Positions 1 to 64,000 of a DNA stretch of 64,000 bases are shown here, piece by piece. The translations under genes and the position numbers were made by a program. Position 1 is the stretch's first letter. Every line of letters begins with the position of its first letter. The DNA is from an uncultured Sunxiuqinia sp. (GTDB lineage Bacteria; Bacteroidota; Bacteroidia; Bacteroidales; Prolixibacteraceae), in assembly GCF_947495665.1 (NCBI RefSeq), contig NZ_CANLZV010000001.1, forward strand, positions 1-64,000, given 5' to 3'. The notes beneath the pieces were generated by a model that did no database searches, was not told where the DNA came from, and saw only the letters and a program-made list of their open reading frames with translations.

Positions 1-1457
1 AACTGCCGGTAGGCTTTTTTCCTGTTTTCATTCTGCAGGTAACACAGTCCGATGTACCACTGGGCCTGCTCAATAAATAGGTTGTCCCGGTCTTTTATTA
101 CGCTGTGATAGGACGTGAGTGCCTGGTCTGTTCTTTTGGTTTCCTGGTAGGCCATCCCGGAGTAAAAGTTACTAACGGGGTTGTTGGGGTCTATTTCCAG
201 TACTTCGCTGAACAGGTTAATTGCTTCCTGGTATTTGCTTTCGTTGAACTGATGCAGTGCCTTGGTAAGCTTGGTGTCTATCAGCGCATCACCCGACCGG
301 AAAATACCGCTTGTTTCATAGGGGCTGTAAAACTGGCTGTAAAGTTCGGCGTTGCTCGATGGGCTGTTTTTGCTAACCAGCCCGGCAATGCTGAAAATCA
401 GGATTAGTGACGCTGCTACGGTCGCTACGGCTATTCGTGAAGTGCTGAATCGGGCGGCGAACGAACGTTTTTGCTTCTCTTGGCGGTTAATTTCCTTGCT
501 GATGGTTCCTAGCTTGGCTCGCAGGTCCATGATTTCGTTTTCCTGAATGGCTGCGTCAATGTCATTGATCAGCCTGATTTCAGCTTCCAGATCGGGGTTT
601 TCTGCAAGCTCGGCTTCAAATGCGGCCAGTTTCTCATCGGTCAGTTCCAGGTTGATGTACTGATCGATTTCCTCCATTTTCTGAGTGGTCGAGACCTCAG
701 TTTGTTGGATGGACTGAAGACTTGCCCGCAGATCCATGATGTCGGTTTCGGCTGTCGCCTGGTCAATTTCTTTATACAGTTCGATGTCCTTTTCCAGGTC
801 GCTGCAGAGCAGGAGTTCCTGTTCGAAGTCAATGAGTTGCATCTCGTCGAGCTCATTGTTGTTGTATTGCTCAATTTCCTGGGGTGTGCGCTGATGCGCC
901 GGGATGTTGGCCGCAATTTGCTTCAGGTTTGCTCTTAAATCCTGGATGTCTTTTTCCTGTAAAGCCGCCTGAACGTCTTCAAAAATGGCTTCATCAGCTG
1001 GACTTAATGTAAATTCCTGGTCTGGGGCGGAATGTTGTTCCTGTTGTTCTTTGTAAAAGTGATGGATATTTTCTTTGGCTGCAATGTTGTGCTGGGCCAG
1101 GTGAATTTTGGGCAGGCTCTGGCTCAGATGCATAAAATCGTTAAGGTTGACCGGTTGACTGAATTCTTTGAAAGATGATAGTTCTTCGGAAAGCTCAAAG
1201 CTGAAGGCTTGTTCTTCCGGGTTGGAGCGTGCCTGTTTGTCTGCCTTTTGCTCCTGGTTGATAATGTTTTTCAGGTTCTCACGCAGGTTCATGATGTCTG
1301 TTTCCTGCACGGCCTGTTGGATTTCTTCCTGTATCCTGACTTCTTCGGCCAGCTCTGTATTGTAGGCCAGTTCAGCATTGAATTCGCTAAGCGCGTCGCC
1401 GGTCAACTCCCCGCTAAGGTACTTCTCAATTTGTTCGAATTTATTATTGCGTATCAT
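1..1457 (-). CDS. Membrane TPR protein with repeated anti-sigma-like module (partial)
   Basis: An open frame runs from an ATG at 1457 down to the left edge, where the gene is cut, so about 485 residues are visible. The N-terminal part carries a module of about 55 residues at roughly 6-62, 193-248 and 262-316, plus a half copy at 150-180. Each ends in a similar motif (DIMNLR, DIQDLR, DIMDLR, EIMDLR). The module resembles the cytoplasmic N-terminus of Bacteroidota anti-sigma factors. One membrane helix follows at about 341-361, then TPR-like helices from about 390 (for example YQEAINLFSEVLEIDPNNP). The ECF sigma gene lies upstream on the same strand, across an unusually long 474-bp gap. A role as membrane-bound sigma regulator is inferred; the C-terminal domain is outside the window. 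Confidence 0.75.
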   Translation of the reverse strand, partial: MIRNNKFEQIEKYLSGELTGDALSEFNAELAYNTELAEEVRIQEEIQQAVQETDIMNLRENLKNIINQEQKADKQARSNPEEQAFSFELSEELSSFKEFSQPVNLNDFMHLSQSLPKIHLAQHNIAAKENIHHFYKEQQEQHSAPDQEFTLSPADEAIFEDVQAALQEKDIQDLRANLKQIAANIPAHQRTPQEIEQYNNNELDEMQLIDFEQELLLCSDLEKDIELYKEIDQATAETDIMDLRASLQSIQQTEVSTTQKMEEIDQYINLELTDEKLAAFEAELAENPDLEAEIRLINDIDAAIQENEIMDLRAKLGTISKEINRQEKQKRSFAARFSTSRIAVATVAASLILIFSIAGLVSKNSPSSNAELYSQFYSPYETSGIFRSGDALIDTKLTKALHQFNESKYQEAINLFSEVLEIDPNNPVSNFYSGMAYQETKRTDQALTSYHSVIKDRDNLFIEQAQWYIGLCYLQNENRKKAYRQ

Positions 1458-1931
1458 CTTTCCCAAAATTAGTTATTCTAATATCCTTCTCTTTTTGTAA
1501 GAACTGCATCCGGATTTTTGTTCAGTGTTAGCTTTTAGCTATTTCCGGAATTGGTCTAATAATTACTCGTTCTTTGAAATCCGTTGATCTCAATTCACAC
1601 ATGGTCCGTAAAATTGGTTGCTGAGCAAAATTGTAAGATTGGATTATCGAGACGATCATTTGAACAGGAGTGTCCTGCCGTTGAGACGTGCCGAAATCTT
1701 GCAATTCAATGTTCTTGTAGAATTACGTTGGAATCAGAAGCCACCAGCATTTCGTGGGAAATTACCGGATCGTGTATTTTATCATTTTCACTTCTTTATT
1801 CCGGAATTGCCCAAAAGGTAACCCTTGTTTTGAGTTTTTTTCGCTTGGATGCCTTTGTGGATTTGCTTTTCAGCTCATTGCATGTGAAGAAAAACTGACC
1901 TTAATCTGTAATTGAAGGTTAGCCAAAGCAA
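1458..1931. other. Intergenic region between sigma gene and its partner
   Basis: No gene that I can support lies in these 474 bases. Short open frames here lack recognisable motifs or ribosome-binding sites. The length is odd for two genes expected to be co-transcribed, so the downstream gene may have its own promoter or a long leader. I see no strong hairpin followed by a T run. Confidence 0.4.
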
Positions 1932-2516
1932 TTAAGCATTGTCTTCCAGTATCTTTTTGTACTCAATATCCTGTTTGATGCTTTTCACCAAATACTCTTT
2001 ACACTTGTACTTCCTTTTCTTGGCGTATTTCTCGCTTTGGTAGCCCATGACCTGTGCAATTTGTTTTAATGGTACTTTATCAAAAAAGAGCTGGAGTATT
2101 TTTTGACAGTCTTTGCCGAGATTTTTGAAATGCTTTTGATACAGCTTGTATTTTTCATTCATTTCAGCTGTTTCTTCAAAGCCACTGTCGTAAATGTCTT
2201 CGTTGAATTCGTGGTTGTCTTGAATCTTTTCACGCTCGTTTTTACGTTTTTCAAGTTGTTTTAACCACAAAAAACGGCAAACAGAGTAGATATAGGTTTC
2301 GAATGAGCAATCAAGGACGAGATCGTTGGCTTTCAATTTTCGATAGATGATAATAATCGCTTCCTGGAAGATGTCATTGGAATCTTCATCATCCCCGCTA
2401 TTCTTTTTTATAAAGAAATTAATCTTATAAAAGAAATTCTTATAGATGTACTGGAGAATTAAATTGTCGTTCCTAAGAATTCCGTGAAGAAGTTCTTCAT
2501 TCGTATAATTAATCAT
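1932..2516 (-). CDS. RNA polymerase sigma factor, ECF-like sigma-70 family
   Basis: This 194-residue protein has the two-part layout of ECF sigma factors. Region 2 at about 20-90 includes the helix DSNDIFQEAIIIIYRKLKAN, matching the usual D-x-x-Q-E-x-F pattern. Region 4 at about 130-185 includes KVPLKQIAQVMGYQSEKYAKKRKYKCKEYL, a helix-turn-helix for the -35 element. The ATG at 2516 is the natural start. The next gene on the same strand is a membrane protein with anti-sigma-like modules, the usual arrangement for ECF systems in this phylum. The protein is lysine-rich and AT-rich in codon use. It would direct transcription of a small regulon that cannot be identified from this window. Confidence 0.85.
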   Translation of the reverse strand: MINYTNEELLHGILRNDNLILQYIYKNFFYKINFFIKKNSGDDEDSNDIFQEAIIIIYRKLKANDLVLDCSFETYIYSVCRFLWLKQLEKRKNEREKIQDNHEFNEDIYDSGFEETAEMNEKYKLYQKHFKNLGKDCQKILQLFFDKVPLKQIAQVMGYQSEKYAKKRKYKCKEYLVKSIKQDIEYKKILEDNA

Positions 2517-2970
2517 TTTCTCTATTTAATTCTTTATAATGTCTTTCCAGCTCGTTTTCTCATTCTCTCGGGTTTTCTGAAGGTGTATTATAGCATAGTT
2601 AATGTGTTCTGAAAACTTCCGATTTCGTGTTAAATATGCTTATAAAATGTTGAAAATGCAAATAGGTACATGGGCGTTCTCTGCTTCATATATTGGCGTT
2701 TGGCTAATTGTTTTAGTTGAGACTAAGAATAAAAGTACAAAATTAGTTGACTCAAAATGCTGAGGGTTTAAAATAATTTGTGTGGTCTTGAAGGGCCTTG
2801 GTTGAATTGAACGAATGTGATAATATGGCGGATTTGTCGTTTTATTTTTAATGAGGATAATTCGGGATAGCCTTGTTGGATGAGGTCGATTTTGTGTCGT
2901 CGAGAAACTCCGGAGATTTAATTGCAGAAAGTGACTTTGAATTGGAGGAGTGGAAATTTCAAAAGGGGAT
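2517..2970. other. Intergenic region, no gene supported
   Basis: This stretch lies upstream of the sigma gene and beyond the terminator of the tonB-like gene. An open frame of 112 codons on the minus strand (2640-2978) has a composition rich in Thr, Pro, Ile and Asn and no domain, and I do not accept it. The + strand is G/T-rich, like several other non-coding stretches here. The sigma gene promoter should lie within the right part, but I see no clear pair of boxes. Confidence 0.35.
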
Positions 2971-3005
2971 AAAAACAAAAAGGTAGACCCTCTGGCCTAC
3001 CTTTT
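2971..3005 (-). terminator. Intrinsic terminator of the tonB-like gene
   Basis: A nine-base-pair stem (AAAAGGTAG paired with CTACCTTTT, arms at 2978-2986 and 2997-3005) is followed on the minus strand by TTTTTGTTTTT. It lies about 140 bases beyond the tonB-like stop codon. The loop is CCAGAGGGT-like on the minus strand. Confidence 0.75.
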
Positions 3006-3009
3006 CTCA

Positions 3010-3083
3010 CTAAACTAACTAACCTAACTAAACCTAAACTTATGAAAAAAAACGTACTACAAAGATATGCTTTAAAACATTAA
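3010..3083 (+). other. Leader-like element: CTAA-type repeats plus 13-codon ORF
   Basis: Short tandem repeats built from CTAAC and TAAAC units cover 3010-3040. They run directly into ATG AAA AAA AAC and an open frame of 13 codons (3042-3083) reading MKKNVLQRYALKH before a TAA. The layout resembles, from memory, the 5' leader and first codons of SusC-type receptor genes in this phylum, but no receptor follows: the next + strand gene starts 1 kb downstream. It may be a decayed gene start, a leader peptide or a small RNA. Hairpin 2978-3005 lies just upstream. Confidence 0.3.
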
Positions 3084-3142
3084 CTCGAGTTAAAAATCTG
3101 TTAATTGATGTTAAAAAATTGTTTTATCTTACAAAATTCCGA

Positions 3143-3880
3143 TTATTGAGCCACAAAGGTGTAAGAAATGGTGCCTTTTTGTTGGGCGGGAGCCGACTTA
3201 TCTGTGTTAAAAACAGTTCGTTCTGCAGCTTGCTTGGCGTAAACCTCCAGCATGGGGTCTTTGAGGTTTGCATTTTTCCTTACTTCGGCTTGAATGACTT
3301 TGCCTCGTGGATTAACAACAATATCAACCACGACAAGTCCTCCTCCCTGTGCCAGATAAACCGGAATTGGCAGACGCAGGTGGTAACGGTTCTCAAGAAA
3401 ATAGTGAATGTTGCTTTCGCCGGAGTAAATGGTATTTTTAATGGAGTCCGGGTCCATACCTTCAGTTGTTTCTTCAGGCATCGCAAATTCTTCCAGTTGC
3501 TTGACTTCCTTGGCAAGTTGTTTATTTACATCGGCTACGAGTTTCTGTGCCTCTGCAATTTCTTTCTGGTACTCTTCATCAAAAAACGGATCTTTCATTG
3601 GCGCATCATTCACGGCTTGGTTGCTTCTGGAGGACGCTTGCGTCTGCTCAGTTTCATTAGCAGGCGTGTTTTCATCTTCTTTTTCTTCCGCCAACTCTTC
3701 AACTACTGGCTCTTCCAGTTCTTCCATGTCGGTAAAATCAAGAATGATGGGTTCTTCCTTCACTTCGCCTTTTAAGTTTACCTCGGCTAGTAAAAAGCTG
3801 CTTACCAGTAAAATGTGGAAGCATAATGTTCCAATTATACCGTAAATGTTTTCTTTGTATAGTTTCTTAATCTTTGACAT
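3143..3880 (-). CDS. TonB family energy transducer-like protein
   Basis: The 245-residue protein has an N-terminal membrane anchor at about 13-33 (IYGIIGTLCFHILLVSSFLL), then an acidic and proline-containing linker rich in Glu at about 40-90, a short helical stretch at 100-135 and a TonB C-terminal-like domain at about 150-245 (VYLAQGGGLVVVDIVVNPRGKVIQAEV). This is the layout of proteins that couple ExbBD to outer membrane receptors. The linker is negatively charged, whereas classical TonB has Pro-Lys/Pro-Glu repeats, so the exact partner is uncertain. It stands alone, with its own terminator at 2971-3005; no exbB or exbD is nearby. The start at 3880 places the anchor correctly. Confidence 0.75.
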   Translation of the reverse strand: MSKIKKLYKENIYGIIGTLCFHILLVSSFLLAEVNLKGEVKEEPIILDFTDMEELEEPVVEELAEEKEDENTPANETEQTQASSRSNQAVNDAPMKDPFFDEEYQKEIAEAQKLVADVNKQLAKEVKQLEEFAMPEETTEGMDPDSIKNTIYSGESNIHYFLENRYHLRLPIPVYLAQGGGLVVVDIVVNPRGKVIQAEVRKNANLKDPMLEVYAKQAAERTVFNTDKSAPAQQKGTISYTFVAQ

Positions 3881-4115
3881 GCAAGGGCAAAGTTAATAAC
3901 AAAAGAGCCTTGTCGTGCCTTCCGGTATTGAATTTTGATGCATGTTTTTTATCTAAATATATTTCGGGGTTTACTGATGTGTCATTTTTTAATGTATTTT
4001 AATGGAAGATAAAAGACTGGGGATTTATTACTGCTCTGTTGAGCATTAAAGATAATTCGAACCCAATTTTATCGTTTGGTAATAACTAGGAACATGATTC
4101 TAAAAAAAGGTTTTT

Positions 4116-5954
4116 GTGAATTGGCAGCTTAAATGGATATTATTTGGTGGGCTCTGGTTGTTTGTGGCTGGGGGATATGCACAGGAGCAAAAGCAGGATT
4201 CTGTTTTGAAAGCAAGCACTTCGGAGCAGTTTTATGACAGTTTGAAGCATAAAGCCTATCGTCATCGGTTTACCCGGCTGATGTATGATAATTTAATTAC
4301 CGATGGGAAGACGAAAGATCAACAACAAATAGAACAAGAACTTTTACGTATGGGGGCTTTGGAGGGAAAAACCATCGCCTCTGTGAAAATTAAGCAGTTG
4401 GATATTATTGGCCCATCTTTCTCGGATACAGCAAGGGTGAGTCACAGCTGGCTAGGACAAACAGCCAATAAACTGCATACGCAGACCAATGAGCGGATTA
4501 TTCGGAAAAACATTCTGGTACATCCGGGCGATACGCTGAATGTGGATTATTTGTTGGACAACGAACGGATTATCCGGAGGTTGCCCTTTATTAAAGATGT
4601 TCGAATTTTGGTTGACCAGGATTCTTTAATTCAGGATCACGTTCATGTGACAGTGTTGACCAAAGATGTCTTCTCATTTGGTGTGGGCGGCTATTTGGAC
4701 GGACTGCGCGCTGCCAGTCTTGAAATGTATAATCAGAATATTTGGGGAATCGGTCATCAGTTGTCAGCTAAGGTCGTCGGTCATGTGGAGGAGCAACCAT
4801 ATATTGGTTTCGAGGGATTTTATACTATTAATAATATCGGCGGTAATTTTATGAATATCTCGCTAGGGTATGCAGATACATACCGCCGGAAAGGATTGTC
4901 CTTCGTTTTTGATAAAGAGTTTCTGCGATCGACAACCAAGTGGGGAGGCGGTTTTACGGCTGCGCGCTGGAATCGGGCTGACCGGCTGATTGATGACGGC
5001 CCGATTATCGTGAACTTTGATGAGCTGGATTATCGGTATTACGATGTGTGGGCCGGTTATGCTTTTCAGTTATTTGAAGGCGAGTTAAATAGAAATAAGC
5101 AGCTTGTTTTTTCCGGGCGGGCGCGTTTTTACGATTTTTTTAAACGTCCGGAGCCTGACCCGATGAATAATCAATATTTTGCCGATTCAAAATTCTACCT
5201 GGCAAGCCTGAGCTTGTCCAAGAGGCGCTATTTTCGCGACCACTTAATTTACAGCTATGGAATTACGGAGGATATTCCCAAAGGATACCTGCATGAGTGG
5301 GTGTTGGGCTTCGATGACAATGAGTTCAACAATCGTTGGTATTCGCATTTGTATTTTTCTTCGGGAAATTTCATCAAATACAAGCCATCCTATTTGCATG
5401 CCTCAGCCGGAATTGGTGGCTTTTTTCGATCGCACAGGTTTGAGCAGGGCCAGATTGAAGTTGACGGAAGCTATATTTCCAGGCTTTATGCCTTCGGGAA
5501 TAAAGGGTTCCGGCAGTTTATCAAGCTGAATTACCTTTTAGGTATTCGGCGTTTTGAGCTTGAAGAGTTGTCATTAAGAGGTGAAGACGGGATTCGGGGC
5601 TTTGGAAGCCGATTACCTCTTGGAAAGCAACGTTTGCTTCTCTGCTTTGAGTCTGTGGTTTTTCCGCCCAGGCACGTGCTTGACTTTAATTTTGCGTTCT
5701 TCAGTTTTGTTGATCTCGGAATTATCGGATCAAACAAGCACTTAATTTTTACCCAGGATTATTATGCCGGTGTTGGGGCTGGTGTGCGCATTCGAAATGA
5801 AAACCTTGTTTTTCAGACGTTGCAGCTGCGTTTGTCCTGGTTTCCTAATCACCCGGCAGATATTGGAACGTTTGGCTTTGAACTTAATGAACGGACCAAG
5901 AGCCAGTTTTATAATTTTCAACCCCGAAAACCAGACATGCTTCGCTTTGAATAG
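4116..5954 (+). CDS. BamA/TamA family outer membrane protein
   Basis: The frame opens with GTG at 4116, preceded by an AAAAAAGG ribosome-binding site; a nearby ATG at 4094 is out of frame. Residues 1-22 form a signal peptide ending in GGYAQ. A POTRA-like segment covers about 78-168 (IASVKIKQLDIIG, then NERIIRRLPFIKDVRILV). The rest alternates aromatic and polar residues as in a 16-strand D15/Omp85 barrel, with an RGEDGIRGFG motif near residue 490 that fits the conserved L6 loop RGF motif. At 612 residues with few POTRA domains it is shorter than BamA, so a TamA-like or phylum-specific assembly factor is more likely. It stands alone, convergent with the S9 peptidase gene. Confidence 0.8.
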   Translation: MNWQLKWILFGGLWLFVAGGYAQEQKQDSVLKASTSEQFYDSLKHKAYRHRFTRLMYDNLITDGKTKDQQQIEQELLRMGALEGKTIASVKIKQLDIIGPSFSDTARVSHSWLGQTANKLHTQTNERIIRKNILVHPGDTLNVDYLLDNERIIRRLPFIKDVRILVDQDSLIQDHVHVTVLTKDVFSFGVGGYLDGLRAASLEMYNQNIWGIGHQLSAKVVGHVEEQPYIGFEGFYTINNIGGNFMNISLGYADTYRRKGLSFVFDKEFLRSTTKWGGGFTAARWNRADRLIDDGPIIVNFDELDYRYYDVWAGYAFQLFEGELNRNKQLVFSGRARFYDFFKRPEPDPMNNQYFADSKFYLASLSLSKRRYFRDHLIYSYGITEDIPKGYLHEWVLGFDDNEFNNRWYSHLYFSSGNFIKYKPSYLHASAGIGGFFRSHRFEQGQIEVDGSYISRLYAFGNKGFRQFIKLNYLLGIRRFELEELSLRGEDGIRGFGSRLPLGKQRLLLCFESVVFPPRHVLDFNFAFFSFVDLGIIGSNKHLIFTQDYYAGVGAGVRIRNENLVFQTLQLRLSWFPNHPADIGTFGFELNERTKSQFYNFQPRKPDMLRFE

Positions 5955-6015
5955 TTTTTTAGAATGTTTGGAAGGGATGATTTAGCTTATTCGAAACTGG
6001 TCTTTCAAAAGTGGT

Positions 6016-6055
6016 CGATCCATGAAGGCTATGACACGATAGTCTTCATGGATCG
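6016..6055. terminator. Long hairpin between convergent genes
   Basis: A 17-base-pair stem with one G-T pair (arms about 6016-6032 and 6039-6055, loop GACACG) sits between the converging barrel and peptidase genes. There is no strong T run on either side. It probably stabilises or ends transcripts from both directions. Confidence 0.55.
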
Positions 6056-6061
6056 ATTGTA

Positions 6062-8191
6062 TTATAAGTAGTCGAAAAAATACTGGCTTATTTTATTCAT
6101 CAGGTGAAGGCGGTCTTTGCCGTATACATTATGCTCATGTATCGGGTAGGGGAAGAAGTCAACTGGTTTGTTTTGTTTCACACATTCACGTAAAAACTTC
6201 ATGCTGTGCTGCATCACCACCGTTTCGTCTTGTGCACCATGAATCAGCAATAATTTGCCTTGCAGGTTTTCAACATGGTTCACCATATTGGTTTCCTGGT
6301 AACCTTCCGGATTTTCCTGGGGAGTGTCCATGTAGCGTTCGCCATACATAACTTCGTACATGCTCCAGTCGACAACCGGACCACCGGATACACCAACCTT
6401 AAATGTTTCGGGATGGCGCAGCATCAGGTTTAAGGTCATAAAACCGCCGTAACTCCATCCATGTACTCCGATTCGGTCGGCATCAACATAGGGAAGGTTC
6501 ATTAGGTAGTTGGCTCCTTCCATCTGGTCTTCGGTTTCTGTCAGCCCCAACTTGCGGTGGATAACATTTTCAAAGGCTTCACCACGATTGGCAGATCCCC
6601 GGCTATCCACCGTAAACAGAATGTAGCCATTGGATGCCATATAATATTGCCACCAGCTTACGGCATTGTGCCAGGTGTTGTTTACCAATTGGGCGTGTGG
6701 GCCACCGTAGACATAAATTATGGCAGGATATTTTTTAGACGAGTCGAAGTTGGGGGGCAAAATCATTCGGCAGTACAAGTCTGTTGAGTCATCGGCTGCT
6801 TTGATGGTGAAAATTTCATTTTTACCAAAGGCGTAGTCCGCAGCCAGATCTTCGGCCGTATGAATGTTGCTCACAAATCGTCCATTGGTGGCAAGCAGGT
6901 CTGCCTTCCCCGGAACTGCATTCGCGCTCCAGTTGTCAATGAGGTAGTTTTTATCGGGAGAAAAGCTGCCGCGGTGTGTTCCTGCTGCTTCATCCAAGCG
7001 GGTCATGACTCCATTGGAAATTTTCACGCGGTATAAATGACGCTCCGTCGGATTTTCCTTGGTGGCTTGAATATAAACAAACTGGTTGTCGGCGCCATAA
7101 AAATCAGTTACCTCCCAGTTGCCATGAGTAATCTGCTTGATTTGTTTCCCAGTGGTGTCGTACAGGTAAAGGTGAAACCAGCCGTCTTTGCGTGACCAGT
7201 AGTAAAACTGCTCCGGATTTTTTTCAGAAAAGACAATCGGGTGCTGAGGTTCAACGTAGGTAGTACTTGTTTCTTCAAATAATGTTTTAAGCTTTTCGCC
7301 ACTTGCCACCGCGTATTGGTTTAGCTGCATGTGGTTTTGTTCGCGGTTGAGCTCGGCCAGGTAAATGAATTCATCCTGCGGCCCCCAGCTGATGTTGGTC
7401 AGGTAGTGGTCATCAGGTTGTCCGGTGTTCAAAAAATGAGTTTTTCCGGTTGTCATATCATAGATGCCCACGGTTACCTGGTGGCTGGTCATGCCGGCCA
7501 TGGGGTATTTTACAGGCTTGTGTTCGGCTTGGCGGGCCATGTAATCAACCAGCGGATAATCCTTTACCATGCTTTCGTCTTTTCGGTAAAAAGCAATTTT
7601 GGTTCCGGTGGACGAAAAGAAAATACCTTTACTAATGCCAAACTCCCGACGATGAACGTAATGTCCATTCAGAACTCCTTCGGCCGTGTCAAACGTAATT
7701 TGTTTCTCGCCTTGAGCATTTTTTATATACAGGTTTTGCCCTTTTGTATAGGCCAGGCTGAGGCTGGCGTCGCAAAAATCAATGTTTTGAGCCGTTTCGG
7801 GAAGCGACAGTTTCTGATCAATTCTCTTGTCAGCGAGATTGAAAAGAATCATCTGGCGCGACTTCCAGAAGCGAATGGTATTGGAGTTCACAAACGAAAA
7901 AGAAGGAAAGCTGGAGAAAGACCATTCTTCCTGATTGGATTCTGCTTTTGTCAGGTCGCTCAGTGTAAGTAACACTTCTTTTTGGTTTTTGGGCACCGAA
8001 TACTGAAACAGCGTGTCGTTTTCAACCAGGACATAGTGTTTGCTGTCCTGCCATTGCAGCGACCTCGGAGATTCGGGGCGTAAGTAACTTGATCGGCCAA
8101 TTACGGCATCTTCCAGGGTTAATGACTTTTTCTGAGCAAAACTCAGTGTTGAAATCAGAAAAAATAAAAGGGTGTATTGTACTATTTTCAT
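6062..8191 (-). CDS. S9 family peptidase, DPP IV / prolyl tripeptidyl peptidase type
   Basis: The 709-residue protein has a signal peptide (residues 1-19, ending SFAQ), a DPP IV N-terminal beta-propeller (about 60-440) and an alpha/beta hydrolase domain (about 470-709). The serine nucleophile is S580 in GWSYGG. D655 in HGAQDE and H687 in HEHNV complete the triad. The propeller motif that in mammalian DPP IV reads with a Glu pair is YVHRREF here (residues 178-184), keeping one Glu, as I recall for Bacteroidota prolyl tripeptidyl peptidases. The enzyme would remove di- or tripeptides after proline in the periplasm or at the surface. It is a single gene with no linked transporter. Confidence 0.9.
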   Translation of the reverse strand: MKIVQYTLLFFLISTLSFAQKKSLTLEDAVIGRSSYLRPESPRSLQWQDSKHYVLVENDTLFQYSVPKNQKEVLLTLSDLTKAESNQEEWSFSSFPSFSFVNSNTIRFWKSRQMILFNLADKRIDQKLSLPETAQNIDFCDASLSLAYTKGQNLYIKNAQGEKQITFDTAEGVLNGHYVHRREFGISKGIFFSSTGTKIAFYRKDESMVKDYPLVDYMARQAEHKPVKYPMAGMTSHQVTVGIYDMTTGKTHFLNTGQPDDHYLTNISWGPQDEFIYLAELNREQNHMQLNQYAVASGEKLKTLFEETSTTYVEPQHPIVFSEKNPEQFYYWSRKDGWFHLYLYDTTGKQIKQITHGNWEVTDFYGADNQFVYIQATKENPTERHLYRVKISNGVMTRLDEAAGTHRGSFSPDKNYLIDNWSANAVPGKADLLATNGRFVSNIHTAEDLAADYAFGKNEIFTIKAADDSTDLYCRMILPPNFDSSKKYPAIIYVYGGPHAQLVNNTWHNAVSWWQYYMASNGYILFTVDSRGSANRGEAFENVIHRKLGLTETEDQMEGANYLMNLPYVDADRIGVHGWSYGGFMTLNLMLRHPETFKVGVSGGPVVDWSMYEVMYGERYMDTPQENPEGYQETNMVNHVENLQGKLLLIHGAQDETVVMQHSMKFLRECVKQNKPVDFFPYPIHEHNVYGKDRLHLMNKISQYFFDYL

Positions 8192-8294
8192 TATTGATTG
8201 GATTTTAGTCGTTGAAATGGCAAAACTATGGCTTTTTTGTTTTGTTGATCATGAGTTCGCTCAGGCTTAATTTTGTTACACGGATCCTGAAAAA

Positions 8295-11228
8295 TTAGCT
8301 CAAAAGGTTCATGATCTCTTTTTGAGTAATGGCCTGGAATGGGTTATTGGAATTGATAAACTTCTCGGCCAAAGACGATTTTCGTTCTTTTAAAAGTTGT
8401 ATTTTTTCTTCGATGGAGCCTTCGGTGATGAAGCGGTAAACGAAGACTTTTTTGTCTTGCCCAATGCGGTGAGCCCGGTTGATGGCCTGGTTTTCGGCGG
8501 CCGGGTTCCACCACGGATCAATGATGAAAACATAGTCGGCCGAGGTGAGGTTTAATCCAACTCCGCCTGCTTTTAGCGAAATCAGAAAAATCCGGTTTTC
8601 GGGATCTTCCTGAAAGCTTTTAATGACTTCCTCCCGCTTGCTGGTTTGGCCGGTTAGCAAGGAGTATTTCCATTTTTGAGCTTCAATTTTTTCTTTTAAA
8701 AGATCCAAATGTTTCACGAAAGAAGAGAAAATTAGCACCTTGTGTTTTTCAGCCATCAGGTTGGATAAGCTGCGGAAAATCTCATCGAATTTACCCGATT
8801 CAGCTTGCTCGTCATCATTCAGCATGGATGGATGATTGGCTAATTGCCGGAGTTTGGTGAGTCCCTGAAGAATAACAATGGCCGACTTTTGGATGCCTTC
8901 CTGTTCAATGTTCTGCAAAATGTTGTTGCGGATAATTGACTTTTCCTTGTCGTAAAAACGTTGTTGTTCTTTCGACATCCCGCAGTAACGTATTTGCTCG
9001 GTCAGGGGCGGAAGATCGCGGGCCACATCCTCTTTTTTGCGTCGCAAAACAAAGGGGCGAATAAGGGTTTGAAGTTTGGCCTGTTTGTCCGGATCGTTTT
9101 TCTTCTCGATGGGCGTAATGAATTCACGTTTGAAATAAGCCTGATTGCCCAGCAACCCCTTGTTCAGAAAGTTGATTTGCGACCATAAATCTGAAAGCGA
9201 ATTTTCAATGGGAGTTCCGGTAAGCACCAGCCGGTGTTTGGCTTTTAGCTTCGTGATGGTTTGGTAGGTTTTCGAACCTGAGTTTTTAATGTTCTGACTT
9301 TCGTCCAGAATCAGGTAGAAAAACTCATGTTCTTTTAGTAGCTCGTGATCGTTGCGAACCGTTCCGTAAGTGGTCAGTATAATATCGTAGTACGAAATCA
9401 GACCTTTCAGGTTGAGTGTTTTTTTGCGTTGAATACCTACATGTTTATATACCTTTAAAGAAGGTGTAAACTTTTTAATCTCATTTTCCCAGTTGTGAAC
9501 CAGCGAAGTGGGCATCACAATCAGGGAGGCGGCCTGCGTTTCTTCTTTAGGGGGCTGTTCGTTGTTGAAAATAGCCAATTGCTTGTCCGATTCTGTTTGT
9601 TCTGGAACAATGATTTGTCGCTTCATGCGCTTAAGCTTGAGTAACAAAGTCAGCGTCTGAAGCGTCTTTCCCAGACCCATGTCGTCGGCCAGGCATCCGC
9701 CAAACTGGTGCTCGTACAGGCGGTACATCCACGAAAAGCCTTCTTCCTGGTAGGTGCGAAGTTTGGCCTGAATGTTGGCCGGAACCGCCACCGGCTCGGA
9801 AGCTGACTCGCTGATTTTGTCCAGGCGTTGAAAAAAGCCTTTATCAATCCCTTTCACCCTTTTCTTGAGCAACTGGTAGTGGTGCTTTTGCAGCTGCATG
9901 GCGTGCCCTTCCTGTTTCACAAATGGAAGCAGGTCTTCATATTCGGCGAACCATTCCTTGGGTAAGATTGCGACCTCGCCATTGGGAAGTTCAAACTCGC
10001 GAATGCCGTTCAAGATATTTCGCTTCAGCTTAATGAAGGGAATTTCGTAGTCGCCAAAACGAACCTTGGCATAAATATCAAACCAATCTTCTTTGGTTTT
10101 TATTTCGACTTGCAGATCCTGGCTTTCGGTTGAGTAGCGCTTCTCGTATTGGTTTTGTTGTAATTCGAATCCAGCCTCCAGGAGCGTCTCTTTGTGTTTG
10201 TTCAGCCACTTGAGGAGTTCGAACAGGCGGTCGGTGCCATCAAGCAGGTCAGCCCCTTTGGGAAAATAAATGCCATCCTTTTCCTGAAGCCCCAACTCCT
10301 GAAGCAGATGTAGCAACTGACCTTCCCACTGATGATCACGCATGTATTTTTTGAAGGTGTAGTTATCCTGTTCTTTTTCGAGGGTGACAGACACCGATGA
10401 TTTGCTGTTGGCCAGGTATTCCGTGTCGCCGTAGTTGAATTTGGGCAGAAACACCGCTTCCAATTGAAGGTTGGGCTCCAGCGATAACAGGGCTTTTTTG
10501 TTGCCGGAACACTCCTCGATGGTAAAACCCGAAGCGCGTACCGGGTAGGTTTTAATCATGTTCAGCACAAAGGTTTGGAAGTATTTTTCTTCTACGGCTT
10601 TGGGGATGAAGACAATGTCCTTTTCCATGAAAGGAACCAGCTTTTTGGCACTTATGTGTTGAAAAAGGTAAAGTTGGTTTTGCAAAACAAAGCTGCAGGG
10701 CTGGCTGGTTACGATGGTCAGGTTTTTATGAAGAATGTTCAGTGGCTTGTTGTTGTGCTTTATTTCAAGCGAATAGCGGGTACCTTCGGCTGTCCGCTCA
10801 AAACAAAAGGTCGCCCTCGAATACTGTTCGGGCACCTTGATCTGATCTTCTTCATACAAATTGGCATATTTAGCTTGTTTGAAAAACAGCCGTGTATTTT
10901 GTTCCATTAACAAAAGTGAAATTTGCCGCATGTATCGGTCAATATAAGGGCTGATGTGTTCCTGAAAAAGCCCCTGATCCATCTGTTGAAAAAACTTAGA
11001 GGATTCTTTCTTCTTCGAGAATTTTTTAACCAGATTCTCATCACTGTACCGGTCGGTTAGCCGCACCAGTTCCTGCTCCTGGCTGCTCAGTGTCAGGTCA
11101 TTCAGGTCATGCGGTTTTACCAATTTGATGATGCTGTAGAAGGAGACTTTTTTTTCGATTAAAAAAGCCTGGTATAAGTAGCCAAATGTCCGGTGTTCGG
11201 TGAGTCCAATGATTAATTCTTGTGCCAT
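8295..11228 (-). CDS. SNF2-family DEAD/DEAH-like helicase
   Basis: The 977-residue protein contains all Swi2/Snf2 ATPase motifs in the C-terminal half: motif I DDMGLGKT near 516-523, motif II DESQ near 652, motif III LTGTPIEN, and motif VI RAHRIGQ near 915. The N-terminal 480 residues match the bacterial SNF2 N-terminal extension but carry no recognisable SWIM zinc-finger cysteines. Such proteins use ATP to translocate on double-stranded DNA and remodel protein-DNA complexes; the bacterial role is not well defined. No methyltransferase or nuclease is beside it, so nothing suggests a DISARM- or restriction-like defence locus. The minus-strand sequence 11288-11281 reads TATATTTG, a good -7 element. 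Confidence 0.88.
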   Translation of the reverse strand: MAQELIIGLTEHRTFGYLYQAFLIEKKVSFYSIIKLVKPHDLNDLTLSSQEQELVRLTDRYSDENLVKKFSKKKESSKFFQQMDQGLFQEHISPYIDRYMRQISLLLMEQNTRLFFKQAKYANLYEEDQIKVPEQYSRATFCFERTAEGTRYSLEIKHNNKPLNILHKNLTIVTSQPCSFVLQNQLYLFQHISAKKLVPFMEKDIVFIPKAVEEKYFQTFVLNMIKTYPVRASGFTIEECSGNKKALLSLEPNLQLEAVFLPKFNYGDTEYLANSKSSVSVTLEKEQDNYTFKKYMRDHQWEGQLLHLLQELGLQEKDGIYFPKGADLLDGTDRLFELLKWLNKHKETLLEAGFELQQNQYEKRYSTESQDLQVEIKTKEDWFDIYAKVRFGDYEIPFIKLKRNILNGIREFELPNGEVAILPKEWFAEYEDLLPFVKQEGHAMQLQKHHYQLLKKRVKGIDKGFFQRLDKISESASEPVAVPANIQAKLRTYQEEGFSWMYRLYEHQFGGCLADDMGLGKTLQTLTLLLKLKRMKRQIIVPEQTESDKQLAIFNNEQPPKEETQAASLIVMPTSLVHNWENEIKKFTPSLKVYKHVGIQRKKTLNLKGLISYYDIILTTYGTVRNDHELLKEHEFFYLILDESQNIKNSGSKTYQTITKLKAKHRLVLTGTPIENSLSDLWSQINFLNKGLLGNQAYFKREFITPIEKKNDPDKQAKLQTLIRPFVLRRKKEDVARDLPPLTEQIRYCGMSKEQQRFYDKEKSIIRNNILQNIEQEGIQKSAIVILQGLTKLRQLANHPSMLNDDEQAESGKFDEIFRSLSNLMAEKHKVLIFSSFVKHLDLLKEKIEAQKWKYSLLTGQTSKREEVIKSFQEDPENRIFLISLKAGGVGLNLTSADYVFIIDPWWNPAAENQAINRAHRIGQDKKVFVYRFITEGSIEEKIQLLKERKSSLAEKFINSNNPFQAITQKEIMNLLS

Positions 11229-11436
11229 CTAATAAAAGCGGATTAAAAAGAAACAGCCTGTTTTTGAAAAAAACGAACCTCAAATATACATGAATTTTGG
11301 GCAGCCCTTTTGCTTTATGGGCAGATTTTGCAATAAGATTAATTTAAACGCCCAATCCGTTTGTTAGTCATTGTAAGAATGAATATAAATTAGCATGAAA
11401 TGGCCAGGGTGCCCCCTGATTTTACGAAGACATTAC

Positions 11437-11444
11437 TATTTTTG
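11437..11444 (+). promoter_or_regulatory. -7 promoter element TATTTTTG before nfnA
   Basis: The octamer matches the Bacteroidota consensus TAnnTTTG. It lies about 43 bases before the ATG at 11487 and inside a longer in-frame extension starting at 11400, which argues that the short start is correct. A clear -33 box is not visible. Confidence 0.45.
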
Positions 11445-11486
11445 ACCTGCCAAATTAGGCTTAAAAATAAAAATAGTGATTTAACG

Positions 11487-12305
11487 ATGTATCAAATAGT
11501 TGAAAAAGAGTCGTTTTCGGAAAAGGTTGTGAAATTGGTTGTTCATGCTCCGCGGATTGCCCGTGCACGAAAGCCGGGACACTTTATCATTTTGCGGATT
11601 GATGAGCAAGGAGAACGAATTCCGCTGACGATTGCTCAGGCAGATAAGAATGCAGGCACGATTACCCTGGTAGTTCAAAAAGTAGGCGTAAGTTCTACCC
11701 GTTTGTGTGAAATGAATCCGGGAGACAGCATCCTGGACTTGGTGGGGCCGCTGGGAAAAGCAACACACATTCACCAGGCCGGAACCATTCTGGCTTGTGG
11801 CGGTGGGGTTGGTATTGCGCCTTTGCTGCCGATTGTGGAAGGGTTTAAAAAAGCAGGTAACCGTGTTGTAACCGTATTGGCAGCCCGCTCCAAAGATTTG
11901 ATAATTCTGGAAGATGAAATTCGTCAATGGTCCGATGAGGTAATTATTATGACCGATGATGGATCATACGGAAATAAAGGGTTGGTAACGACTGGTGCCG
12001 AAGAAGTCATTAATCGCGAGCAGATTGATGAGTGTGTGGCCATTGGACCAGCTGTGATGATGAAATTCACTGCCTTACTCACCAAAAAATATAATATTCC
12101 AACACAAGCCAGTCTGAATGCGGTGATGGTGGATGGAACAGGTATGTGTGGCGCCTGCCGAGCCAATGTCGGAGGTGAAACCAAATTTACCTGCATTGAC
12201 GGACCTGAGTTTGACGCCCACAAAATTGATTTTGATGAGCTGATTCAGCGCCTGGGCGGCTATATGGCCGAAGAAAAAGAAGCCTGGGAGCAGGCCAATG
12301 GATGA
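11487..12305 (+). CDS. nfnA: NfnA-like FAD/[2Fe-2S] subunit of NADH-dependent ferredoxin:NADP+ oxidoreductase
   Basis: The 272-residue protein matches the ferredoxin-NADP reductase-like small subunit of NfnAB. It has an FAD-binding barrel (about 1-95), a nucleotide-binding motif CGGGVGIAPL at 104-113, and a C-terminal [2Fe-2S] motif around D216-G-T-G-M-C221-G-A-C224 with C236. The Asp before the first Cys is characteristic of NfnA as I recall it. The complex bifurcates electrons between NADPH, NAD+ and ferredoxin in the cytoplasm. An in-frame upstream extension (29 codons) is rejected because a promoter element lies inside it. The nfnB gene follows after 61 bases. PyrK and sulfide dehydrogenase subunits are close relatives, but the NfnB partner makes this call more likely. 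Confidence 0.85.
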   Translation: MYQIVEKESFSEKVVKLVVHAPRIARARKPGHFIILRIDEQGERIPLTIAQADKNAGTITLVVQKVGVSSTRLCEMNPGDSILDLVGPLGKATHIHQAGTILACGGGVGIAPLLPIVEGFKKAGNRVVTVLAARSKDLIILEDEIRQWSDEVIIMTDDGSYGNKGLVTTGAEEVINREQIDECVAIGPAVMMKFTALLTKKYNIPTQASLNAVMVDGTGMCGACRANVGGETKFTCIDGPEFDAHKIDFDELIQRLGGYMAEEKEAWEQANG

Positions 12306-12366
12306 TTGCACGACCATCCAGTTGCTGGGTGAGTCTTTGTTGGAATTGCATTAAACGGAAATTGAA

Positions 12367-13869
12367 ATGAAAGAATACTTAAAAATAGAACGCGATACAG
12401 AATGGCGTGTAGAGCTCCGTTCACAACTTAAAAATAAAGAACGGACCATGCGCGAGCGGGTAGTGATGCCCGGGCTTGATCCGTTGGAACGAATTAAATA
12501 CCAGGATCGTGAAGTGAACCTCGGGCTGGACGAAGCCAGTGCCCGTGCTGAGGCCTCACGCTGTATGGACTGTGTAAACCCAACCTGTATTGAAGGTTGC
12601 CCGGTTAGCATTAACATTCCAAAGTTTATTAAGAACATTGAGCGTGGCGAAGTGCTTGAAGCAGCTAAAACGCTTAAGGAAACTTCGGCCCTTCCGGCGG
12701 TGTGCGGACGTGTTTGTCCACAGGAAAAACAATGTGAAGCCCAGTGTTTTTACACGCTTAAACTGAAAAAAGAACCGGTAGCCATTGGTTATCTTGAGCG
12801 TTTTGCGGCTGATTATGAGCAAAACAGTGGTGCGGTTTCTGTGCCTGAAACGGCAGCTAAAAACAACATCAAAGTGGCTGCGATTGGCTCTGGACCAGCT
12901 TCCCTGTCTTTTGCCGGCGACATGGCCAAATTGGGATATGATGTAACTGTTTTTGAAGCGCTGCACGAAATTGGTGGCGTATTGAAGTACGGTATCCCCG
13001 AATTCCGTTTGCCCAACCGCGTGGTGGATGTGGAACTGGAAAGCCTTGAAAACATGGGTGTGAAATTTGAACGGAATTTCATCGTTGGACGTACGGCTTC
13101 TTTTGATGATTTGAAAGAAGAAGGTTATCAGGCGTTTTTCGTGGCCAGTGGAGCAGGCTTGCCTCGCTTTATGAATATCCCGGGAGAAAACTACAATGGA
13201 ATTTTGTCTTCCAACGAATACCTGACGCGTGTGAATTTGATGCATGCAGCCGAAAAAGAATTTGACACGCCAGTCCTTCGCGGTAAGAATATTGCTGTAG
13301 TAGGAGGTGGAAATACGGCCATGGACTCGGTGCGTACTGCCAAGCGTTTAGGTGCCGAGCGAGCCATGATCATTTATCGTCGTTCGCGGGAAGAAATGCC
13401 GGCCCGGGTTGAAGAAGTTTTGCATGCCGAAGAAGAAGGTATTGAGTTTTTGAACCTGACCAATCCGGTTGAATATTTTGCCGATGAAAACGGACGGGTA
13501 AACCGCATGCGTGTTCAGAAAATGGAGCTGGGTGAGCCCGATGCCTCAGGACGTCGTCGTCCGGTGGTGGTTGAAGGATCAGAATATGACATCCCGGTGG
13601 ATGTGGTTGTGGTTGCTATTGGCGTTTCGCCGAACCCGCTGGTGCCATCTGAGTTGCCTGAACTGAAGGTGAGCCGTTGGGGAACCATTGAGGTTGACCC
13701 GGAAACCATGCAAAGCTCTATTCCGGAACTGTTTGCCGGTGGCGATATTGTACGTGGAGGTGCCACAGTGATTCTGGCCATGGGCGACGGACGTAAAGCG
13801 GCTGCCGGTATGAATAACTACCTTCAGGGAAAATTGAAGGAGCAGGCAACAGAAGCTTCCGGCAATTAA
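12367..13869 (+). CDS. nfnB: NfnB / GltD-like NADPH-binding flavoprotein subunit
   Basis: The 500-residue protein has an N-terminal double [4Fe-4S] domain with cysteines at 66, 69, 74, 78 and at 113, 117, 123, 127. An FAD-binding Rossmann motif (GSGPASLSFAG, about 174-184) and an NADPH-binding motif (VVGGGNTAMDS) follow. This is the layout shared by the glutamate synthase small subunit and NfnB. With no glutamate synthase large subunit here and an NfnA gene directly upstream, the pair is best read as the bifurcating transhydrogenase NfnAB, which balances ferredoxin, NADH and NADPH in anaerobes. The database name for such proteins is often NADPH-dependent glutamate synthase, which would be misleading here. 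Confidence 0.85.
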   Translation: MKEYLKIERDTEWRVELRSQLKNKERTMRERVVMPGLDPLERIKYQDREVNLGLDEASARAEASRCMDCVNPTCIEGCPVSINIPKFIKNIERGEVLEAAKTLKETSALPAVCGRVCPQEKQCEAQCFYTLKLKKEPVAIGYLERFAADYEQNSGAVSVPETAAKNNIKVAAIGSGPASLSFAGDMAKLGYDVTVFEALHEIGGVLKYGIPEFRLPNRVVDVELESLENMGVKFERNFIVGRTASFDDLKEEGYQAFFVASGAGLPRFMNIPGENYNGILSSNEYLTRVNLMHAAEKEFDTPVLRGKNIAVVGGGNTAMDSVRTAKRLGAERAMIIYRRSREEMPARVEEVLHAEEEGIEFLNLTNPVEYFADENGRVNRMRVQKMELGEPDASGRRRPVVVEGSEYDIPVDVVVVAIGVSPNPLVPSELPELKVSRWGTIEVDPETMQSSIPELFAGGDIVRGGATVILAMGDGRKAAAGMNNYLQGKLKEQATEASGN

Positions 13870-13950
13870 CTGGAGCAGGTAAATAATAAGGTCGGTTTTT
13901 GCTTGCTAAAAGTCAGAAACCCCAAATATGAATCAAGAAAAAACAAGCAT

Positions 13951-14937
13951 ATGGCCAATTTAACAAGCCAATTCTTCGGATTAGAATTAAAAAGCCCGGT
14001 GATTGCTGCCAGCAGCAGCATGACTGGAGATCTGGAACAAATCAAAAAACTGGCTCAAGCCGGTGTGGGAGCGATTGTCCTTAAATCGTTGTTTGAAGAG
14101 GAGATTGATGCCCAGCTTCAGGAGGAGTTGTCCAAGCGCAAAGCTTTGGAACCCGATCCGGAGTACATGGATTATTTTGATTATATCATCAGAGATGAAA
14201 ATCTGAAAGATTATACTAGCCTGATTCGTCAAGCCAAGCAGGCGGTTGATGTGCCCATTGTGGCTAGCGTAAACTGTGTTAGCGCGGTTGATTGGGTTGT
14301 TTTTAGCAAGAAGCTGGAAGAGGCCGGAGCGGATGCCCTGGAGCTGAACCTGTTTGCCTTGCCTTCGGATGTGGCGAAGACCAATGAAACCAGTGAGCAG
14401 TTTTATTTCAAAACAATTGCTGAAGTATTGAAAACAGTGTCTATTCCGGTGTCGATTAAAATCAGCCATTATTTCTCCAACCTGGCCGGAATGATTCAGC
14501 GATTGTCTGAAACAGGCGTCAGCGGAATCAGCTTATTCAATCGTTTTTATTCGCCTGACATTGATATTAACCAGGAAGAAGTGGTTGGTGCCGATGTCCT
14601 CAGCAACCCGAGCGATTACTTAATGCCTTTGCGCTGGACCGGAATTATGGCCTCCAAAACGGCTTGTCCTTTGGCGGCAACAACCGGTGTTCATTCGGCC
14701 GAAACAGCCATCAAGTTTTTGCTGGCAGGTGCGAATGCTGTTCAGATTGCTTCGGTATTGTATACCAACGGAGCGGCTGTGGTGACGGAAATGAACCAGC
14801 AAATTGCGGCCTGGATGGATGAAAAAGGCTATTCTTCAGTTGCCGATTTTAAAGGGAAACTGGCCGTTGGCGAAGCCGATGCCACCCTGTATGAGCGTGC
14901 TCAGTTTATGAAATATTTTAGTCAGAAGAGTTTCTAG
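13951..14937 (+). CDS. Dihydroorotate dehydrogenase-like flavoprotein
   Basis: The 328-residue protein is a TIM barrel of the dihydroorotate dehydrogenase superfamily: LKSPVIAASS near the N-terminus, VPIVASVNC and ALELNLFALP in the middle, and LLAGANAVQIASVLYTNG at the phosphate end. I chose ATG 13951 (MANLTS); a longer in-frame start at 13903 adds 16 residues without family character. It follows nfnAB by 81 bases and is probably co-transcribed. The family resembles the dihydroorotate dehydrogenase-like group kept distinct from true PyrD, so its substrate is uncertain. Next to NfnA, a PyrK relative, a composite oxidoreductase is conceivable. Confidence 0.75.
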   Translation: MANLTSQFFGLELKSPVIAASSSMTGDLEQIKKLAQAGVGAIVLKSLFEEEIDAQLQEELSKRKALEPDPEYMDYFDYIIRDENLKDYTSLIRQAKQAVDVPIVASVNCVSAVDWVVFSKKLEEAGADALELNLFALPSDVAKTNETSEQFYFKTIAEVLKTVSIPVSIKISHYFSNLAGMIQRLSETGVSGISLFNRFYSPDIDINQEEVVGADVLSNPSDYLMPLRWTGIMASKTACPLAATTGVHSAETAIKFLLAGANAVQIASVLYTNGAAVVTEMNQQIAAWMDEKGYSSVADFKGKLAVGEADATLYERAQFMKYFSQKSF

Positions 14938-15070
14938 CAAGGCGGTGCGAACGTACAATTAAATGCTTTTTAACACGTTCTTGGGGTGAAGATCAATCGA
15001 GAAATCTTATTTTTGTGAAATTGCAAAAATGGGTCATTAAGTTTGACCATGCTAAATCGAATTTACAACA

Positions 15071-17509
15071 ATGAAGAATCGCATTATAATTACCCTTCTA
15101 GTATTTTTCCTAGGATTTCAGCTTTACGCACAAGAACGACGAATTCAGGAAGATGGTCAAACCTTCCTGATTCATGTGGTTGAAAAGGGAGAAACGATCT
15201 TTTCGCTTAGCAAAGCTTATTCGGTGGATCGCAAGGATTTGCTCAATGCGAATCCGAGTTTGATTTTTGGCCTGAAAACCGGTCAGGAATTGCGCATACC
15301 GGTGGCTGAAAGCACCGAAACGGTTGCCCCAAAAACGGAAGAGCAGCCCCAGTTGGACGAGCTGCCTTCGTTTCATTCTTACCGGGTGAAGCGGAAAGAT
15401 GCCTTGCACTTTATTGCCAAAAGCTTCAACCTGGAGGTGGCCGACATTGTGAAGTACAATCCGCAGTTGGAAGAAAAGGGCTTGAAAAGAGGACAAACCT
15501 TGCTTATTCCGGATGCGAATGATTTGAAACGAATTCGCGAAAACCGGGAAGCAAGACGTGCCAGAGCGGAGCAGGAAGTTACCGCACCAGTAACCAAGCA
15601 TCGGGTGGTGGGTGATGAGACACTTTATTCGATTGCCAAAAAATACAACTGTTCGATTGCTGATCTGATTAAGGCTAACCCGAAGGTGAAGGAAAGCCTG
15701 CGTATTGGCATGGAGCTCACCATTCCGGAAAAAGCGTTCGAAGCGGTGACCGATGTTCCGGCGGGCGAGGAATTCTTTATTCATTTGGTGGAATCGGGAG
15801 AAACCTTTTGGGGGCTGGAGCGTGAATACCATGTGACCCGCGATGTGCTGGAAAAATACAACCCGGCATTGGAGCATGGTTTGCAGGCTGGCTTACGCAT
15901 TAAGATTCCGGTCACCGAAGAGGTGCCCGATATTCAGGTGGCACCGGTTAACGAGGAGGCCTTCACCAAGCACGTGGTTGCCCGTGGCGAAACGCTTTAC
16001 AGCATATCCAATCAATACCAGGTCAAGATTACTTCCATTAAAAAGAGCAATCCGGTGTTGGGCTACCGCGGCTTAATGGCCGGCGAAACCATTTTGATTC
16101 CGAATGAAGTGGAAGCGGCGCCTCAGCCAATGGTTGCCGAGGAGGCGCTTGAGGAGGAGGAGCCGGAAGAAATGCCGCGGGAAGAAGTTCCGGCAAGGCT
16201 ACAGCCTTTGGACTACTCAGTGCAGGTTGTTGCTCAGGAGCGTCCTTTAGCTTGTGAGGCGAGCGACCAGGCACGGTTTAAAAAATACGATGTGGCTTTG
16301 CTTTTGCCCCTGTACCTGGAGGCCAATGATACGGTAAACCGGGTACGCATGACCAAAGAGCAAATGCTGCAGGATGCCGATTTTATGAGTCAGTTTGCCA
16401 GCCCGGAAGAGCTGCCGGCGGATACGTTTAAAATCCGCAATGAAAAGATTATTTATCCCCGTTCAGAAAACTTCGTTCATTTTTACGAAGGCGTTTTGCT
16501 GGCGGTTGATAGCTTGCAGCGGGCCGGGATGAATGTGCAGTTGCACGTGTTTGACACCAATCAGAAACAGGCGGTGGTGGATTCGCTGATTCGCCTGGAC
16601 GTGTTTCAGGAAGTGGATCTAATCATTGGGCCGGTTTTCCCGGAGTTGCAGGGACCGGTTGCTGATTTTGCCCTTCAAAACCAAATCCCCATGGTGTCGC
16701 CGCTGTCATCGGCAGGCGATTTTGAAACCCGCAACCCGTGGTATTTCAAAATTAACCCCACCAAGGATTACCTGGTGCGGGAAACGGCGGATTATATCGG
16801 AGAAGAATATTTCAACAAGAACCTGATCGTGCTGGAAATGGGGGAGTATAAGCATTTGCCCGAAGCCACGCTGGTTGACCTGTGCCGGGAGAAATTTTTT
16901 GCGTCGGCTTTTTTAGAGGGCGACCGCGATGTACGTTTTCAGGAATACAATTTCAGTCGGGAAGGCTATTGGGGCTTGCGCCGTATTTTGAGCAAAACGC
17001 GTGAGAATGTCTTTATCATTCCATCGGCCACAGAGGCGCAGGTGAGTGTGGCGGTGTCCAACATCAATTCGCTGGCCGAAGATTATCCGGTGACCCTGGT
17101 TGGCTTGTCCAACTTTCAGCGTTACAACAGTATTCAACCCGAATATTTTCACCATACCAACCTGCATTTGCTGAGCCCGTATTATATCAACTACCAGGCT
17201 CCGCTGACGAACCGGTTTGTTGAAAGTTTCCGGCGTAATTTTGCAGCCGAACCCAACCAGTTCAGCTTCCAGGGCTACGATGTGGCTTATTATTTTATGT
17301 CGGCCTTGTTTCAGTATGGCGAAAACTTTACCGATTGCCTGCCTTATCATCATGTGGCCTTGAACCAGGCGGAATTCTATTTTGACCGGGTGAGTCGCTA
17401 TGGCGGTTTTATGAACCGGGGCTTGTACATTCTGAATTACAAACACAATTACGAAATTGCGGTGGATGGGCTGGAAGGTATTCCAAGCTTGTTGCTGACC
17501 GAAGAATAA
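15071..17509 (+). CDS. Five-LysM protein with periplasmic-binding-like C-terminal domain
   Basis: The 812-residue protein has a signal peptide (ending LYAQ at residue 20) and five LysM units at about 31-76, 102-147, 177-222, 235-280 and 295-341. Each starts like HVVEKGETIFSLSKAY and ends like QELRIP. An acidic, Glu-rich linker (about 345-372) leads to a periplasmic-binding-protein-like domain from about 400 to 800 (YDVALLLPLYLEAND, DLIIGPVFPELQGPVADFA), similar to ABC amino-acid receptor and LpoA-type folds. LysM units bind N-acetylglucosamine in peptidoglycan. The layout suggests a periplasmic factor that binds the cell wall and perhaps regulates synthesis or hydrolysis. A TATTTTTG -7 element lies about 55 bases upstream and a strong terminator follows. 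Confidence 0.85.
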   Translation: MKNRIIITLLVFFLGFQLYAQERRIQEDGQTFLIHVVEKGETIFSLSKAYSVDRKDLLNANPSLIFGLKTGQELRIPVAESTETVAPKTEEQPQLDELPSFHSYRVKRKDALHFIAKSFNLEVADIVKYNPQLEEKGLKRGQTLLIPDANDLKRIRENREARRARAEQEVTAPVTKHRVVGDETLYSIAKKYNCSIADLIKANPKVKESLRIGMELTIPEKAFEAVTDVPAGEEFFIHLVESGETFWGLEREYHVTRDVLEKYNPALEHGLQAGLRIKIPVTEEVPDIQVAPVNEEAFTKHVVARGETLYSISNQYQVKITSIKKSNPVLGYRGLMAGETILIPNEVEAAPQPMVAEEALEEEEPEEMPREEVPARLQPLDYSVQVVAQERPLACEASDQARFKKYDVALLLPLYLEANDTVNRVRMTKEQMLQDADFMSQFASPEELPADTFKIRNEKIIYPRSENFVHFYEGVLLAVDSLQRAGMNVQLHVFDTNQKQAVVDSLIRLDVFQEVDLIIGPVFPELQGPVADFALQNQIPMVSPLSSAGDFETRNPWYFKINPTKDYLVRETADYIGEEYFNKNLIVLEMGEYKHLPEATLVDLCREKFFASAFLEGDRDVRFQEYNFSREGYWGLRRILSKTRENVFIIPSATEAQVSVAVSNINSLAEDYPVTLVGLSNFQRYNSIQPEYFHHTNLHLLSPYYINYQAPLTNRFVESFRRNFAAEPNQFSFQGYDVAYYFMSALFQYGENFTDCLPYHHVALNQAEFYFDRVSRYGGFMNRGLYILNYKHNYEIAVDGLEGIPSLLLTEE

Positions 17510-17532
17510 GTGCTTCTTTTTTTTAGCACGGG

Positions 17533-17576
17533 CAGGGCCTTGTTTCAACACAAAAGAAACAAGGCCCTGTTTTTTT
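17533..17576 (+). terminator. Strong intrinsic terminator after the LysM gene
   Basis: A perfect 14-base-pair stem (CAGGGCCTTGTTTC with its complement) and a nine-base loop are followed by seven T residues. Confidence 0.9.
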
Positions 17577-17708
17577 GGCAATGTCCCTGCGGTGTGGGGC
17601 CGAAAAAAAACCTGCAGAAGGTAAAATCCTGCAGGTAAAACAAAAAGAAAATCAACTAAACTCAATAATTCTCCTAAACAGATTGTCTCTTCCCAAACAT
17701 CAATTTAT

Positions 17709-18446
17709 TTAAACCTCTTTCATTTTTTCTTTGGCATCCTTACGGCCACTGCGGGTAGCCAGTAGGGTTTTGTATGCTTTTATAACCACATTGAGTTCTT
17801 TTACCAGGTTTTGGGCTTCGGGCGTGGCCACATTCAAAATGATGGCGGCATTCAAGGTATCCACCAGTTCCTGGTAAATCGGATCAACGGTTAGGCGGAT
17901 GCCCCGCACATCGCCCTCCTTACGACCGGCAAGCTCACTCACCCGTTCCTGGGTAATGGCCTGAAACTGGTCATTTTCATTTTTTAATGCCGTCACCCAT
18001 GCCTGAATGCCCAGGCGGTTCAGGTGTTCCTCGTTGACCGGTAACAGCAAATCGCTCACCAGGTTGGTAAGGGCCGAAGTTTCTTCTTTATAGGCCATTT
18101 GCCGAACGTTGCCATACAAATCGATCACCCGCATCAGCACCTTGGCACTTTCCGATTCTTCGGCAACCGGGCTTAGCAGGGTCGATTCCACTCGTCCACG
18201 CAGCGCACTCCAAATCTGGTCGCGCCGGACATCGCTCTCGCCAAGCGTTTCGGTTTTCAGACTGCCTTGCTCCACCCGCAAAGCCTCATCTTCTAGGGTC
18301 AGGGCCTCTTTAAACCGGGGATACACGTTATTCAGAGGGAGTAATTCGGTAGGAACAACGGTGACCAGCTGATCCACTTCGGTCATAAATTGAAAGTGCT
18401 CATTGTTGCGCAGATTATGTGGGGTGAAGGGAATAATTTTAGTCAT
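17709..18446 (-). CDS. DUF6261 family protein
   Basis: The 245-residue protein resembles the DUF6261 family, common and often multicopy in Bacteroidota. It begins MTKIIPFTPHNLRNNEHFQF and is almost entirely helical, with patterns such as RDQIWSALRGRVESTLLSP and LVKELNVVIKAYKTLLATRSG. There is no signal peptide, membrane segment or catalytic motif. The function is unknown. The gene stands alone, and the region just upstream holds a 41-bp tandem repeat array, so the surrounding sequence is less stable than average. Confidence 0.7.
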   Translation of the reverse strand: MTKIIPFTPHNLRNNEHFQFMTEVDQLVTVVPTELLPLNNVYPRFKEALTLEDEALRVEQGSLKTETLGESDVRRDQIWSALRGRVESTLLSPVAEESESAKVLMRVIDLYGNVRQMAYKEETSALTNLVSDLLLPVNEEHLNRLGIQAWVTALKNENDQFQAITQERVSELAGRKEGDVRGIRLTVDPIYQELVDTLNAAIILNVATPEAQNLVKELNVVIKAYKTLLATRSGRKDAKEKMKEV

Positions 18447-18653
18447 TGTCGGAGAGTTTTAAATTAACTACTTGCAATTCTTATGCAAATTAGAGGATTG
18501 AAAAACGAAAGTCAATACCAAAACTATGTTCATCAACATATTTTTCGAGGAGGCTGATGATTTTGCAGCTGGTCCCCGAAAAATAAAATGAAGACTGAAG
18601 CTCATGGCAAAGGCTCCCGGTACCCCATGCGAGCAGACATGGCCTGTGGAAGG

Positions 18654-18817
18654 AATCCGCAGTTACGGAAAGCTTCCCCATGGCGTGGGCAACCAATCCG
18701 CAGTTACGGAAACCTTGCCCATGGCATGGGCGGACAATCCGCAAAGCCGGAAATCGTGCCCATGGCATGGGCGGAGAATCCGTAAAACTGGAGCAGCTGC
18801 GCAGGGTATGGGCCTGA
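18654..18817. repeat. 41-bp tandem repeat array, about four copies
   Basis: The motif AATCCG recurs at 18654, 18695, 18736 and 18777, exactly 41 bases apart. The first three copies are similar and the fourth is degenerate; a weaker copy may precede at about 18613. Each good copy holds two inverted repeats: TCCG-CAGTTA-CGGA and GCCCATGGCATGGGC (perfect in copies two and three at 18717-18731 and 18758-18772). The period is not a multiple of three, so the array is not coding. It is GC-richer than its surroundings and lies about 200 bases upstream of the DUF6261 gene. Confidence 0.85.
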
Positions 18818-19104
18818 TTTTTCGGGAAGCGGGAGGGCGTATTCAGGGCGATGAAGGTCAAATCCACACGGTTGGAGAGTGAGGGGATGGCTTAGATCAT
18901 GCATTCCGGCGGTGTTGAGGTATGTTTTTAGGGATTGGAGGTAATTCGCTGGAAAACAATTGCGTTGAGCGTTTGTTTTTTTAGCATCATAAAAATAGTT
19001 GGATTGATCTTTCAGATTGATTTAAAGTGTAATTTTACTTCCGGAATAAATGGGTAATCCACTTGTTCGTTTATTTCAATATGAACCTTTTAAAAGGAAA
19101 AATT

Positions 19105-19206
19105 ATGGCAAAATCACACGATGCTAAGAAAAGCGAGAAGAAAGAACCTCTCAAAACAGCTAAAGAAAAGAAAGCCGAGAAGAGAGAAAAGAAAGCAAAG
19201 CGCTAA
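19105..19206 (+). CDS. Small lysine-rich protein
   Basis: An open frame of 33 codons starts at ATG 19105 behind AAAAGGAAAAATT. It encodes a highly basic peptide (MAKSHDAKKSEKKEPLK and similar to the end), nearly all Lys, Glu, Ala and Arg. An in-frame ATG at 19081 would add eight residues. A strong terminator begins 31 bases after the stop, which supports a real transcript. The protein could be a nucleic-acid-binding or ribosome-associated peptide; no function is known to me. Confidence 0.6.
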   Translation: MAKSHDAKKSEKKEPLKTAKEKKAEKREKKAKR

Positions 19207-19236
19207 GTCGTTTTGATGTAAATAACATTAAACCCG

Positions 19237-19272
19237 GAGCCAGCCTTTAAAAAAGGTTGGCTCATTTTTTTT
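19237..19272 (+). terminator. Intrinsic terminator of the small lysine-rich gene
   Basis: An 11-base-pair stem (GAGCCAGCCTT with AAGGTTGGCTC, one G-T pair) is followed by A and eight T residues. Confidence 0.85.
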
Positions 19273-19274
19273 AT

Positions 19275-19301
19275 AAAAAAAAGGGAAGCACCCAGCTTCC
19301 C
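19275..19301 (-). terminator. Intrinsic terminator of the ornithine aminotransferase gene
   Basis: On the minus strand GGGAAGC, a five-base loop and GCTTCCC are followed by eight T residues. It lies 26 bases beyond the stop codon and back to back with the + strand terminator. Confidence 0.8.
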
Positions 19302-19326
19302 CTTCAACATGAATACATGTTGTACA

Positions 19327-20550
19327 CTAAAAACCAAACTCGTCAAATGTTTTTTTGATCCGCTCAATGGCTTCCGTCATCTGCGCTTCATTAATAATTA
19401 ACGGCGGTGTAAAGCGGATGATGTGCTCGTGGGTGGGCTTGGCCAAAATCCCGTTTTCTTTCATGGCCAGGCACACATCCCAGGCGGTTTTGCCTTTGAG
19501 GGGCTTAATGGCAATGGCATTTAATAAGCCTTTTCCGCGCACGGTTTCAATCATTTCAGAAGGAATAGCACGCATGGACTCGCGAAAAATCTCGCCCATT
19601 TGGGTGGCATTCTCCGCCAGCTTTTCTTCCTGAATAACATCCAAAGCCGCCATGGCTACCTTGCCTGCAATGGGGTTGCCGCCGTAGGTCGACCCATGTT
19701 CGCCGGGTTTAATGGTCAGCATAATTTCATCATCGGCCAGCACACACGACACCGGAAACATGCCTCCGGAAATGGCTTTGCCCAGAATTAAAATGTCGGG
19801 GCGCACATTTTCGTGGTCGCAGGCCAGCATTTTGCCGGTGCGGGCCAGGCCGGTTTGCACCTCGTCGGCCACAAAAAGAACCTGGTACTTTTTACACAGC
19901 TCGGAGGCATTCTTCAGGAAACCATCCTGAGGAACATAAACCCCGGCTTCGGCCTGAATGGGTTCCACTAAAAAGCCGGCCACATTGGGATCTTGCAAAG
20001 CTTGCTCCAGGGCCTGCAGGTCGTTGTAGGGGATGTTAACAAAGCCCGGAGTGTAAGGACCGTAGTCGTTGTAGGCATCCGGGTCGGATGACATGGAAAC
20101 GATGGTGATGGTGCGTCCGTGGAAATTGCCGTTGCAAACCACAATTTTGGCTTCATTACGCGGAATGCCCTTGACCTTGTAAGCCCATTTGCGCACCAGT
20201 TTCAGCGCGGTTTCGTCGGCTTCGGCTCCGGAGTTCATCGGTAGCATTTTGTCGTAACCAAGCAGCTTGCACATGTATTCTTCCCATTCGCCCAACACAT
20301 TGTTGTAGAAAGCACGCGAGGTGAGGGCGAGGGTTTCGGCTTGCTGGCACAGGGCTGCTACAATTTTAGGATGGCAGTGTCCCTGGTTAACGGCCGAGTA
20401 GGCAGCCAGAAAGTCCATGTATCGGTTGCCTTCCACATCCCATACGTAAATGCCTTCGCCACGCTCCAGAACAGCCGGTAGCGGATGGTAGTTGTGTGCT
20501 CCAAATCGTGCTTCACGATCGATGAAAAATTGTGCTGATTGAGTTTTCAT
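19327..20550 (-). CDS. rocD: Ornithine--oxo-acid aminotransferase
   Basis: The 407-residue protein is a class III PLP aminotransferase. It shows [17 protein letters not shown] near residue 50, [21 protein letters not shown] near 103-123, a cofactor-holding region [16 protein letters not shown] near 230-245 and the lysine loop [14 protein letters not shown] near 255, in which K binds PLP. Length and sequence fit ornithine delta-aminotransferase, which turns ornithine and 2-oxoglutarate into glutamate semialdehyde and glutamate, linking arginine and proline metabolism. Acetylornithine aminotransferase is the main alternative, but no arginine biosynthesis genes are nearby. Confidence 0.88.
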
Positions 20551-20767
20551 AACGACTAAGAGTTAATGCATTTATTTTTTAACAGATTTACGGATTATCC
20601 TTTGAACCACAAAGCGTTTTAACCTGTTAGAGAAAACCTGTCGGTATGACAAAACTATTTCCGAATTACATATTTTTTACTTTTGCCTGCTTGTTGCTAT
20701 GATTTCAAAGATTCTATTCGGTTTTGTTTTATATTTGCATTCGATTCAGTGTAACCTGCTGTCCGTC

Positions 20768-22666
20768 ATGAATAAAAAAGTAATTCCTTTTCTGCTTTTT
20801 ATTGTTTTTTCGCTCCCTGTTTTTAGCCAGTATGCACCTATCGATTCATTGAAAGCTGCTCTTGCTGATAAAAAGGCGAACCGGCTTGAGCTGCTTTTAG
20901 AAATTGGCGATCAGTACCTGGATTCGATCCGCTACCATGATTTTGTGGTTTCGTGTTTGCAGGAGGCTTTCGATGAGGCCGTAAGCCAGCAAAACGACTC
21001 GGTACAGGTGGTTGCCTGTAACTGGCTGGGACTTGCTTGTTTCAATGTGGGCAACTTTGAGCAGGCCACCAATCATTTTTACCAGGGGCTGAAGTTATTG
21101 GAACAGGTTCCCAATGAGGTGTTGCAGGCAAAAGTGCTGAATAATCTGGGGATGATTTTTAATGAGCTGGAAGATTACGAGCGTTCGCTGGAGTTTTACC
21201 AGGAGTCGTTCCGGATAGACAGTTTGGCTAACAATTCCGTCGGGTTACTGAGCTCATACATCAACCTGGGGATTAGCTATCAGAACCTGAAGCAGTTTGA
21301 CCGTGCGCGCGATAATTATGAGATGGCCTATCAGCTGGCCAGGAACCAGCAAGACCGTTTGGCGATGATTCATGTGTTGAATAATCAGGGAACGCTGGAA
21401 TACGATTTGGAAAACTACCCCAAGAGTTTGGCCTATTATCAAAAGGCTTTGGATTTGTATCATGAAGCCAGAGATAAGGAAGGAATTGCTTTTGTTAAAA
21501 GCAATATGGGACTGGTTTATATTGAACTGAAGGATTTTGAAAAGGCCAAAGCCGCGCTTGATGAATCGTTGACAATTGCCCGCAAATTGGACCTTTACAG
21601 TTTAAGTGCCGAAATTTTGGGTTATTTGTCAAATTATTACGAAAAAACTGGCGACTACAAGCAGGCTTTTGAGTATTATCACCAGTACAACCAGGTGTAC
21701 GACAGCCTGCTTATTGAGAAGCAAAATAAAATGATTCAGAAGCTGGCAGGGCAATACCAGTTTGAAAAGAAGCAACGCGAAATTCTGGAGTTGAAACAGC
21801 TTACTCATGAACAGGAGGTGTTGTTGAACGATACCCGGAACCGGGAGGGCTATCTGTATGTGATTATATTTCTGGTGGTCATTTTTTTGGCTGTTTTATT
21901 TTTACTCCTGAAGAAGGAAAGACAGCTGGCCCGCGAGTTGCAGGAAAAAACCAAGGAGCTTAAAAAACTGAATGTTTCCAAAGACCGTTTTTTCTCCATC
22001 ATTGCCCATGACTTGAAAAATCCGTTCAATGCCTTGGTGAGTTACACCAACCTGCTGCGTTTCAACTTCGAGTCGTTTAGCAAGGAGGATTTAAGTCAGA
22101 TCATCAACGACATGAATGATGCGTCGGAACAAGGCTTTGCTCTGCTGGAAAACCTTTTGTACTGGACGCGTTCGCAAACAAACCGGATAAAGGTGTATAA
22201 AACCTTCTTCAAGCTGAAGCTGATTGTGGATGATGTGGTAAGTCTGGCCAACCCAAACCTGGCTGCCAAATCGCAAACGGTTAACGTTGAGATTGAGAAT
22301 GACCTGCAGGTTTTTGCCGATAAGGATATGATTGCTACCGTACTTCGTAACCTGGTTTTCAACTCCATCAAGTTTTCCTATCCCAACACCGAAATCCGGA
22401 TCGAAGGCCGGAAAGTGGGCAACAGCATTCAGGTTTCGGTAATTGATCAGGGTGTAGGTATTGATGCCGATAAACAGCAGAAGTTTTTCAACTACGAAGA
22501 AAATACCACCACAGTCGGAACTGCCGGAGAAACCGGTAGTGGCTTGGGGCTAATCATCTGTCGTGAGTTTATTGAAAAAAACAATGGGCTTATCTGGGTG
22601 GAGAGCGAAGCCGGAAAGGGGGCAACTTTCCGGTTTACCATTCCCTATGTTGAACCCCAAAAGTAG
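20768..22666 (+). CDS. TPR-containing sensor histidine kinase
   Basis: From ATG 20768 the 632-residue protein has a signal peptide (ending VFSQ at 21), a periplasmic TPR array at about 80-310 with repeats such as NLGMIFNELEDYERSLEFY, a membrane helix at 362-382, a coiled-coil linker and a kinase module. The phosphoacceptor is H414 in SIIAHDLKNPF. The ATPase part shows N, G1 and G2 boxes (NLVFNSIKFS, DQGVGIDADK, GSGLGLIICREF). An upstream in-frame ATG at 20699 would spoil the signal peptide. There is no receiver domain and no response regulator gene adjacent, so it is an orphan kinase. A TACTTTTG -7 element lies at about 20678-20685. Confidence 0.87.
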   Translation: MNKKVIPFLLFIVFSLPVFSQYAPIDSLKAALADKKANRLELLLEIGDQYLDSIRYHDFVVSCLQEAFDEAVSQQNDSVQVVACNWLGLACFNVGNFEQATNHFYQGLKLLEQVPNEVLQAKVLNNLGMIFNELEDYERSLEFYQESFRIDSLANNSVGLLSSYINLGISYQNLKQFDRARDNYEMAYQLARNQQDRLAMIHVLNNQGTLEYDLENYPKSLAYYQKALDLYHEARDKEGIAFVKSNMGLVYIELKDFEKAKAALDESLTIARKLDLYSLSAEILGYLSNYYEKTGDYKQAFEYYHQYNQVYDSLLIEKQNKMIQKLAGQYQFEKKQREILELKQLTHEQEVLLNDTRNREGYLYVIIFLVVIFLAVLFLLLKKERQLARELQEKTKELKKLNVSKDRFFSIIAHDLKNPFNALVSYTNLLRFNFESFSKEDLSQIINDMNDASEQGFALLENLLYWTRSQTNRIKVYKTFFKLKLIVDDVVSLANPNLAAKSQTVNVEIENDLQVFADKDMIATVLRNLVFNSIKFSYPNTEIRIEGRKVGNSIQVSVIDQGVGIDADKQQKFFNYEENTTTVGTAGETGSGLGLIICREFIEKNNGLIWVESEAGKGATFRFTIPYVEPQK

Positions 22667-22694
22667 GGCAAAACAATTTATCTTGATTTTTATG

Positions 22695-24755
22695 TTATTT
22701 CCACAACCTGGCAATCAGTGTTTCGGCGGCCAGAAAAAGCAGTGTTAACACTAAAAAGTACTGCCACAATTCAATGCCTTTGTTCGTTTCCTGGATTGCT
22801 GTATCAAAACTCGATTCCTTTTCGTCAATCACCTGCATGAAATTCAGATTGCTTGTCTGCAGCTTATTGGTTAGTTCTTCTGCAGGGATTGTGGGGGATA
22901 AGGATTCTTGCCGGTTGTAATTAAAAGCCAGTGTTTGCGTGTTTTCAGGGCTAAGCGTTAATTGGTAAAAGCCTGCTTGCCGGATGATGTTGTGCAGGTC
23001 GATTCGAACTTGATTGGCGTAGTTGTTTAAAACTGAAAGCTGAACGGGCTTATCCTCATGGAATGGGCTGATGGCTATTTTATTGGCAATCGGTGCAGAC
23101 CCATTTTGCGGGATGGTTAAAACCATGTTGTTGCTGATTTCATGCTGAATTTCCTGCGGGGTGAAACTGTTGAGCGCCATATTATAAAGCAAAGGAACAA
23201 AAAGAGCTTGTTGGGCAAAGTCTGTTACGGTTTCGTCCAGCGGAAAACTAAAGTTCAGCAAACTTCCTAAGCCCACCGGGAAACCGGATAAAGCAGCTTG
23301 CTTATTGTTGAACCCGATGACTTGGGTTTGTTGGCTTTGGCTCGACCGGGAAAACCGGTAGCTGTAATTGACCTTAGGGAGATCGAGGTTCGATTCTTCA
23401 TGAAGAAACACCTGCTGCAACAGGGGATGGTTGTAGTTTAGTGCTTCCATGCGCAGGGCTGCCGAATCCGCTTGCTCAATCAGGTCGGTTTTTAGCTGAC
23501 GGTACAAGGCATTGTAAGAATTGATGTTAGCATTGATCCCCGGAAAAATGGACAGAGAGCCGCCCCGTTTGACAAATTGATCCAATGCATTGATCAAGCC
23601 GGAGCTCATCTCCTTAAGGTTAAGCAGGAAAATGCATTGGTATTCGGGAAATTGACTGAGCTGGATTTGTTTGGAACCCGTTTGTTCAAAGTCAATGTTT
23701 TCATCATTAAGAAACAGGGCTTTCAACTTGTTTATAGCCGGGTCTTCTTGTTGGTAAATCGCCAGTACCTTATTCTTAGCCCGAACGTCATAGCTGAAAA
23801 AGAACTGGTTGTCATACACCACTGGGTAATCGTCCAGCTCCACCAGCCCACGATGCGTGCCAGCCCGGTTGTTTTTATAGCGAAGTTCAAGATTTTGACT
23901 GGTTTCCGGTTCAATGCTTAGGTTGCTGATTGCTTTTATGGTGTCGTTAATTTTTAAACGAACCGGCAAGTTCTGGTAGCTTTGCCCGGATTGGTTCTGA
24001 ATACGAACCCAAAGCGCCTCTTCCCGGTTTTTCTGACGTCCGGGAGTTTCAAACCAGCAACTGTCGATAAGCAGGTTGTTGGTGCTTGTGGTGCTGGGAA
24101 GTGGAATAAGGATGGTGCTACGATTGGTATCGTTCTCCATTTCCGATAAATCGCTTGCGTATTCCTGAAAGTCGGAGATTAGATAAATGACTTCTTCTGC
24201 CTTTAGCTTTTGTTTGTCCAGGTTGTTGATCAACAGTTTTTGAGCTTTTGACAGGGGAAGCGACTCGGGGCTTTCGCTGATGGCTCCCAGTTGACTGATC
24301 AGTTGGGCTTGGGTAAGCAATTGCTGCTGACTTGGTTCATTTTGGTTGGTCAGCAGCAGAAAACTGGTTCCGGGCCAATAGCTGTTTGCAATGCTCAAGG
24401 CTTTGGATTTGGCCTGCTCCAGCAGCATGCCGCTGGCCGTTTCCCGTTTCATGCTGAATGAGTTGTCCACATAAATGGCTATCAACTGGCGGGCTTTATG
24501 GCGTTCCTGCTGGTTGACGGGGAAATAGGGCTGTGCAAATACAAAAACCAAGGCAATAACCGCCATTACCCGGCATATTAAAATGAGCAATTGTTTCAGG
24601 TTGTTTTTTTTCCTGGTTTCTTCCTTGATGGTTTTCAGAAAATTAACCTGACTGAAGTAAACGGTTTTGTAGCGTTTGAAATGAAGAAAGTGGATAAGTA
24701 TGGGAATACTTATAAAAAGCAATGCCGGTAAAAATTCAGGATAGATAAACCTCAT
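22695..24755 (-). CDS. BatA/vWA domain membrane protein
   Basis: The 686-residue protein begins with the BatA aerotolerance N-terminal domain (about 1-75: FLPALLFISIPILIHFLHFKR and a second helix near 60-78), then a von Willebrand factor A-like domain from about 90 with IYVDNSFSMKRE, matching the D-x-S-x-S MIDAS pattern. A long beta-rich periplasmic part follows, with a final membrane helix at about 665-682. Related proteins in this phylum lie near MoxR ATPases, but none is adjacent here. The role in envelope stress is unproven. The gene is convergent with the histidine kinase and divergent from the MerR gene. A TATTTTTG -7 element sits at about 24787-24780 on the minus strand. Confidence 0.8.
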   Translation of the reverse strand: MRFIYPEFLPALLFISIPILIHFLHFKRYKTVYFSQVNFLKTIKEETRKKNNLKQLLILICRVMAVIALVFVFAQPYFPVNQQERHKARQLIAIYVDNSFSMKRETASGMLLEQAKSKALSIANSYWPGTSFLLLTNQNEPSQQQLLTQAQLISQLGAISESPESLPLSKAQKLLINNLDKQKLKAEEVIYLISDFQEYASDLSEMENDTNRSTILIPLPSTTSTNNLLIDSCWFETPGRQKNREEALWVRIQNQSGQSYQNLPVRLKINDTIKAISNLSIEPETSQNLELRYKNNRAGTHRGLVELDDYPVVYDNQFFFSYDVRAKNKVLAIYQQEDPAINKLKALFLNDENIDFEQTGSKQIQLSQFPEYQCIFLLNLKEMSSGLINALDQFVKRGGSLSIFPGINANINSYNALYRQLKTDLIEQADSAALRMEALNYNHPLLQQVFLHEESNLDLPKVNYSYRFSRSSQSQQTQVIGFNNKQAALSGFPVGLGSLLNFSFPLDETVTDFAQQALFVPLLYNMALNSFTPQEIQHEISNNMVLTIPQNGSAPIANKIAISPFHEDKPVQLSVLNNYANQVRIDLHNIIRQAGFYQLTLSPENTQTLAFNYNRQESLSPTIPAEELTNKLQTSNLNFMQVIDEKESSFDTAIQETNKGIELWQYFLVLTLLFLAAETLIARLWK

Positions 24756-25005
24756 TTCATACTACTTAGGATTGAAGATCAAAAATAGTGGAATTGTTTA
24801 ATCCCGAAAATTATTTCAGACTTCTGTTTTCCACCTTTTAAATCTTATTTTTGTGTTTATTGTTTTTGCGCGATGTTTAAACAAAAGACCCCTAGCCTTG
24901 TTAGATGTATTAATTTTGCTAGTTATTTCAAGAGCTAGTCATTCGATGATTCTCTCGCTTTTCAAAGCGATTGTTTGAGCATTTTATATTTAAATTAGTT
25001 GGTCC

Positions 25006-25893
25006 ATGAACTATTATACGATAAAGGATTTGGAAACGCTTTCCGGTATTAAGGCACATACCATCCGGATTTGGGAAAAGCGTTATGGCTTGCTCGACCC
25101 CCAACGATCCACAACAAATATCCGGTATTACAGCGATAATGAATTGAGAAAGTTGTTGAATGTGTCGATGCTGGTCAAGCACGGATACAAGATTTCCAAA
25201 GTTTCCGTATTTGAAGAAGAACAGATTCAGGAAGAGGTGCTGAAACTGAATGAAAAATCCCTGTCTTCGAAGGGAGTGATTGATCAGCTAATTGTGCATA
25301 TGGTGAACTTTGATCATCAGAAATTTGAAGAAGTGTTGGAGCAGGAAATTGCAGCGCTTGGCTTCGAGGACACTTTTATGACCATTGTTTTTCCCTTGTT
25401 TGAAAAGATTGGCATTTATTGGCAAATCGGCTCAATTTTTCCGGCACAGGAACACTTTGTTTCCAACATCACCCGACATTTATTGGTTCGCGCTTGCTCT
25501 AAATACACCAATTACGACGCCACAGCTTCCGTTTTATTTTATTTGCGCGAAGGTGAAATGCATGAACTGAGCCTCCTGTTTTACCAGTACTTAGCACTTA
25601 AAGCCGGGTACAGAACGGTTTATTTGGGGCAGAATGTGCCACTTGACGATTTACTTAAACTGGAAGGGCTGCAGAAGATTGACCGTGTGTTTACAGCTTT
25701 GATCAATGGCATGGAATCGGAAGAACTGGAAGCTTATGTGCAGCGAATGAGTCAGGTTTTTAAACGCAAGAAAGTATTTCTTACCGGTGCCCAGGTGGCA
25801 CAAATCAAAGGCAAACTGCCATCAAACTTCAAGGTGATATCTGACTTACGGGCCTTTAAAAAATACTTTGGCTCATTTGGAAACAACGATTGA
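25006..25893 (+). CDS. MerR-family regulator with CarH-like B12-binding domain
   Basis: The 295-residue protein has a MerR helix-turn-helix at 1-70 (LSGIKAHTIRIWEKRYGLLDPQRS), a helical B12-binding-2 domain at about 85-165 and a Rossmann-like cobalamin domain at 170-290. W139 followed by nine residues and E149-H150 matches the W-x9-E-H signature that cradles adenosylcobalamin in CarH. E184-M-H186 fits the E-x-H cobalt ligand motif. CarH family members repress carotenoid genes in the dark and release DNA in light. No carotenoid gene is in this window, so the target is unknown. The fit to the motifs is direct; light sensing is inferred. Confidence 0.82.
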   Translation: MNYYTIKDLETLSGIKAHTIRIWEKRYGLLDPQRSTTNIRYYSDNELRKLLNVSMLVKHGYKISKVSVFEEEQIQEEVLKLNEKSLSSKGVIDQLIVHMVNFDHQKFEEVLEQEIAALGFEDTFMTIVFPLFEKIGIYWQIGSIFPAQEHFVSNITRHLLVRACSKYTNYDATASVLFYLREGEMHELSLLFYQYLALKAGYRTVYLGQNVPLDDLLKLEGLQKIDRVFTALINGMESEELEAYVQRMSQVFKRKKVFLTGAQVAQIKGKLPSNFKVISDLRAFKKYFGSFGNND

Positions 25894-25924
25894 GTGATAC
25901 CACTGGTTTAAAATAGTCATTTGT

Positions 25925-25956
25925 AAAAGTCCGGTTAAAAATGGATTCGGACTTTT
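25925..25956. terminator. Hairpin after the MerR gene
   Basis: AAAAGTCCG and CGGACTTTT form a nine-base-pair stem with a 14-base loop, about 30 bases after the stop codon. The T run is only the stem's own TTTT, so termination may be weak. Confidence 0.5.
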
Positions 25957-26152
25957 GGAGTGGTTGCCCCAGGTTGTTCTCCCGTGTTTCGAGCTGATTT
26001 GTACTTCGTTTTTCTTGATAAAAAGTCCCGGATTTTGTAACTTAAAGACAGTCGCTTCTTGCTTTTAAGTGCTCATAAATGCGGTGGTTTTTATGCTGTT
26101 TTGGTTTTTGTAAATCCGGGCGAATTGCCATCAAAAGAAAAGGGAGGTTGTC

Positions 26153-28339
26153 ATGTCAATCGTTCATCAGTTGGATCAAATCGCGATCAATGTTAAATCA
26201 CATCGATTATTAAACCGGTTACTGAAAGAGAATCCGATACTCGAAGAGCTTATGCGAAATTCGCGCAATGAAACGGAAGCATTGATTGGAGTTCGTAATT
26301 GGGTCATGGAAGAACTGCGGCAAAAACCGAAAGCGTTTCAATTTTACCGTCAGGGCGGGGAGGCTGTTTCTGCTGATCAGCTGGATTGGCCGGATTTGGC
26401 AGCAATTCGAATTCTGGACTATATCGATTATGCCGGGCACGAATATGAGGACCTGAACTTGCATGGAGAAGTGGCTGTGAGTAATCCGATAAAAATGATC
26501 TGGCTGGCAGTGAATTTTGGCACGGGTGGGGCCAAACCTTTCTTCTTTGAAGATATGCTGGAACTTTTTCGTCAGTACCGGGGAGAACGCCAACGACAAA
26601 TTCCATCCCGAAAGCAGGTTGAAGCATGGATGGAACGGTTTCCTTCGGGGCTGGACCCCCGGATTGTGAAGCTACGGGAAGAAAACCGGGATCGCATAAT
26701 TAGGGTCATTATAAAACAAGTGGAAAAGGGGCTGGTAAAAAGTGATCAGTTCAAATTTCAGGCGGGCCTGTCTGATGAGCAGAAATACTTGCAGGTGCTG
26801 GACTGGTGGAGCGATCCTCGTTTTCATTTGAAGTTTGCCGTTCGCACCCCTGAGTTGCTCAACGAAATGCTTGGCTATTCGCTTGACCCGGATACCATGA
26901 AAGTACTTTATGATGCTTATCAGGCGGGTATTCCCTTCTTTGTCAATCCTTATTACCTGTCCTTGCTTCATGTTCGTGTGCCGTATTTTGCAATTGGTGC
27001 TGACTTGGCAATTCGCGACTACATTGTTTATTCCAGACAGCTTGTTGACGAGTTTGGGAACATTTCGGCCTGGGAAAAAGAAGATGTTGTTCGACCGGGA
27101 AAACCCAATGCTGCAGGCTGGCTGCTACCCTCTTACCACAATGTGCATCGACGCTACCCGGAAGTAGCTATTTTAATTCCGGATACGGCCGGCCGGACGT
27201 GTGGTGGTTTATGTGCTTCGTGCCAGCGGATGTTCGATTTTCAGAATGGGAACCTCTATTTTGATCAGGAGAAGTTGAGGCCCGGCGAAAAATGGGATGA
27301 AAAGCTAGAGCGATTAATGGCCTATTTTGAAAACGATTCGCAGTTGCGCGATATTCTGATTACGGGAGGTGATGCGCTGATGAGCTCAGATCAGGCGCTG
27401 GAGCAGCTTTTTGATTCGGTGTATGCCATGGCCAAGCGGAAGCGGGAAGCCAACCGAAAACGGAAGGACGGGGAGAAGTACGCCGAAATTGTGCGGGTGC
27501 GGCTGGGCACTCGTTTACCAATCTACTTACCTCAGCGAATTACTTCAAAACTTGTTGCTATTCTGGCCGAGTTTAAGCGTAAGGCATCTGCAGTTGGCGT
27601 GCAGCAATTTGTTATTCAGTCGCATTTTGAATCACCTATGGAAGTTACTCCGGAGGCCAATGAAAGTGTTCTGAAGCTCTTGTCTGCCGGCTGGACCATT
27701 ACCAATCAGCTGGTATTTACAACGGCTGCATCCCGTCGAGGACATGCCTCCAAATTACGACAGGTATTAAACGCTATTGGTGTGCTTTCTTATTACACTT
27801 TTACCGTGAAAGGCTACATGGAAAACAACCATAGTTTTGCGGTGAATGCACGTTCTGTTCAGGAGCAAAAAGAAGAAAAGGTTATTGGTCAGATTCCGGA
27901 GAAATATTACGATACGATTCGGAATTTACCTATAGATGCCGAAAATATGGTGGATAAAATCAGCCAATTGCAGGAGCAGGCCAACCTTCCTTTTTTAGCG
28001 ACAGACCGGAATGTACTCAACCTTCCGGGAGTGGGCAAGAGTATGACTTTCCGGGTGATTGGAATAACCCGCTATGGGCGTCGAATTCTGCAATTTGAAC
28101 ACGATTCAACGCGAAAGCATAGTCCCATAATTCATAAAATGGGGAAGGTGATTATTATCGAGTCCAAATCAATCAAAGAATACCTTGACCAGCTGGAGGG
28201 GATGGGCGAAATGGTGAGCGAATACGAAGGCTTGTACGGGTATTCCATTGGCGAAACTGAAATGCGCATGCCAATTTATGAATACCCGGCTTATGATTTT
28301 AGGCCTACCGAAGAAATGACCAACCTGGAGCTGGTATGA
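26153..28339 (+). CDS. KamA-family radical SAM protein (lysine 2,3-aminomutase-like), long form
   Basis: The 728-residue protein carries the radical SAM cluster motif C350-GGL-C354-AS-C357 and family motifs such as ILITGGDALMSSD (near 402-414) and FVIQSHFESPMEVTPEA. This matches lysine 2,3-aminomutase relatives, which use PLP and S-adenosylmethionine to move amino groups. Known enzymes are about 400-470 residues; here about 300 extra N-terminal residues precede the barrel. The gene follows a B12-type regulator on the same strand across a 259-base gap. The substrate is uncertain. I did not identify all PLP-lysine and lysine-binding Asp residues with confidence. Confidence 0.75.
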   Translation: MSIVHQLDQIAINVKSHRLLNRLLKENPILEELMRNSRNETEALIGVRNWVMEELRQKPKAFQFYRQGGEAVSADQLDWPDLAAIRILDYIDYAGHEYEDLNLHGEVAVSNPIKMIWLAVNFGTGGAKPFFFEDMLELFRQYRGERQRQIPSRKQVEAWMERFPSGLDPRIVKLREENRDRIIRVIIKQVEKGLVKSDQFKFQAGLSDEQKYLQVLDWWSDPRFHLKFAVRTPELLNEMLGYSLDPDTMKVLYDAYQAGIPFFVNPYYLSLLHVRVPYFAIGADLAIRDYIVYSRQLVDEFGNISAWEKEDVVRPGKPNAAGWLLPSYHNVHRRYPEVAILIPDTAGRTCGGLCASCQRMFDFQNGNLYFDQEKLRPGEKWDEKLERLMAYFENDSQLRDILITGGDALMSSDQALEQLFDSVYAMAKRKREANRKRKDGEKYAEIVRVRLGTRLPIYLPQRITSKLVAILAEFKRKASAVGVQQFVIQSHFESPMEVTPEANESVLKLLSAGWTITNQLVFTTAASRRGHASKLRQVLNAIGVLSYYTFTVKGYMENNHSFAVNARSVQEQKEEKVIGQIPEKYYDTIRNLPIDAENMVDKISQLQEQANLPFLATDRNVLNLPGVGKSMTFRVIGITRYGRRILQFEHDSTRKHSPIIHKMGKVIIIESKSIKEYLDQLEGMGEMVSEYEGLYGYSIGETEMRMPIYEYPAYDFRPTEEMTNLELV

Positions 28340-28351
28340 TGATTAAGTTTT

Positions 28352-28867
28352 TTAGTGGGTGGCGATGGCGTAAGCTACAGCCAGTTTAAACCGATAGAGC
28401 GAATAGCTGGCACCGCTTACAGCATCCAGTTCTTGCAGGTTTTGTTGTTCCATCAAGGCATTCTCATAAATGGGATAAGCAATGGCTGGTGTTGTGCCCG
28501 AGGTGCTCATCTTTTCACCATACTGCTCATCGGCTTCCTTGGCATGTCCATCTGCATGAATTTCATCGTAATCAAGCTGGCCGAGTTTCCCGTTTTTTAC
28601 TTCAAACCGAATTACGTGCCGATAGCCAAAATCATCAGCCGGTGTTTCTCCGTGGTAGGTGCCATCCGGTAAATTTAGCTTTGAAGCCGGCAGACCGGTT
28701 GCCTGCATTGTTTTGAGGTATTCTGTTTCCAACTGGGCAACGGGCGAGTGCTCGATGAAAGCATGCAACTGTTCTAGTTGTTTGATTACCTGATGCTGTT
28801 TGCTGTCCTGTGCGGTGGTGCTGGCCATGAGTGAAAGTACGACGAGAATGAAAAGGCTCTTTTTCAT
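28352..28867 (-). CDS. Secreted FMN-binding domain protein
   Basis: The 171-residue protein starts at ATG 28867 with a signal peptide (MKKSLFILVVLSLMASTTAQ). The C-terminal 95 residues form an FMN-binding domain: PDGTYHGETPADDFGYRHVI, EVKNGKLGQLDYDEIHADG, and D-A-V-S-G-A-S at about 153-159, the motif in which the Ser/Thr receives FMN by ApbE in related RnfG/NqrC proteins. The usual acceptor pattern is D-(A/G)-(I/V)-S/T-G-A-T/S, so covalent flavinylation is plausible. No apbE gene is in the window. It is convergent with the KamA-like gene and only 12 bases away. Confidence 0.72.
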   Translation of the reverse strand: MKKSLFILVVLSLMASTTAQDSKQHQVIKQLEQLHAFIEHSPVAQLETEYLKTMQATGLPASKLNLPDGTYHGETPADDFGYRHVIRFEVKNGKLGQLDYDEIHADGHAKEADEQYGEKMSTSGTTPAIAYPIYENALMEQQNLQELDAVSGASYSLYRFKLAVAYAIATH

Positions 28868-28998
28868 GAGAATAGGTATTGGTTTTTCAGAAAGACAAGC
28901 GAAGGCCACTTTTACCCTTAATCCGGAGATTGCATCTGGGCTTCTTATCCTTTCCTGCGGTTTGAAATGATGGCTGAAGTTGTAAGTTGTTTCGTTTT

Positions 28999-29012
28999 TG
29001 TGTGCGCAAACA
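28999..29012 (+). promoter_or_regulatory. LacI-type operator, site 1
   Basis: TGTGTGCGCAAACA differs from its own reverse complement at one symmetric pair only. It lies 54 bases before the start of the LacI-family gene and matches site 2 before nagB in 12 of 14 positions. Binding by the neighbouring regulator is inferred. Confidence 0.6.
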
Positions 29013-29066
29013 TTATCTTTATGAAAGTAGAATGAACTTTAGAATAAATCATTGGTTGGACGAAAT

Positions 29067-30137
29067 ATGACGGAGTATAAAAACATAAGAATCAAGGATA
29101 TTGCTCAAATGGCCGGGGTTTCGGTGGCAACAGTCGATCGGGTGTTGCATAAAAGAGGTAAAATTTCGGAAAAAGCCTTTCAGAAAGTGATGGAAGCCTT
29201 GGAGAAAACCGGCTATAAACCCAATTTAATGGCCAGTACCCTTGGTGCAAAAAAGAAATATAAAATTGCCGCTTTGGTTCCCAACCCGCTACAGGATGAT
29301 TACTGGAACCAGTCGGCTTCCGGAATTTTGAATGCTATTTCGGAATGGGAGCAATACAATGTACAGATTGAAACATTTTACTTTAACCTGTACGACCGGA
29401 CTTCCTTTATTGCCATGTCAAGAAAGGTGCTGAGCCAGCGGCCTGACGGAGTTCTGCTGGCACCAATCTTTCATCAGGAGGCCAACGAGTTTTTTGACGA
29501 ACTGAAAGCCAGTTCAATTCCCTATGTGCTTTTCAATACCAATATTCCCAATGCCACTCCGATCAGTTTTATTGGACAGGATTTGTATCAGAGCGGTCGG
29601 GTAGGGGCCGAAATGTTGCATACAAAATTGTCTGAGCCTGGCAACATTGCTGTTCTTCATGTTTATGAAGCCATCCAGAATGGGGTTCATTTAAGTGAGA
29701 AAGAAAAAGGATTTCGGGATTTTTTCAGGGATAACCGGCTGGATGATTTTACGATCCTGAGCTATGAGTTTGAAAACACCCATGAGTCTGAGTTTAGTCG
29801 CGAACTGATGACCATCATCACCCGTGACAAGCTAAAAGGAATTTTTGTGTCCACTTCGAAAGGAGCTTATTTAACGGCCTCAGTTATTGATCAGGCCGGA
29901 ATTAAAGACATCGCCTTGGTTGGCTACGATTTGTTGAAAAACAATATTCACTATGTGTATGATCGGGTGATTAATTATTTGATCAACCAGAACCCCCGGA
30001 AACAGGCTTTTTTAGGAATCAGTTACTTAGTTAACTATTTGTTGTTTCGAAAAGTACCTCCGGCTAATGTCTTATTTCCCCTTGAAGTGATTTCTCGGGA
30101 GAATATAAAATCGTACCTGAACTCAGGCTTGAATTAA
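29067..30137 (+). CDS. LacI-family transcriptional regulator
   Basis: From ATG 29067 the 356-residue protein has a LacI helix-turn-helix (IRIKDIAQMAGVSVATVDRVLHKRG, about 6-30) with hinge helix, and a periplasmic-binding-like sensor domain (IAALVPNPLQDDYWNQSASG onward, to about 345). A TTG codon at 29052 could add five residues but is less likely. The next gene downstream is nagB, 169 bases away, and both are preceded by similar palindromes. I infer a repressor or activator of amino-sugar use that also controls itself. The ligand could be a hexosamine phosphate or a sugar acid. Confidence 0.85.
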   Translation: MTEYKNIRIKDIAQMAGVSVATVDRVLHKRGKISEKAFQKVMEALEKTGYKPNLMASTLGAKKKYKIAALVPNPLQDDYWNQSASGILNAISEWEQYNVQIETFYFNLYDRTSFIAMSRKVLSQRPDGVLLAPIFHQEANEFFDELKASSIPYVLFNTNIPNATPISFIGQDLYQSGRVGAEMLHTKLSEPGNIAVLHVYEAIQNGVHLSEKEKGFRDFFRDNRLDDFTILSYEFENTHESEFSRELMTIITRDKLKGIFVSTSKGAYLTASVIDQAGIKDIALVGYDLLKNNIHYVYDRVINYLINQNPRKQAFLGISYLVNYLLFRKVPPANVLFPLEVISRENIKSYLNSGLN

Positions 30138-30198
30138 GAATCTATTCGGCTCTGGAAATCGTATTTTGATGAGAACATTACTTGTGCATTAAACGTTA

Positions 30199-30212
30199 TG
30201 TGTGCGTACACA
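30199..30212 (+). promoter_or_regulatory. LacI-type operator, site 2
   Basis: TGTGTGCGTACACA is a near palindrome with arms GTGTG and CACAC. It shares TGTGTGCG and ACA with site 1 and sits 94 bases before the nagB start. It is the best candidate for regulation of nagB by the adjacent LacI protein. Confidence 0.6.
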
Positions 30213-30306
30213 CTTTGAGTGATGATGATGGAGCAGTCGGTGGAAATAACCGGGCCTTTAGGCGCCAAAGTACCGCTTCACGTAATTACAGATGATTACT
30301 TAAATA

Positions 30307-32262
30307 ATGAATCCAATGAATAAAACATTTAACTACATCGAGAAGACAGTTGAAAAACTGCCTGTTCAAGTCGTTGACAATCCACAAGAAGGCGCGCTTC
30401 TTATCGCCAAAAGGATTGCGGAGCTGATTAAAAAGAAACAAGCAAGCGGCCAAAAGGCTGTGCTTGGTTTGGCAACAGGTTCATCTCCGGTTCAGATTTA
30501 CCGGGAGTTGGTTCGTATGCACAAGGAAGAAGGTTTAAGCTTCAAAAACGTAATCACGTTTAACCTGGATGAATACTACCCGATGGATCCGAAAAGTGAA
30601 AAAAGCTACGTTCGCTTTATGCACCAGCACTTGTTCAACCATATCGATATTCAACCGGAAAATATTCACATCCCTGATGGAAGCTTACCGCTTGATCGGG
30701 TTGGCGAATTTTGTGCGGACTACGAAGCTCAGATTGTGGCTTCAGGCGGTATCGATATTCAGTTGCTCGGAATTGGTCGTTCAGGCCACATTGGATTCAA
30801 TGAACCGGGCTCAACAGCCAATTCAACCACACGCCTGGTAAAACTGGACAGTGTGACCATTGCTGATGCGGTTAAGGATTTTGGAAACGAGGAGGCGGTG
30901 CCACACCGTGCCATTACAATGGGAGTGGATACGATTTTGGGCGCTCGCGAAATTATTTTAGCCGGTTGGGGAAAACTGAAGTCCCCGGTTTTGAAAGCGA
31001 TGATTGAAGGGCCTGTTACAAGCAGTTTGCCTGCTTCGTTTTTACAATTGCACTCTAAGGTTTCGGTTTACCTCGATGAGCCGGCTACGGCTGAGTTTAC
31101 CCGTACAAAAGCACCGTGGTTGGTTGGTGTTTGCGAGTGGACGCCCAAAATGGTAAAACGAGCTGTAATCTGGCTAAGTCAGAAAACTGAAAAGCCGATT
31201 TTGAAACTTACCGATGATGATTATAAAAAAGAAGGACTTCGTGACCTGTTGGCTCAGTATGGCGGAGCTTATGATTTGAATATTAAAATATTTGGAGAAA
31301 TACGGGATACCATTACCGGCTGGCCGGGAGGTAAACCGGGAGCAACAGAAAAAACGCGTCCGGAACGCCCGGAGCCTGCCGTGAAACGATCCCTGATTTT
31401 TAGTCCACACCCGGATGATGATGTGATTTCAATGGGTGGAACGTTGCTGCGCTTGGTTGATCAGAAACACGATGTGCATGTGGCCTATCAAACTTCCGGA
31501 AACATTGCGGTATTTGATGATGATGCCATTCGCTTTTCACAATTCACCATTGATTTGCTGGAAAGCCAGGAAGTGAAAAATGAAAAGCTTATCGAGGCAC
31601 ACAAAGGCCTGATTGAATTTTTGAAAAACAAAAAGCCGGGTGAAATCGATATTCCTTTTGTGAAGCAGGTGAAAGGCTTGATTCGAAAAGGAGAAGCCGA
31701 AGCTGGCTGCCGGTTCTGCGGGGTAAAAGATACCAATGTTCACTTCCTGAACTTGCCGTTTTATGAAACCGGACAAGTGGAGAAAGGCCCCATTGGCGAA
31801 GCCGATGTGAAGTTGGTAGTTGACCTGCTGCGTGAGGTGAAACCGCACCAGATATTTGCTGCCGGAGACCTTCAGGATCCGCATGGCACGCACGAAGTGT
31901 GTTTGCAAATTATCTTTAAAGCCATTCGTCAAATTCGTGCTGAAGGTGATGCCTGGCTGGATGATTGCTACCTGTGGTTGTATCGTGGTGCCTGGCAGGA
32001 ATGGGCTGTGGAAGATATTGAAATGGCCGTTCCCATCAGTCCTTCAGAATTGCTAAGAAAGCGAAAAGCAATTTTTAAACACCAATCGCAAAAAGACTTT
32101 CCGGTGTTTCCGGGCGAGGATAAGCGCGAATTCTGGCAACGGGCTGAAGATCGGAACCAAGAAACGGCTAAAGTTTATGACCAGTTGGGCTTAGCGGAGT
32201 ACGAGGCTATCGAAGCTTTTGTGCGTTATCCGTTTGATGATGAGGAGTCTTTTCTGAAGTAA
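30307..32262 (+). CDS. nagB: Glucosamine-6-phosphate deaminase fused to PIG-L deacetylase-like domain
   Basis: The 651-residue protein has an N-terminal NagB domain (about 20-290) with LGLATGSSPVQIYREL, FNLDEYYP including D88, and GHIGFNEPGS at about 160-169. The C-terminal PIG-L/LmbE domain (about 360-640) has the zinc motif H368-P-D-D. The long fusion is typical of Bacteroidota NagB as I recall it. It would convert glucosamine 6-phosphate to fructose 6-phosphate and ammonia; the second domain may deacetylate an N-acetylated sugar. At the position of the E. coli catalytic D141 this protein has S159 (G-R-S-G-H). It is probably controlled by the upstream LacI protein. A 33-codon frame at 30222-30323 overlaps the start. 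Confidence 0.85.
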   Translation: MNPMNKTFNYIEKTVEKLPVQVVDNPQEGALLIAKRIAELIKKKQASGQKAVLGLATGSSPVQIYRELVRMHKEEGLSFKNVITFNLDEYYPMDPKSEKSYVRFMHQHLFNHIDIQPENIHIPDGSLPLDRVGEFCADYEAQIVASGGIDIQLLGIGRSGHIGFNEPGSTANSTTRLVKLDSVTIADAVKDFGNEEAVPHRAITMGVDTILGAREIILAGWGKLKSPVLKAMIEGPVTSSLPASFLQLHSKVSVYLDEPATAEFTRTKAPWLVGVCEWTPKMVKRAVIWLSQKTEKPILKLTDDDYKKEGLRDLLAQYGGAYDLNIKIFGEIRDTITGWPGGKPGATEKTRPERPEPAVKRSLIFSPHPDDDVISMGGTLLRLVDQKHDVHVAYQTSGNIAVFDDDAIRFSQFTIDLLESQEVKNEKLIEAHKGLIEFLKNKKPGEIDIPFVKQVKGLIRKGEAEAGCRFCGVKDTNVHFLNLPFYETGQVEKGPIGEADVKLVVDLLREVKPHQIFAAGDLQDPHGTHEVCLQIIFKAIRQIRAEGDAWLDDCYLWLYRGAWQEWAVEDIEMAVPISPSELLRKRKAIFKHQSQKDFPVFPGEDKREFWQRAEDRNQETAKVYDQLGLAEYEAIEAFVRYPFDDEESFLK

Positions 32263-32286
32263 ATTCAAGTTAACTCGCTTGTATAA

Positions 32287-32335
32287 AACAGGCCGGGCAT
32301 GCACCTGATTACAGTAGGCGCATTCCCGGCCTGTT
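32287..32335. terminator. Hairpin after nagB
   Basis: AACAGGCCGGG pairs perfectly with CCCGGCCTGTT over 11 bases around a 27-base loop. The T run is weak, so it may be a transcript-stabilising element as much as a terminator. Confidence 0.5.
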
Positions 32336-32432
32336 GCATGTACACTCCTCAATTCACTTAAAGAGTTTCGAGGGGTGTAAGTTAGCGCCTTCATTTCTTT
32401 TTTATATTTTTGAGTCGCTTTAAAAAAATAGA

Positions 32433-34079
32433 ATGACCATGCTGAATCGTTTTCAAACACTCCTGTATAGTTTACTCCTTTTATTCGTTTTTCCGGCTTT
32501 TTCACAGCAAGTTCCGCCTTCTCCGTCCAACCAAACACGCCTGGTTGTGGTGGTTAATGTGGAGCAGATGCGTACCGATTATATCAGTCGGTATTGGAGT
32601 CATTTTCAGCAGGGAGGATTTCGCCGGTTGATGTTGGATGGAGCGGTTTGTTCAAATGCTGCCATGGAATTGCACATTCAGAAAAACACAACCGGAGTGC
32701 CTACACTTTTTACCGGAGTTTATCCCGATCGGCATGGAATTGTAAATGATTCCTGGTATGACCGTTTGCGCCAAAAGGAAATCGATGCCTTGGAAGATGA
32801 TTATTATATCACCGTTGGAAGTGACTCCCGCGAAGGGCAGTTGTCGGCAGCAAACTTGCTTAGCCCAACAATTGGCGATGTGCTGAAAGTCAGCACCAAC
32901 AAAGCGTCCAAGGTTTTTTCGGTAGCTCTTAATTCGAACAGCGCGGTGTTTTCGGCCGGGCATGCGGCAGATGGTGCTTATTGGATGGATGAACTGACCG
33001 GAAACATGATTAGCAGTTCGTACTATGTTGATCAGTTTCCGGATTGGGTGCGTCAGTTCAACGATAAAAAATTTGCTGATTTCTACATTGAGCGTGACTG
33101 GAGCCTGCTTTTGCCTTCAAGCAGCTATACCGAAAGTTTGGCGGACGATTACTTGTTGGAGCCGGGCTACTATGGAAAATGGAATACGTTTCCGTACAAT
33201 ATGAGTAAGCTGAAAAAACAGGCAGGGAGTTATAAGATTCTTAAAACAACCCCTTTTGGAAATATGATGGTTAAGGATTTTGCGCTTGCACTGATTGAAT
33301 CCGAGCAACTGGGGATGGATAGCACGCCCGATCTGCTGGCTGTCAATTTTTCCTCCATGGATTACGAACAAGGTGCTTTTAGCCCCAGTTCGGTGGAAAT
33401 GCAGGATTTGTATCTTCGACTTGATCGCAACATTGAACACCTGTTGAATTTTCTGGATCAAAAAGTTGGTCGGGATAAATATGTGATGGTGCTTACTTCG
33501 GCCTGTGCCTCCAGCTATCCGGTAAACTATCTGAAAGAAGAATTTAATATGCCTGTTGGTTTTGTAGCACCGGAAAGCATGGTTGCCTTGTTGAAGTCCT
33601 TTCTCAACATTAGCTATGGGCAAGGCGATTGGGTGGAATTTGTGAGTGATCAGCAAATCTACCTGAACCGTGATTTGATAGAGAAAAGGGATTTGAATTT
33701 GGCCGATATGCAGGCAAAAGCGGCTTCCTTCATTAATCAATTTGAAGGGGTAAAATTGGCTTTGCCCGCGGTGGGTTTTGAGCAGGGCGATTATGTGAAA
33801 AGCCAATTGGCCCGCATTTCCAGCTCATTTAACTTCAAGCGCTCGGGCGATGTGCTTTTTGCTCTTGAAGAAGGCTGGCAGCCGGAGTTTAAATACAAAC
33901 GCACAATCTACAACGACAACAGTCGTATTCCAATGATCTGGTTTGGACAGGGAATTAAGCGTGGCTCAACCCTGCGGCGAGTTGATGCGGTGGACTTGGT
34001 GCCCACGCTTCTGCATTTGTTGGGCTACGAAATTCCATCGCACTGCATCGGCCAGATTGTGAATGAGGTGGTTGATTAG
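32433..34079 (+). CDS. Secreted alkaline-phosphatase-superfamily protein lacking catalytic residues
   Basis: The 548-residue protein has a signal peptide (ending AFSQ at 25) and aligns with PafA-type phosphatases (type I phosphodiesterase fold): LVVVVNVEQMRTDYISRY, TLFTGVYPDRHGIVNDSWYD, NFSSMDYEQGAF, DLYLRLDRNIEHLLNFLDQK. By motif alignment from memory the PafA residues D38, T79, H309, D352, H353, K162 and R164 correspond to E44, N85, G314, A357, C358, N167 and N169, and no His replaces H486. Only D310 and N105 remain. The protein is full length with no frameshift, so it looks like a maintained pseudoenzyme. Its function is unknown. It follows nagB by 170 bases. Confidence 0.78.
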   Translation: MTMLNRFQTLLYSLLLLFVFPAFSQQVPPSPSNQTRLVVVVNVEQMRTDYISRYWSHFQQGGFRRLMLDGAVCSNAAMELHIQKNTTGVPTLFTGVYPDRHGIVNDSWYDRLRQKEIDALEDDYYITVGSDSREGQLSAANLLSPTIGDVLKVSTNKASKVFSVALNSNSAVFSAGHAADGAYWMDELTGNMISSSYYVDQFPDWVRQFNDKKFADFYIERDWSLLLPSSSYTESLADDYLLEPGYYGKWNTFPYNMSKLKKQAGSYKILKTTPFGNMMVKDFALALIESEQLGMDSTPDLLAVNFSSMDYEQGAFSPSSVEMQDLYLRLDRNIEHLLNFLDQKVGRDKYVMVLTSACASSYPVNYLKEEFNMPVGFVAPESMVALLKSFLNISYGQGDWVEFVSDQQIYLNRDLIEKRDLNLADMQAKAASFINQFEGVKLALPAVGFEQGDYVKSQLARISSSFNFKRSGDVLFALEEGWQPEFKYKRTIYNDNSRIPMIWFGQGIKRGSTLRRVDAVDLVPTLLHLLGYEIPSHCIGQIVNEVVD

Positions 34080-34099
34080 TACTTCGTTAAGCTTTGGCT

Positions 34100-34711
34100 T
34101 TAGTAGCGCGTTGAATAATAAAAACCAAGGGTTAGCGTAATCGTTTGGCGTTTCAGGTCGTACCAAATGTAATGGTTCGGGTCGAAGTTTTCTCCCAGTT
34201 CGAAATCCCATAGCCATTCCTTGTTATGAAACCCCTGAAACCCTGCTTTAACAACCCAAAAATTGTTTCGTTGAATGCGATGGCGGTAGCCAATTCCAGC
34301 TTCGTAAAGAAGTCCTTTGTCCTGGTTTTTGTGATTAAACCGAAGCCCATACCCAACTTCAGCATAAACCAGCGGTGTATTGGCACCTTTACTTAAGTAG
34401 CCTTGCCCATTCACCAACAGGGGGAAGGTTAACATGCCCGGAGATTCATAATTGAGAACACCCGCCGTAAGCCCGGAAGAGAAATGGAAGCCCGAAAACC
34501 AATTGGTCGATACTTTAAGTCCGTAGGAAGAGGGCGAGAAATTAGCGACATCATACCTATGGGTTGAACGGAGGCTTGTACCATGCCCATAAAAGCCTTC
34601 AACACCATAAAAAAATCCTTGGTTGCGAATAAGTCTGCTTTGTGCCTTTGCTGTTGTTGTAGAAACAGCCATTAGCGTAATAACTGTCAGCGTTTGTAAA
34701 AGGGTTTTCAT
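34100..34711 (-). CDS. Outer membrane beta-barrel-like exported protein
   Basis: From ATG 34711 the protein is 203 residues with a signal peptide (MKTLLQTLTVITLMAVSTTTAKAQ). The rest alternates polar and aromatic residues in short strands (FFYGVEGFYGHGTSL, LVYAEVGYGLRFNH, WVVKAGFQGFHN, ITLTLGFYYSTRY) with a terminal aromatic residue, as expected of a small eight-stranded barrel. No family is recognised with confidence. A longer in-frame start at 34900 is rejected because it removes the signal peptide from the N-terminus. It is convergent with the pseudo-phosphatase gene. Confidence 0.65.
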   Translation of the reverse strand: MKTLLQTLTVITLMAVSTTTAKAQSRLIRNQGFFYGVEGFYGHGTSLRSTHRYDVANFSPSSYGLKVSTNWFSGFHFSSGLTAGVLNYESPGMLTFPLLVNGQGYLSKGANTPLVYAEVGYGLRFNHKNQDKGLLYEAGIGYRHRIQRNNFWVVKAGFQGFHNKEWLWDFELGENFDPNHYIWYDLKRQTITLTLGFYYSTRY

Positions 34712-34838
34712 TGCAGTGAAACTGAAAAAAGTTAATGAAATGGAAAGATATGTAAAATTATTTAAGACTAAGAGAAATTTACAGAAGTGTGATTGTTTTT
34801 GTAAGTTTGTGACTTTCGATTTTTGATAAGGAATAGAA

Positions 34839-36038
34839 ATGGCAAAGAAATTTAAACCGCTTAATTCAGTTTTAATTAAACCTTCAGGACCCGATTGCAA
34901 TTTGAATTGTTCGTATTGCTTTTACCTGGAAAAGTCTGAATTATTTGCTCAGAATAAAACGCACCGCATGAGTCCGCAGGTGCAGGAAGAAACTATCCGG
35001 CAGGTGATGCAGCAGTCGGGTGAGAATGTTTCACTGGCATGGCAGGGAGGAGAACCCACCTTGATGGGACTGGAATTTTATGAACGGGCAATTGAACTGG
35101 AGAAAAAATACGGACACGGCCAGATGGTGGGTAATGGTTTGCAAACCAATGGGCTTTTACTGAACCGGGATTGGGCTAAATTTCTGAAAAAATACGATTG
35201 GCTGGTTGGATTATCTTTGGATGGGCCTCAGTTCATTCATGATCATTACCGGTTTGATGTGGCAGGAAAAGGTACTCATCAACGGGTGGAAGATCGTGCT
35301 AAAATGTTGCTTGACGAAGGCGTTTCGGTTAATGCGATGTGCTGTGTAACCAGTCATTCGGTGAAGTATCCGGAAGAATTGTACAACTATTATAAGGAGA
35401 TGGGACTGACCTTTATGCAGTTTATTCCTGTAGTTGAAACCGATAAAAATGACCCGACCAAGGCGGCTGACTTTTCCGTATCGGCTGAGGCTTATGGGCA
35501 TTTTCTGAATAAATTGTTTGACCTGTGGCTGGCTGACTTTAAAGATGGTCAACCCACCACCTCGATCCGTCACTTTGAGTCGGTTTTTTACACCTATGTT
35601 GGTCTGGAGGCTCCGGAATGTACGATGATGAAAGAATGCGGCCCCTATGTGGTTGTTGAACACAACGGCAACGTATATAGCTGTGACTTTTTTGTAGAGC
35701 CCAAATGGAAACTGGGAAATGTGATGCATGACCGGATTATAAACATGCTGAACTCGAAAAAGCAAACGGTTTTTGGAATGGCCAAGACTCAGCTTCCGCG
35801 GGAGTGCAAGCAGTGCAGCTGGCTTACCAAATGCTATGGTGGTTGTACTAAGGATCGGATAAAAGATCCGCGCGATCAACGCAAACCACGCTTTTGTACG
35901 GCCTATAAGTTGTTTTTTAATCATGCTGATCCAACCTTGTCGGACATGGCTGTGCAGTGGCAGCAAAATCAGCATGATATGCAACAAAGCCAGCAAAGTG
36001 GGGGTGTTTACAATGCTTTTGATGATTTTATGAAGTAA
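34839..36038 (+). CDS. Anaerobic sulfatase-maturating enzyme (radical SAM/SPASM)
   Basis: The 399-residue protein has the radical SAM motif C20-NLN-C24-SY-C27 and the C-terminal SPASM cysteines (ECTMMKECGPY, GNVYSCDFFVEPKWKLGNV, RECKQCSWLTKCYGGC). The overall fit, including the hallmark GPDCNLNCSYCFYLEK start, is to anSME, which oxidises an active-site Cys or Ser of sulfatases to formylglycine using S-adenosylmethionine without oxygen. The only sulfatase-fold gene in the window (38117-39517) has a Ser at the modification site but an altered motif. A single anSME usually serves many sulfatases, so its real clients are probably elsewhere in the genome. Confidence 0.88.
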   Translation: MAKKFKPLNSVLIKPSGPDCNLNCSYCFYLEKSELFAQNKTHRMSPQVQEETIRQVMQQSGENVSLAWQGGEPTLMGLEFYERAIELEKKYGHGQMVGNGLQTNGLLLNRDWAKFLKKYDWLVGLSLDGPQFIHDHYRFDVAGKGTHQRVEDRAKMLLDEGVSVNAMCCVTSHSVKYPEELYNYYKEMGLTFMQFIPVVETDKNDPTKAADFSVSAEAYGHFLNKLFDLWLADFKDGQPTTSIRHFESVFYTYVGLEAPECTMMKECGPYVVVEHNGNVYSCDFFVEPKWKLGNVMHDRIINMLNSKKQTVFGMAKTQLPRECKQCSWLTKCYGGCTKDRIKDPRDQRKPRFCTAYKLFFNHADPTLSDMAVQWQQNQHDMQQSQQSGGVYNAFDDFMK

Positions 36039-36122
36039 GCTAAACGCTTGATGGCGGACTTCAAACTGGCAAGAGGCGTTTACGCTTGAACCTGTTTCGA
36101 CGAATGCTGTTATTCATCCTGT

Positions 36123-36533
36123 ATGATTCAACAAAAAGAAATACGATTACCGGAATTCAGGAGAGGATTTCATCTGATTACTGATTTGATAAGCCGGGAA
36201 CTGCCGGATTTGCCCGAGAAAGGTTTGCTTCATATTTTGATTAAACACACCTCAGCGGGTTTAACCATCAATGAAAATGCTGATCCTTCGGTACGGACGG
36301 ACTTCGAATCCTTCATCAACAAGCTGGTTCCCGAAAACCATCCTGTTTATACGCATACCTACGAAGGAGCTGATGATATGCCGGCCCATCTGAAATCATC
36401 GATTTTAGGTGCAGAAATAACTGTTCCAATCACTCATGGACGGCTCAATATGGGAACCTGGCAAGGCATTTACCTGGGAGAATACCGCGATTATGGTGGC
36501 TCCCGAAAACTGGTACTGACCATCTATAGTTAA
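36123..36533 (+). CDS. YjbQ/UPF0047 family protein
   Basis: The 136-residue protein matches the YjbQ family end to end: HILIKHTSAGLTINENADP and VPITHGRLNMGTWQGIYLGEYRDYGG, with conserved His and Glu residues around a putative metal or phosphate site. Members have been described as having weak thiamine phosphate synthase activity; the true role is unclear. It follows the anSME gene by 84 bases and may be co-transcribed. A good terminator lies just after the stop codon. Confidence 0.88.
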   Translation: MIQQKEIRLPEFRRGFHLITDLISRELPDLPEKGLLHILIKHTSAGLTINENADPSVRTDFESFINKLVPENHPVYTHTYEGADDMPAHLKSSILGAEITVPITHGRLNMGTWQGIYLGEYRDYGGSRKLVLTIYS

Positions 36534-36550
36534 AACCTTTGAAGCAAAAA

Positions 36551-36585
36551 GAAGCTGATCATTCCAAATGGTCAGCTTCTTTTTT
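36551..36585 (+). terminator. Intrinsic terminator after yjbQ-like gene
   Basis: GAAGCTGATCATT pairs with AATGGTCAGCTTC (one G-T pair) around a short CCA-type loop and is followed by six or seven T residues. Confidence 0.85.
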
Positions 36586-36604
36586 GTATTGAAAGTGTCT
36601 TTCT

Positions 36605-37921
36605 TTAGATCTCAACTTTGAGGATGGTATCCACCTCATTTCGTTTGTCTGCTGGTAATTGCAGAAGAACCCCATTGGCTGTTTTCTTGAATTTTACTTT
36701 GGTGTCGTCATCAAAGAAGCGGATGGATTTAATCTTTTGATCAAAGGAGGGTAGTTCCAGCGTTTCTTCTTCCAAATTCAGAATATGAACATAGACGGTG
36801 TTACCTTTTTGGGTTGTTGCGCCCCATTTGCTCGGACTGATTGGTCCTTTGCGTGTTCCATAAATTGACTCCCCGTATTGCTCCATCCATTGGCCCATAA
36901 TCATCAGGGTATCGATGTTTTCGGGTTGAATTTCGCCGTTGGGCATAGGGCCGGTGTTCAGCAGAAAGTTAGCGCCATAACCCGCAGCTTTTATCATGGT
37001 TTGAATAAGCTGCTTGCTTGATTTGTAGTTGGTGTCGGTAAGGTTGAATCCCCAACAGCCATTCATGGTTTCGCACATTTCAAGGGGAAGTTCGGAGATT
37101 GTTCCAGTTTGATTGAATCCCATGGTGTTTTCTCCCGGAAGGTCGCGCTCAAACATCTGGAAGTCTTCGCCCGGATAAGGTGCTTTATGATGATTGCTGC
37201 CAATCAGGGTTCCGGGCTGAAGTTGGTGAATCAAACTGTAGGTTTCCTCCAGATACCAATTGGCATCGGGTTTATCCCACATCCCGTCAAACCAAATTCC
37301 ACCGACTTCGCCATAGTTGGTTAACAGTTCGGTTAACTGAGCGTTCATGTAGTCCAGATAGTCCTTCCAATTTCCCTCATCGGCTCTTCCGGTATAATCA
37401 CCTCCGGTGCGGCCGCGTGGGTAATAATCCGGATGACGCCAGTCGAGTTGGGAATAGTAAAAGAATAATTTTACTCCTTGTTTGTCGCATTCTTCCTTTA
37501 AGGCTTTCAGGATATCCTTGCCATAAGGCGTTTGATCAACAATGTTGTAATCGCTCACTTTCGAGTCGTACATGGCAAAACCATCATGATGCTTGCTGGT
37601 TATGGTAATGTATTTCATACCTGCTTTCTTTACCATCGATACCCATTTGGCCGGGTCAAACTTGGTGGGATTAAAAAAGGAAGGCAGCTTTTCATACTGA
37701 GCAATTGGGATCTGCTTTTGGTTCATTATCCATTCAGCTACTCCCGAATCTCCACCACCGGCCATGATGGAGTATACTCCCCAGTGAATGAAAAGGCCAA
37801 ATTTGGCATCCAGAAACCATTCTCGGTTTTCCAGGTTTTCGTTGGTGGGCGTATAGCCTTTTTGTGCGTAAGTCATGGTCGACAAAAATACCAGTAACAA
37901 TAGGTAACTAAGTTTTTTCAT
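36605..37921 (-). CDS. Alpha-L-fucosidase, GH29 family
   Basis: The 438-residue protein has a signal peptide (ending TYAQ at 20). It shows GH29 hallmarks: WFLDAKFGLFIHWGVYS, AKWVSMVKKAGMKYITITSKHHDGF, and the nucleophile region GGIWFDGMWD with D212 as the likely nucleophile. A small C-terminal beta domain follows from about 350. It would release alpha-L-fucose from glycans or sulfated fucans in the periplasm. The sulfatase-fold gene lies upstream on the same strand (195-base gap), so the two may share a transcript. No SusCD pair is here, so this is not a full polysaccharide utilisation locus. Confidence 0.88.
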   Translation of the reverse strand: MKKLSYLLLLVFLSTMTYAQKGYTPTNENLENREWFLDAKFGLFIHWGVYSIMAGGGDSGVAEWIMNQKQIPIAQYEKLPSFFNPTKFDPAKWVSMVKKAGMKYITITSKHHDGFAMYDSKVSDYNIVDQTPYGKDILKALKEECDKQGVKLFFYYSQLDWRHPDYYPRGRTGGDYTGRADEGNWKDYLDYMNAQLTELLTNYGEVGGIWFDGMWDKPDANWYLEETYSLIHQLQPGTLIGSNHHKAPYPGEDFQMFERDLPGENTMGFNQTGTISELPLEMCETMNGCWGFNLTDTNYKSSKQLIQTMIKAAGYGANFLLNTGPMPNGEIQPENIDTLMIMGQWMEQYGESIYGTRKGPISPSKWGATTQKGNTVYVHILNLEEETLELPSFDQKIKSIRFFDDDTKVKFKKTANGVLLQLPADKRNEVDTILKVEI

Positions 37922-38116
37922 TGTTTGTTAGTTTAGATTTGCTGTGCTGTATTGTGCTGTTAAATTTAATGGAAAGTTTTGAAATACAAAGAATCTCATC
38001 ATTTTCTTTTGTTTAGCAGAATAGCTTGTACAGCGATAGTGAAGTTTCTCCTGAATCCTTTAGCCCGGTGAATGTTGGCCTTTCATAGGTTCTTGAGGCT
38101 TTTATCTTTTTTCGAT

Positions 38117-39517
38117 TCATCGAACGGATGTTGAAGGAATCAATTGACTTGAATTGGAGTTCTCGGACCAAGGTATTTTTTCATTTTCCTGAATATACTG
38201 ATGGATTTCCCGATGTAAATCCTGGTAGTATTTGGAGCTCTCTGAAAGCGGAATCATTTCATGCGGATCAGTAGTTAAATTATACAACCTGAATTTTTCA
38301 GAAGGATGATTTTGCATGAGTTTATAAGCTCCACGTCGAGCGGCATAAATTGCTTTACCGTTGAAATCGTCTCCTTTTCGATAAAGCCAGAACAACGTCC
38401 GGTTTCCAGGCAAAGGTTCGTCGTTGAAAATGCAGCTTGTTAAGTCTTTTCCATCAAAGTTTTGGTCTGACGGAGTTTCGCAAAGCTGGCTCAAGCTCGG
38501 GAAAAGGTCCATGGTTAGGGCCACCTGATGACTTAGACTTCCTTTTTTAATTTGGCTTTTCCAAAACAGGCAGGTGGGCACCCGAATGCCGCCTTCGTAC
38601 AAGTCTTGGTGTCCTCCGCGTAAAGTCCTGTTTGAGGCGCCATGCGCTGTGCTTCCTCCAGTATGCGCGCTAAATACGATGATCGTATTTTTTAGCTGAT
38701 TTGTTTCGTTTAATTTCGTGATCACTTTTCCGATACCGTCATCAATCTGTTCGATTAGGGCAATGTAGTTTGCTCTTTCTGAACTTAATCCATGCTGTCT
38801 TTTCCGGACTTGATTTAAATAGTCTTCGACGGGCTGAAGCAAGGTGCCGGGAGCGTTAAACGACAGGTATAACAGGAAGGGATTGTCCGCATTCTGCTGG
38901 CTTTCCACAAAATTTACAGACCAATTGGTAAATAAATCCGTGGCATGTCCTTTCGTTACAATTTCCTTTTTATTGAAGCGCAAGTAGTTTTTGCCCTTGC
39001 TGTGGTGGGTAAAATAATCATCAATCTCATCGCCCATATAGCCCATGAATAAATCGAATCCCCGTTCGTTTGGAAGATTTGGCGACTCAAATCCTAAGTC
39101 CCATTTTCCAATCAGGGCAGTTGTGTAGCCGGCTTTGCGAAAATGCATGGGCAAAGTCGATTCCGTTTGAAAGTATCCCCAGCTGTTTTCTTGGTTGTCG
39201 CGAATCATGCCATGAACTCCAACAGAGGCCGGGTAGCGCCCGGTGAGTAAGGAAGCCTGGGTTGGCGAGCTGGCCGTTGAATTTGCATAAAATTCATTGA
39301 AAATAAGTCCATTCATGAAGAGGTCATCAATGTTGGGGGTTCGAATGTCTTTGGCTCCGGTGATTGAAAGGTCTCCATAGCCGAGGTTATCTGCCATGAT
39401 GATCAGTACATTGGGCTTTTTAGTATTTCTGCCTGTGGCAGGGCTAGCCTGCAAGGTTGTAAACAATAAAGCGATGGTTGTTCCCCAAAAGAACAATTGT
39501 TTGATTTGTTGTTTCAT
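38117..39517 (-). CDS. Sulfatase-fold protein with degenerate active site
   Basis: The 466-residue secreted protein has the S1 sulfatase fold: PNVLIIMADNLGYGDLSITG, SLLTGRYP, RGFDLFMGYMG, LYEGGIRVP. Compared with the usual motifs, the metal-binding A-D-D is A-D43-N44, the C/S-x-P-S-R maturation site is S83-S-P-T-Q87, GKWHLG is GKWDLG (a GKWGLG subfamily also exists), A-P-H is A-P-G, the metal motif S-D-N-G is A-H-T-G, and the Lys in LRGGK is His. The gene is intact, with a signal peptide at 1-28. I infer a binding or regulatory role, or an altered chemistry. It precedes the fucosidase gene on the same strand. Confidence 0.8.
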   Translation of the reverse strand: MKQQIKQLFFWGTTIALLFTTLQASPATGRNTKKPNVLIIMADNLGYGDLSITGAKDIRTPNIDDLFMNGLIFNEFYANSTASSPTQASLLTGRYPASVGVHGMIRDNQENSWGYFQTESTLPMHFRKAGYTTALIGKWDLGFESPNLPNERGFDLFMGYMGDEIDDYFTHHSKGKNYLRFNKKEIVTKGHATDLFTNWSVNFVESQQNADNPFLLYLSFNAPGTLLQPVEDYLNQVRKRQHGLSSERANYIALIEQIDDGIGKVITKLNETNQLKNTIIVFSAHTGGSTAHGASNRTLRGGHQDLYEGGIRVPTCLFWKSQIKKGSLSHQVALTMDLFPSLSQLCETPSDQNFDGKDLTSCIFNDEPLPGNRTLFWLYRKGDDFNGKAIYAARRGAYKLMQNHPSEKFRLYNLTTDPHEMIPLSESSKYYQDLHREIHQYIQENEKIPWSENSNSSQLIPSTSVR

Positions 39518-39790
39518 TGCTTCGAAAGATAGGATGCGCTATTTCCTATAAAGTTATTAAATACTAACCAGCTATTTATCATTTTACTTATAATTTATTT
39601 TTAAGTTTCTGAAATAAGGTGTTTGTCACGCAAACAATCATTATATGCTGCATTTGGGATCGGGAAGAATGGCTGTTTCAATCAGGCGTTATAGCGTTTT
39701 TTGTTGTTTTGTTTCATTTTTTAGCTAAAAGATTAAACAAACTTAATTTTGTCTTGTTGGTTATTCTTGAAAACATACGGAGAAAAGACA

Positions 39791-40525
39791 ATGAAAGTAA
39801 ATGGTTTTATAAAAACGAATCACCAGGTGTCTGACTTAAATGGATACAAGAATGGAATGAAAAGTAGTAATTTGGTGGATGCTGATGTGATTGGAGACAA
39901 CCATATTGCCACTTCTATTGATACTCCCATGCGTTCGGATGCTTTTGATTTGAGCGATGAGCAGAAAATTAGCATCATCGAATCGAAGTTTAGAGACATT
40001 ATGGATACACTTGGTCTGGATTTGAATGATGATAGTTTGAACGGAACACCGCATCGGGTGGCCAAAATGTTTGTGCAGGAAATTTTTAAGGGCTTGAATC
40101 CGCAAGCCAGTCCAAAAATCTCGGTCTTTGAGAATAAATTTCAATACCAGCAAATGTTGGTTGAAAAGAATATTAACTTGAATTCAACCTGCGAACATCA
40201 CTTTTTGCCAATTATAGGAAAAGCGCATGTGGCTTATGTTTCAAGTGGAAAGGTTATTGGTTTGTCCAAAATTAACCGGATTGTGGATTATTATGCCCGC
40301 CGGCCGCAGGTGCAGGAGCGTTTGACGGTTCAGATTGCCCGTGAGCTAAAGCGGGTACTAAACACGGAAGATGTGGCTGTTGTCATCGATGCTAAGCATA
40401 TGTGTGTGTCTGTTCGAGGAATTGAAGATGAGAGCAGCTCAACGCTCACGGCTGAGTATGGAGGCGTTTTTAAACAACAAAATCGACGCGAAGAATTTTT
40501 AAAATATCTTGCTTTAGGGAAGTAG
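39791..40525 (+). CDS. folE: GTP cyclohydrolase I
   Basis: The 244-residue protein matches FolE type IA. Zinc ligands are C134 and H137 in TCEHHFLP and C205 in KHMCVSVRG. The motif [10 protein letters not shown] (about 86-95) and [18 protein letters not shown] are typical. It turns GTP into dihydroneopterin triphosphate for folate or pterin synthesis. About 45 residues at the N-terminus precede the conserved core and may be an extension. I chose ATG 39791; a longer frame from 39749 starts at a promoter-like TAATTTTG (39744-39751). A terminator follows. Confidence 0.92.
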
Positions 40526-40546
40526 ACCAGATGAATCTCGATTCAG

Positions 40547-40575
40547 AAAACCTCTCATCGTTTTGGGAGGTTTTT
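40547..40575 (+). terminator. Intrinsic terminator of folE
   Basis: AAAACCTC and GAGGTTTT form a stem around a 12-base loop, with five T residues at the end. Confidence 0.65.
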
Positions 40576-40670
40576 GTGCGTTTGTCAAAAATTGTGCGTT
40601 ATTTCTTTCGGACTAGATGAAACCTTTTTGGAATAGTTCTTGTCTAAGCAACTATAAACAGGACTGAACT

Positions 40671-41021
40671 ATGAAGGAAATTCTACTTACACTCACATTT
40701 TCATTGTTTTTACTATTTAGTGGCGGGCTAAAGGCCCAGGATCTTTCTAAATCTGATAAACTGGACTATCAAATTGATAAAGTGTATCCCAACCCGGCCC
40801 GGGAGTTTGTTTTTGTGGAAGTGTTTTCTGATAACTATGGCACGATCCGCTTTGAGCTTATTGATATACTGGGAAATACCGTGAAAAAATGGGATAAAAA
40901 AGAGCTTACGCCAGGTACTCAAAAGATACGCTTCGAGCTGCAAAAATTCAGCTCCGGTTTCTACCTTTTGAAAGCCGACAAGCAAGGACAAATTATAATT
41001 AAGCGTCTTCGTAAACTTTAG
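40671..41021 (+). CDS. T9SS type A sorting domain protein with almost no cargo
   Basis: The 116-residue protein has a signal peptide (ending LKAQ at 23) and, from about 34 on, a type A C-terminal sorting domain: VYPNPAREFVFVEVFSD, ELIDILGNTVKKW, GTQKIRFELQKFSSGFYLLKAD, IIIKRLRKL. This domain normally directs large proteins through the type IX system and is removed. Here only about ten residues precede it. It may be a decoy, a surface peptide, or the leftover of a deleted cargo gene. It stands alone between folE and hutI and shows no frameshift. Confidence 0.8.
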   Translation: MKEILLTLTFSLFLLFSGGLKAQDLSKSDKLDYQIDKVYPNPAREFVFVEVFSDNYGTIRFELIDILGNTVKKWDKKELTPGTQKIRFELQKFSSGFYLLKADKQGQIIIKRLRKL

Positions 41022-41217
41022 TTTGTACTTGTGGTCATACGTCCTGTTTATATGTCCTGTTTTCAATTGATTTTCTATGAGTTACTCACTTGTTTCGCTA
41101 TGACGACCTGAACCTTAGGGGCCAATAATTACCATAAAGATTCAGCCTGTATGATTTATGACAGTTTATTTCTCCGACTTCTTTTTTTATCTTGTATAAA
41201 AATCCAGAGTAATTGAG

Positions 41218-42468
41218 ATGAAGGTAATTTTGGAAAATATCAAAGAGTTGGTTCAAGTTGAAGAACAGGCTCGAACATGGGTTGCCGGCAAGGAAATGAA
41301 GGAGTTGTCGGTATTGAAGGATGCCTTTTTGGTGATCGACGATGATCAGATCGAAACCTATGGTGAGATGAAGGATTTCAGCGAATTGCTTGTTGAAGGA
41401 GCAGAAATGGTGATGGAAATCGATTGTGCCGGTAAAATTGTGATGCCTGGCTATTGTGATTCGCACACCCATCTGGTTTTTCCCGCCAGTCGCGAACAGG
41501 AGTTTGTAGATCGAATTAACGGACTGAGCTATGAGGAAATAGCACGTAGAGGAGGGGGCATTTTGAATTCGGCCAAACGAATGGAGCAAGCTTCCGAAGA
41601 AGATTTATTTTTATCAGCCATGTTGCGTTTGGATGAAATTAAGCAGCATGGAACTACCGCTGTGGAAATCAAAAGTGGCTATGGACTTAGTCTGGAGTCA
41701 GAACTGAAAATGTTAAGGGTAATCAAACGGTTGAAAGAAAGTAGCCCGCTCATGATTAAGTCCACTTTTCTGGGAGCACATGCTTTGCCGGTCGGTTACC
41801 GTAACAATCGGCAAAAATACATTCAATTGATTATAAGCGAAATGCTTCCGGCAATTGAGAAGGAAGGTCTGGCAGATTATATGGATGTGTTTTGTGATCA
41901 AGGCTTTTTTACGGTGGAAGAAACGGCTCAACTGCTTGAGGCCGGACTTAAATATGATTTACAGCCCAAGATTCACGCCAATGAACTGGGATTAACCGGG
42001 GGAGTGCAGGTAGGAGTTCAATATGGAGCGCGCTCAGTTGATCATTTGGAATATATGGAGGAGCCGGAAATTCAGGCGCTGCTGGGCTCCGGAACCATGC
42101 CAACTGTTTTACCCGGAGCGGCCTTCTTTTTAAATATGCCCCTCTCGCCCGTTCGGAAAATGATGGACGCCGGATTGCCTGTAGCCCTGGCATCAGACTA
42201 CAACCCTGGATCGTCACCTTCCGGAAACATGAATTTTATTCAATCTTTAGCTTGCATTAATTACGGGATGACACCGGAAGAGGCTATTAATGCCTGCACC
42301 ATCAATTCGGCTTATGCCATGGGGGTAGAACATTGCTGTGGAAGTATAGCCAAAGGCAAATTGGCCAACCTGTTCATTACCCGGGAACTTCCGAGTTATT
42401 TAGCCATTCCTTATTATTTTGGTACTAACCCGGTGGAAACCGTTATCATTAATGGGGAAATTTATTAA
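41218..42468 (+). CDS. hutI: Imidazolonepropionase
   Basis: The 416-residue amidohydrolase fits HutI: metal-binding DSHTHLVFPASREQEF near 80-95, RRGGGILNSAKRM, EIKSGYGLSLESELKMLRVI, AHALP near 188, KIHANELGLTGGVQ near 255, and LASDYNPGSSPSGNMNF near 325-340. It hydrolyses 4-imidazolone-5-propionate to N-formimino-glutamate in histidine degradation. The fused FtcD gene follows after 53 bases and takes that product, so the two form an operon. HutH and HutU are not in the window. Confidence 0.92.
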   Translation: MKVILENIKELVQVEEQARTWVAGKEMKELSVLKDAFLVIDDDQIETYGEMKDFSELLVEGAEMVMEIDCAGKIVMPGYCDSHTHLVFPASREQEFVDRINGLSYEEIARRGGGILNSAKRMEQASEEDLFLSAMLRLDEIKQHGTTAVEIKSGYGLSLESELKMLRVIKRLKESSPLMIKSTFLGAHALPVGYRNNRQKYIQLIISEMLPAIEKEGLADYMDVFCDQGFFTVEETAQLLEAGLKYDLQPKIHANELGLTGGVQVGVQYGARSVDHLEYMEEPEIQALLGSGTMPTVLPGAAFFLNMPLSPVRKMMDAGLPVALASDYNPGSSPSGNMNFIQSLACINYGMTPEEAINACTINSAYAMGVEHCCGSIAKGKLANLFITRELPSYLAIPYYFGTNPVETVIINGEIY

Positions 42469-42521
42469 GCTGACACTTCAATCAGATCACCTGATCCTGT
42501 AATCAATAAAAAATAAAAACG

Positions 42522-44213
42522 ATGAACCAGTTAATTGAATGCGTACCAAACTTCAGTGAAGGAAGAAATCAATCAATTATCAAGCAAATAACGGATGCAA
42601 TTGAACGAGTTGAAAATATTAAGCTGCTCAATGTCGACCCGGGTTATGCCACCAATCGTACGGTAGTGACTTTTGTTGGGCCTCCAAAGGATGTGGTCGA
42701 AGCTGCTTTTCAGGCCGTGAAAATGGCCTCGCAGTTAATTGATATGAGCAAGCATCATGGAGAGCACCCGCGTTTCGGGGCTACTGATGTCTGTCCGTTA
42801 GTGCCTATTGCAGGTATTTCGATGGAAGAAACGGTAGCATATGCCCGACAACTGGCTCAGCGTATTGGTGAAGAGCTTGAAATACCGGTTTACTGTTATG
42901 AGTTTGCCGCACAAAAGGAGGAACGTCGAAGTCTGGCCAACTGCCGGTCGGGTGAATACGAAGGCTTGCCCGATAAGCTGAAGGATGCCAATTGGAAACC
43001 TGACTTTGGCCCGGCAAAAATGAATGTGAAAGCCGGCGCAACAGCTGTCAGTGCCCGGAATTTTCTGATTGCGTACAATGTCAATTTAAATACAACTTCC
43101 ACCCGGCGGGCTAATGCTGTGGCATTTGATGTTCGCGAGGCAGGTCGGGTAAAGCGCGAAGGAGATCCGGTAACAGGCAAAATTGTAACCGATGAACAGG
43201 GCGAACCGGTACGTATTCCGGGAAGCCTGAAAATGGTTCGCGCCATTGGTTGGTATATTGAAGAATATGGGGTTGCTCAAATCTCGATGAACTTAACCGA
43301 TATTACCGTTACGCCCATACATGTGGCCTTTGATGCTGTTTGTAAGAGTGCTGAAAGCCGGGGCTTACGAGTAACCGGATCAGAACTGGTAGGTTTGATT
43401 CCGTTACAGGCCATGCTTGAAGCCGGAAAATACTTCCTGCGCAAGCAGCAACGCTCGACAGGAGTTGCCGATTCCGAATTGATCAAAATAGCCATAAAGT
43501 CGATGGGGCTGGATGAGCTTGGTCCATTTAACCCACGTGAGCGTATTATTGAATATTTGCTGGAAGATGAGACTAAAAAACTGGCAGATTTAAGTTTGAG
43601 TAGTTTTGCCAATGAAACCGCTTCTGAGTCTCCGGCTCCGGGAGGTGGCTCTATTTCAGCTTATGTTGGTGCTTTGGGAGCTGCTTTGGGGGGTATGGTT
43701 GCCAACCTTTCGGCACATAAACGGGGTTGGGACCACCGGTGGGAAGAATTTTCAGATTGGGCAGAACAAGCAAAAGCCTTTCAAAATCAATTTCTTCGCC
43801 TGGTTGATGAAGATACGAATGCTTTTAACCAAATTATGGCAGCCTTTGGTTTACCTAAAGGAAGTGAAGAGGAGAAGAAGGCTCGTAGCGAAGCAATTCA
43901 GCAAGCAACTTTGAATGCCATTCAGGTGCCACTTGAAATAATGAAAACCGCCTTGCGTTCGATGGAGGTTATTGAAGCCATGGCTGCAATTGGAAATCCC
44001 AATTCGGTGTCGGATGCCGGTGTTGCTGGCCTTTGCGCAAAAACAGCGACTCATGGGGCTTACCTGAATGTTTTGATCAACCTGAGTGGGCTGAAAGATG
44101 CTGACCGGAAGGCTGCCCTAAAGCATGAAGCCACGGAGCTTCTGTATCAGGCCGAAACCAAGGAGCAGCTTATTTTGAAAACCGTTATGGAAAAAATAAA
44201 CGGGGATTCCTGA
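42522..44213 (+). CDS. ftcD: Glutamate formimidoyltransferase/formimidotetrahydrofolate cyclodeaminase (fused)
   Basis: The 563-residue protein joins two domains. Residues 1 to about 300 match the formiminotransferase N- and C-terminal subdomains (IECVPNFSEGRN, HGEHPRFGATDVCPLVPI, RDEQGEPV-like and KAMGWYIEEYG-like segments). Residues about 355-555 match the cyclodeaminase (SESPAPGGGSISAYVGALGAALGGMVANLS). Together they pass the formimino group of formiminoglutamate to tetrahydrofolate and release ammonia, giving methenyl-tetrahydrofolate. It follows hutI and completes the later part of histidine catabolism. Fusion is common in Bacteroidota and animals. Confidence 0.92.
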   Translation: MNQLIECVPNFSEGRNQSIIKQITDAIERVENIKLLNVDPGYATNRTVVTFVGPPKDVVEAAFQAVKMASQLIDMSKHHGEHPRFGATDVCPLVPIAGISMEETVAYARQLAQRIGEELEIPVYCYEFAAQKEERRSLANCRSGEYEGLPDKLKDANWKPDFGPAKMNVKAGATAVSARNFLIAYNVNLNTTSTRRANAVAFDVREAGRVKREGDPVTGKIVTDEQGEPVRIPGSLKMVRAIGWYIEEYGVAQISMNLTDITVTPIHVAFDAVCKSAESRGLRVTGSELVGLIPLQAMLEAGKYFLRKQQRSTGVADSELIKIAIKSMGLDELGPFNPRERIIEYLLEDETKKLADLSLSSFANETASESPAPGGGSISAYVGALGAALGGMVANLSAHKRGWDHRWEEFSDWAEQAKAFQNQFLRLVDEDTNAFNQIMAAFGLPKGSEEEKKARSEAIQQATLNAIQVPLEIMKTALRSMEVIEAMAAIGNPNSVSDAGVAGLCAKTATHGAYLNVLINLSGLKDADRKAALKHEATELLYQAETKEQLILKTVMEKINGDS

Positions 44214-44270
44214 AAGAAAATAGTTTTGCAAGGCAACAAGTAAAAGCTTGTTTGTTTGGCCGCAGTAGTT

Positions 44271-44316
44271 GATTCGCTTTTTCATCGTTTTATACCTTGA
44301 GAAAGCGAATCTTTTG
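44271..44316 (+). terminator. Intrinsic terminator of hutI-ftcD
   Basis: GATTCGCTTT pairs with AAAGCGAATC over ten bases around a 21-base loop, followed by TTTT. It overlaps the last bases before the convergent SirB1-like gene. Confidence 0.6.
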
Positions 44317-44319
44317 GTT

Positions 44320-45186
44320 TTACAGGAAATCAGCGATTCGTCCCAGATCATCTACTTTGTCTTGATAGCCCAAGGAGTCGTAGCTTTCAATCAGACTTTC
44401 CAGCAGCTTCTTTATGATCAACTTGTCTTCGCAAGGGGTATTGAAGTCATTGATATCGTACTGGTCATTTTTGTTGAGGAAAAAGTCAATTTCTTTCCGT
44501 CCAATAATGGCCCCCTTATTGGATGGGTTGATGTAGAATAAAATGGATGACTTGTAATCTTTACCATGAACTTCTTTGGCCAATTCCGGATCGATATAAG
44601 CCAGTAAAGGCGTTTTAGGAAAATTGATGAACTGGACGGGGAACTTGAGTTCTCGGGCAATCAAGGCATATAAAATGGCAATTGAAATGGCATTGCCTTT
44701 TTTTGTTTCGAGGATTTGATTTAAGTAGCAGTTTTGTGGCGAATTCAGGTTGTTCAGGTTAACCGAAAATTGGTTGGTATCATAGAAAATATGATTGAGC
44801 ACAGTAATTTTCTCCAGCGAAGTGAGCTTGTTGCTGATTTCAAGCCAAACGTCATTTGATATTTTCTGAAGTTTTGACCTGACTTGCTTTAACTTCAGAT
44901 CAGGATATTGGTATTGACTGATCAGGAAGAAGCCCTCAAACAGGTCAATTTGTTTTTGATTGGCCCAGTTGAGGATTTTGGTTCTGGTTTCTGCAAACTG
45001 GATTTGTTGAATCAGGTTCTCAATTCGATTTTGAATGAGTTCATCCAGGCTGGTTTCCCATATTTGTTCCAACTGGTCAACAATTCGTGCATCCTCGCAG
45101 AGTAATTGTTGCTCTACCGCTTCAAAGACCGTCTCATCCGGATCATCCAGTAAGGCAATTAAAGCTTGTAAACGGTCATTTTTCAT
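44320..45186 (-). CDS. SirB1-like transglutaminase-fold protein
   Basis: The 288-residue protein resembles the SirB1 / transglutaminase-like core-2 family. The core is at about 115-235, with LNHIFYDTNQFSVNLNNLNSPQNCYLNQILETKKGNAISIAILY and LKFPVQFINFP. In SirB1 relatives this region is a degenerate transglutaminase core; the Cys at 149 in PQNCYLN is in the wrong place for catalysis, and I see no classic Cys-His-Asp triad, so catalysis is doubtful. The N-terminal 100 residues are helical. It follows the nucleoside phosphorylase gene by 14 bases on the same strand, so the two are likely an operon. Confidence 0.75.
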   Translation of the reverse strand: MKNDRLQALIALLDDPDETVFEAVEQQLLCEDARIVDQLEQIWETSLDELIQNRIENLIQQIQFAETRTKILNWANQKQIDLFEGFFLISQYQYPDLKLKQVRSKLQKISNDVWLEISNKLTSLEKITVLNHIFYDTNQFSVNLNNLNSPQNCYLNQILETKKGNAISIAILYALIARELKFPVQFINFPKTPLLAYIDPELAKEVHGKDYKSSILFYINPSNKGAIIGRKEIDFFLNKNDQYDINDFNTPCEDKLIIKKLLESLIESYDSLGYQDKVDDLGRIADFL

Positions 45187-45200
45187 AACTACAAAACAAT

Positions 45201-46070
45201 TTAAGTTGATAACGTATCCAAGACTATTTTAATCAGCTTTTTCATTTCGGGGTGGTAGTTTTCGTTTGCTTCTTTGGTTGTTCGGTTGGCAATGATCAGG
45301 CAAATGGTAAGTGCCTGATGCCCGAGCAGGGCCGAAAGCCCGTAGATTGCCGAACACTCCATTTCGTAATTTGTTATTTGCAAGTCGTTGTAAAAGAAAC
45401 ATTCAACTTTTTCATTCAGCTTTGGGTCAGCCGTATTCAACCGTAGAATGCGTCCTTGCGGGCCATAAAATCCGGGCGCGGAGATGGTTACTCCTTCAAC
45501 AAAGTGCTGCTTTTTGAAACGATCGAGTAAAAGGGGTGATGAATTGACAACATAAGGTTTGCTCAAAAGCGAGTTCCAGTCGGTATGGTTGATGAAGTTA
45601 CGTTCAAAATCCAGGTCTGAAATCTGTTCTCGGTCGGCATAAAAGTTTAGCAAGCCATCAAAGCCAATGGCTTTGCGGGATATCACGTAGGAGTTAACCG
45701 GCAAGTGCTTTTGCAGCGCCCCCGAAGTTCCGATTCGGATAATGTTGAGCGAACGCTTTTCCTCTTTTATTTCCCGGGTTTCCAGGTCAATATTGACCAG
45801 AGCATCCAGCTCATTGATCACAATGTCAATGTTGTCTGTTCCAATGCCTGTTGAAATTACGGTAATGCGGGTGTTTTTATAGGTTCCCGTGGTTGAAACA
45901 AATTCCCGGTTCCGGATGGTAAATTCAATGTTGGAAAAGTGTGATGCGATTAACTCAACGCGGCCGGGATCGCCAACCAGCAAAACATGGTCGGCTATAT
46001 GTTCTGGCTTAAGGTGCAGGTGGAAGATACTCTTGTCGTTATTTATAATAAGTTCTGAAGAACCAATCAT
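45201..46070 (-). CDS. Nucleoside phosphorylase (uridine phosphorylase-like)
   Basis: The 289-residue protein is in the PNP/UDP family: HVLLVGDPGRVELIA near 28-42 (phosphate-binding R), VISTGIGTDNIDIVINEL near 71-88, RIGTSGALQ near 111-119, and a C-terminal YEMECSAIYGLSALLG near 235-250, where E and M bind the ribose. The sequence is most like uridine phosphorylase relatives, but the base specificity cannot be read with confidence. It works in nucleoside salvage. The SirB1-like gene follows immediately. Confidence 0.85.
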   Translation of the reverse strand: MIGSSELIINNDKSIFHLHLKPEHIADHVLLVGDPGRVELIASHFSNIEFTIRNREFVSTTGTYKNTRITVISTGIGTDNIDIVINELDALVNIDLETREIKEEKRSLNIIRIGTSGALQKHLPVNSYVISRKAIGFDGLLNFYADREQISDLDFERNFINHTDWNSLLSKPYVVNSSPLLLDRFKKQHFVEGVTISAPGFYGPQGRILRLNTADPKLNEKVECFFYNDLQITNYEMECSAIYGLSALLGHQALTICLIIANRTTKEANENYHPEMKKLIKIVLDTLST

Positions 46071-46245
46071 ATAATAGGGGTTTTGATGAATTTCAAATCT
46101 AATTAAAAAAAACTGATTATACCATACCCTTGTCGTTCTGAATCAAGCTCGTTAAGTGGATTTTGTTAACATTTGACTGTTTTGTTAAGGAAATCCTTAA
46201 AATTCTCTTACATTTACTTTTTATCATTTTAAAAATTTCATACCA

Positions 46246-47064
46246 ATGGATTTTAATTTTAAAAAGTCGTATCTCATTATTGCAGCAATTGTCGTTTTTG
46301 TTTTGCTGTTTTTTGGAAGTAGCATGTTTGTGACCATCCAGCCCGGTGAACGAGGAGTTATTTTCCGGCCTTTTACTTCAGGCTTGGACAAGGATAATAT
46401 TTATATTCCTGGTTTTCATATTGTGGCTCCCTGGAATACTTTATTCGTATATGATGTAAAAGAGCAACAACGGGAAGAGACCATGGATGTTTTGGATAAA
46501 AACGGATTATCGGTTAATGTTGATGTTTCTGTGCGTTTCAACCCAACTTATGATAAAATTGGGTATTTGCACGAGATTTTTGGAAAGCGCTACATCGACC
46601 AGTTAATAACTCCGGAAGTTCGTTCGTCGGTTCGTCAGGTGGCGGGGCGTTACACGGCAGAGGAAATTTATTCGACCAAAAGAAGCGAGGTGGAATCGTC
46701 CATTATTGAGGAAACAGAGAAGGTGCTCAATAAGAATAACATCGACATGAAAGCGCTTTTGATTCGCTCAATTAACCTGCCCGATAAAATTAAGCAGGCG
46801 ATTGAGAAGAAGCTTGAAGAAGAACAGGCATTCTTAACTTACCAGTATACGCTGCAAACAGCAGAACAGGAAGCGGAGAAAAAGCGGATTGAAGCCGAGG
46901 CAATTGCACGCTATAACCGTATTATTGATGCTTCATTAACAATGAATATTCTGAAACAACGCGGGATTGAAGCGACGTTGGAACTTTCGAAATCACCCAA
47001 TTCCAAGGTTGTTGTCATTGGAAGTACGAAAGAAGGTCTTCCCTTAATTCTGGGGAATAATTAA
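46246..47064 (+). CDS. Prohibitin/SPFH (band 7) family membrane protein
   Basis: The 272-residue protein has an N-terminal membrane helix at about 10-28, a band 7 domain (VTIQPGERGVIFRPFTSG to about residue 170), and a charged coiled coil (EEEQAFLTYQYTLQTAEQEAEKKRIEAEA). The SRGRY-like region is close to eukaryotic and bacterial prohibitins. Such proteins form membrane rings and partner with FtsH or transport systems. No protease gene is adjacent. The ATG at 46246 has good spacing and a terminator lies just after the gene. Confidence 0.88.
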   Translation: MDFNFKKSYLIIAAIVVFVLLFFGSSMFVTIQPGERGVIFRPFTSGLDKDNIYIPGFHIVAPWNTLFVYDVKEQQREETMDVLDKNGLSVNVDVSVRFNPTYDKIGYLHEIFGKRYIDQLITPEVRSSVRQVAGRYTAEEIYSTKRSEVESSIIEETEKVLNKNNIDMKALLIRSINLPDKIKQAIEKKLEEEQAFLTYQYTLQTAEQEAEKKRIEAEAIARYNRIIDASLTMNILKQRGIEATLELSKSPNSKVVVIGSTKEGLPLILGNN

Positions 47065-47082
47065 AATATTTCGAATCTCATG

Positions 47083-47119
47083 AAGCCGGCAAATAGCATT
47101 ATTTGACCGGCTTTTTTTT
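47083..47119 (+). terminator. Intrinsic terminator of the prohibitin-family gene
   Basis: AAGCCGG and CCGGCTT pair, with an inner AAAT/ATTT stem, and are followed by eight T residues 19 bases after the stop codon. Confidence 0.85.
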
Positions 47120-47279
47120 CGAAAAATTGTAGTGTTGAGCAATAGCCGAGAGTGGATAGTAATGGGGCAATAGCCAAAGATTGAATGGTAGTGATTCAGC
47201 AAGGCCAAGCTTGAACATGAAACAACCAACTCTCAACAGTTGATTTTGGGAAACAAATTTGTTAGGAACAGAAGACGTA

Positions 47280-47543
47280 TTAAAGCTCAGGAGTTTCTAA
47301 ATCTTCAAGGAAAGGAAACCAGGGAGCTGTTTTTTCATTTGAACCAGTGCTTCTTAAGGTATCAGCTTTGTCCTCATTGATCTGTGGCTTTTCTTCCGGT
47401 TTTTCCAGCTTGGGAAGCTGAGGTGCTTCTGCTGGTGCACTGATTACGGTATCGGTGGTGAATGGCTGTTCAATTTCGACCTGATGCGTCAATTTCAGTC
47501 CTAATAAGTAAAAAATAGAAGATGTGAGGATGATTAATTTCAT
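47280..47543 (-). CDS. Small membrane-anchored or exported proline-rich protein
   Basis: The 87-residue protein has a hydrophobic N-terminus (MKLIILTSSIFYLLGLKL) and then a Pro/Glu-rich tail such as APAEAPQLPKLEKPEEKPQ, ending in an aromatic WFPFLEDLE. No family is recognised. The minus-strand octamer TAATTTTG at 47571-47564, about 20 bases upstream, is a good -7 element. It may be a lipid-free anchor or interaction peptide. It stands alone. Confidence 0.5.
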   Translation of the reverse strand: MKLIILTSSIFYLLGLKLTHQVEIEQPFTTDTVISAPAEAPQLPKLEKPEEKPQINEDKADTLRSTGSNEKTAPWFPFLEDLETPEL

Positions 47544-47676
47544 AGCTTATTTCTTGATACAACCAAAATTATACTTTTTTACTTAATGTTTGGAAGAATT
47601 ATCGGTGAATGGCTTAATTTTTTCTTTAAATAATGTTAATATGTCTGCAAACAGGCCTGGTAAATCTTCATCAAAT

Positions 47677-47740
47677 GTGCTACCTGCTGCTGACTGTGGA
47701 TCAGTTCAAGGCCAGCAGCAGGTAGCACTGTTTTGTTTTT
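47677..47740 (+). terminator. Strong terminator-like hairpin without an assigned gene
   Basis: A perfect 16-base-pair stem (GTGCTACCTGCTGCTG with its complement, arms 47677-47692 and 47713-47728) and a 20-base loop are followed by TGTTTTGTTTTTTTT on the + strand. The nearest + strand gene ends 600 bases upstream behind its own terminator. This may end an unannotated small RNA. The minus-strand gene 47755-48768 ends next to it but lacks a T run on that side. Confidence 0.7.
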
Positions 47741-47754
47741 TTTATAACAAGCTG

Positions 47755-48768
47755 TTAGGCCTGCTGGTTTGCCGGGAAATCATGTTGGGGATAAACAATA
47801 CCGGCATCAGCTCGCACCCGATCCAGCGTGTCCATTAAGTCAAGCGTAATGGCGAAGGTCATCATGTCACTTTCAATTCTTCCTTCATCCAGGCATTTCA
47901 TCACATGTGCCGCTTCAAACTGATAGCCTTTTCCTTCGATTGGAGGTACTTCCACAGGTTCTTCATGCTCCATGCCTTGTTGCCAAATACAAATTTGGGC
48001 ATTGGCAAACCAGCGTCGGTTAAGGCGCAGGTAGCCTTTCTCGCACCAAAATTCGGATTGGATGGAGGAATGCGAGGCAAAGCTCGAAACCAGCGAAGCC
48101 ATGGCTCCATTGGCGTATTTGAAACTCATGAGAATGGATTCTTCGCTATTGGTAAAGCTAAATTGGGGGAGTGTTTGGATGGTTTCCGGTTTACCTAAGG
48201 TCATAAGAGCTGCAAAAACCGGATAGATGCCAATATCAAGTAGTGATCCTCCGCCCAGGTCAATATTGTACAAGCGCAGGTCTGCATTTTTTTCTGCATT
48301 GAATGCAAAGTCAGAGCGTACCATCTTTAATTGGCCCAGCTTTCCGGATTGAAGAATTTCCATGGCTTTCAGGAAACCGGGTTGAAAGCGGGTCCAGAAA
48401 GCTTCCATCAAAAAGGTATTGTTTCGCTTGGCGCAGTCGATCATTTCCCGAGCTTCGCGTGCGTTCATGGCAAAGGCTTTTTCGCACAATACAGCTTTTT
48501 GGTGTGTCAGGCACAAAAGCGCATGCTCGTGATGGTGAGAGTGTGGAGTGGCAATATAAACGATGTCTACCTGTGGATCTTCAACCAGTTCGTTGTAGCT
48601 TCCATAGGCTTTCTCAAATCCCAATTGGCTGGCAAACTCCTGAGCGCGATTCAAACTTCGTGAAGCCGCGGCATAAAGCTTGGCATTGGGAAGCAGTTTT
48701 AAGTCTTCAGCAAATTTTCGTGCAATTTTTCCACAGCCTAAAATGGCCCAGTTGTATTGTTTTTTCAT
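47755..48768 (-). CDS. Gfo/Idh/MocA family oxidoreductase
   Basis: The 337-residue protein has an N-terminal Rossmann domain (WAILGCGKIARKFAEDLK, about 6-24; VDIVYIATPHSHHHEHALLCL, about 68-88; the AVLCEKAFAMNAREAREMI motif with the usual E-K-P replaced by E-K-A) and the family's C-terminal substrate domain. The family uses NAD(P) to oxidise or reduce sugars, inositols and related compounds. It resembles dihydrodiol dehydrogenase-type members. The exact substrate is unknown. The gene stands alone. Confidence 0.85.
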   Translation of the reverse strand: MKKQYNWAILGCGKIARKFAEDLKLLPNAKLYAAASRSLNRAQEFASQLGFEKAYGSYNELVEDPQVDIVYIATPHSHHHEHALLCLTHQKAVLCEKAFAMNAREAREMIDCAKRNNTFLMEAFWTRFQPGFLKAMEILQSGKLGQLKMVRSDFAFNAEKNADLRLYNIDLGGGSLLDIGIYPVFAALMTLGKPETIQTLPQFSFTNSEESILMSFKYANGAMASLVSSFASHSSIQSEFWCEKGYLRLNRRWFANAQICIWQQGMEHEEPVEVPPIEGKGYQFEAAHVMKCLDEGRIESDMMTFAITLDLMDTLDRVRADAGIVYPQHDFPANQQA

Positions 48769-48906
48769 GTTTGATTATTTTGAAGGACAAGATAATGAAT
48801 CTTACATAAAAAAACAGGGAAGGGAGGCTCGGATTTGTGAAGGTGTGAAGTTGGTTTTGGAGTGGTGTTTTTTCCCAATCGAAAGTGGCAAGTAGTGAAG
48901 CGAAGA

Positions 48907-49473
48907 CTAGCTTACAAGTTTTTTCAATTCCTGTATAAAGAAACTTAATTCTTTTTTATACAGCTGAAAATAGGAGCTGAGGTCATCAATTTTCTCCAAG
49001 ATAAAATCATTCAGTTCATCATCCGTTGAAATTTTGGAGAGCTTATCCAGGAACTCCCACCGATGCCCTTCAAACCAATTTTCATCGCGTAGTTTTCGGC
49101 GACCCCCATAGCGGCTGAAGTAATAGATATAAACGTTGGCAATGTGTTCTTTGCTTGGGTTTTCAAGTACCCGGTTCAAACCGCCCGAAACCGATCTTAG
49201 CAAAAGCCAGTAACGGTTAAACTCTTCACTGTATTCGCTGAGGTATTTCAGGTTTTTAACTTTAATATAGAATTCATGGATTTCATGCTTAAGCAGATGG
49301 GTTTCGAGTTCATCCATTATTTCAGGAATTTGATTGATGAACTCTTCGATGAACGCATTTTTTTTATCAGATGGCACATCGCCTTCCGAATAACCATACG
49401 CTCGGTTGAAATATTTATAGAACCTCTCTGCAGGCGTCATGTTGAATTCTATTGGTAAGCTAATTTCATACAT
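48907..49473 (-). CDS. Helical hypothetical protein
   Basis: The 188-residue protein is almost entirely helical and charged, rich in Glu, Lys and Tyr (for example EFINQIPEIMDELETHLLKH and LRSVSGGLNRVLENPSKEHI). There is no signal peptide, membrane segment or catalytic motif, and I do not recognise a family. It starts at ATG 49473 and is followed by the Gfo/Idh gene on the same strand after 138 bases. Codon use is like its neighbours. Confidence 0.6.
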   Translation of the reverse strand: MYEISLPIEFNMTPAERFYKYFNRAYGYSEGDVPSDKKNAFIEEFINQIPEIMDELETHLLKHEIHEFYIKVKNLKYLSEYSEEFNRYWLLLRSVSGGLNRVLENPSKEHIANVYIYYFSRYGGRRKLRDENWFEGHRWEFLDKLSKISTDDELNDFILEKIDDLSSYFQLYKKELSFFIQELKKLVS

Positions 49474-49771
49474 TTATTCTTAATTGTCAATTGGTTATAG
49501 CCAGGAGTTATTGAAACAGTAGTTTTGGTTATCAATGTGGTATATACACTGACCAAAAAAAAGAGTTGTTTGTCGGAAAAATCCTAACAGGAGCTTAAAG
49601 CGCTTCTGCAATCCTTTTTGATCCAGTTGCTGACTCATGTTTTAAACCTACGCTCCAGTTGCTGTCATTTTTATGAAACAGGGGCTTTTACAAAATGTTT
49701 AAGCCTTTCATTCTATTTAACGAATACTTATCTTTTGTATTGTGTTTGATTTCTTCTAGGGTGGCACGGAT
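49474..49771. other. Intergenic region, nothing recognised
   Basis: About 300 bases between the helical hypothetical gene and the cysN terminator. I see no open frame with a ribosome-binding site, no tRNA and no repeats here. Confidence 0.35.
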
Positions 49772-49801
49772 AAAAAAAGGGAACCTCATATTGAGATTCC
49801 C
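49772..49801 (-). terminator. Intrinsic terminator of the sulfate operon
   Basis: On the minus strand GGGAATCTCA pairs with TGAGGTTCCC around an ATA loop, followed by seven T residues. It lies 25 bases after the cysN stop codon. Confidence 0.85.
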
Positions 49802-49825
49802 CTTGGCTATCTTGTACAACTTGTA

Positions 49826-51733
49826 TTAATGGAGCGGGAAAATTGAATTTTCACGAATGTATTCAATGACCAGGTCCGGGTTTTTACCGTTGTTTGTCGG
49901 ATCAAGTTTCAAGGCAGCGTCCTCCGGTGTTTCAAACGGAAGGTCTACTCCTGGAACATATTTGATGGTCTCATCGGCATAAAATTCAGGTTTATTCTTT
50001 TTGCAGAATTCCATCGAAGCATCCATCAGGAACAAGTGGAAACGGTCTTCTCCGATAATATCGGTTACTTGTTTCCGGATGGCCTGATCGGGCGAAATAA
50101 AGGAACAGATGGTAATGATGCCTTGGTCGTTGAGTAAGCGGCAAACTTCGGCTACACGACGCAGGTGCTCGGCACGATCGGTAGGTGAGTAGTCCAGCTC
50201 TTTTGAAAGGCCTGAACGCACCGAACTTCCATCGAGCAGAACGACGGTAGCTCCCATGTCGAACAATTGCTTTTCGAGGCTGAATGCAAACTCATTCTTT
50301 CCAGAGCCATGCAATCCGGTTACCCAAAGGGTTGCTCCTTTTTGATTGTAGCGGGTTTGATATTCGCTATCAGAAACCAGGCCTTGTCCTTTGCGAATCA
50401 GTTCCCGGTGTTGGTCGCTGATTTTTGAGGGCAGGTCATCTGGGCTCAGTTTGTCGATAATCATTCCAACCGCAACTGTGTTATTGGTTACTGGATGAAT
50501 CAATACAAATGAACCGGTGTTTTTGTTTTTCTTGTAAGGATCAAAAAACAGCGGTTTATTGGTGGTCAGCACGGCACGTCCAATCTCATTCAACTCCAGA
50601 AAATCAACTTCTGATTTTTGAAGCGTGTTGACATCGGTTTTGTATTTGATTTTATCAATACGGACTTTGGTGCTGTTGTTGGCGTGTTTGATAAAAAACT
50701 GGATTGACGGATCCATAGGCTTTTCATCCATCCACACTACCGTGGCTTCAAAGTGACGCTCAATGCGGGGCAGGTTGTCAGGATAGACAATCATATCGCC
50801 TCGTGAAACATCGACTTCATCATTTAAGGTGATGGTAACGGCTTGAGGTGGGAATGCTTCATCCAGCTCGCCATCGTAAGTCGTGATGCTTTTGATGGTT
50901 GATTTCTTCCGGGAGGGAAGTACCATAATTTCTTCTCCTTTGCGGACGATTCCGGATGCAATCCGGGTTGAAAATCCCCGGAAATCACGGTCTGGACGCA
51001 GCACATATTGTACGGGGTAGCGCAAATCATCGAAGTTGCGGTCGGAGCTGATATGAACCGATTCCAGGAACTCGAGCATGGCCATGCCTTTGTACCAAGG
51101 CATACGCTCGGAGTGATCAACCACATTATCTCCTTTTAGCGCGGAGAGTGGAATGTAGGTGACATCCGGAATGTCGAGCTGGGCCACAAAGTTTTTATAT
51201 TCTTCACAAATGTCATTAAATACTTGCTGGTCAAAATCAACCAAGTCCATCTTGTTCACTGCCAGCACCACGTGTTTAATGCCCAGTAGCGAAACCAGGA
51301 AGGTATGACGCCGGGTTTGAGTAATCACGCCTTTGGTGGCATCAATCAGAATAATGGCCAAATTGGCCGTTGATGCACCTGTTACCATGTTGCGCGTATA
51401 TTGCTCGTGTCCAGGGGTGTCGGCAATAATGAATTTCCGTTTGTTGGTTGAAAAGTAACGGTAGGCAACATCAATGGTAATTCCTTGTTCGCGTTCGGCT
51501 TTCAAACCGTCAAGCAATAAGGCGTAGTCAATGTCTTCGCCGGCATGTCCCACGCGCTTGCTGTCGCGCTGCAGTGCGGCAAGCTGGTCTTCATAAAGTC
51601 GTTTACTGTCAAAAAGTAACCGGCCAATCAAGGTCGATTTTCCGTCATCAACCGAACCTGCGGTCAATAAGCGTAATAGGTCCTTCTTTTCGTCCTGATC
51701 AAGAAAAGCCTTTATATCTATGGGTTGTGTCAT
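49826..51733 (-). CDS. cysN: Sulfate adenylyltransferase GTPase subunit with degenerate APS-kinase domain
   Basis: From ATG 51733 (a TTG at 51739 is less likely) the protein is 635 residues. The EF-Tu-like GTPase part shows GSVDDGKST near 26-34, DTPGHEQY near 105-112 and NKMD near 160, then beta-barrel domains to about 430. It activates ATP sulfurylase CysD. The C-terminal 175 residues match APS kinase but the P-loop ends G-K479-N480 where Ser/Thr is usual, D-G-D-N reads D-G-S-S (501-504), and the K-G-L-Y-K-K-A-R lid is missing. S547, in F-I-S-P, remains. APS kinase activity is therefore doubtful. The gene ends a permease-cysD-cysN operon. Confidence 0.88.
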
Positions 51734-51788
51734 GTTCAAAGTTTTAAATCAATTTTCAGCGTTGTTGGTTGTTGCACTCTGTTGAAGT

Positions 51789-52697
51789 CTAGAAGTAACC
51801 TTCGCGCTTTTTTTGCTCCATACTACCTTCCTGGTCAAAGTCGATCACACGGGTAGTTCGCTCGGAAACAGTCACCGTCATCATTTCTTCAACAATTTTC
51901 TCAATATTATCGGCTTCTGAATCAATTGCTCCGGTGAGTGGGTAACAGCCAAGTGTCCGGAAACGAACTTTTCGCATTTCTGCTTTTTCTACCAGTTCTT
52001 TAGGCATGCGCTCATCGTCAACCATAATCAGGTTGCCGTCCACTTCAACAATGGGGCGTTCTTTGGCATAATACAAAGGAACGATGGGGATATTTTCCAG
52101 GCGGATGTACTGCCAGATGTCGAGTTCAGTCCAGTTCGAAATCGGGAACACGCGAATCGACTCTCCTTTATGTACTTTGGCGTTGTAAATGTCCCATAGC
52201 TCCGGACGTTGGTTTTTGGGATCCCATTGGTGAAATTTATCACGGAAAGAGAAGATTCGCTCTTTGGCACGCGATTTTTCTTCGTCGCGACGAGCACCTC
52301 CAAAGGCGGCGTCAAACTTATATTTTGAAAGGCCTTCCAGTAGCGCCTGTGTCTTCATCACATCGGTGTGCACTTTACTTCCGTGTGTAAATGGGCCTAC
52401 GCCGCTTTCAAATCCTTCCTTGTTGTAATGAACAATCAGGTCCCAGCCATTTTCCTTGGCGTAATTGTCGCGGAATTCGACCATTTCCTTAAACTTCCAT
52501 TTGGAGTCAATGTGCATGAGCGGAAAAGGAACTTTTCCGGGGTAGAAAGCTTTTTCGGCCAAGCGAACCATTACGGATGAGTCTTTCCCGATGGAATACA
52601 GCATGACGGGATTTTCAAATTCGGCTGCCACTTCACGAATGATGTGAATGGCCTCAGCCTCTAATTCACGCAAGTGGGTCAGAGTATATTTATTCAT
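51789..52697 (-). CDS. cysD: Sulfate adenylyltransferase subunit 2
   Basis: From ATG 52697 the protein is 302 residues. It has the PP-loop motif [12 protein letters not shown] near 31-42, a family-typical [40 protein letters not shown] near 125-148, and [23 protein letters not shown]. With CysN it makes adenosine phosphosulfate from sulfate and ATP in the cytoplasm. A 12-residue longer start is possible but less typical. cysN follows after 55 bases. Confidence 0.93.
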
Positions 52698-52813
52698 GAT
52701 TAGGATTTTTAAAGCGCAATTTGCATCAAGCAAATTTGTGAAAACTAATTAGGGGGACAAAAATAGGTTATTCTGCGTTAATTCTAGTAGGTATTAACTC
52801 TTATTCCTCTTAT

Positions 52814-54619
52814 TTAGAACGGCCAGATGATGGGGATAAGAATAATTGACATAATGAAAGCGACAATGTTTAAGGGGAGTCCAACTTTGGTGTAGTCCCC
52901 AAACTTATAGTTTCCTAAGCCCTGAACCAGTAAATTGGTTTGGTAGCCAATTGGTGACGAAAAGCTTGCTGAAGCAGCAATACAGATGGCAATGAAAAAG
53001 GGTTTGGGATCGACCCCAAGTTGATTGGCCGCTGAAAAGGCAATCGGAAATACAAGTGCCGCCGCTGCGTTGTTTGTAATTATTTCGGTGAAAACAGTGG
53101 TGATCAGGTAAATGGTGATTAAAACCCCTAAAGGGCCAAACGATTTGGAAAAGTTGATGGCAGTATTGGCAATGGCATCGGCTGCTCCGGAGTTCTGAAG
53201 GGCCTTGCTTACACCAAACGCGCAGGCAATGGTTATCAGTACGTCCCACGAAATGGCTTTGGTGTATTTTCGGTTGGGCAGCACATTGATCCAGGCCATC
53301 AGAACGGCTACAATCGCTGCAAAGTAAAACATGTCCAGCCGATTGCCTCCAACTTCAGGGAGGTAGCGGCCTACTGTTGCCCCAACAATCATGAACAAAA
53401 CAAGCAAGATGGCCAGCAAGCGTTGCCCTTTGTATCGGGGAGGAGGGATTTCGCCAATAAACGAGGTCAGGTAGAATCCGGTAGATTCTCCCCAGTTTTT
53501 AATGAAATTTTCGTTGGTTAACAGCACCAGGCTGTCGCCGGCTTTCATGCGGAAGGAGCCAACATTGGTTGAAATTGTTTCGCCATTGCGATATACGGCC
53601 AGCACTTCGGCCTGGTAGTGGTTTAAAAAGTCAAATTCATCCACGGTTTGATTAATACCAGGGAAGCGGGGAGCAATAACTGCTTCAATCTGTTTGATGT
53701 CGGTACTCTTGTAAAATTTCCCAAATCCTTTTAGTGCCTTGAATTCCAGTTTTCGCTGAGGAATCAGGTTTTCTAAGACTTCCGATTTTACCGCAATTAC
53801 AAGCTTGTCGTCTTGTTGCAGCACGAACTTTCCTTTGCGGGTGTCCAGCGTTTCTTTGCCGCGTTGAATGGAGTGGATAATAATGTTTTTCAGTTGGTGG
53901 CTGCGCCCGTTGGTGATTTCTTCACCCACCAGCGAACTGTTGGACGGAAGCGTAGCATCCAGAAAATATTCTTTGTAGTCCAGGCTGTCGCGTTTGTTGT
54001 TGTCTTTTTTCCCGGGAAGCAAACGGTGTCCCACAAAGGAAAGGTAGAAAAAACCAGCTAAGGCAATCCAGATTCCAACTTTTCCCAGCTCAAACATAAA
54101 TAGACCATCAAATCCATTCTCCAGCATTAAACCATGCACGACCAGGTTAGTCGATGTTCCAATCAAAGTACACATGCCTCCGAGGATGGTTGCATAAGAA
54201 AGTGGAATCAAGAATTTCTGAGGTGAGAGATTCATCTTTTCAGCCCAGTTTTTGATCATTGGTGCGAAAATGATGACAACAGGTGTATTGTTTAAAAAAG
54301 CTGAAATAAATGATACTGGAACCAGAATTTTAGCGAGGGTGACTGGCATTTTACCGCGGCGTTTGGGAAGAAAGGCCCGTGCAACAATGTTTAGCGCTCC
54401 GGTTTGGCGAACCCCCTCGCTGACCAAAAACAAAACGGCTACCGTAAGCATCCCTTTGTTTGAAAAGCCGGCCAGACTTTCAGTGGAGGAAACAACCCCT
54501 GCTGCCATTAGTACTACCAGTGCAGAAAAAACCAACAAACCGGGGCGCATCCAGTCGTTGATGAGTGCTATTATCATTAAGACAATAACAGCAATAACAA
54601 AGTAACCTTCAAAAGTCAT
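52814..54619 (-). CDS. SLC13-family sulfate permease with RCK_C (TrkA-C) domains
   Basis: The 601-residue protein has about 11 membrane helices in two groups (1-190 and 400-600). Between them lie two TrkA-C domains at about 210-290 and 305-390 (LDATLPSNSSLVGEEI; EAVIAPRFPGINQTVDEF). The motifs FLNNTPVVIIFAPM near 108 and TNNAAAALVFPIAF near 520 are typical of SLC13/CitT-type sodium:anion symporters. Placed before cysD and cysN, it is most likely the sulfate importer of the pathway. TACATTTG at 54657-54650 (minus strand) with TTTC 18 bases upstream resembles the operon promoter. Confidence 0.88.
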   Translation of the reverse strand: MTFEGYFVIAVIVLMIIALINDWMRPGLLVFSALVVLMAAGVVSSTESLAGFSNKGMLTVAVLFLVSEGVRQTGALNIVARAFLPKRRGKMPVTLAKILVPVSFISAFLNNTPVVIIFAPMIKNWAEKMNLSPQKFLIPLSYATILGGMCTLIGTSTNLVVHGLMLENGFDGLFMFELGKVGIWIALAGFFYLSFVGHRLLPGKKDNNKRDSLDYKEYFLDATLPSNSSLVGEEITNGRSHQLKNIIIHSIQRGKETLDTRKGKFVLQQDDKLVIAVKSEVLENLIPQRKLEFKALKGFGKFYKSTDIKQIEAVIAPRFPGINQTVDEFDFLNHYQAEVLAVYRNGETISTNVGSFRMKAGDSLVLLTNENFIKNWGESTGFYLTSFIGEIPPPRYKGQRLLAILLVLFMIVGATVGRYLPEVGGNRLDMFYFAAIVAVLMAWINVLPNRKYTKAISWDVLITIACAFGVSKALQNSGAADAIANTAINFSKSFGPLGVLITIYLITTVFTEIITNNAAAALVFPIAFSAANQLGVDPKPFFIAICIAASASFSSPIGYQTNLLVQGLGNYKFGDYTKVGLPLNIVAFIMSIILIPIIWPF

Positions 54620-54793
54620 TTACAGGGATTTTTTCAAACAAATGTAAGTTTATTTACTAAATCTCCTATGGAGTGAAATACTTATTCAGAGAGGAAGCAT
54701 TTTTTTTGAAATTTTTATTGTCGTCTAAGTTTCTCATACCCTTTGGTTTGTTTTTGGAGGGTGCTTTTTTTTGAAAAAATAATGAGAAAATGT

Positions 54794-54824
54794 TTTGCAT
54801 TTTAGGTTCAAAAGCATACTTTTG
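54794..54824 (+). promoter_or_regulatory. Promoter of tRNA-Lys: TTTG - 19 nt - TACTTTTG
   Basis: TTTG at 54794-54797 and TACTTTTG at 54817-54824 are both perfect matches to the Bacteroidota sigma-ABfr consensus with 19-base spacing. The tRNA starts 36 bases downstream of the -7 element. Confidence 0.8.
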
Positions 54825-54859
54825 CAACGCCTTTAAAACAAAAAGGCACTACACATGAT

Positions 54860-54935
54860 GACTCAGTAGCTCAGCTGGTAGAGCACATCCCTTTTAAGGA
54901 TGGGGTCCTGGGTTCGAACCCCAGCTGAGTCACCA
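54860..54935 (+). tRNA. tRNA-Lys, anticodon TTT
   Basis: The acceptor stem GACTCAG/CTGAGTC, the D arm AGCTCAGCTGGTAGAGC, the anticodon loop CTTTTAA (anticodon TTT at 54893-54895) and the T arm GGGTTCGAACCCC all fit. The CCA end is encoded in the DNA. A promoter lies upstream and a terminator just downstream, so it is a single-gene transcript. Confidence 0.97.
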
Positions 54936-54948
54936 AGTAAGACAGAAG

Positions 54949-54987
54949 GCCTTGCAAGTAAATAACTTGTGAGGCTTTTGTTTTTTT
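54949..54987 (+). terminator. Intrinsic terminator of tRNA-Lys
   Basis: GCCTTGCAAGT pairs with ACTTGTGAGGC (two G-T pairs) around a short loop, followed by TTTTGTTTTTTT. Confidence 0.8.
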
Positions 54988-55263
54988 AGTGCTGTCTCAA
55001 TTTCATGGGTAATTCATAAATGGCTTTGGTGAAATCGAGTCTCTAAATTCTTCCCTGTATTATTCGTAATTAATTTTTAGCTTATAATAAAGTCTTTTTT
55101 TTGGGACTTCATGATGGTGGAAGTGTTTTTGGTTGTAAAATCAGTTTGGTTAAAATGGAGAGTTTTTGGAGTGGAGTCAGGAGGGGTTCTGGTTCGCAAA
55201 ATAGCTTTTGTTTGGTGTTGGTGGAGTTTCGGGTTGACTGATTGTGTTAATTGATGTGGCGGG
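54988..55263. other. Intergenic region between the two tRNA genes
   Basis: The sequence is G/T-rich on the + strand. A 92-codon minus-strand frame at 55077-55355 overlaps the tRNA-His gene and has no domain, so I reject it. Nothing else is recognised. Confidence 0.4.
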
Positions 55264-55310
55264 TAGAAAAGAAAAAACCCAAACAATTGACATTCAATTA
55301 TTTGGGTTTT
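55264..55310 (-). terminator. Intrinsic terminator of tRNA-His
   Basis: A 17-base-pair stem (arms 55274-55290 and 55294-55310, one G-U pair on the minus strand) with a three-base loop is followed on the minus strand by TTTTTTCTTTTC. It starts only a few bases from the tRNA 3' end. Confidence 0.85.
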
Positions 55311-55315
55311 AGATG

Positions 55316-55389
55316 GGTGGATGATGGGATTTGAACCCACGACCCCTGGAACCACAATCCAGTGCTCTAACCAACTGAGCTACAACCAC
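55316..55389 (-). tRNA. tRNA-His, anticodon GTG
   Basis: Read on the minus strand, the acceptor stem is GTGGTTG with CATCCAC (one T-T mismatch), the D arm AGCTCAGTTGGTTAGAGC, the anticodon loop TTGTGGT (anticodon GTG) and the T arm GGGTTCAAATCCC. G-1 at 55390 and discriminator C73 give the G-1:C73 pair that defines histidine tRNA. The 3' CCA is not encoded (the DNA reads C-A-T after C73). Confidence 0.95.
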
Positions 55390-55433
55390 CATGTTTCGAT
55401 GCTTTAGACATCGTTGCTATTCGTTAGCGGGTG

Positions 55434-55466
55434 CAAATATAGCATTTTTATTTCTCCTGAAACAAA
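55434..55466 (-). promoter_or_regulatory. Promoter of tRNA-His: TTTG - 21 nt - TATATTTG
   Basis: On the minus strand TTTG at 55466-55463 and TATATTTG at 55441-55434 match the phylum consensus with 21-base spacing. The tRNA begins about 44 bases downstream. Confidence 0.75.
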
Positions 55467-55769
55467 AAAGCGATTTTTTTGAGCAAAAAAATGCTCTTTT
55501 TTTTCCTTCCTGAAGTAATCAGCAATGATGTGTCAGGGATGGGGAAGAAGGAGGTTTGATCGAAGGTCTTGGTAAACAATTGCTTATTTGTTTTTCTGTT
55601 TTCAGGCGAATGTTTTCTGCATTTTTATTCGACTTTTTGGATTCAGTTCGAAAATGTGAAAAATTACTAGGTGCGAACGAAAACGGATGGAAAATAGGCT
55701 GCGATTACCAGGCATGTTACCCCTTTTTCGATTCTTTTGTTCTGCCTGAAGTTGAAGAAACAGCTAAAC
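55467..55769. other. Intergenic region, nothing recognised
   Basis: About 300 bases upstream of the tRNA-His promoter (minus strand) and beyond the terminator of the YeeE-rhodanese gene. A 74-codon frame at 55556-55780 on the + strand is uncharged in function and ends inside the terminator, so I do not call it. No repeat or RNA gene is visible. Confidence 0.35.
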
Positions 55770-55801
55770 AAAAAAGGTGAATCAATTGATTCACCTTTTT
55801 T
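55770..55801. terminator. Bidirectional terminator
   Basis: AAAAAAGGTGAATC and GATTCACCTTTTTT form a perfect stem with an AATT loop. T runs occur on both strands, so it ends the YeeE-rhodanese transcript from the right and could stop reads from the left. Confidence 0.8.
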
Positions 55802-55860
55802 GTTTGTACTAAACCGAGGTCTTCGGTTTCCTGTAAGCGTATAAAGATAGGTTCTTGTCT

Positions 55861-57057
55861 TTAGCATCCGCCTTTGGCAGCCACTGTTTTTATCTCTACC
55901 GGTTTGTTGAGGTTGCTCATGGCTTCGACCAGCTTATCCATGTCCTGCGCCAGTTTTTTCCTGTATTGATAAGTATTTGTGACTTCTTTGGAGGCATTAG
56001 CCTGCGGAGGCGTCAGGTTGGTGTAAAGCTTTCTGAAATTCTCTGGCGAATCCTTCAATAGAAAATTGCTTGACCGTCCGGCGTAGTTCGATAATAAATA
56101 CGCCTTTTTGGCGAGGCTGTCGGTGTCGGCATAGAAATAATTGGATTTAATGCGCTGCTGAAAAATCTTTTGCCATTTCCGATCCATAATTTCCTCTGCC
56201 GGAATGTTGATGGCCAGTGGAAGGTGATAGGCTTCGAACTCTGCGGGCGATCGGACGTCGATAATATTGATCTGGTGAAAATTATTCGCGATTTCAAAAG
56301 CCAGCTGATCTGAAGTTACTTCATTAAACACATAAGAAGCATGACGTTTGGGTGAGCTTACCCGCTGTTCAACAATCTCTTCCTTGGAGGGAGTGAACCC
56401 GACAATGCCAATCAGGAAAAATCCGAGAACCCCGGCAAGCGCATAGTTGATTCGTTTTTTGGGGGTAACTTCGGTTGGGCGCCGGGTAACTTTGTTTTCA
56501 ATCAGGTGTGTCAGGTAGAAGGCGGCAAGCGCCACGGCGGTAAGCAGCAAGGCAAAAAACGGTTTTGACAAGCCTAGTTCTTCGTTGATGAGTAAAGGTC
56601 CCCAGTTTTCGGCCAGGTAAATGTTTTCAAACAAAGGGAAGCTTTCGGCAAAAGCCACAATGCCGAGGGCCGAGCCAAATACAAAGGCTACACCGTCCAG
56701 TTTGCCAATGGCGGCCGCGCAAATGCTGGTTCCGGGGCAAAAGCCGCCAATTATAAATCCAAGGCCCATGATGGCACCACCCAATAAGGCAGACCATAGG
56801 AAGGTCGGGTTGATGTAGATCAGGCTCAGGTCGAGTATGCCCCAGTGCGCGAAAAGAATTACGCCGATCATGGCTGTAACTCCAGCCGTGAAAAAGACTT
56901 TCAAAACGGTGAAATCATAACCGTAGAAAAGTCCTGCCAGTTTCTTGGTGGATGAAAAACCCGCTTGTTCCAAAACAAAACCAAAGCCGATGCCTGCAAG
57001 TAAGGCGATCATCAAGTTAAATTCGTTGCTGATAAGATAAGGTACTAGTGGTCCCAT
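55861..57057 (-). CDS. YeeE/YedE family membrane protein fused to a Cys-less rhodanese domain, C-terminal GGC
   Basis: The 398-residue protein has six or so membrane helices at 1-175, with the conserved GGFCPGTSICAAAIGKLDG motif near 104-121 of YeeE/YedE thiosulfate transporters, then a linker and membrane helix near 210-225, then a rhodanese-like domain at about 245-345 (INIIDVRSPAEFEAYHLPLAIN). The catalytic Cys loop, usually with C-x-x-G, reads YFYADTDS, so the rhodanese is not catalytic. The protein ends K-G-G-C398. It follows the second YeeE gene, cytochrome b and octaheme cytochrome genes on the same strand. A sulfur-handling role is inferred. Confidence 0.83.
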   Translation of the reverse strand: MGPLVPYLISNEFNLMIALLAGIGFGFVLEQAGFSSTKKLAGLFYGYDFTVLKVFFTAGVTAMIGVILFAHWGILDLSLIYINPTFLWSALLGGAIMGLGFIIGGFCPGTSICAAAIGKLDGVAFVFGSALGIVAFAESFPLFENIYLAENWGPLLINEELGLSKPFFALLLTAVALAAFYLTHLIENKVTRRPTEVTPKKRINYALAGVLGFFLIGIVGFTPSKEEIVEQRVSSPKRHASYVFNEVTSDQLAFEIANNFHQINIIDVRSPAEFEAYHLPLAINIPAEEIMDRKWQKIFQQRIKSNYFYADTDSLAKKAYLLSNYAGRSSNFLLKDSPENFRKLYTNLTPPQANASKEVTNTYQYRKKLAQDMDKLVEAMSNLNKPVEIKTVAAKGGC

Positions 57058-57098
57058 AATCTATGAATAATTGGTTTTCTGAATGATTGAATTAAAGG

Positions 57099-57614
57099 CT
57101 AGAGCCAGAGTTTGCGGAAAAAATAGGCGAAAAAGTAACCGGTTCCGAAAATGGCCAGCATGGTGATGATGCCTCCCAGTGACATGACACCCATGCCACT
57201 CAAGGCTGCCCCGCTGGTGCATCCTCGTCCCAATTGAGAGCCCAGCCCAAACAAAAAGCCACCAATGATTGCCGCAACAATTCGGGTGCGGTTCGTGATT
57301 CTTGGTCCACGCTCAAGTTTTAAACCCATGCGGTTGCTGATGACTCCCGAAAGGAAGGCCCCGATAAGTACGCCGACGATTTCAAAGAACAGCCAGTCTT
57401 TCAATGGTCCTCCAGGATGAGTTTCAGCGTAGTTGGCCAGGTAGGGCGTATTGGCCGTGTGAGTTGGCGCAACATCTGAGATGAGTGTGAGAACAACACT
57501 TTTTACACCGCCGCTGGCTCCCAGTCCACGACCGGTAATGTAAATAGTAGTTAGCAGAACCAGCCCCAGAAGGAAGCCGGCAAGGTAAGGATTCATGTAT
57601 GGTTTGGCTTTCAT
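57099..57614 (-). CDS. Half-size YeeE/YedE family membrane protein
   Basis: From ATG 57614 the protein is 171 residues with about four membrane helices and the motif SQLGRGCTSGAALSGMGVMS near 120-139, which is the conserved cysteine region of YeeE/YedE. A start at 57641 would add nine residues and overlap the cytochrome b gene by 23 bases; I prefer 57614, leaving a four-base gap. The neighbouring YeeE-rhodanese gene also carries half of the usual domain, so the two probably assemble into a full transporter. Substrate is likely thiosulfate or another sulfur compound. Confidence 0.83.
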   Translation of the reverse strand: MKAKPYMNPYLAGFLLGLVLLTTIYITGRGLGASGGVKSVVLTLISDVAPTHTANTPYLANYAETHPGGPLKDWLFFEIVGVLIGAFLSGVISNRMGLKLERGPRITNRTRIVAAIIGGFLFGLGSQLGRGCTSGAALSGMGVMSLGGIITMLAIFGTGYFFAYFFRKLWL

Positions 57615-57618
57615 TGTA

Positions 57619-58257
57619 TTAAATTGTTTTAGGTGATTCATTCGTTGTTTCGGAATCTTCCAAATCTTCGTAGCCGGTTAGCATGGCTTTGATGTTAGAG
57701 GTAGGGGTTTCGCCGGTTGTTGTCATGTAAACATGAACAATCAGAAAAACCATTAGCAGAATTGCTCCCAGAGTATGCCAAAACGCAATACTTTCCAACG
57801 GGTACTCTTCAACAACCACCAGGTTATTCTGGTCGATGGTTTTGTAAAGCATGTAGAAGACGCCGGAAATAATTGTCATTGGAATCAAAATAACTTTGAA
57901 ACTGAGGTAGACGATGCGCTGCAAAGGGTTTAGCTTGCTGAGTTCCGTTTTGGTTGTTGGGTGTTTTTCGCCTTTAAAAATTCCCGACAGGTAATAGAGA
58001 ATTTGTTCTTTGAGCTTTTGGGTGGTTGGAATGTATTGCTTCCATTCGCCAGTGGTGATGTGCCAGAAGATGGCAAACACAATCAGGCCGATGAGCATCC
58101 ACGAGGCTGCCCGGTGGAATTGGACTGCTTTTTCAAATCCAAAGATTTCAAATGTTCCGTGCACTTCAAAACCGGTTAGGGCCAGAAACATGATCAGCGA
58201 GGCTTGTGTCCAGTGCCAGAAGCGTTCAAACCCTTTATAAATATATATTTTTCGCAT
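57619..58257 (-). CDS. Cytochrome b/b561-like membrane subunit
   Basis: The 212-residue protein has four membrane helices. Histidines at H15 (FERFWHWTQASLIMF), H48 (AVQFHRAASWMLIG), H66 (FAIFWHITTG), H171 (IAFWHTLGAILLM) and H180 (VHVYMTTTGETPTS) can hold two b hemes, as in NapC-free cytochrome b subunits of formate dehydrogenase, hydrogenase and thiosulfate reductase. It probably passes electrons between quinones and the octaheme cytochrome encoded just upstream. The last residues are hydrophilic and overlap nothing important. Confidence 0.85.
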   Translation of the reverse strand: MRKIYIYKGFERFWHWTQASLIMFLALTGFEVHGTFEIFGFEKAVQFHRAASWMLIGLIVFAIFWHITTGEWKQYIPTTQKLKEQILYYLSGIFKGEKHPTTKTELSKLNPLQRIVYLSFKVILIPMTIISGVFYMLYKTIDQNNLVVVEEYPLESIAFWHTLGAILLMVFLIVHVYMTTTGETPTSNIKAMLTGYEDLEDSETTNESPKTI

Positions 58258-58301
58258 AGCTTGATAAGTTAATTGTAAAATGAACGTATAACTGTGTTGG
58301 C

Positions 58302-59912
58302 TTAATCGGTTATGTCGGGTTTGTCATAATCAATGACCTGTTTTTCGTAGTTGTTCTTTATGATGTTCGTCAGTATTCGCATCAATCCATGACCAATGAC
58401 TGCGATCAGGGCCAGCACGATCAGCCATGTCCCTGCCGTATCAAGTGTTTTGTTTCGGTCACGTCCGGGCATGTAAAAGCCTGTAAGTTCGGCCAGCCTT
58501 CCGTTGCGGGAGTGGCATTCCACGCAGCTCAGTGCCTGTTCTTTTGGAGCTACCATGTGGTTGACTGGCCAGTACATTTCGGTTTCCACAAAGCCATAGT
58601 CGCCACTAAAAGGTAAGCCTACGTCGTGCATTCCGGCAGCGGCAGCTTTTTCCCAGTCAAAATCTTTCCAAAAAGCACTGTCGCCTTGGTTGGCTGCGTA
58701 GAGTTTGGGTTGAATTAGTCGTTTGTATTTTTTATCGAAGATTTGGTCACCCACATGAATTTTTACCGGGATAATTTTTGCGTTTTTGTCGTTGTAGGAG
58801 CCATTCAGGGTGTTGATTTGTAGCGGCAGTGTTGTGATACTGTCGCCCAAGTGGTATTGGTCAGCTGTTCCGTTGAACCAAACGTAGTCGGGCTTGACAT
58901 TTTTCTCCCATTTAAATGATCCTTTAATAGAGAGGTACCGGTGATTGCCAATGGAGTCTTCTTCGGAGTAGGGTTGACCATCTTTAAGTTTGCCGGCTTC
59001 CGACCATTTCCAGGCCATTTTGGTCGCATTAACTTTGGCGTACTCCGGAATATGGCAGGTCTGGCACGACACTTTTGATCCATGCCGGTTGAGCACGTGG
59101 CTGAAGTGCGGGGTGCTGGTGTGGCATTGCTCGCAGGTGGCCCGGTCGGTATTGCTTGTTGATACAGAATAGAGTTTTCCTTTGATTTGGTGGTTTTCGG
59201 CAGTGTGGCAGTCCACGCAGCTCATGTTCATGCCGTTTACTGCCATGTGAACGTCCACTTCGCGAGTGGTTGACAGTTGAGCCACTTCGAGATCGCCGTG
59301 TTTTACATTGTTGCCACCACCACTGAAGAAGTGACAGGAGCCACAATTGTTTCGTTCCGGAATACCTACGGACTGGGCTACTTTTTCGAGGTTAACCGTT
59401 CGGTCGGGATAACCTGCCATGGAGGAACCTTTTTTGTATTCCTCGCTGTTGTCGTGGCAAACCATACAGTCCACATTCAGGGCATTGTTGTAGTCGAAGT
59501 GATTATCATTCATGCCAAAGCCAATGTGGCAGGCAGCACAGGCTTGTTGGTTGGAGTTGGAGCCGATGCAGAAATTATTAAGGACGGTGTTTTTCCCGGA
59601 TGCCGAAATACCCCGCCCTTCAACATACGAAAGGCGCTCCCAGTTCCAGTGTGAGGAGTTCATAATTTCTTTGTGGGTTTCCGTATGGCATGAAATACAG
59701 GCCTCGGTTACTTCCTGTGGTGTGTTGAACTTTTTCTGCAAGGCCGGAAGTTTGCTGTGGTCAACAGAAGGCGTTGGCTTGATGGCATATTCCTGCTTTA
59801 ACGTTTCCAGTTTTAGGTTGTACGATGGTTGTTTGTGAAGTACATTAACCAGAACAAGAGCAGTGATGACTGCCAGGATGATAAAAAGTATGTTTTTATA
59901 CATGACTTTCAT
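58302..59912 (-). CDS. Octaheme c-type cytochrome, tetrathionate reductase family
   Basis: The 536-residue protein has eight CXXCH heme motifs at 72-76, 125-129, 149-153, 190-194, 232-236, 260-264, 283-287 and 463-467. A signal anchor lies at about 7-25 and a second membrane helix at about 493-513, which tethers the C-terminus. Number and spacing fit the octaheme tetrathionate reductase (OTR) family of Shewanella. OTR also reduces nitrite and hydroxylamine in vitro, so the true substrate is uncertain. The downstream cytochrome b and YeeE genes point to a sulfur compound. It opens the four-gene operon. Confidence 0.88.
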   Translation of the reverse strand: MKVMYKNILFIILAVITALVLVNVLHKQPSYNLKLETLKQEYAIKPTPSVDHSKLPALQKKFNTPQEVTEACISCHTETHKEIMNSSHWNWERLSYVEGRGISASGKNTVLNNFCIGSNSNQQACAACHIGFGMNDNHFDYNNALNVDCMVCHDNSEEYKKGSSMAGYPDRTVNLEKVAQSVGIPERNNCGSCHFFSGGGNNVKHGDLEVAQLSTTREVDVHMAVNGMNMSCVDCHTAENHQIKGKLYSVSTSNTDRATCEQCHTSTPHFSHVLNRHGSKVSCQTCHIPEYAKVNATKMAWKWSEAGKLKDGQPYSEEDSIGNHRYLSIKGSFKWEKNVKPDYVWFNGTADQYHLGDSITTLPLQINTLNGSYNDKNAKIIPVKIHVGDQIFDKKYKRLIQPKLYAANQGDSAFWKDFDWEKAAAAGMHDVGLPFSGDYGFVETEMYWPVNHMVAPKEQALSCVECHSRNGRLAELTGFYMPGRDRNKTLDTAGTWLIVLALIAVIGHGLMRILTNIIKNNYEKQVIDYDKPDITD

Positions 59913-60526
59913 GAGCGTAAGGTTTAATGTGAGTCAAATTCGTTGAACTAATGTTCTTTCCTTACATGCAAATATATCGATATTTACAAATTAAGCTATT
60001 GATATGTGTTGGTTTGTAGATGTTTGGGGCTTTTGAGTTCGATTTTGACTTGGCGTTTGCTTTCTTTTATTCTGATATTTAGTGAATTGTGACGTAATTT
60101 GTAATCGCTCTAAATTATAAGTTTACTTTCTGTTAATGAGTTGTTTCGCATCGTTTTATCTTTAATTTTAAGTTTGTTTCGCTGAGTTTTAAGCTGTTTT
60201 TTTTCGTGTCTGAATAAAGCATTGCAGTGATCAGTAAGGAGGTCAGCTTCGTTACTTTGCTGGTTTTGTTTTATGTGTATCTTGAAGCCCCGTTTCAGCA
60301 ATTAAATTGAATTTTTGAAAATGGTAGTTTTGTGGGTTGTTGGCCAGCCTGGTTCTGAGTTGGCATACGATCTGGTTGGAAAGGGATTTTGGGGTGAAGT
60401 CAGCATGGTCGGGGAGGAGTGCAAGCGGTAGCCGTTTGTTGACTTTGTCCTTAACTATTAATACGTATGTTTACAAAGCGCGCAGAGGAATGCCGTTGAC
60501 TTATTGCGGCTTAAAGCGATGAATAC
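59913..60526. other. Intergenic region upstream of the octaheme operon
   Basis: The 614 bases hold TATATTTG at 59976-59969 (minus strand), a good -7 element for the octaheme operon. An inverted repeat AAATAT-ATCG-ATATTT overlaps it at about 59970-59985 and might be an operator. A minus-strand frame of 63 codons at 60110-60301 has no support. A -33 box is not clear. Confidence 0.4.
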
Positions 60527-61861
60527 ATGATTTTTTCACGAAAATACATTACAACAATTTCCAGTTTGCAGTTTATTCAAATGCTGCGGTTTGCCGTTTT
60601 GCTGCTGATCGGGGTGGTTTTGGTGCGTTTTTATCCCAGGCAGGAAATTGGGCAGTACGAATCCTTTTTATTTATTGCTGGTGCGCTTTCCTTCTTTTGG
60701 CTTCGGGGGGTGTTACAAACTTTTCTGGCATTGGACGATCAGGAGCAGGAAGCGGACGCCAGAGAAAGTGCGTCTGTGCTTTACTTCAATAGCTTTGTGC
60801 TTTTACTGGGATTCAGTGCCCTGGCCGTTTTATTTTTGCTGATCTTCAAGCAGCAGTTTCAGGTTGTGCTTAACGGGAATGCTGAAATACCGTTTTTCAA
60901 CTGGTTACTGGCTTATCTCTTTTTTGGGGCGCCTTCAAATTTTATTGAATATCTTTTTCTGAAAAAGAATAAACCCCATGCAATTATTGCTTATGGATTG
61001 GTTTCTTATGGGGTGCAGTTCGTGTTGGTTGTTCTTCCGCCTTTGGCCGGATGGCCAATTGTTTATGCTATTCAGGCTTTGGTATTGGTTAGCGGACTTC
61101 GTTTTGTGTTTCTATTAGGCGTATTGAAACGCCATGCTTGTTTTTCTTTGTCATGGCCATTTTTAAAGCGTCACTTTAAGTTGGCCTATCCGTTAATTGG
61201 GAGTTCCTTACTGAGTGGCTCCGGACAGTATATTGACGGTGCCATTGTGTCGCATTTTTACAATCCGGAAATGTTCGCTGTTTTTCGTTATGGGGCACGT
61301 GATTTCCCCTTGGTTATCATTATGGCCAATGCCTTGAGTCATGGTATGATTCCGCACTTTGGGCGGTTGTCTTTAGCTGAAGCGTTGGCAAAACTGAAAG
61401 CAAGTTCAGCACGCTTGATGCATTTTCTTTTTCCTCTGACACTTGTTGTGTTGGCATGCTCAAATTTGCTTTTTCCTGTAGTGTTCACCCCGGAATATGC
61501 TTTAAGTGCAAAGATATTCAACGTTTATCTGCTGTTGATTACCTTGCGTTTGATTTTTCCGCAAACCATTTTGATTGGACGACAAATCACAGGTGTCTTC
61601 TTTTTGGTGTCGTTGGGTGAAATTGTGGTGAATGTTGGGCTGAGTGTTATTCTGGTTCAGCATGTGGGGGTGATTGGCGTGGCCTATGCTACGCTGTTTG
61701 CCAATTTGTTTGAACGTATCGTGTTGGTTTATTTAGTCAGGAAGAAGCTTCATGTCGGAATGTCTCAATATGTTCCTGTTCGACTGTATCTTGGCTATAG
61801 CTTTGTCTTTGTTGTCAGTTATTTCGTGATTGATTTTCTGGTTTTTCCTTTTCCCCTCTAA
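60527..61861 (+). CDS. Polysaccharide flippase (Wzx-like, MOP superfamily)
   Basis: The 444-residue protein is highly hydrophobic with about 12 predicted membrane helices (for example FIQMLRFAVLLLIGVVLV and LLPVVF-like segments). Motifs such as RYGARDFPLVIIMANALSHGMIP fit the MATE-like oligosaccharide flippase family (Pfam polysacc_synt). It would move lipid-linked sugar units across the inner membrane. No glycosyltransferase lies beside it in the window. An upstream ATG in another frame near 60337 is not used. Confidence 0.8.
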   Translation: MIFSRKYITTISSLQFIQMLRFAVLLLIGVVLVRFYPRQEIGQYESFLFIAGALSFFWLRGVLQTFLALDDQEQEADARESASVLYFNSFVLLLGFSALAVLFLLIFKQQFQVVLNGNAEIPFFNWLLAYLFFGAPSNFIEYLFLKKNKPHAIIAYGLVSYGVQFVLVVLPPLAGWPIVYAIQALVLVSGLRFVFLLGVLKRHACFSLSWPFLKRHFKLAYPLIGSSLLSGSGQYIDGAIVSHFYNPEMFAVFRYGARDFPLVIIMANALSHGMIPHFGRLSLAEALAKLKASSARLMHFLFPLTLVVLACSNLLFPVVFTPEYALSAKIFNVYLLLITLRLIFPQTILIGRQITGVFFLVSLGEIVVNVGLSVILVQHVGVIGVAYATLFANLFERIVLVYLVRKKLHVGMSQYVPVRLYLGYSFVFVVSYFVIDFLVFPFPL

Positions 61862-61977
61862 GCCGCAATCGGATTTAACATCCCGGTAATAAAGTGGCTG
61901 AATAGTTTCAGGCAGCTAATCTATTCGCTATTTTTGCTCATTCAACTTTTGTGCGAACGAATTTGAAATTTTGAACT

Positions 61978-62658
61978 ATGGACATACTTCTTGACGATCC
62001 GGTAGTGGATAAACAATTTATGGAGATTTTGGCGAAAATCAGAGGCCTGAAGAACGGTGCAACTGTGGTCCAGATGAAGCGCATGGGCTTGCAGTATCGA
62101 ATAAACTGGGGTGCCTCTGTGATTTCGTTGCGCGAACTTGCCAAAAACTATGAGAAGAACCACTTGCTGGCACTGAAACTTTGGAACAAACAGTGGCGTG
62201 AGAGTATGATTTTGGCAACGCTCCTGGACGAACCGGAAAAAGTGACAGAGGAACAGCTCGATTTTTGGACCAAAGGTTTTGTGACAACGGAAATAGCCGA
62301 ACAGGCAGTTGCCAACCTTTTTGTGTATTCCAAGTTCGCCTACATTAAGGCGTTGGAATGGTGTCGTGGAAAAAAGCACTTGGTTCGCTATACCGGCTTA
62401 CAGCTGATGGGGCGCCTGGCAATGGTGGATAAGCAGGCTATTGATGAAATGTTTGAGCCTTTCTTTGAGGTGATTCAGCCTTTGATTAAGGATCCGGAAC
62501 TGGGACAGGTATTCTACCGGAGCATGACGCTTTTGATTAACCGAAGCGATAAGCTGAGTGATGCGTGCCGTTCTTTTCTGGAGCAAGCCCGGGAAGCTGA
62601 AGAGGAGCAGGCACGTAAAATGGCTGCCTTGTTGTTGGAAGATATTGCCGAGCTGTAG
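61978..62658 (+). CDS. DNA alkylation repair protein (HEAT-like, AlkD-type)
   Basis: The 226-residue protein is helical. It shows the ALK-repeat pattern of the AlkC/AlkD family: YRINWGASVISLRELAKNYEKNHLLALKLWNKQWRESMILATLLDEPEKV, FWTKGFVTTEIAEQAVANLFVYSKFAYIKALEWCR. AlkD-type enzymes remove positively charged alkylated bases without base flipping. The catalytic Trp and Asp residues cannot be placed with certainty here, so activity is likely but unproven. The gene stands alone. Confidence 0.75.
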   Translation: MDILLDDPVVDKQFMEILAKIRGLKNGATVVQMKRMGLQYRINWGASVISLRELAKNYEKNHLLALKLWNKQWRESMILATLLDEPEKVTEEQLDFWTKGFVTTEIAEQAVANLFVYSKFAYIKALEWCRGKKHLVRYTGLQLMGRLAMVDKQAIDEMFEPFFEVIQPLIKDPELGQVFYRSMTLLINRSDKLSDACRSFLEQAREAEEEQARKMAALLLEDIAEL

Positions 62659-62754
62659 TTTTTTAGTCGTATCCCAATTTGTACAAATTGGCAGCATACA
62701 TAAAATTTGGTACAGTTTTTATAGTAAGTGAGGAAACAATTTAAATAACGAATT

Positions 62755-63528
62755 ATGAATTTGACAAAATCATCGAACCCTGCATTGTCGAACTCGGTGT
62801 TTAGCAAGGTGCAAACCGGCGTTCAGACGGATGTGATGACAGTTGAGGGAACCGTAAATAAGACGGGCTTGATGTTCTTAATATTGGCCTTTGCTGCCAC
62901 GTTTACCTGGCGGAAGTTTTTTGGAGCTTTGGAATACGGATCGGCAGAAGGTGCCTTCTCGGTTGTTTCTCCCTGGTTGATTGGTGGAGGTATTGGTGGA
63001 TTTATTGTGGCTTTGATAACCGTTTTTAGTCCCCGTTATTCCAATATTACAGCTCCCATTTATGCTGTTTTTGAAGGACTTTTTCTGGGCGGACTGTCTG
63101 CCTTTTTTGAAATGCAATTTCCGGGAATGGTGATGCGCGCTGTGGCATTGACCTTCGGTGTGTTTTTCATTATGCTCTTTTTATTTCGCTCAGGTAAAAT
63201 CCGCGCTACCGGGAAGTTCCGAATGGCCATTGTTGGAGCAACAGGCGGTATTGCTTTAATTTATTTCATCAGTTTTATTGCTGGCTTGTTTGGCGCAAAC
63301 ATTGGCTTTCTACACGGGAACAGCATGTTTAGCATCGGGTTTAGCCTGGTTGTGGTCGGTATTGCTGCATTGAACCTGATTCTGGATTTTGATTTTATTC
63401 AGCGAGGTGCCGACGCACAGGCTCCCAAAATTATGGAGTGGTATGGTGCTTTTGGACTCATGGTAACCCTGGTGTGGTTGTACATCGAAATTTTGAGGTT
63501 GCTATCCAAATTGGCAAGTCGCGATTAA
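62755..63528 (+). CDS. Bax inhibitor-1/YccA family membrane protein
   Basis: The 257-residue protein has seven membrane helices from about residue 42 to 248 and a hydrophilic N-terminus of about 40 residues. It fits the Bax inhibitor-1/YbhL-like family (LIGGGIGGFIVALITVFSPRYSNITAPIYAVFEGLFLGGLSAFF; LILDFDFIQRGADAQAPKIMEWYGAFGLMVTLVWLYIEILRLL). Family members in eukaryotes modulate calcium leak; bacterial roles are not settled. The gene has its own terminator just downstream. Confidence 0.88.
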   Translation: MNLTKSSNPALSNSVFSKVQTGVQTDVMTVEGTVNKTGLMFLILAFAATFTWRKFFGALEYGSAEGAFSVVSPWLIGGGIGGFIVALITVFSPRYSNITAPIYAVFEGLFLGGLSAFFEMQFPGMVMRAVALTFGVFFIMLFLFRSGKIRATGKFRMAIVGATGGIALIYFISFIAGLFGANIGFLHGNSMFSIGFSLVVVGIAALNLILDFDFIQRGADAQAPKIMEWYGAFGLMVTLVWLYIEILRLLSKLASRD

Positions 63529-63549
63529 ACAGAAAAAAATATCAACAGG

Positions 63550-63577
63550 CAGGGACTTCGGTCCCTGTTTTTATTTT
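63550..63577 (+). terminator. Intrinsic terminator of the Bax-inhibitor-1 gene
   Basis: CAGGGAC and GTCCCTG pair around a TTCG tetraloop, followed by TTTTTATTTT. Confidence 0.9.
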
Positions 63578-63628
63578 CTTTTGATAAGTATTATTTTCGG
63601 TGCTCTTAAAAAATCAAGATAAAGGTAA

Positions 63629-64000
63629 ATGCAGTTAGTAAAGGTAGAGGACAAAAGGCAGGTTGATGCTTTTCATCAACTTCCATACATAATTTACAAG
63701 GACGACAAAAATTGGGTTCCACCATTACGCATGATGGTGGAAGATGTGTTTAATCTTAAAAAGAACAACGCGCTAAAAAAAGGGAATGCCTGCAGATGGG
63801 TTTTGTATAAAAACGATGAGTTGGTTGGGCGTATTGCTGCTTTTCATACTTCTGGCTATGCTGGTCAGTTCGACCAATTGACCGGGGGCGTTGGCTTTTT
63901 TGAGAGCATTGATGATCAGGAAGTCGCAAATACCTTGTTTGATACTGCCAAGGCATGGCTTGAAAGCGAAGGGATGGAGGCCATGGATGGTCCGATTAAT
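63629..64000 (+). CDS. GNAT-like N-acetyltransferase (partial)
   Basis: The reading frame starts at ATG 63629 behind AAAGGTAA and is cut by the right edge after 124 codons. Residues about 50-120 (ACRWVLYKNDELVGRIAAFH, DQLTGGVGFFESIDDQEVANTLFDTAKAWLESEGMEAM) resemble the GNAT family found in this phylum, in which the acetyl-CoA loop lies further on and is not visible. The substrate is unknown. Confidence 0.65.
   Translation, partial: MQLVKVEDKRQVDAFHQLPYIIYKDDKNWVPPLRMMVEDVFNLKKNNALKKGNACRWVLYKNDELVGRIAAFHTSGYAGQFDQLTGGVGFFESIDDQEVANTLFDTAKAWLESEGMEAMDGPIN

Follow-up and report, generated by a model that had tools for sequence, protein, structure and literature searches.

A gene in the 64,000-nt stretch of DNA from an uncultured Sunxiuqinia sp. 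that was analyzed here (the window) probably encodes a PafA-family protein that is exported to the periplasm and lacks catalytic function, and the loss of the active site, judged from the aligned catalytic positions, is lineage-wide in the order. Selection maintains the gene, and its product combines homology to an enzyme with the loss of residues that the chemistry of that enzyme needs, the combination that defines a pseudoenzyme. The order referred to throughout is the GTDB order, which we take to be Bacteroidales; NCBI places Sunxiuqinia (Prolixibacteraceae) in Marinilabiliales.

The open reading frame starts with ATG and encodes a protein of 548 amino acids without an internal stop, and is thus intact. 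A phmmer search aligned residues 34-547 with PafA (5tj3) at 303.8 bits (E 2e-89); the E-value rules out a chance match, and the full-length homology, together with the uninterrupted frame, bears out the earlier note, which had described an intact gene with the length and motif order of PafA. The next matches were 5too, an active-site mutant entry, followed by 3q3q and PhoK. The Pfam model Phosphodiest matched the window protein with 87 bits, and the NCBIfam PafA equivalog model NF042991 matched it with 482.3 bits, under the curated cut-off of 650. By eye, no membrane segment was seen beyond the signal-like N-terminus. The nearest named relatives were from Sunxiuqinia species (80, 77, and 75 percent identity), followed by Gaoshiqia (68 percent). 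Searches of its own genome gave a single match with the window protein as the query (E<=1e-20) and a single match with the PafA model (E<=1e-30), and so no intact PafA was found there; for the Phosphodiest model, 32 matches were listed in the same genome. An AlphaFold2 model built from the window protein and 21 relatives was poor (pLDDT 54.5). The features of the gene and its product are listed in Table 1.

Table 1. Features of the PafA-like gene in the window and of its product (residues of the product in window numbering).
Feature	Position	Strand	Basis
Probable PafA-type pseudophosphatase gene, 548 aa	32433..34079	+	ORF reading, PafA alignment, family search
Signal-peptide-like N-terminal segment, residues 1-25, without lipobox Cys	32433..32507	+	by eye
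E44 at PafA D38; E in 79 and D in 22 of 101 family loci	32562..32564	+	alignment and family loci
N85 at PafA T79 (nucleophile); family-set variability at 100th percentile	32685..32687	+	alignment
D106 at PafA N100	32748..32750	+	alignment
N167 at PafA K162; N in 100 of 101 family loci	32931..32933	+	alignment and family loci
N169 at PafA R164; family-set variability at 99th percentile	32937..32939	+	alignment
D310 at PafA D305, sole residue kept of ten; D in 99 of 101 family loci	33360..33362	+	alignment
G314 at PafA H309	33372..33374	+	alignment
A357-C358 at PafA D352-H353	33501..33506	+	alignment
Equivalent of PafA 360-479, residues ~365-486; variability lower in degenerate sets than in intact PafA	33525..33890	+	column variability
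K489 at PafA H486 (MAFFT); gap region in phmmer alignment, no His	33897..33899	+	alignment

The phmmer and MAFFT alignments showed that nine of the ten catalytic residues of PafA are replaced in the window protein and that D305 alone is kept, as D310. This residue is the only one of the seven nucleophile and metal ligand positions (T79, D38, D305, H309, D352, H353, and H486) to be retained, and the phosphate contacts N100, K162, and R164 are all changed (D106, N167, and N169). The metal- and phosphate-binding roles of the ten residues are assumed here as they were in the earlier note. The mapping proposed there for E44, N85, G314, A357, C358, N167, and N169, and the lack of a His at position 486, agreed with the alignment. 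Its statement that D310 and N105 alone match held for D310 but not for N105, which pairs with PafA G99, while N100 pairs with D106 in an alignment that is gap-free around a common W-Y-D. Phosphoester hydrolysis by the two-metal mechanism of PafA would be impossible for such a protein; E44, D310, and C358 could in principle hold one metal ion. A nucleophile shifted by two residues to T87 was also considered and is conceivable on paper; it is opposed by G88 and the LFTG after it, which fix the register, and it would not restore the other ligands.

Within the family, a match was found in 135 of 140 genomes, and no listed match contained an internal stop, contig-end fragments aside. None of the orthologues read from 101 of the 135 matching genomes, the window's own included, was intact (0/101); between one and three of the ten residues remain in each. 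Seven of the eight extra family loci (L059-L066) were intact; the eighth is a partial frame of G083, a genome in which one extra intact-type copy is split over two frames. The order sample gave a match in 86 of 149 genomes and none in 63. All 84 matching genomes outside the family were read, and a degenerate copy was found in 80 of them. The number of residues kept in these copies ranges from zero to six out of the ten, or from zero to five when only the seven nucleophile and metal ligand positions are counted, indicating that the erosion is graded. The four genomes without a degenerate copy were G204 and G202 (10/10 residues), G145 (9/10, N100 being changed), and G186, in which the four readable catalytic sites of a fragment are all kept. 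Outside the order, all 50 loci read were intact; they came from 47 of the 129 matching genomes of a phylum-wide sample and comprised the 30 top scorers of the PafA model and 20 loci picked from lower ranks, a sampling weighted to top scorers that could miss degenerate copies. In two order-level intermediates, L082 and L086, the nucleophile and metal ligands are kept except for D305 and H309, which leaves five of the seven.

The sequence sets for the trees and for column variability were thinned by identity and did not include L066 (short) or L078 (partial). In the first tree, from which the ten catalytic columns had been taken out, 32 intact sequences formed one clade and the degenerate sequences of the family formed another (both 100/100), with two intact sequences nested among the order-level degenerate ones; the simplest count was three changes, and the bootstrap of this tree had not settled. 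In a later tree, which included three near-intact order members, near-intact copies nested among degenerate ones and the simplest count was two changes; the well-supported branches on their own force one change, which is compatible with a single transition. Lost active sites were likely never regained. If the loss is irreversible, one count gives seven losses and the later tree gives 12 (7 to 14 over 200 bootstrap trees), a soft number because several branches are weak.

Pairwise dN/dS (NG86; pairs with 78-98.5 percent identity and dS under 2) had a median of 0.053 (range 0.022-0.097) for degenerate genes and 0.039 for intact genes (19 pairs); the 246 degenerate pairs are an inflated count, since some genomes are present under two locus ids. 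In the family set (48 rows), E/D38, N162, and D305 lay at the 24th, 7th, and 11th percentiles of variability, respectively, and the other seven catalytic columns lay at the 69th to 100th. The nine measurable catalytic columns of the other order set (63 rows) lay at the 40th to 96th percentiles, with column 305 at the 93rd; columns 352 and 486 fall in gapped regions in many of these rows, where the letters depend on the alignment. The intact set was selected for all ten residues and has zero entropy there by construction. That seven catalytic positions are more variable than the median column is evidence against a redesigned catalytic centre. The earlier note had suggested checking whether the replaced residues are conserved across orthologues; this held at E/D38 and N162 (the kept D305 is conserved too) but not at the other seven of the ten.

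The segment equivalent to PafA 360-479 gained 14 to 23 rank points of conservation in both degenerate sets relative to both intact sets, and the remainder of the protein lost 4 to 7. This contrast gave p-values of 3e-8 to 1e-23 in Mann-Whitney tests that ignore relatedness and linkage, and like-with-like controls differed too (p 0.010 and 0.032; shifts of -3.9 versus 1.7 and -4.3 versus 0.9, with arbitrary sign). In absolute terms, the variability of the segment in the family set is close to the average for the protein that contains it (mean percentiles 38, 56, 58, and 53), and so the contrast, whose polarity is not set, could also reflect relaxation in intact PafA. Positions conserved in at least 85 percent of the 111 degenerate rows include L386, L387, W400, F433, and G439. 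The retention of the gene in 135 of 140 family genomes, the 0/101 intact orthologues, the low dN/dS, and the shifted constraint support the suggestion of the earlier note that the gene is selected for as a pseudoenzyme, for example in a binding or regulatory role, insofar as sequence comparisons can tell. Such a protein would act by binding a partner, either protein or lipid, perhaps through the PafA 360-479 segment.

In the window, the gene is preceded by a nagB/PIG-L-like gene (30307-32262), in which a nagB-like deaminase runs into a part resembling a deacetylase (NF002557; the second half matches BshB1 weakly), and is followed by a small convergent gene (34100-34717, minus strand) whose product begins, by eye, like a signal peptide and which has no match in NCBIfam. 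Beyond the convergent gene lie an anaerobic sulfatase maturase gene (34839-36038) and then yjbQ; a sulfatase-like gene occupies 38117-39517 on the opposite strand. Among four Sunxiuqinia flanks (the window, L108, L109, and L125), the nagB-like gene was present in two, and the convergent gene and yjbQ were present in all four, which marks the latter two as genus-level neighbours. The widest-spread neighbour cluster other than the gene itself was found at 16 of 84 loci. Neither lnb directly upstream nor secA downstream is present at the window gene. The window genome has both an Lnb homologue, on a different contig from the window (G000, C11:51652-52080), and an Lnt homologue (C8:24538-25785); in the order sample these unrelated lipoprotein N-acyltransferase families are mostly mutually exclusive, and both were present in 15 of 149 genomes.

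Neighbour flanks were classified at 103 of 104 loci, L252 being left out. In another branch of the order, lnb is directly upstream of the PafA-like gene in 23 of the 60 genomes with both genes, across 17 families, and all 23 lnb-adjacent copies are degenerate. Three genomes (G141, G271, and G225) each hold one intact and one degenerate copy, and the lnb-adjacent one is degenerate. Of 15 flanks that were read and have lnb upstream as a gene of its own, 14 have secA as the next gene. Genome G180 carries a 923-aa frame (L256:6974-9742, minus strand) composed of Lnb_N, the Lnb membrane domain, and a degenerate Phosphodiest domain, with no secA in the flank as far as it was read; its occurrence in a single genome means that an assembly effect is possible. 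NCBIfam named example neighbours as Lnb (397 bits, under the cut-off of 550), SecA, GldD, GldE, and Lnt. In G266, an Lnt gene lies two ORFs ahead of the degenerate PafA-like gene (L197:4878-8620); similar coordinates were obtained for G149, which belongs to the same genus. Lnb, a lipoprotein N-acyltransferase of Bacteroides (DUF4105, NF051878), is unrelated to PafA and is a candidate partner as the neighbour or fusion partner of orthologues. The Lnb gene of B. theta is presumably BT_4364, near secA. DUF4105 is equated with Lnb in PMC12994826, and Armbruster 2024 is cited as the Lnb paper there and in PMC13103446.

The lnb-adjacent orthologues, usually with secA next, and the single Lnb fusion raised the tentative suggestion that the partner process is the maturation of exported lipoproteins. 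In the order sample, PafA-like genes (intact and degenerate counted together) co-occurred with Lnb (60 genomes with both, 26 with PafA-like only, 11 with Lnb only, and 52 with neither; odds ratio 10.9) and were negatively associated with Lnt (36 with both, 50 with PafA-like only, 52 with Lnt only, and 11 with neither), the Fisher p-values for these counts ignoring relatedness and linkage. In the family, the gene was present in 99 of 103 genomes with Lnb and in 36 of 37 without detected Lnb; these counts weaken the lipoprotein-maturation suggestion somewhat. A dependence of the gene on Lnb within the family is contradicted by the same 36 of 37 genomes. In its most specific form, which we consider unlikely, the former phosphatase would be a non-catalytic partner at the Sec exit that presents nascent diacyl-lipoproteins or the donor phospholipid to Lnb (or Lnt) by means of a surface in the PafA 360-479 segment, in a role older than the loss of catalysis, so that many lineages would have shed the active site independently.

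The retention of the gene in Lnb-less family genomes, and the 25 order genomes with a PafA-like gene and Lnt but without Lnb, are also consistent with an envelope sensor or carrier that binds phosphate or a lipid headgroup and is unrelated to Lnb. The PafA-type fold binds phosphoesters in its relatives; however, the basic phosphate contacts K162 and R164 are both replaced, and the proximity to lnb and the fusion favour a different role. We regard such a sensor or carrier as possible without being probable.

An enzyme with a different chemistry, or with a single-metal site using E44, N167, D310, or C358, would account for the strong conservation of E/D38, N162, and D305 in the family, where part of the old pocket is still constrained, and for the few order copies (2/80) in which five of the seven nucleophile and metal ligand residues survive. 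The only His or Cys residues conserved at >=80 percent in the family are H101 and H177, both of which are also present in PafA; a conserved set of zinc ligands is therefore not apparent. A Cys occupies position 353 in 34 of 101 family loci, and column 305 is among the more variable columns of the other order rows; we consider a different chemistry to be quite unlikely.

A role in type 9 secretion or gliding is suggested by the surroundings of the gene in several families, where it lies tail to tail with a gldD-gldE block and behind an M14 carboxypeptidase gene. The block adjoins the gene in Gaoshiqia (L110) and at L183 and, by sequence cluster, at L259; the M14 cluster accompanies both intact (L181) and degenerate loci (L183, for instance). 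These shared surroundings at several loci suggest one ancestral locus. The gldD block, however, is on the opposite strand, SprA is present in 140 of 149 order genomes versus 86 of 149 for PafA-like genes, and six of the nine genomes without SprA carry a PafA-like gene, which makes such a role very unlikely. SprA is too widespread in the order to serve as a test of dependence on the type 9 system. In several order families, the M14 carboxypeptidase gene precedes the PafA-like gene at a short distance (L183:5120-6931, L200, and L181), and by eye the L200 protein has an apparent T9SS sorting tail at its end. A decaying relic without function is scarcely credible, since the mostly variable former active site that it would explain is accompanied by low dN/dS, by family frames free of internal stops (contig-end fragments aside), and by a constraint distributed differently from that of intact PafA.

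The reading of the window protein as a non-catalytic member of the PafA family can be set against known systems. It resembles PafA (5tj3; NF042991) in its full-length homology, motif order, and, by eye, signal-like N-terminus, and differs from it in nine of ten catalytic residues, in its score (482 bits versus 650), and in the distribution of constraint. PhoK and SPAP-type alkaline phosphatases (5xwi, 3q3q) are active metal enzymes and are more distant homologues than PafA (E 2e-27). The likeness to YejM/PbgA/LapC is the loss of metal-coordinating residues and is an analogy only, as YejM is membrane-anchored and belongs, we assume, to another branch of the superfamily. PMC12444477 describes YejM/PbgA/LapC as a relative of LtaS/EptA that acts in envelope lipid control and whose metal-coordinating residues are not conserved, and mentions a reported Mg-dependent phosphatase activity. 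PMC8115612 presents PafA itself as a phosphatase that is predicted to be periplasmic and is expressed constitutively, with an occurrence of 78.7 percent across the phylum for its gene. A 2022 PafA study dropped sequences changed at key residues and retained 423 of an isolate set of n = 468 (PMC8812569). A literature search by title and abstract, with most subscription journals outside its scope, found no paper describing a degenerate PafA clade and nothing on BT_4363/BT_4364 or on a Bacteroidota "pseudophosphatase".

Phosphorus-cycle surveys that do not check residues would presumably score these genes as phosphatases. The gene is also a candidate for a part in how these bacteria mature their lipoproteins. 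As near-intact and eroded forms coexist within what appears to be a widespread pseudoenzyme clade, the step from enzyme to non-enzyme would be directly testable.
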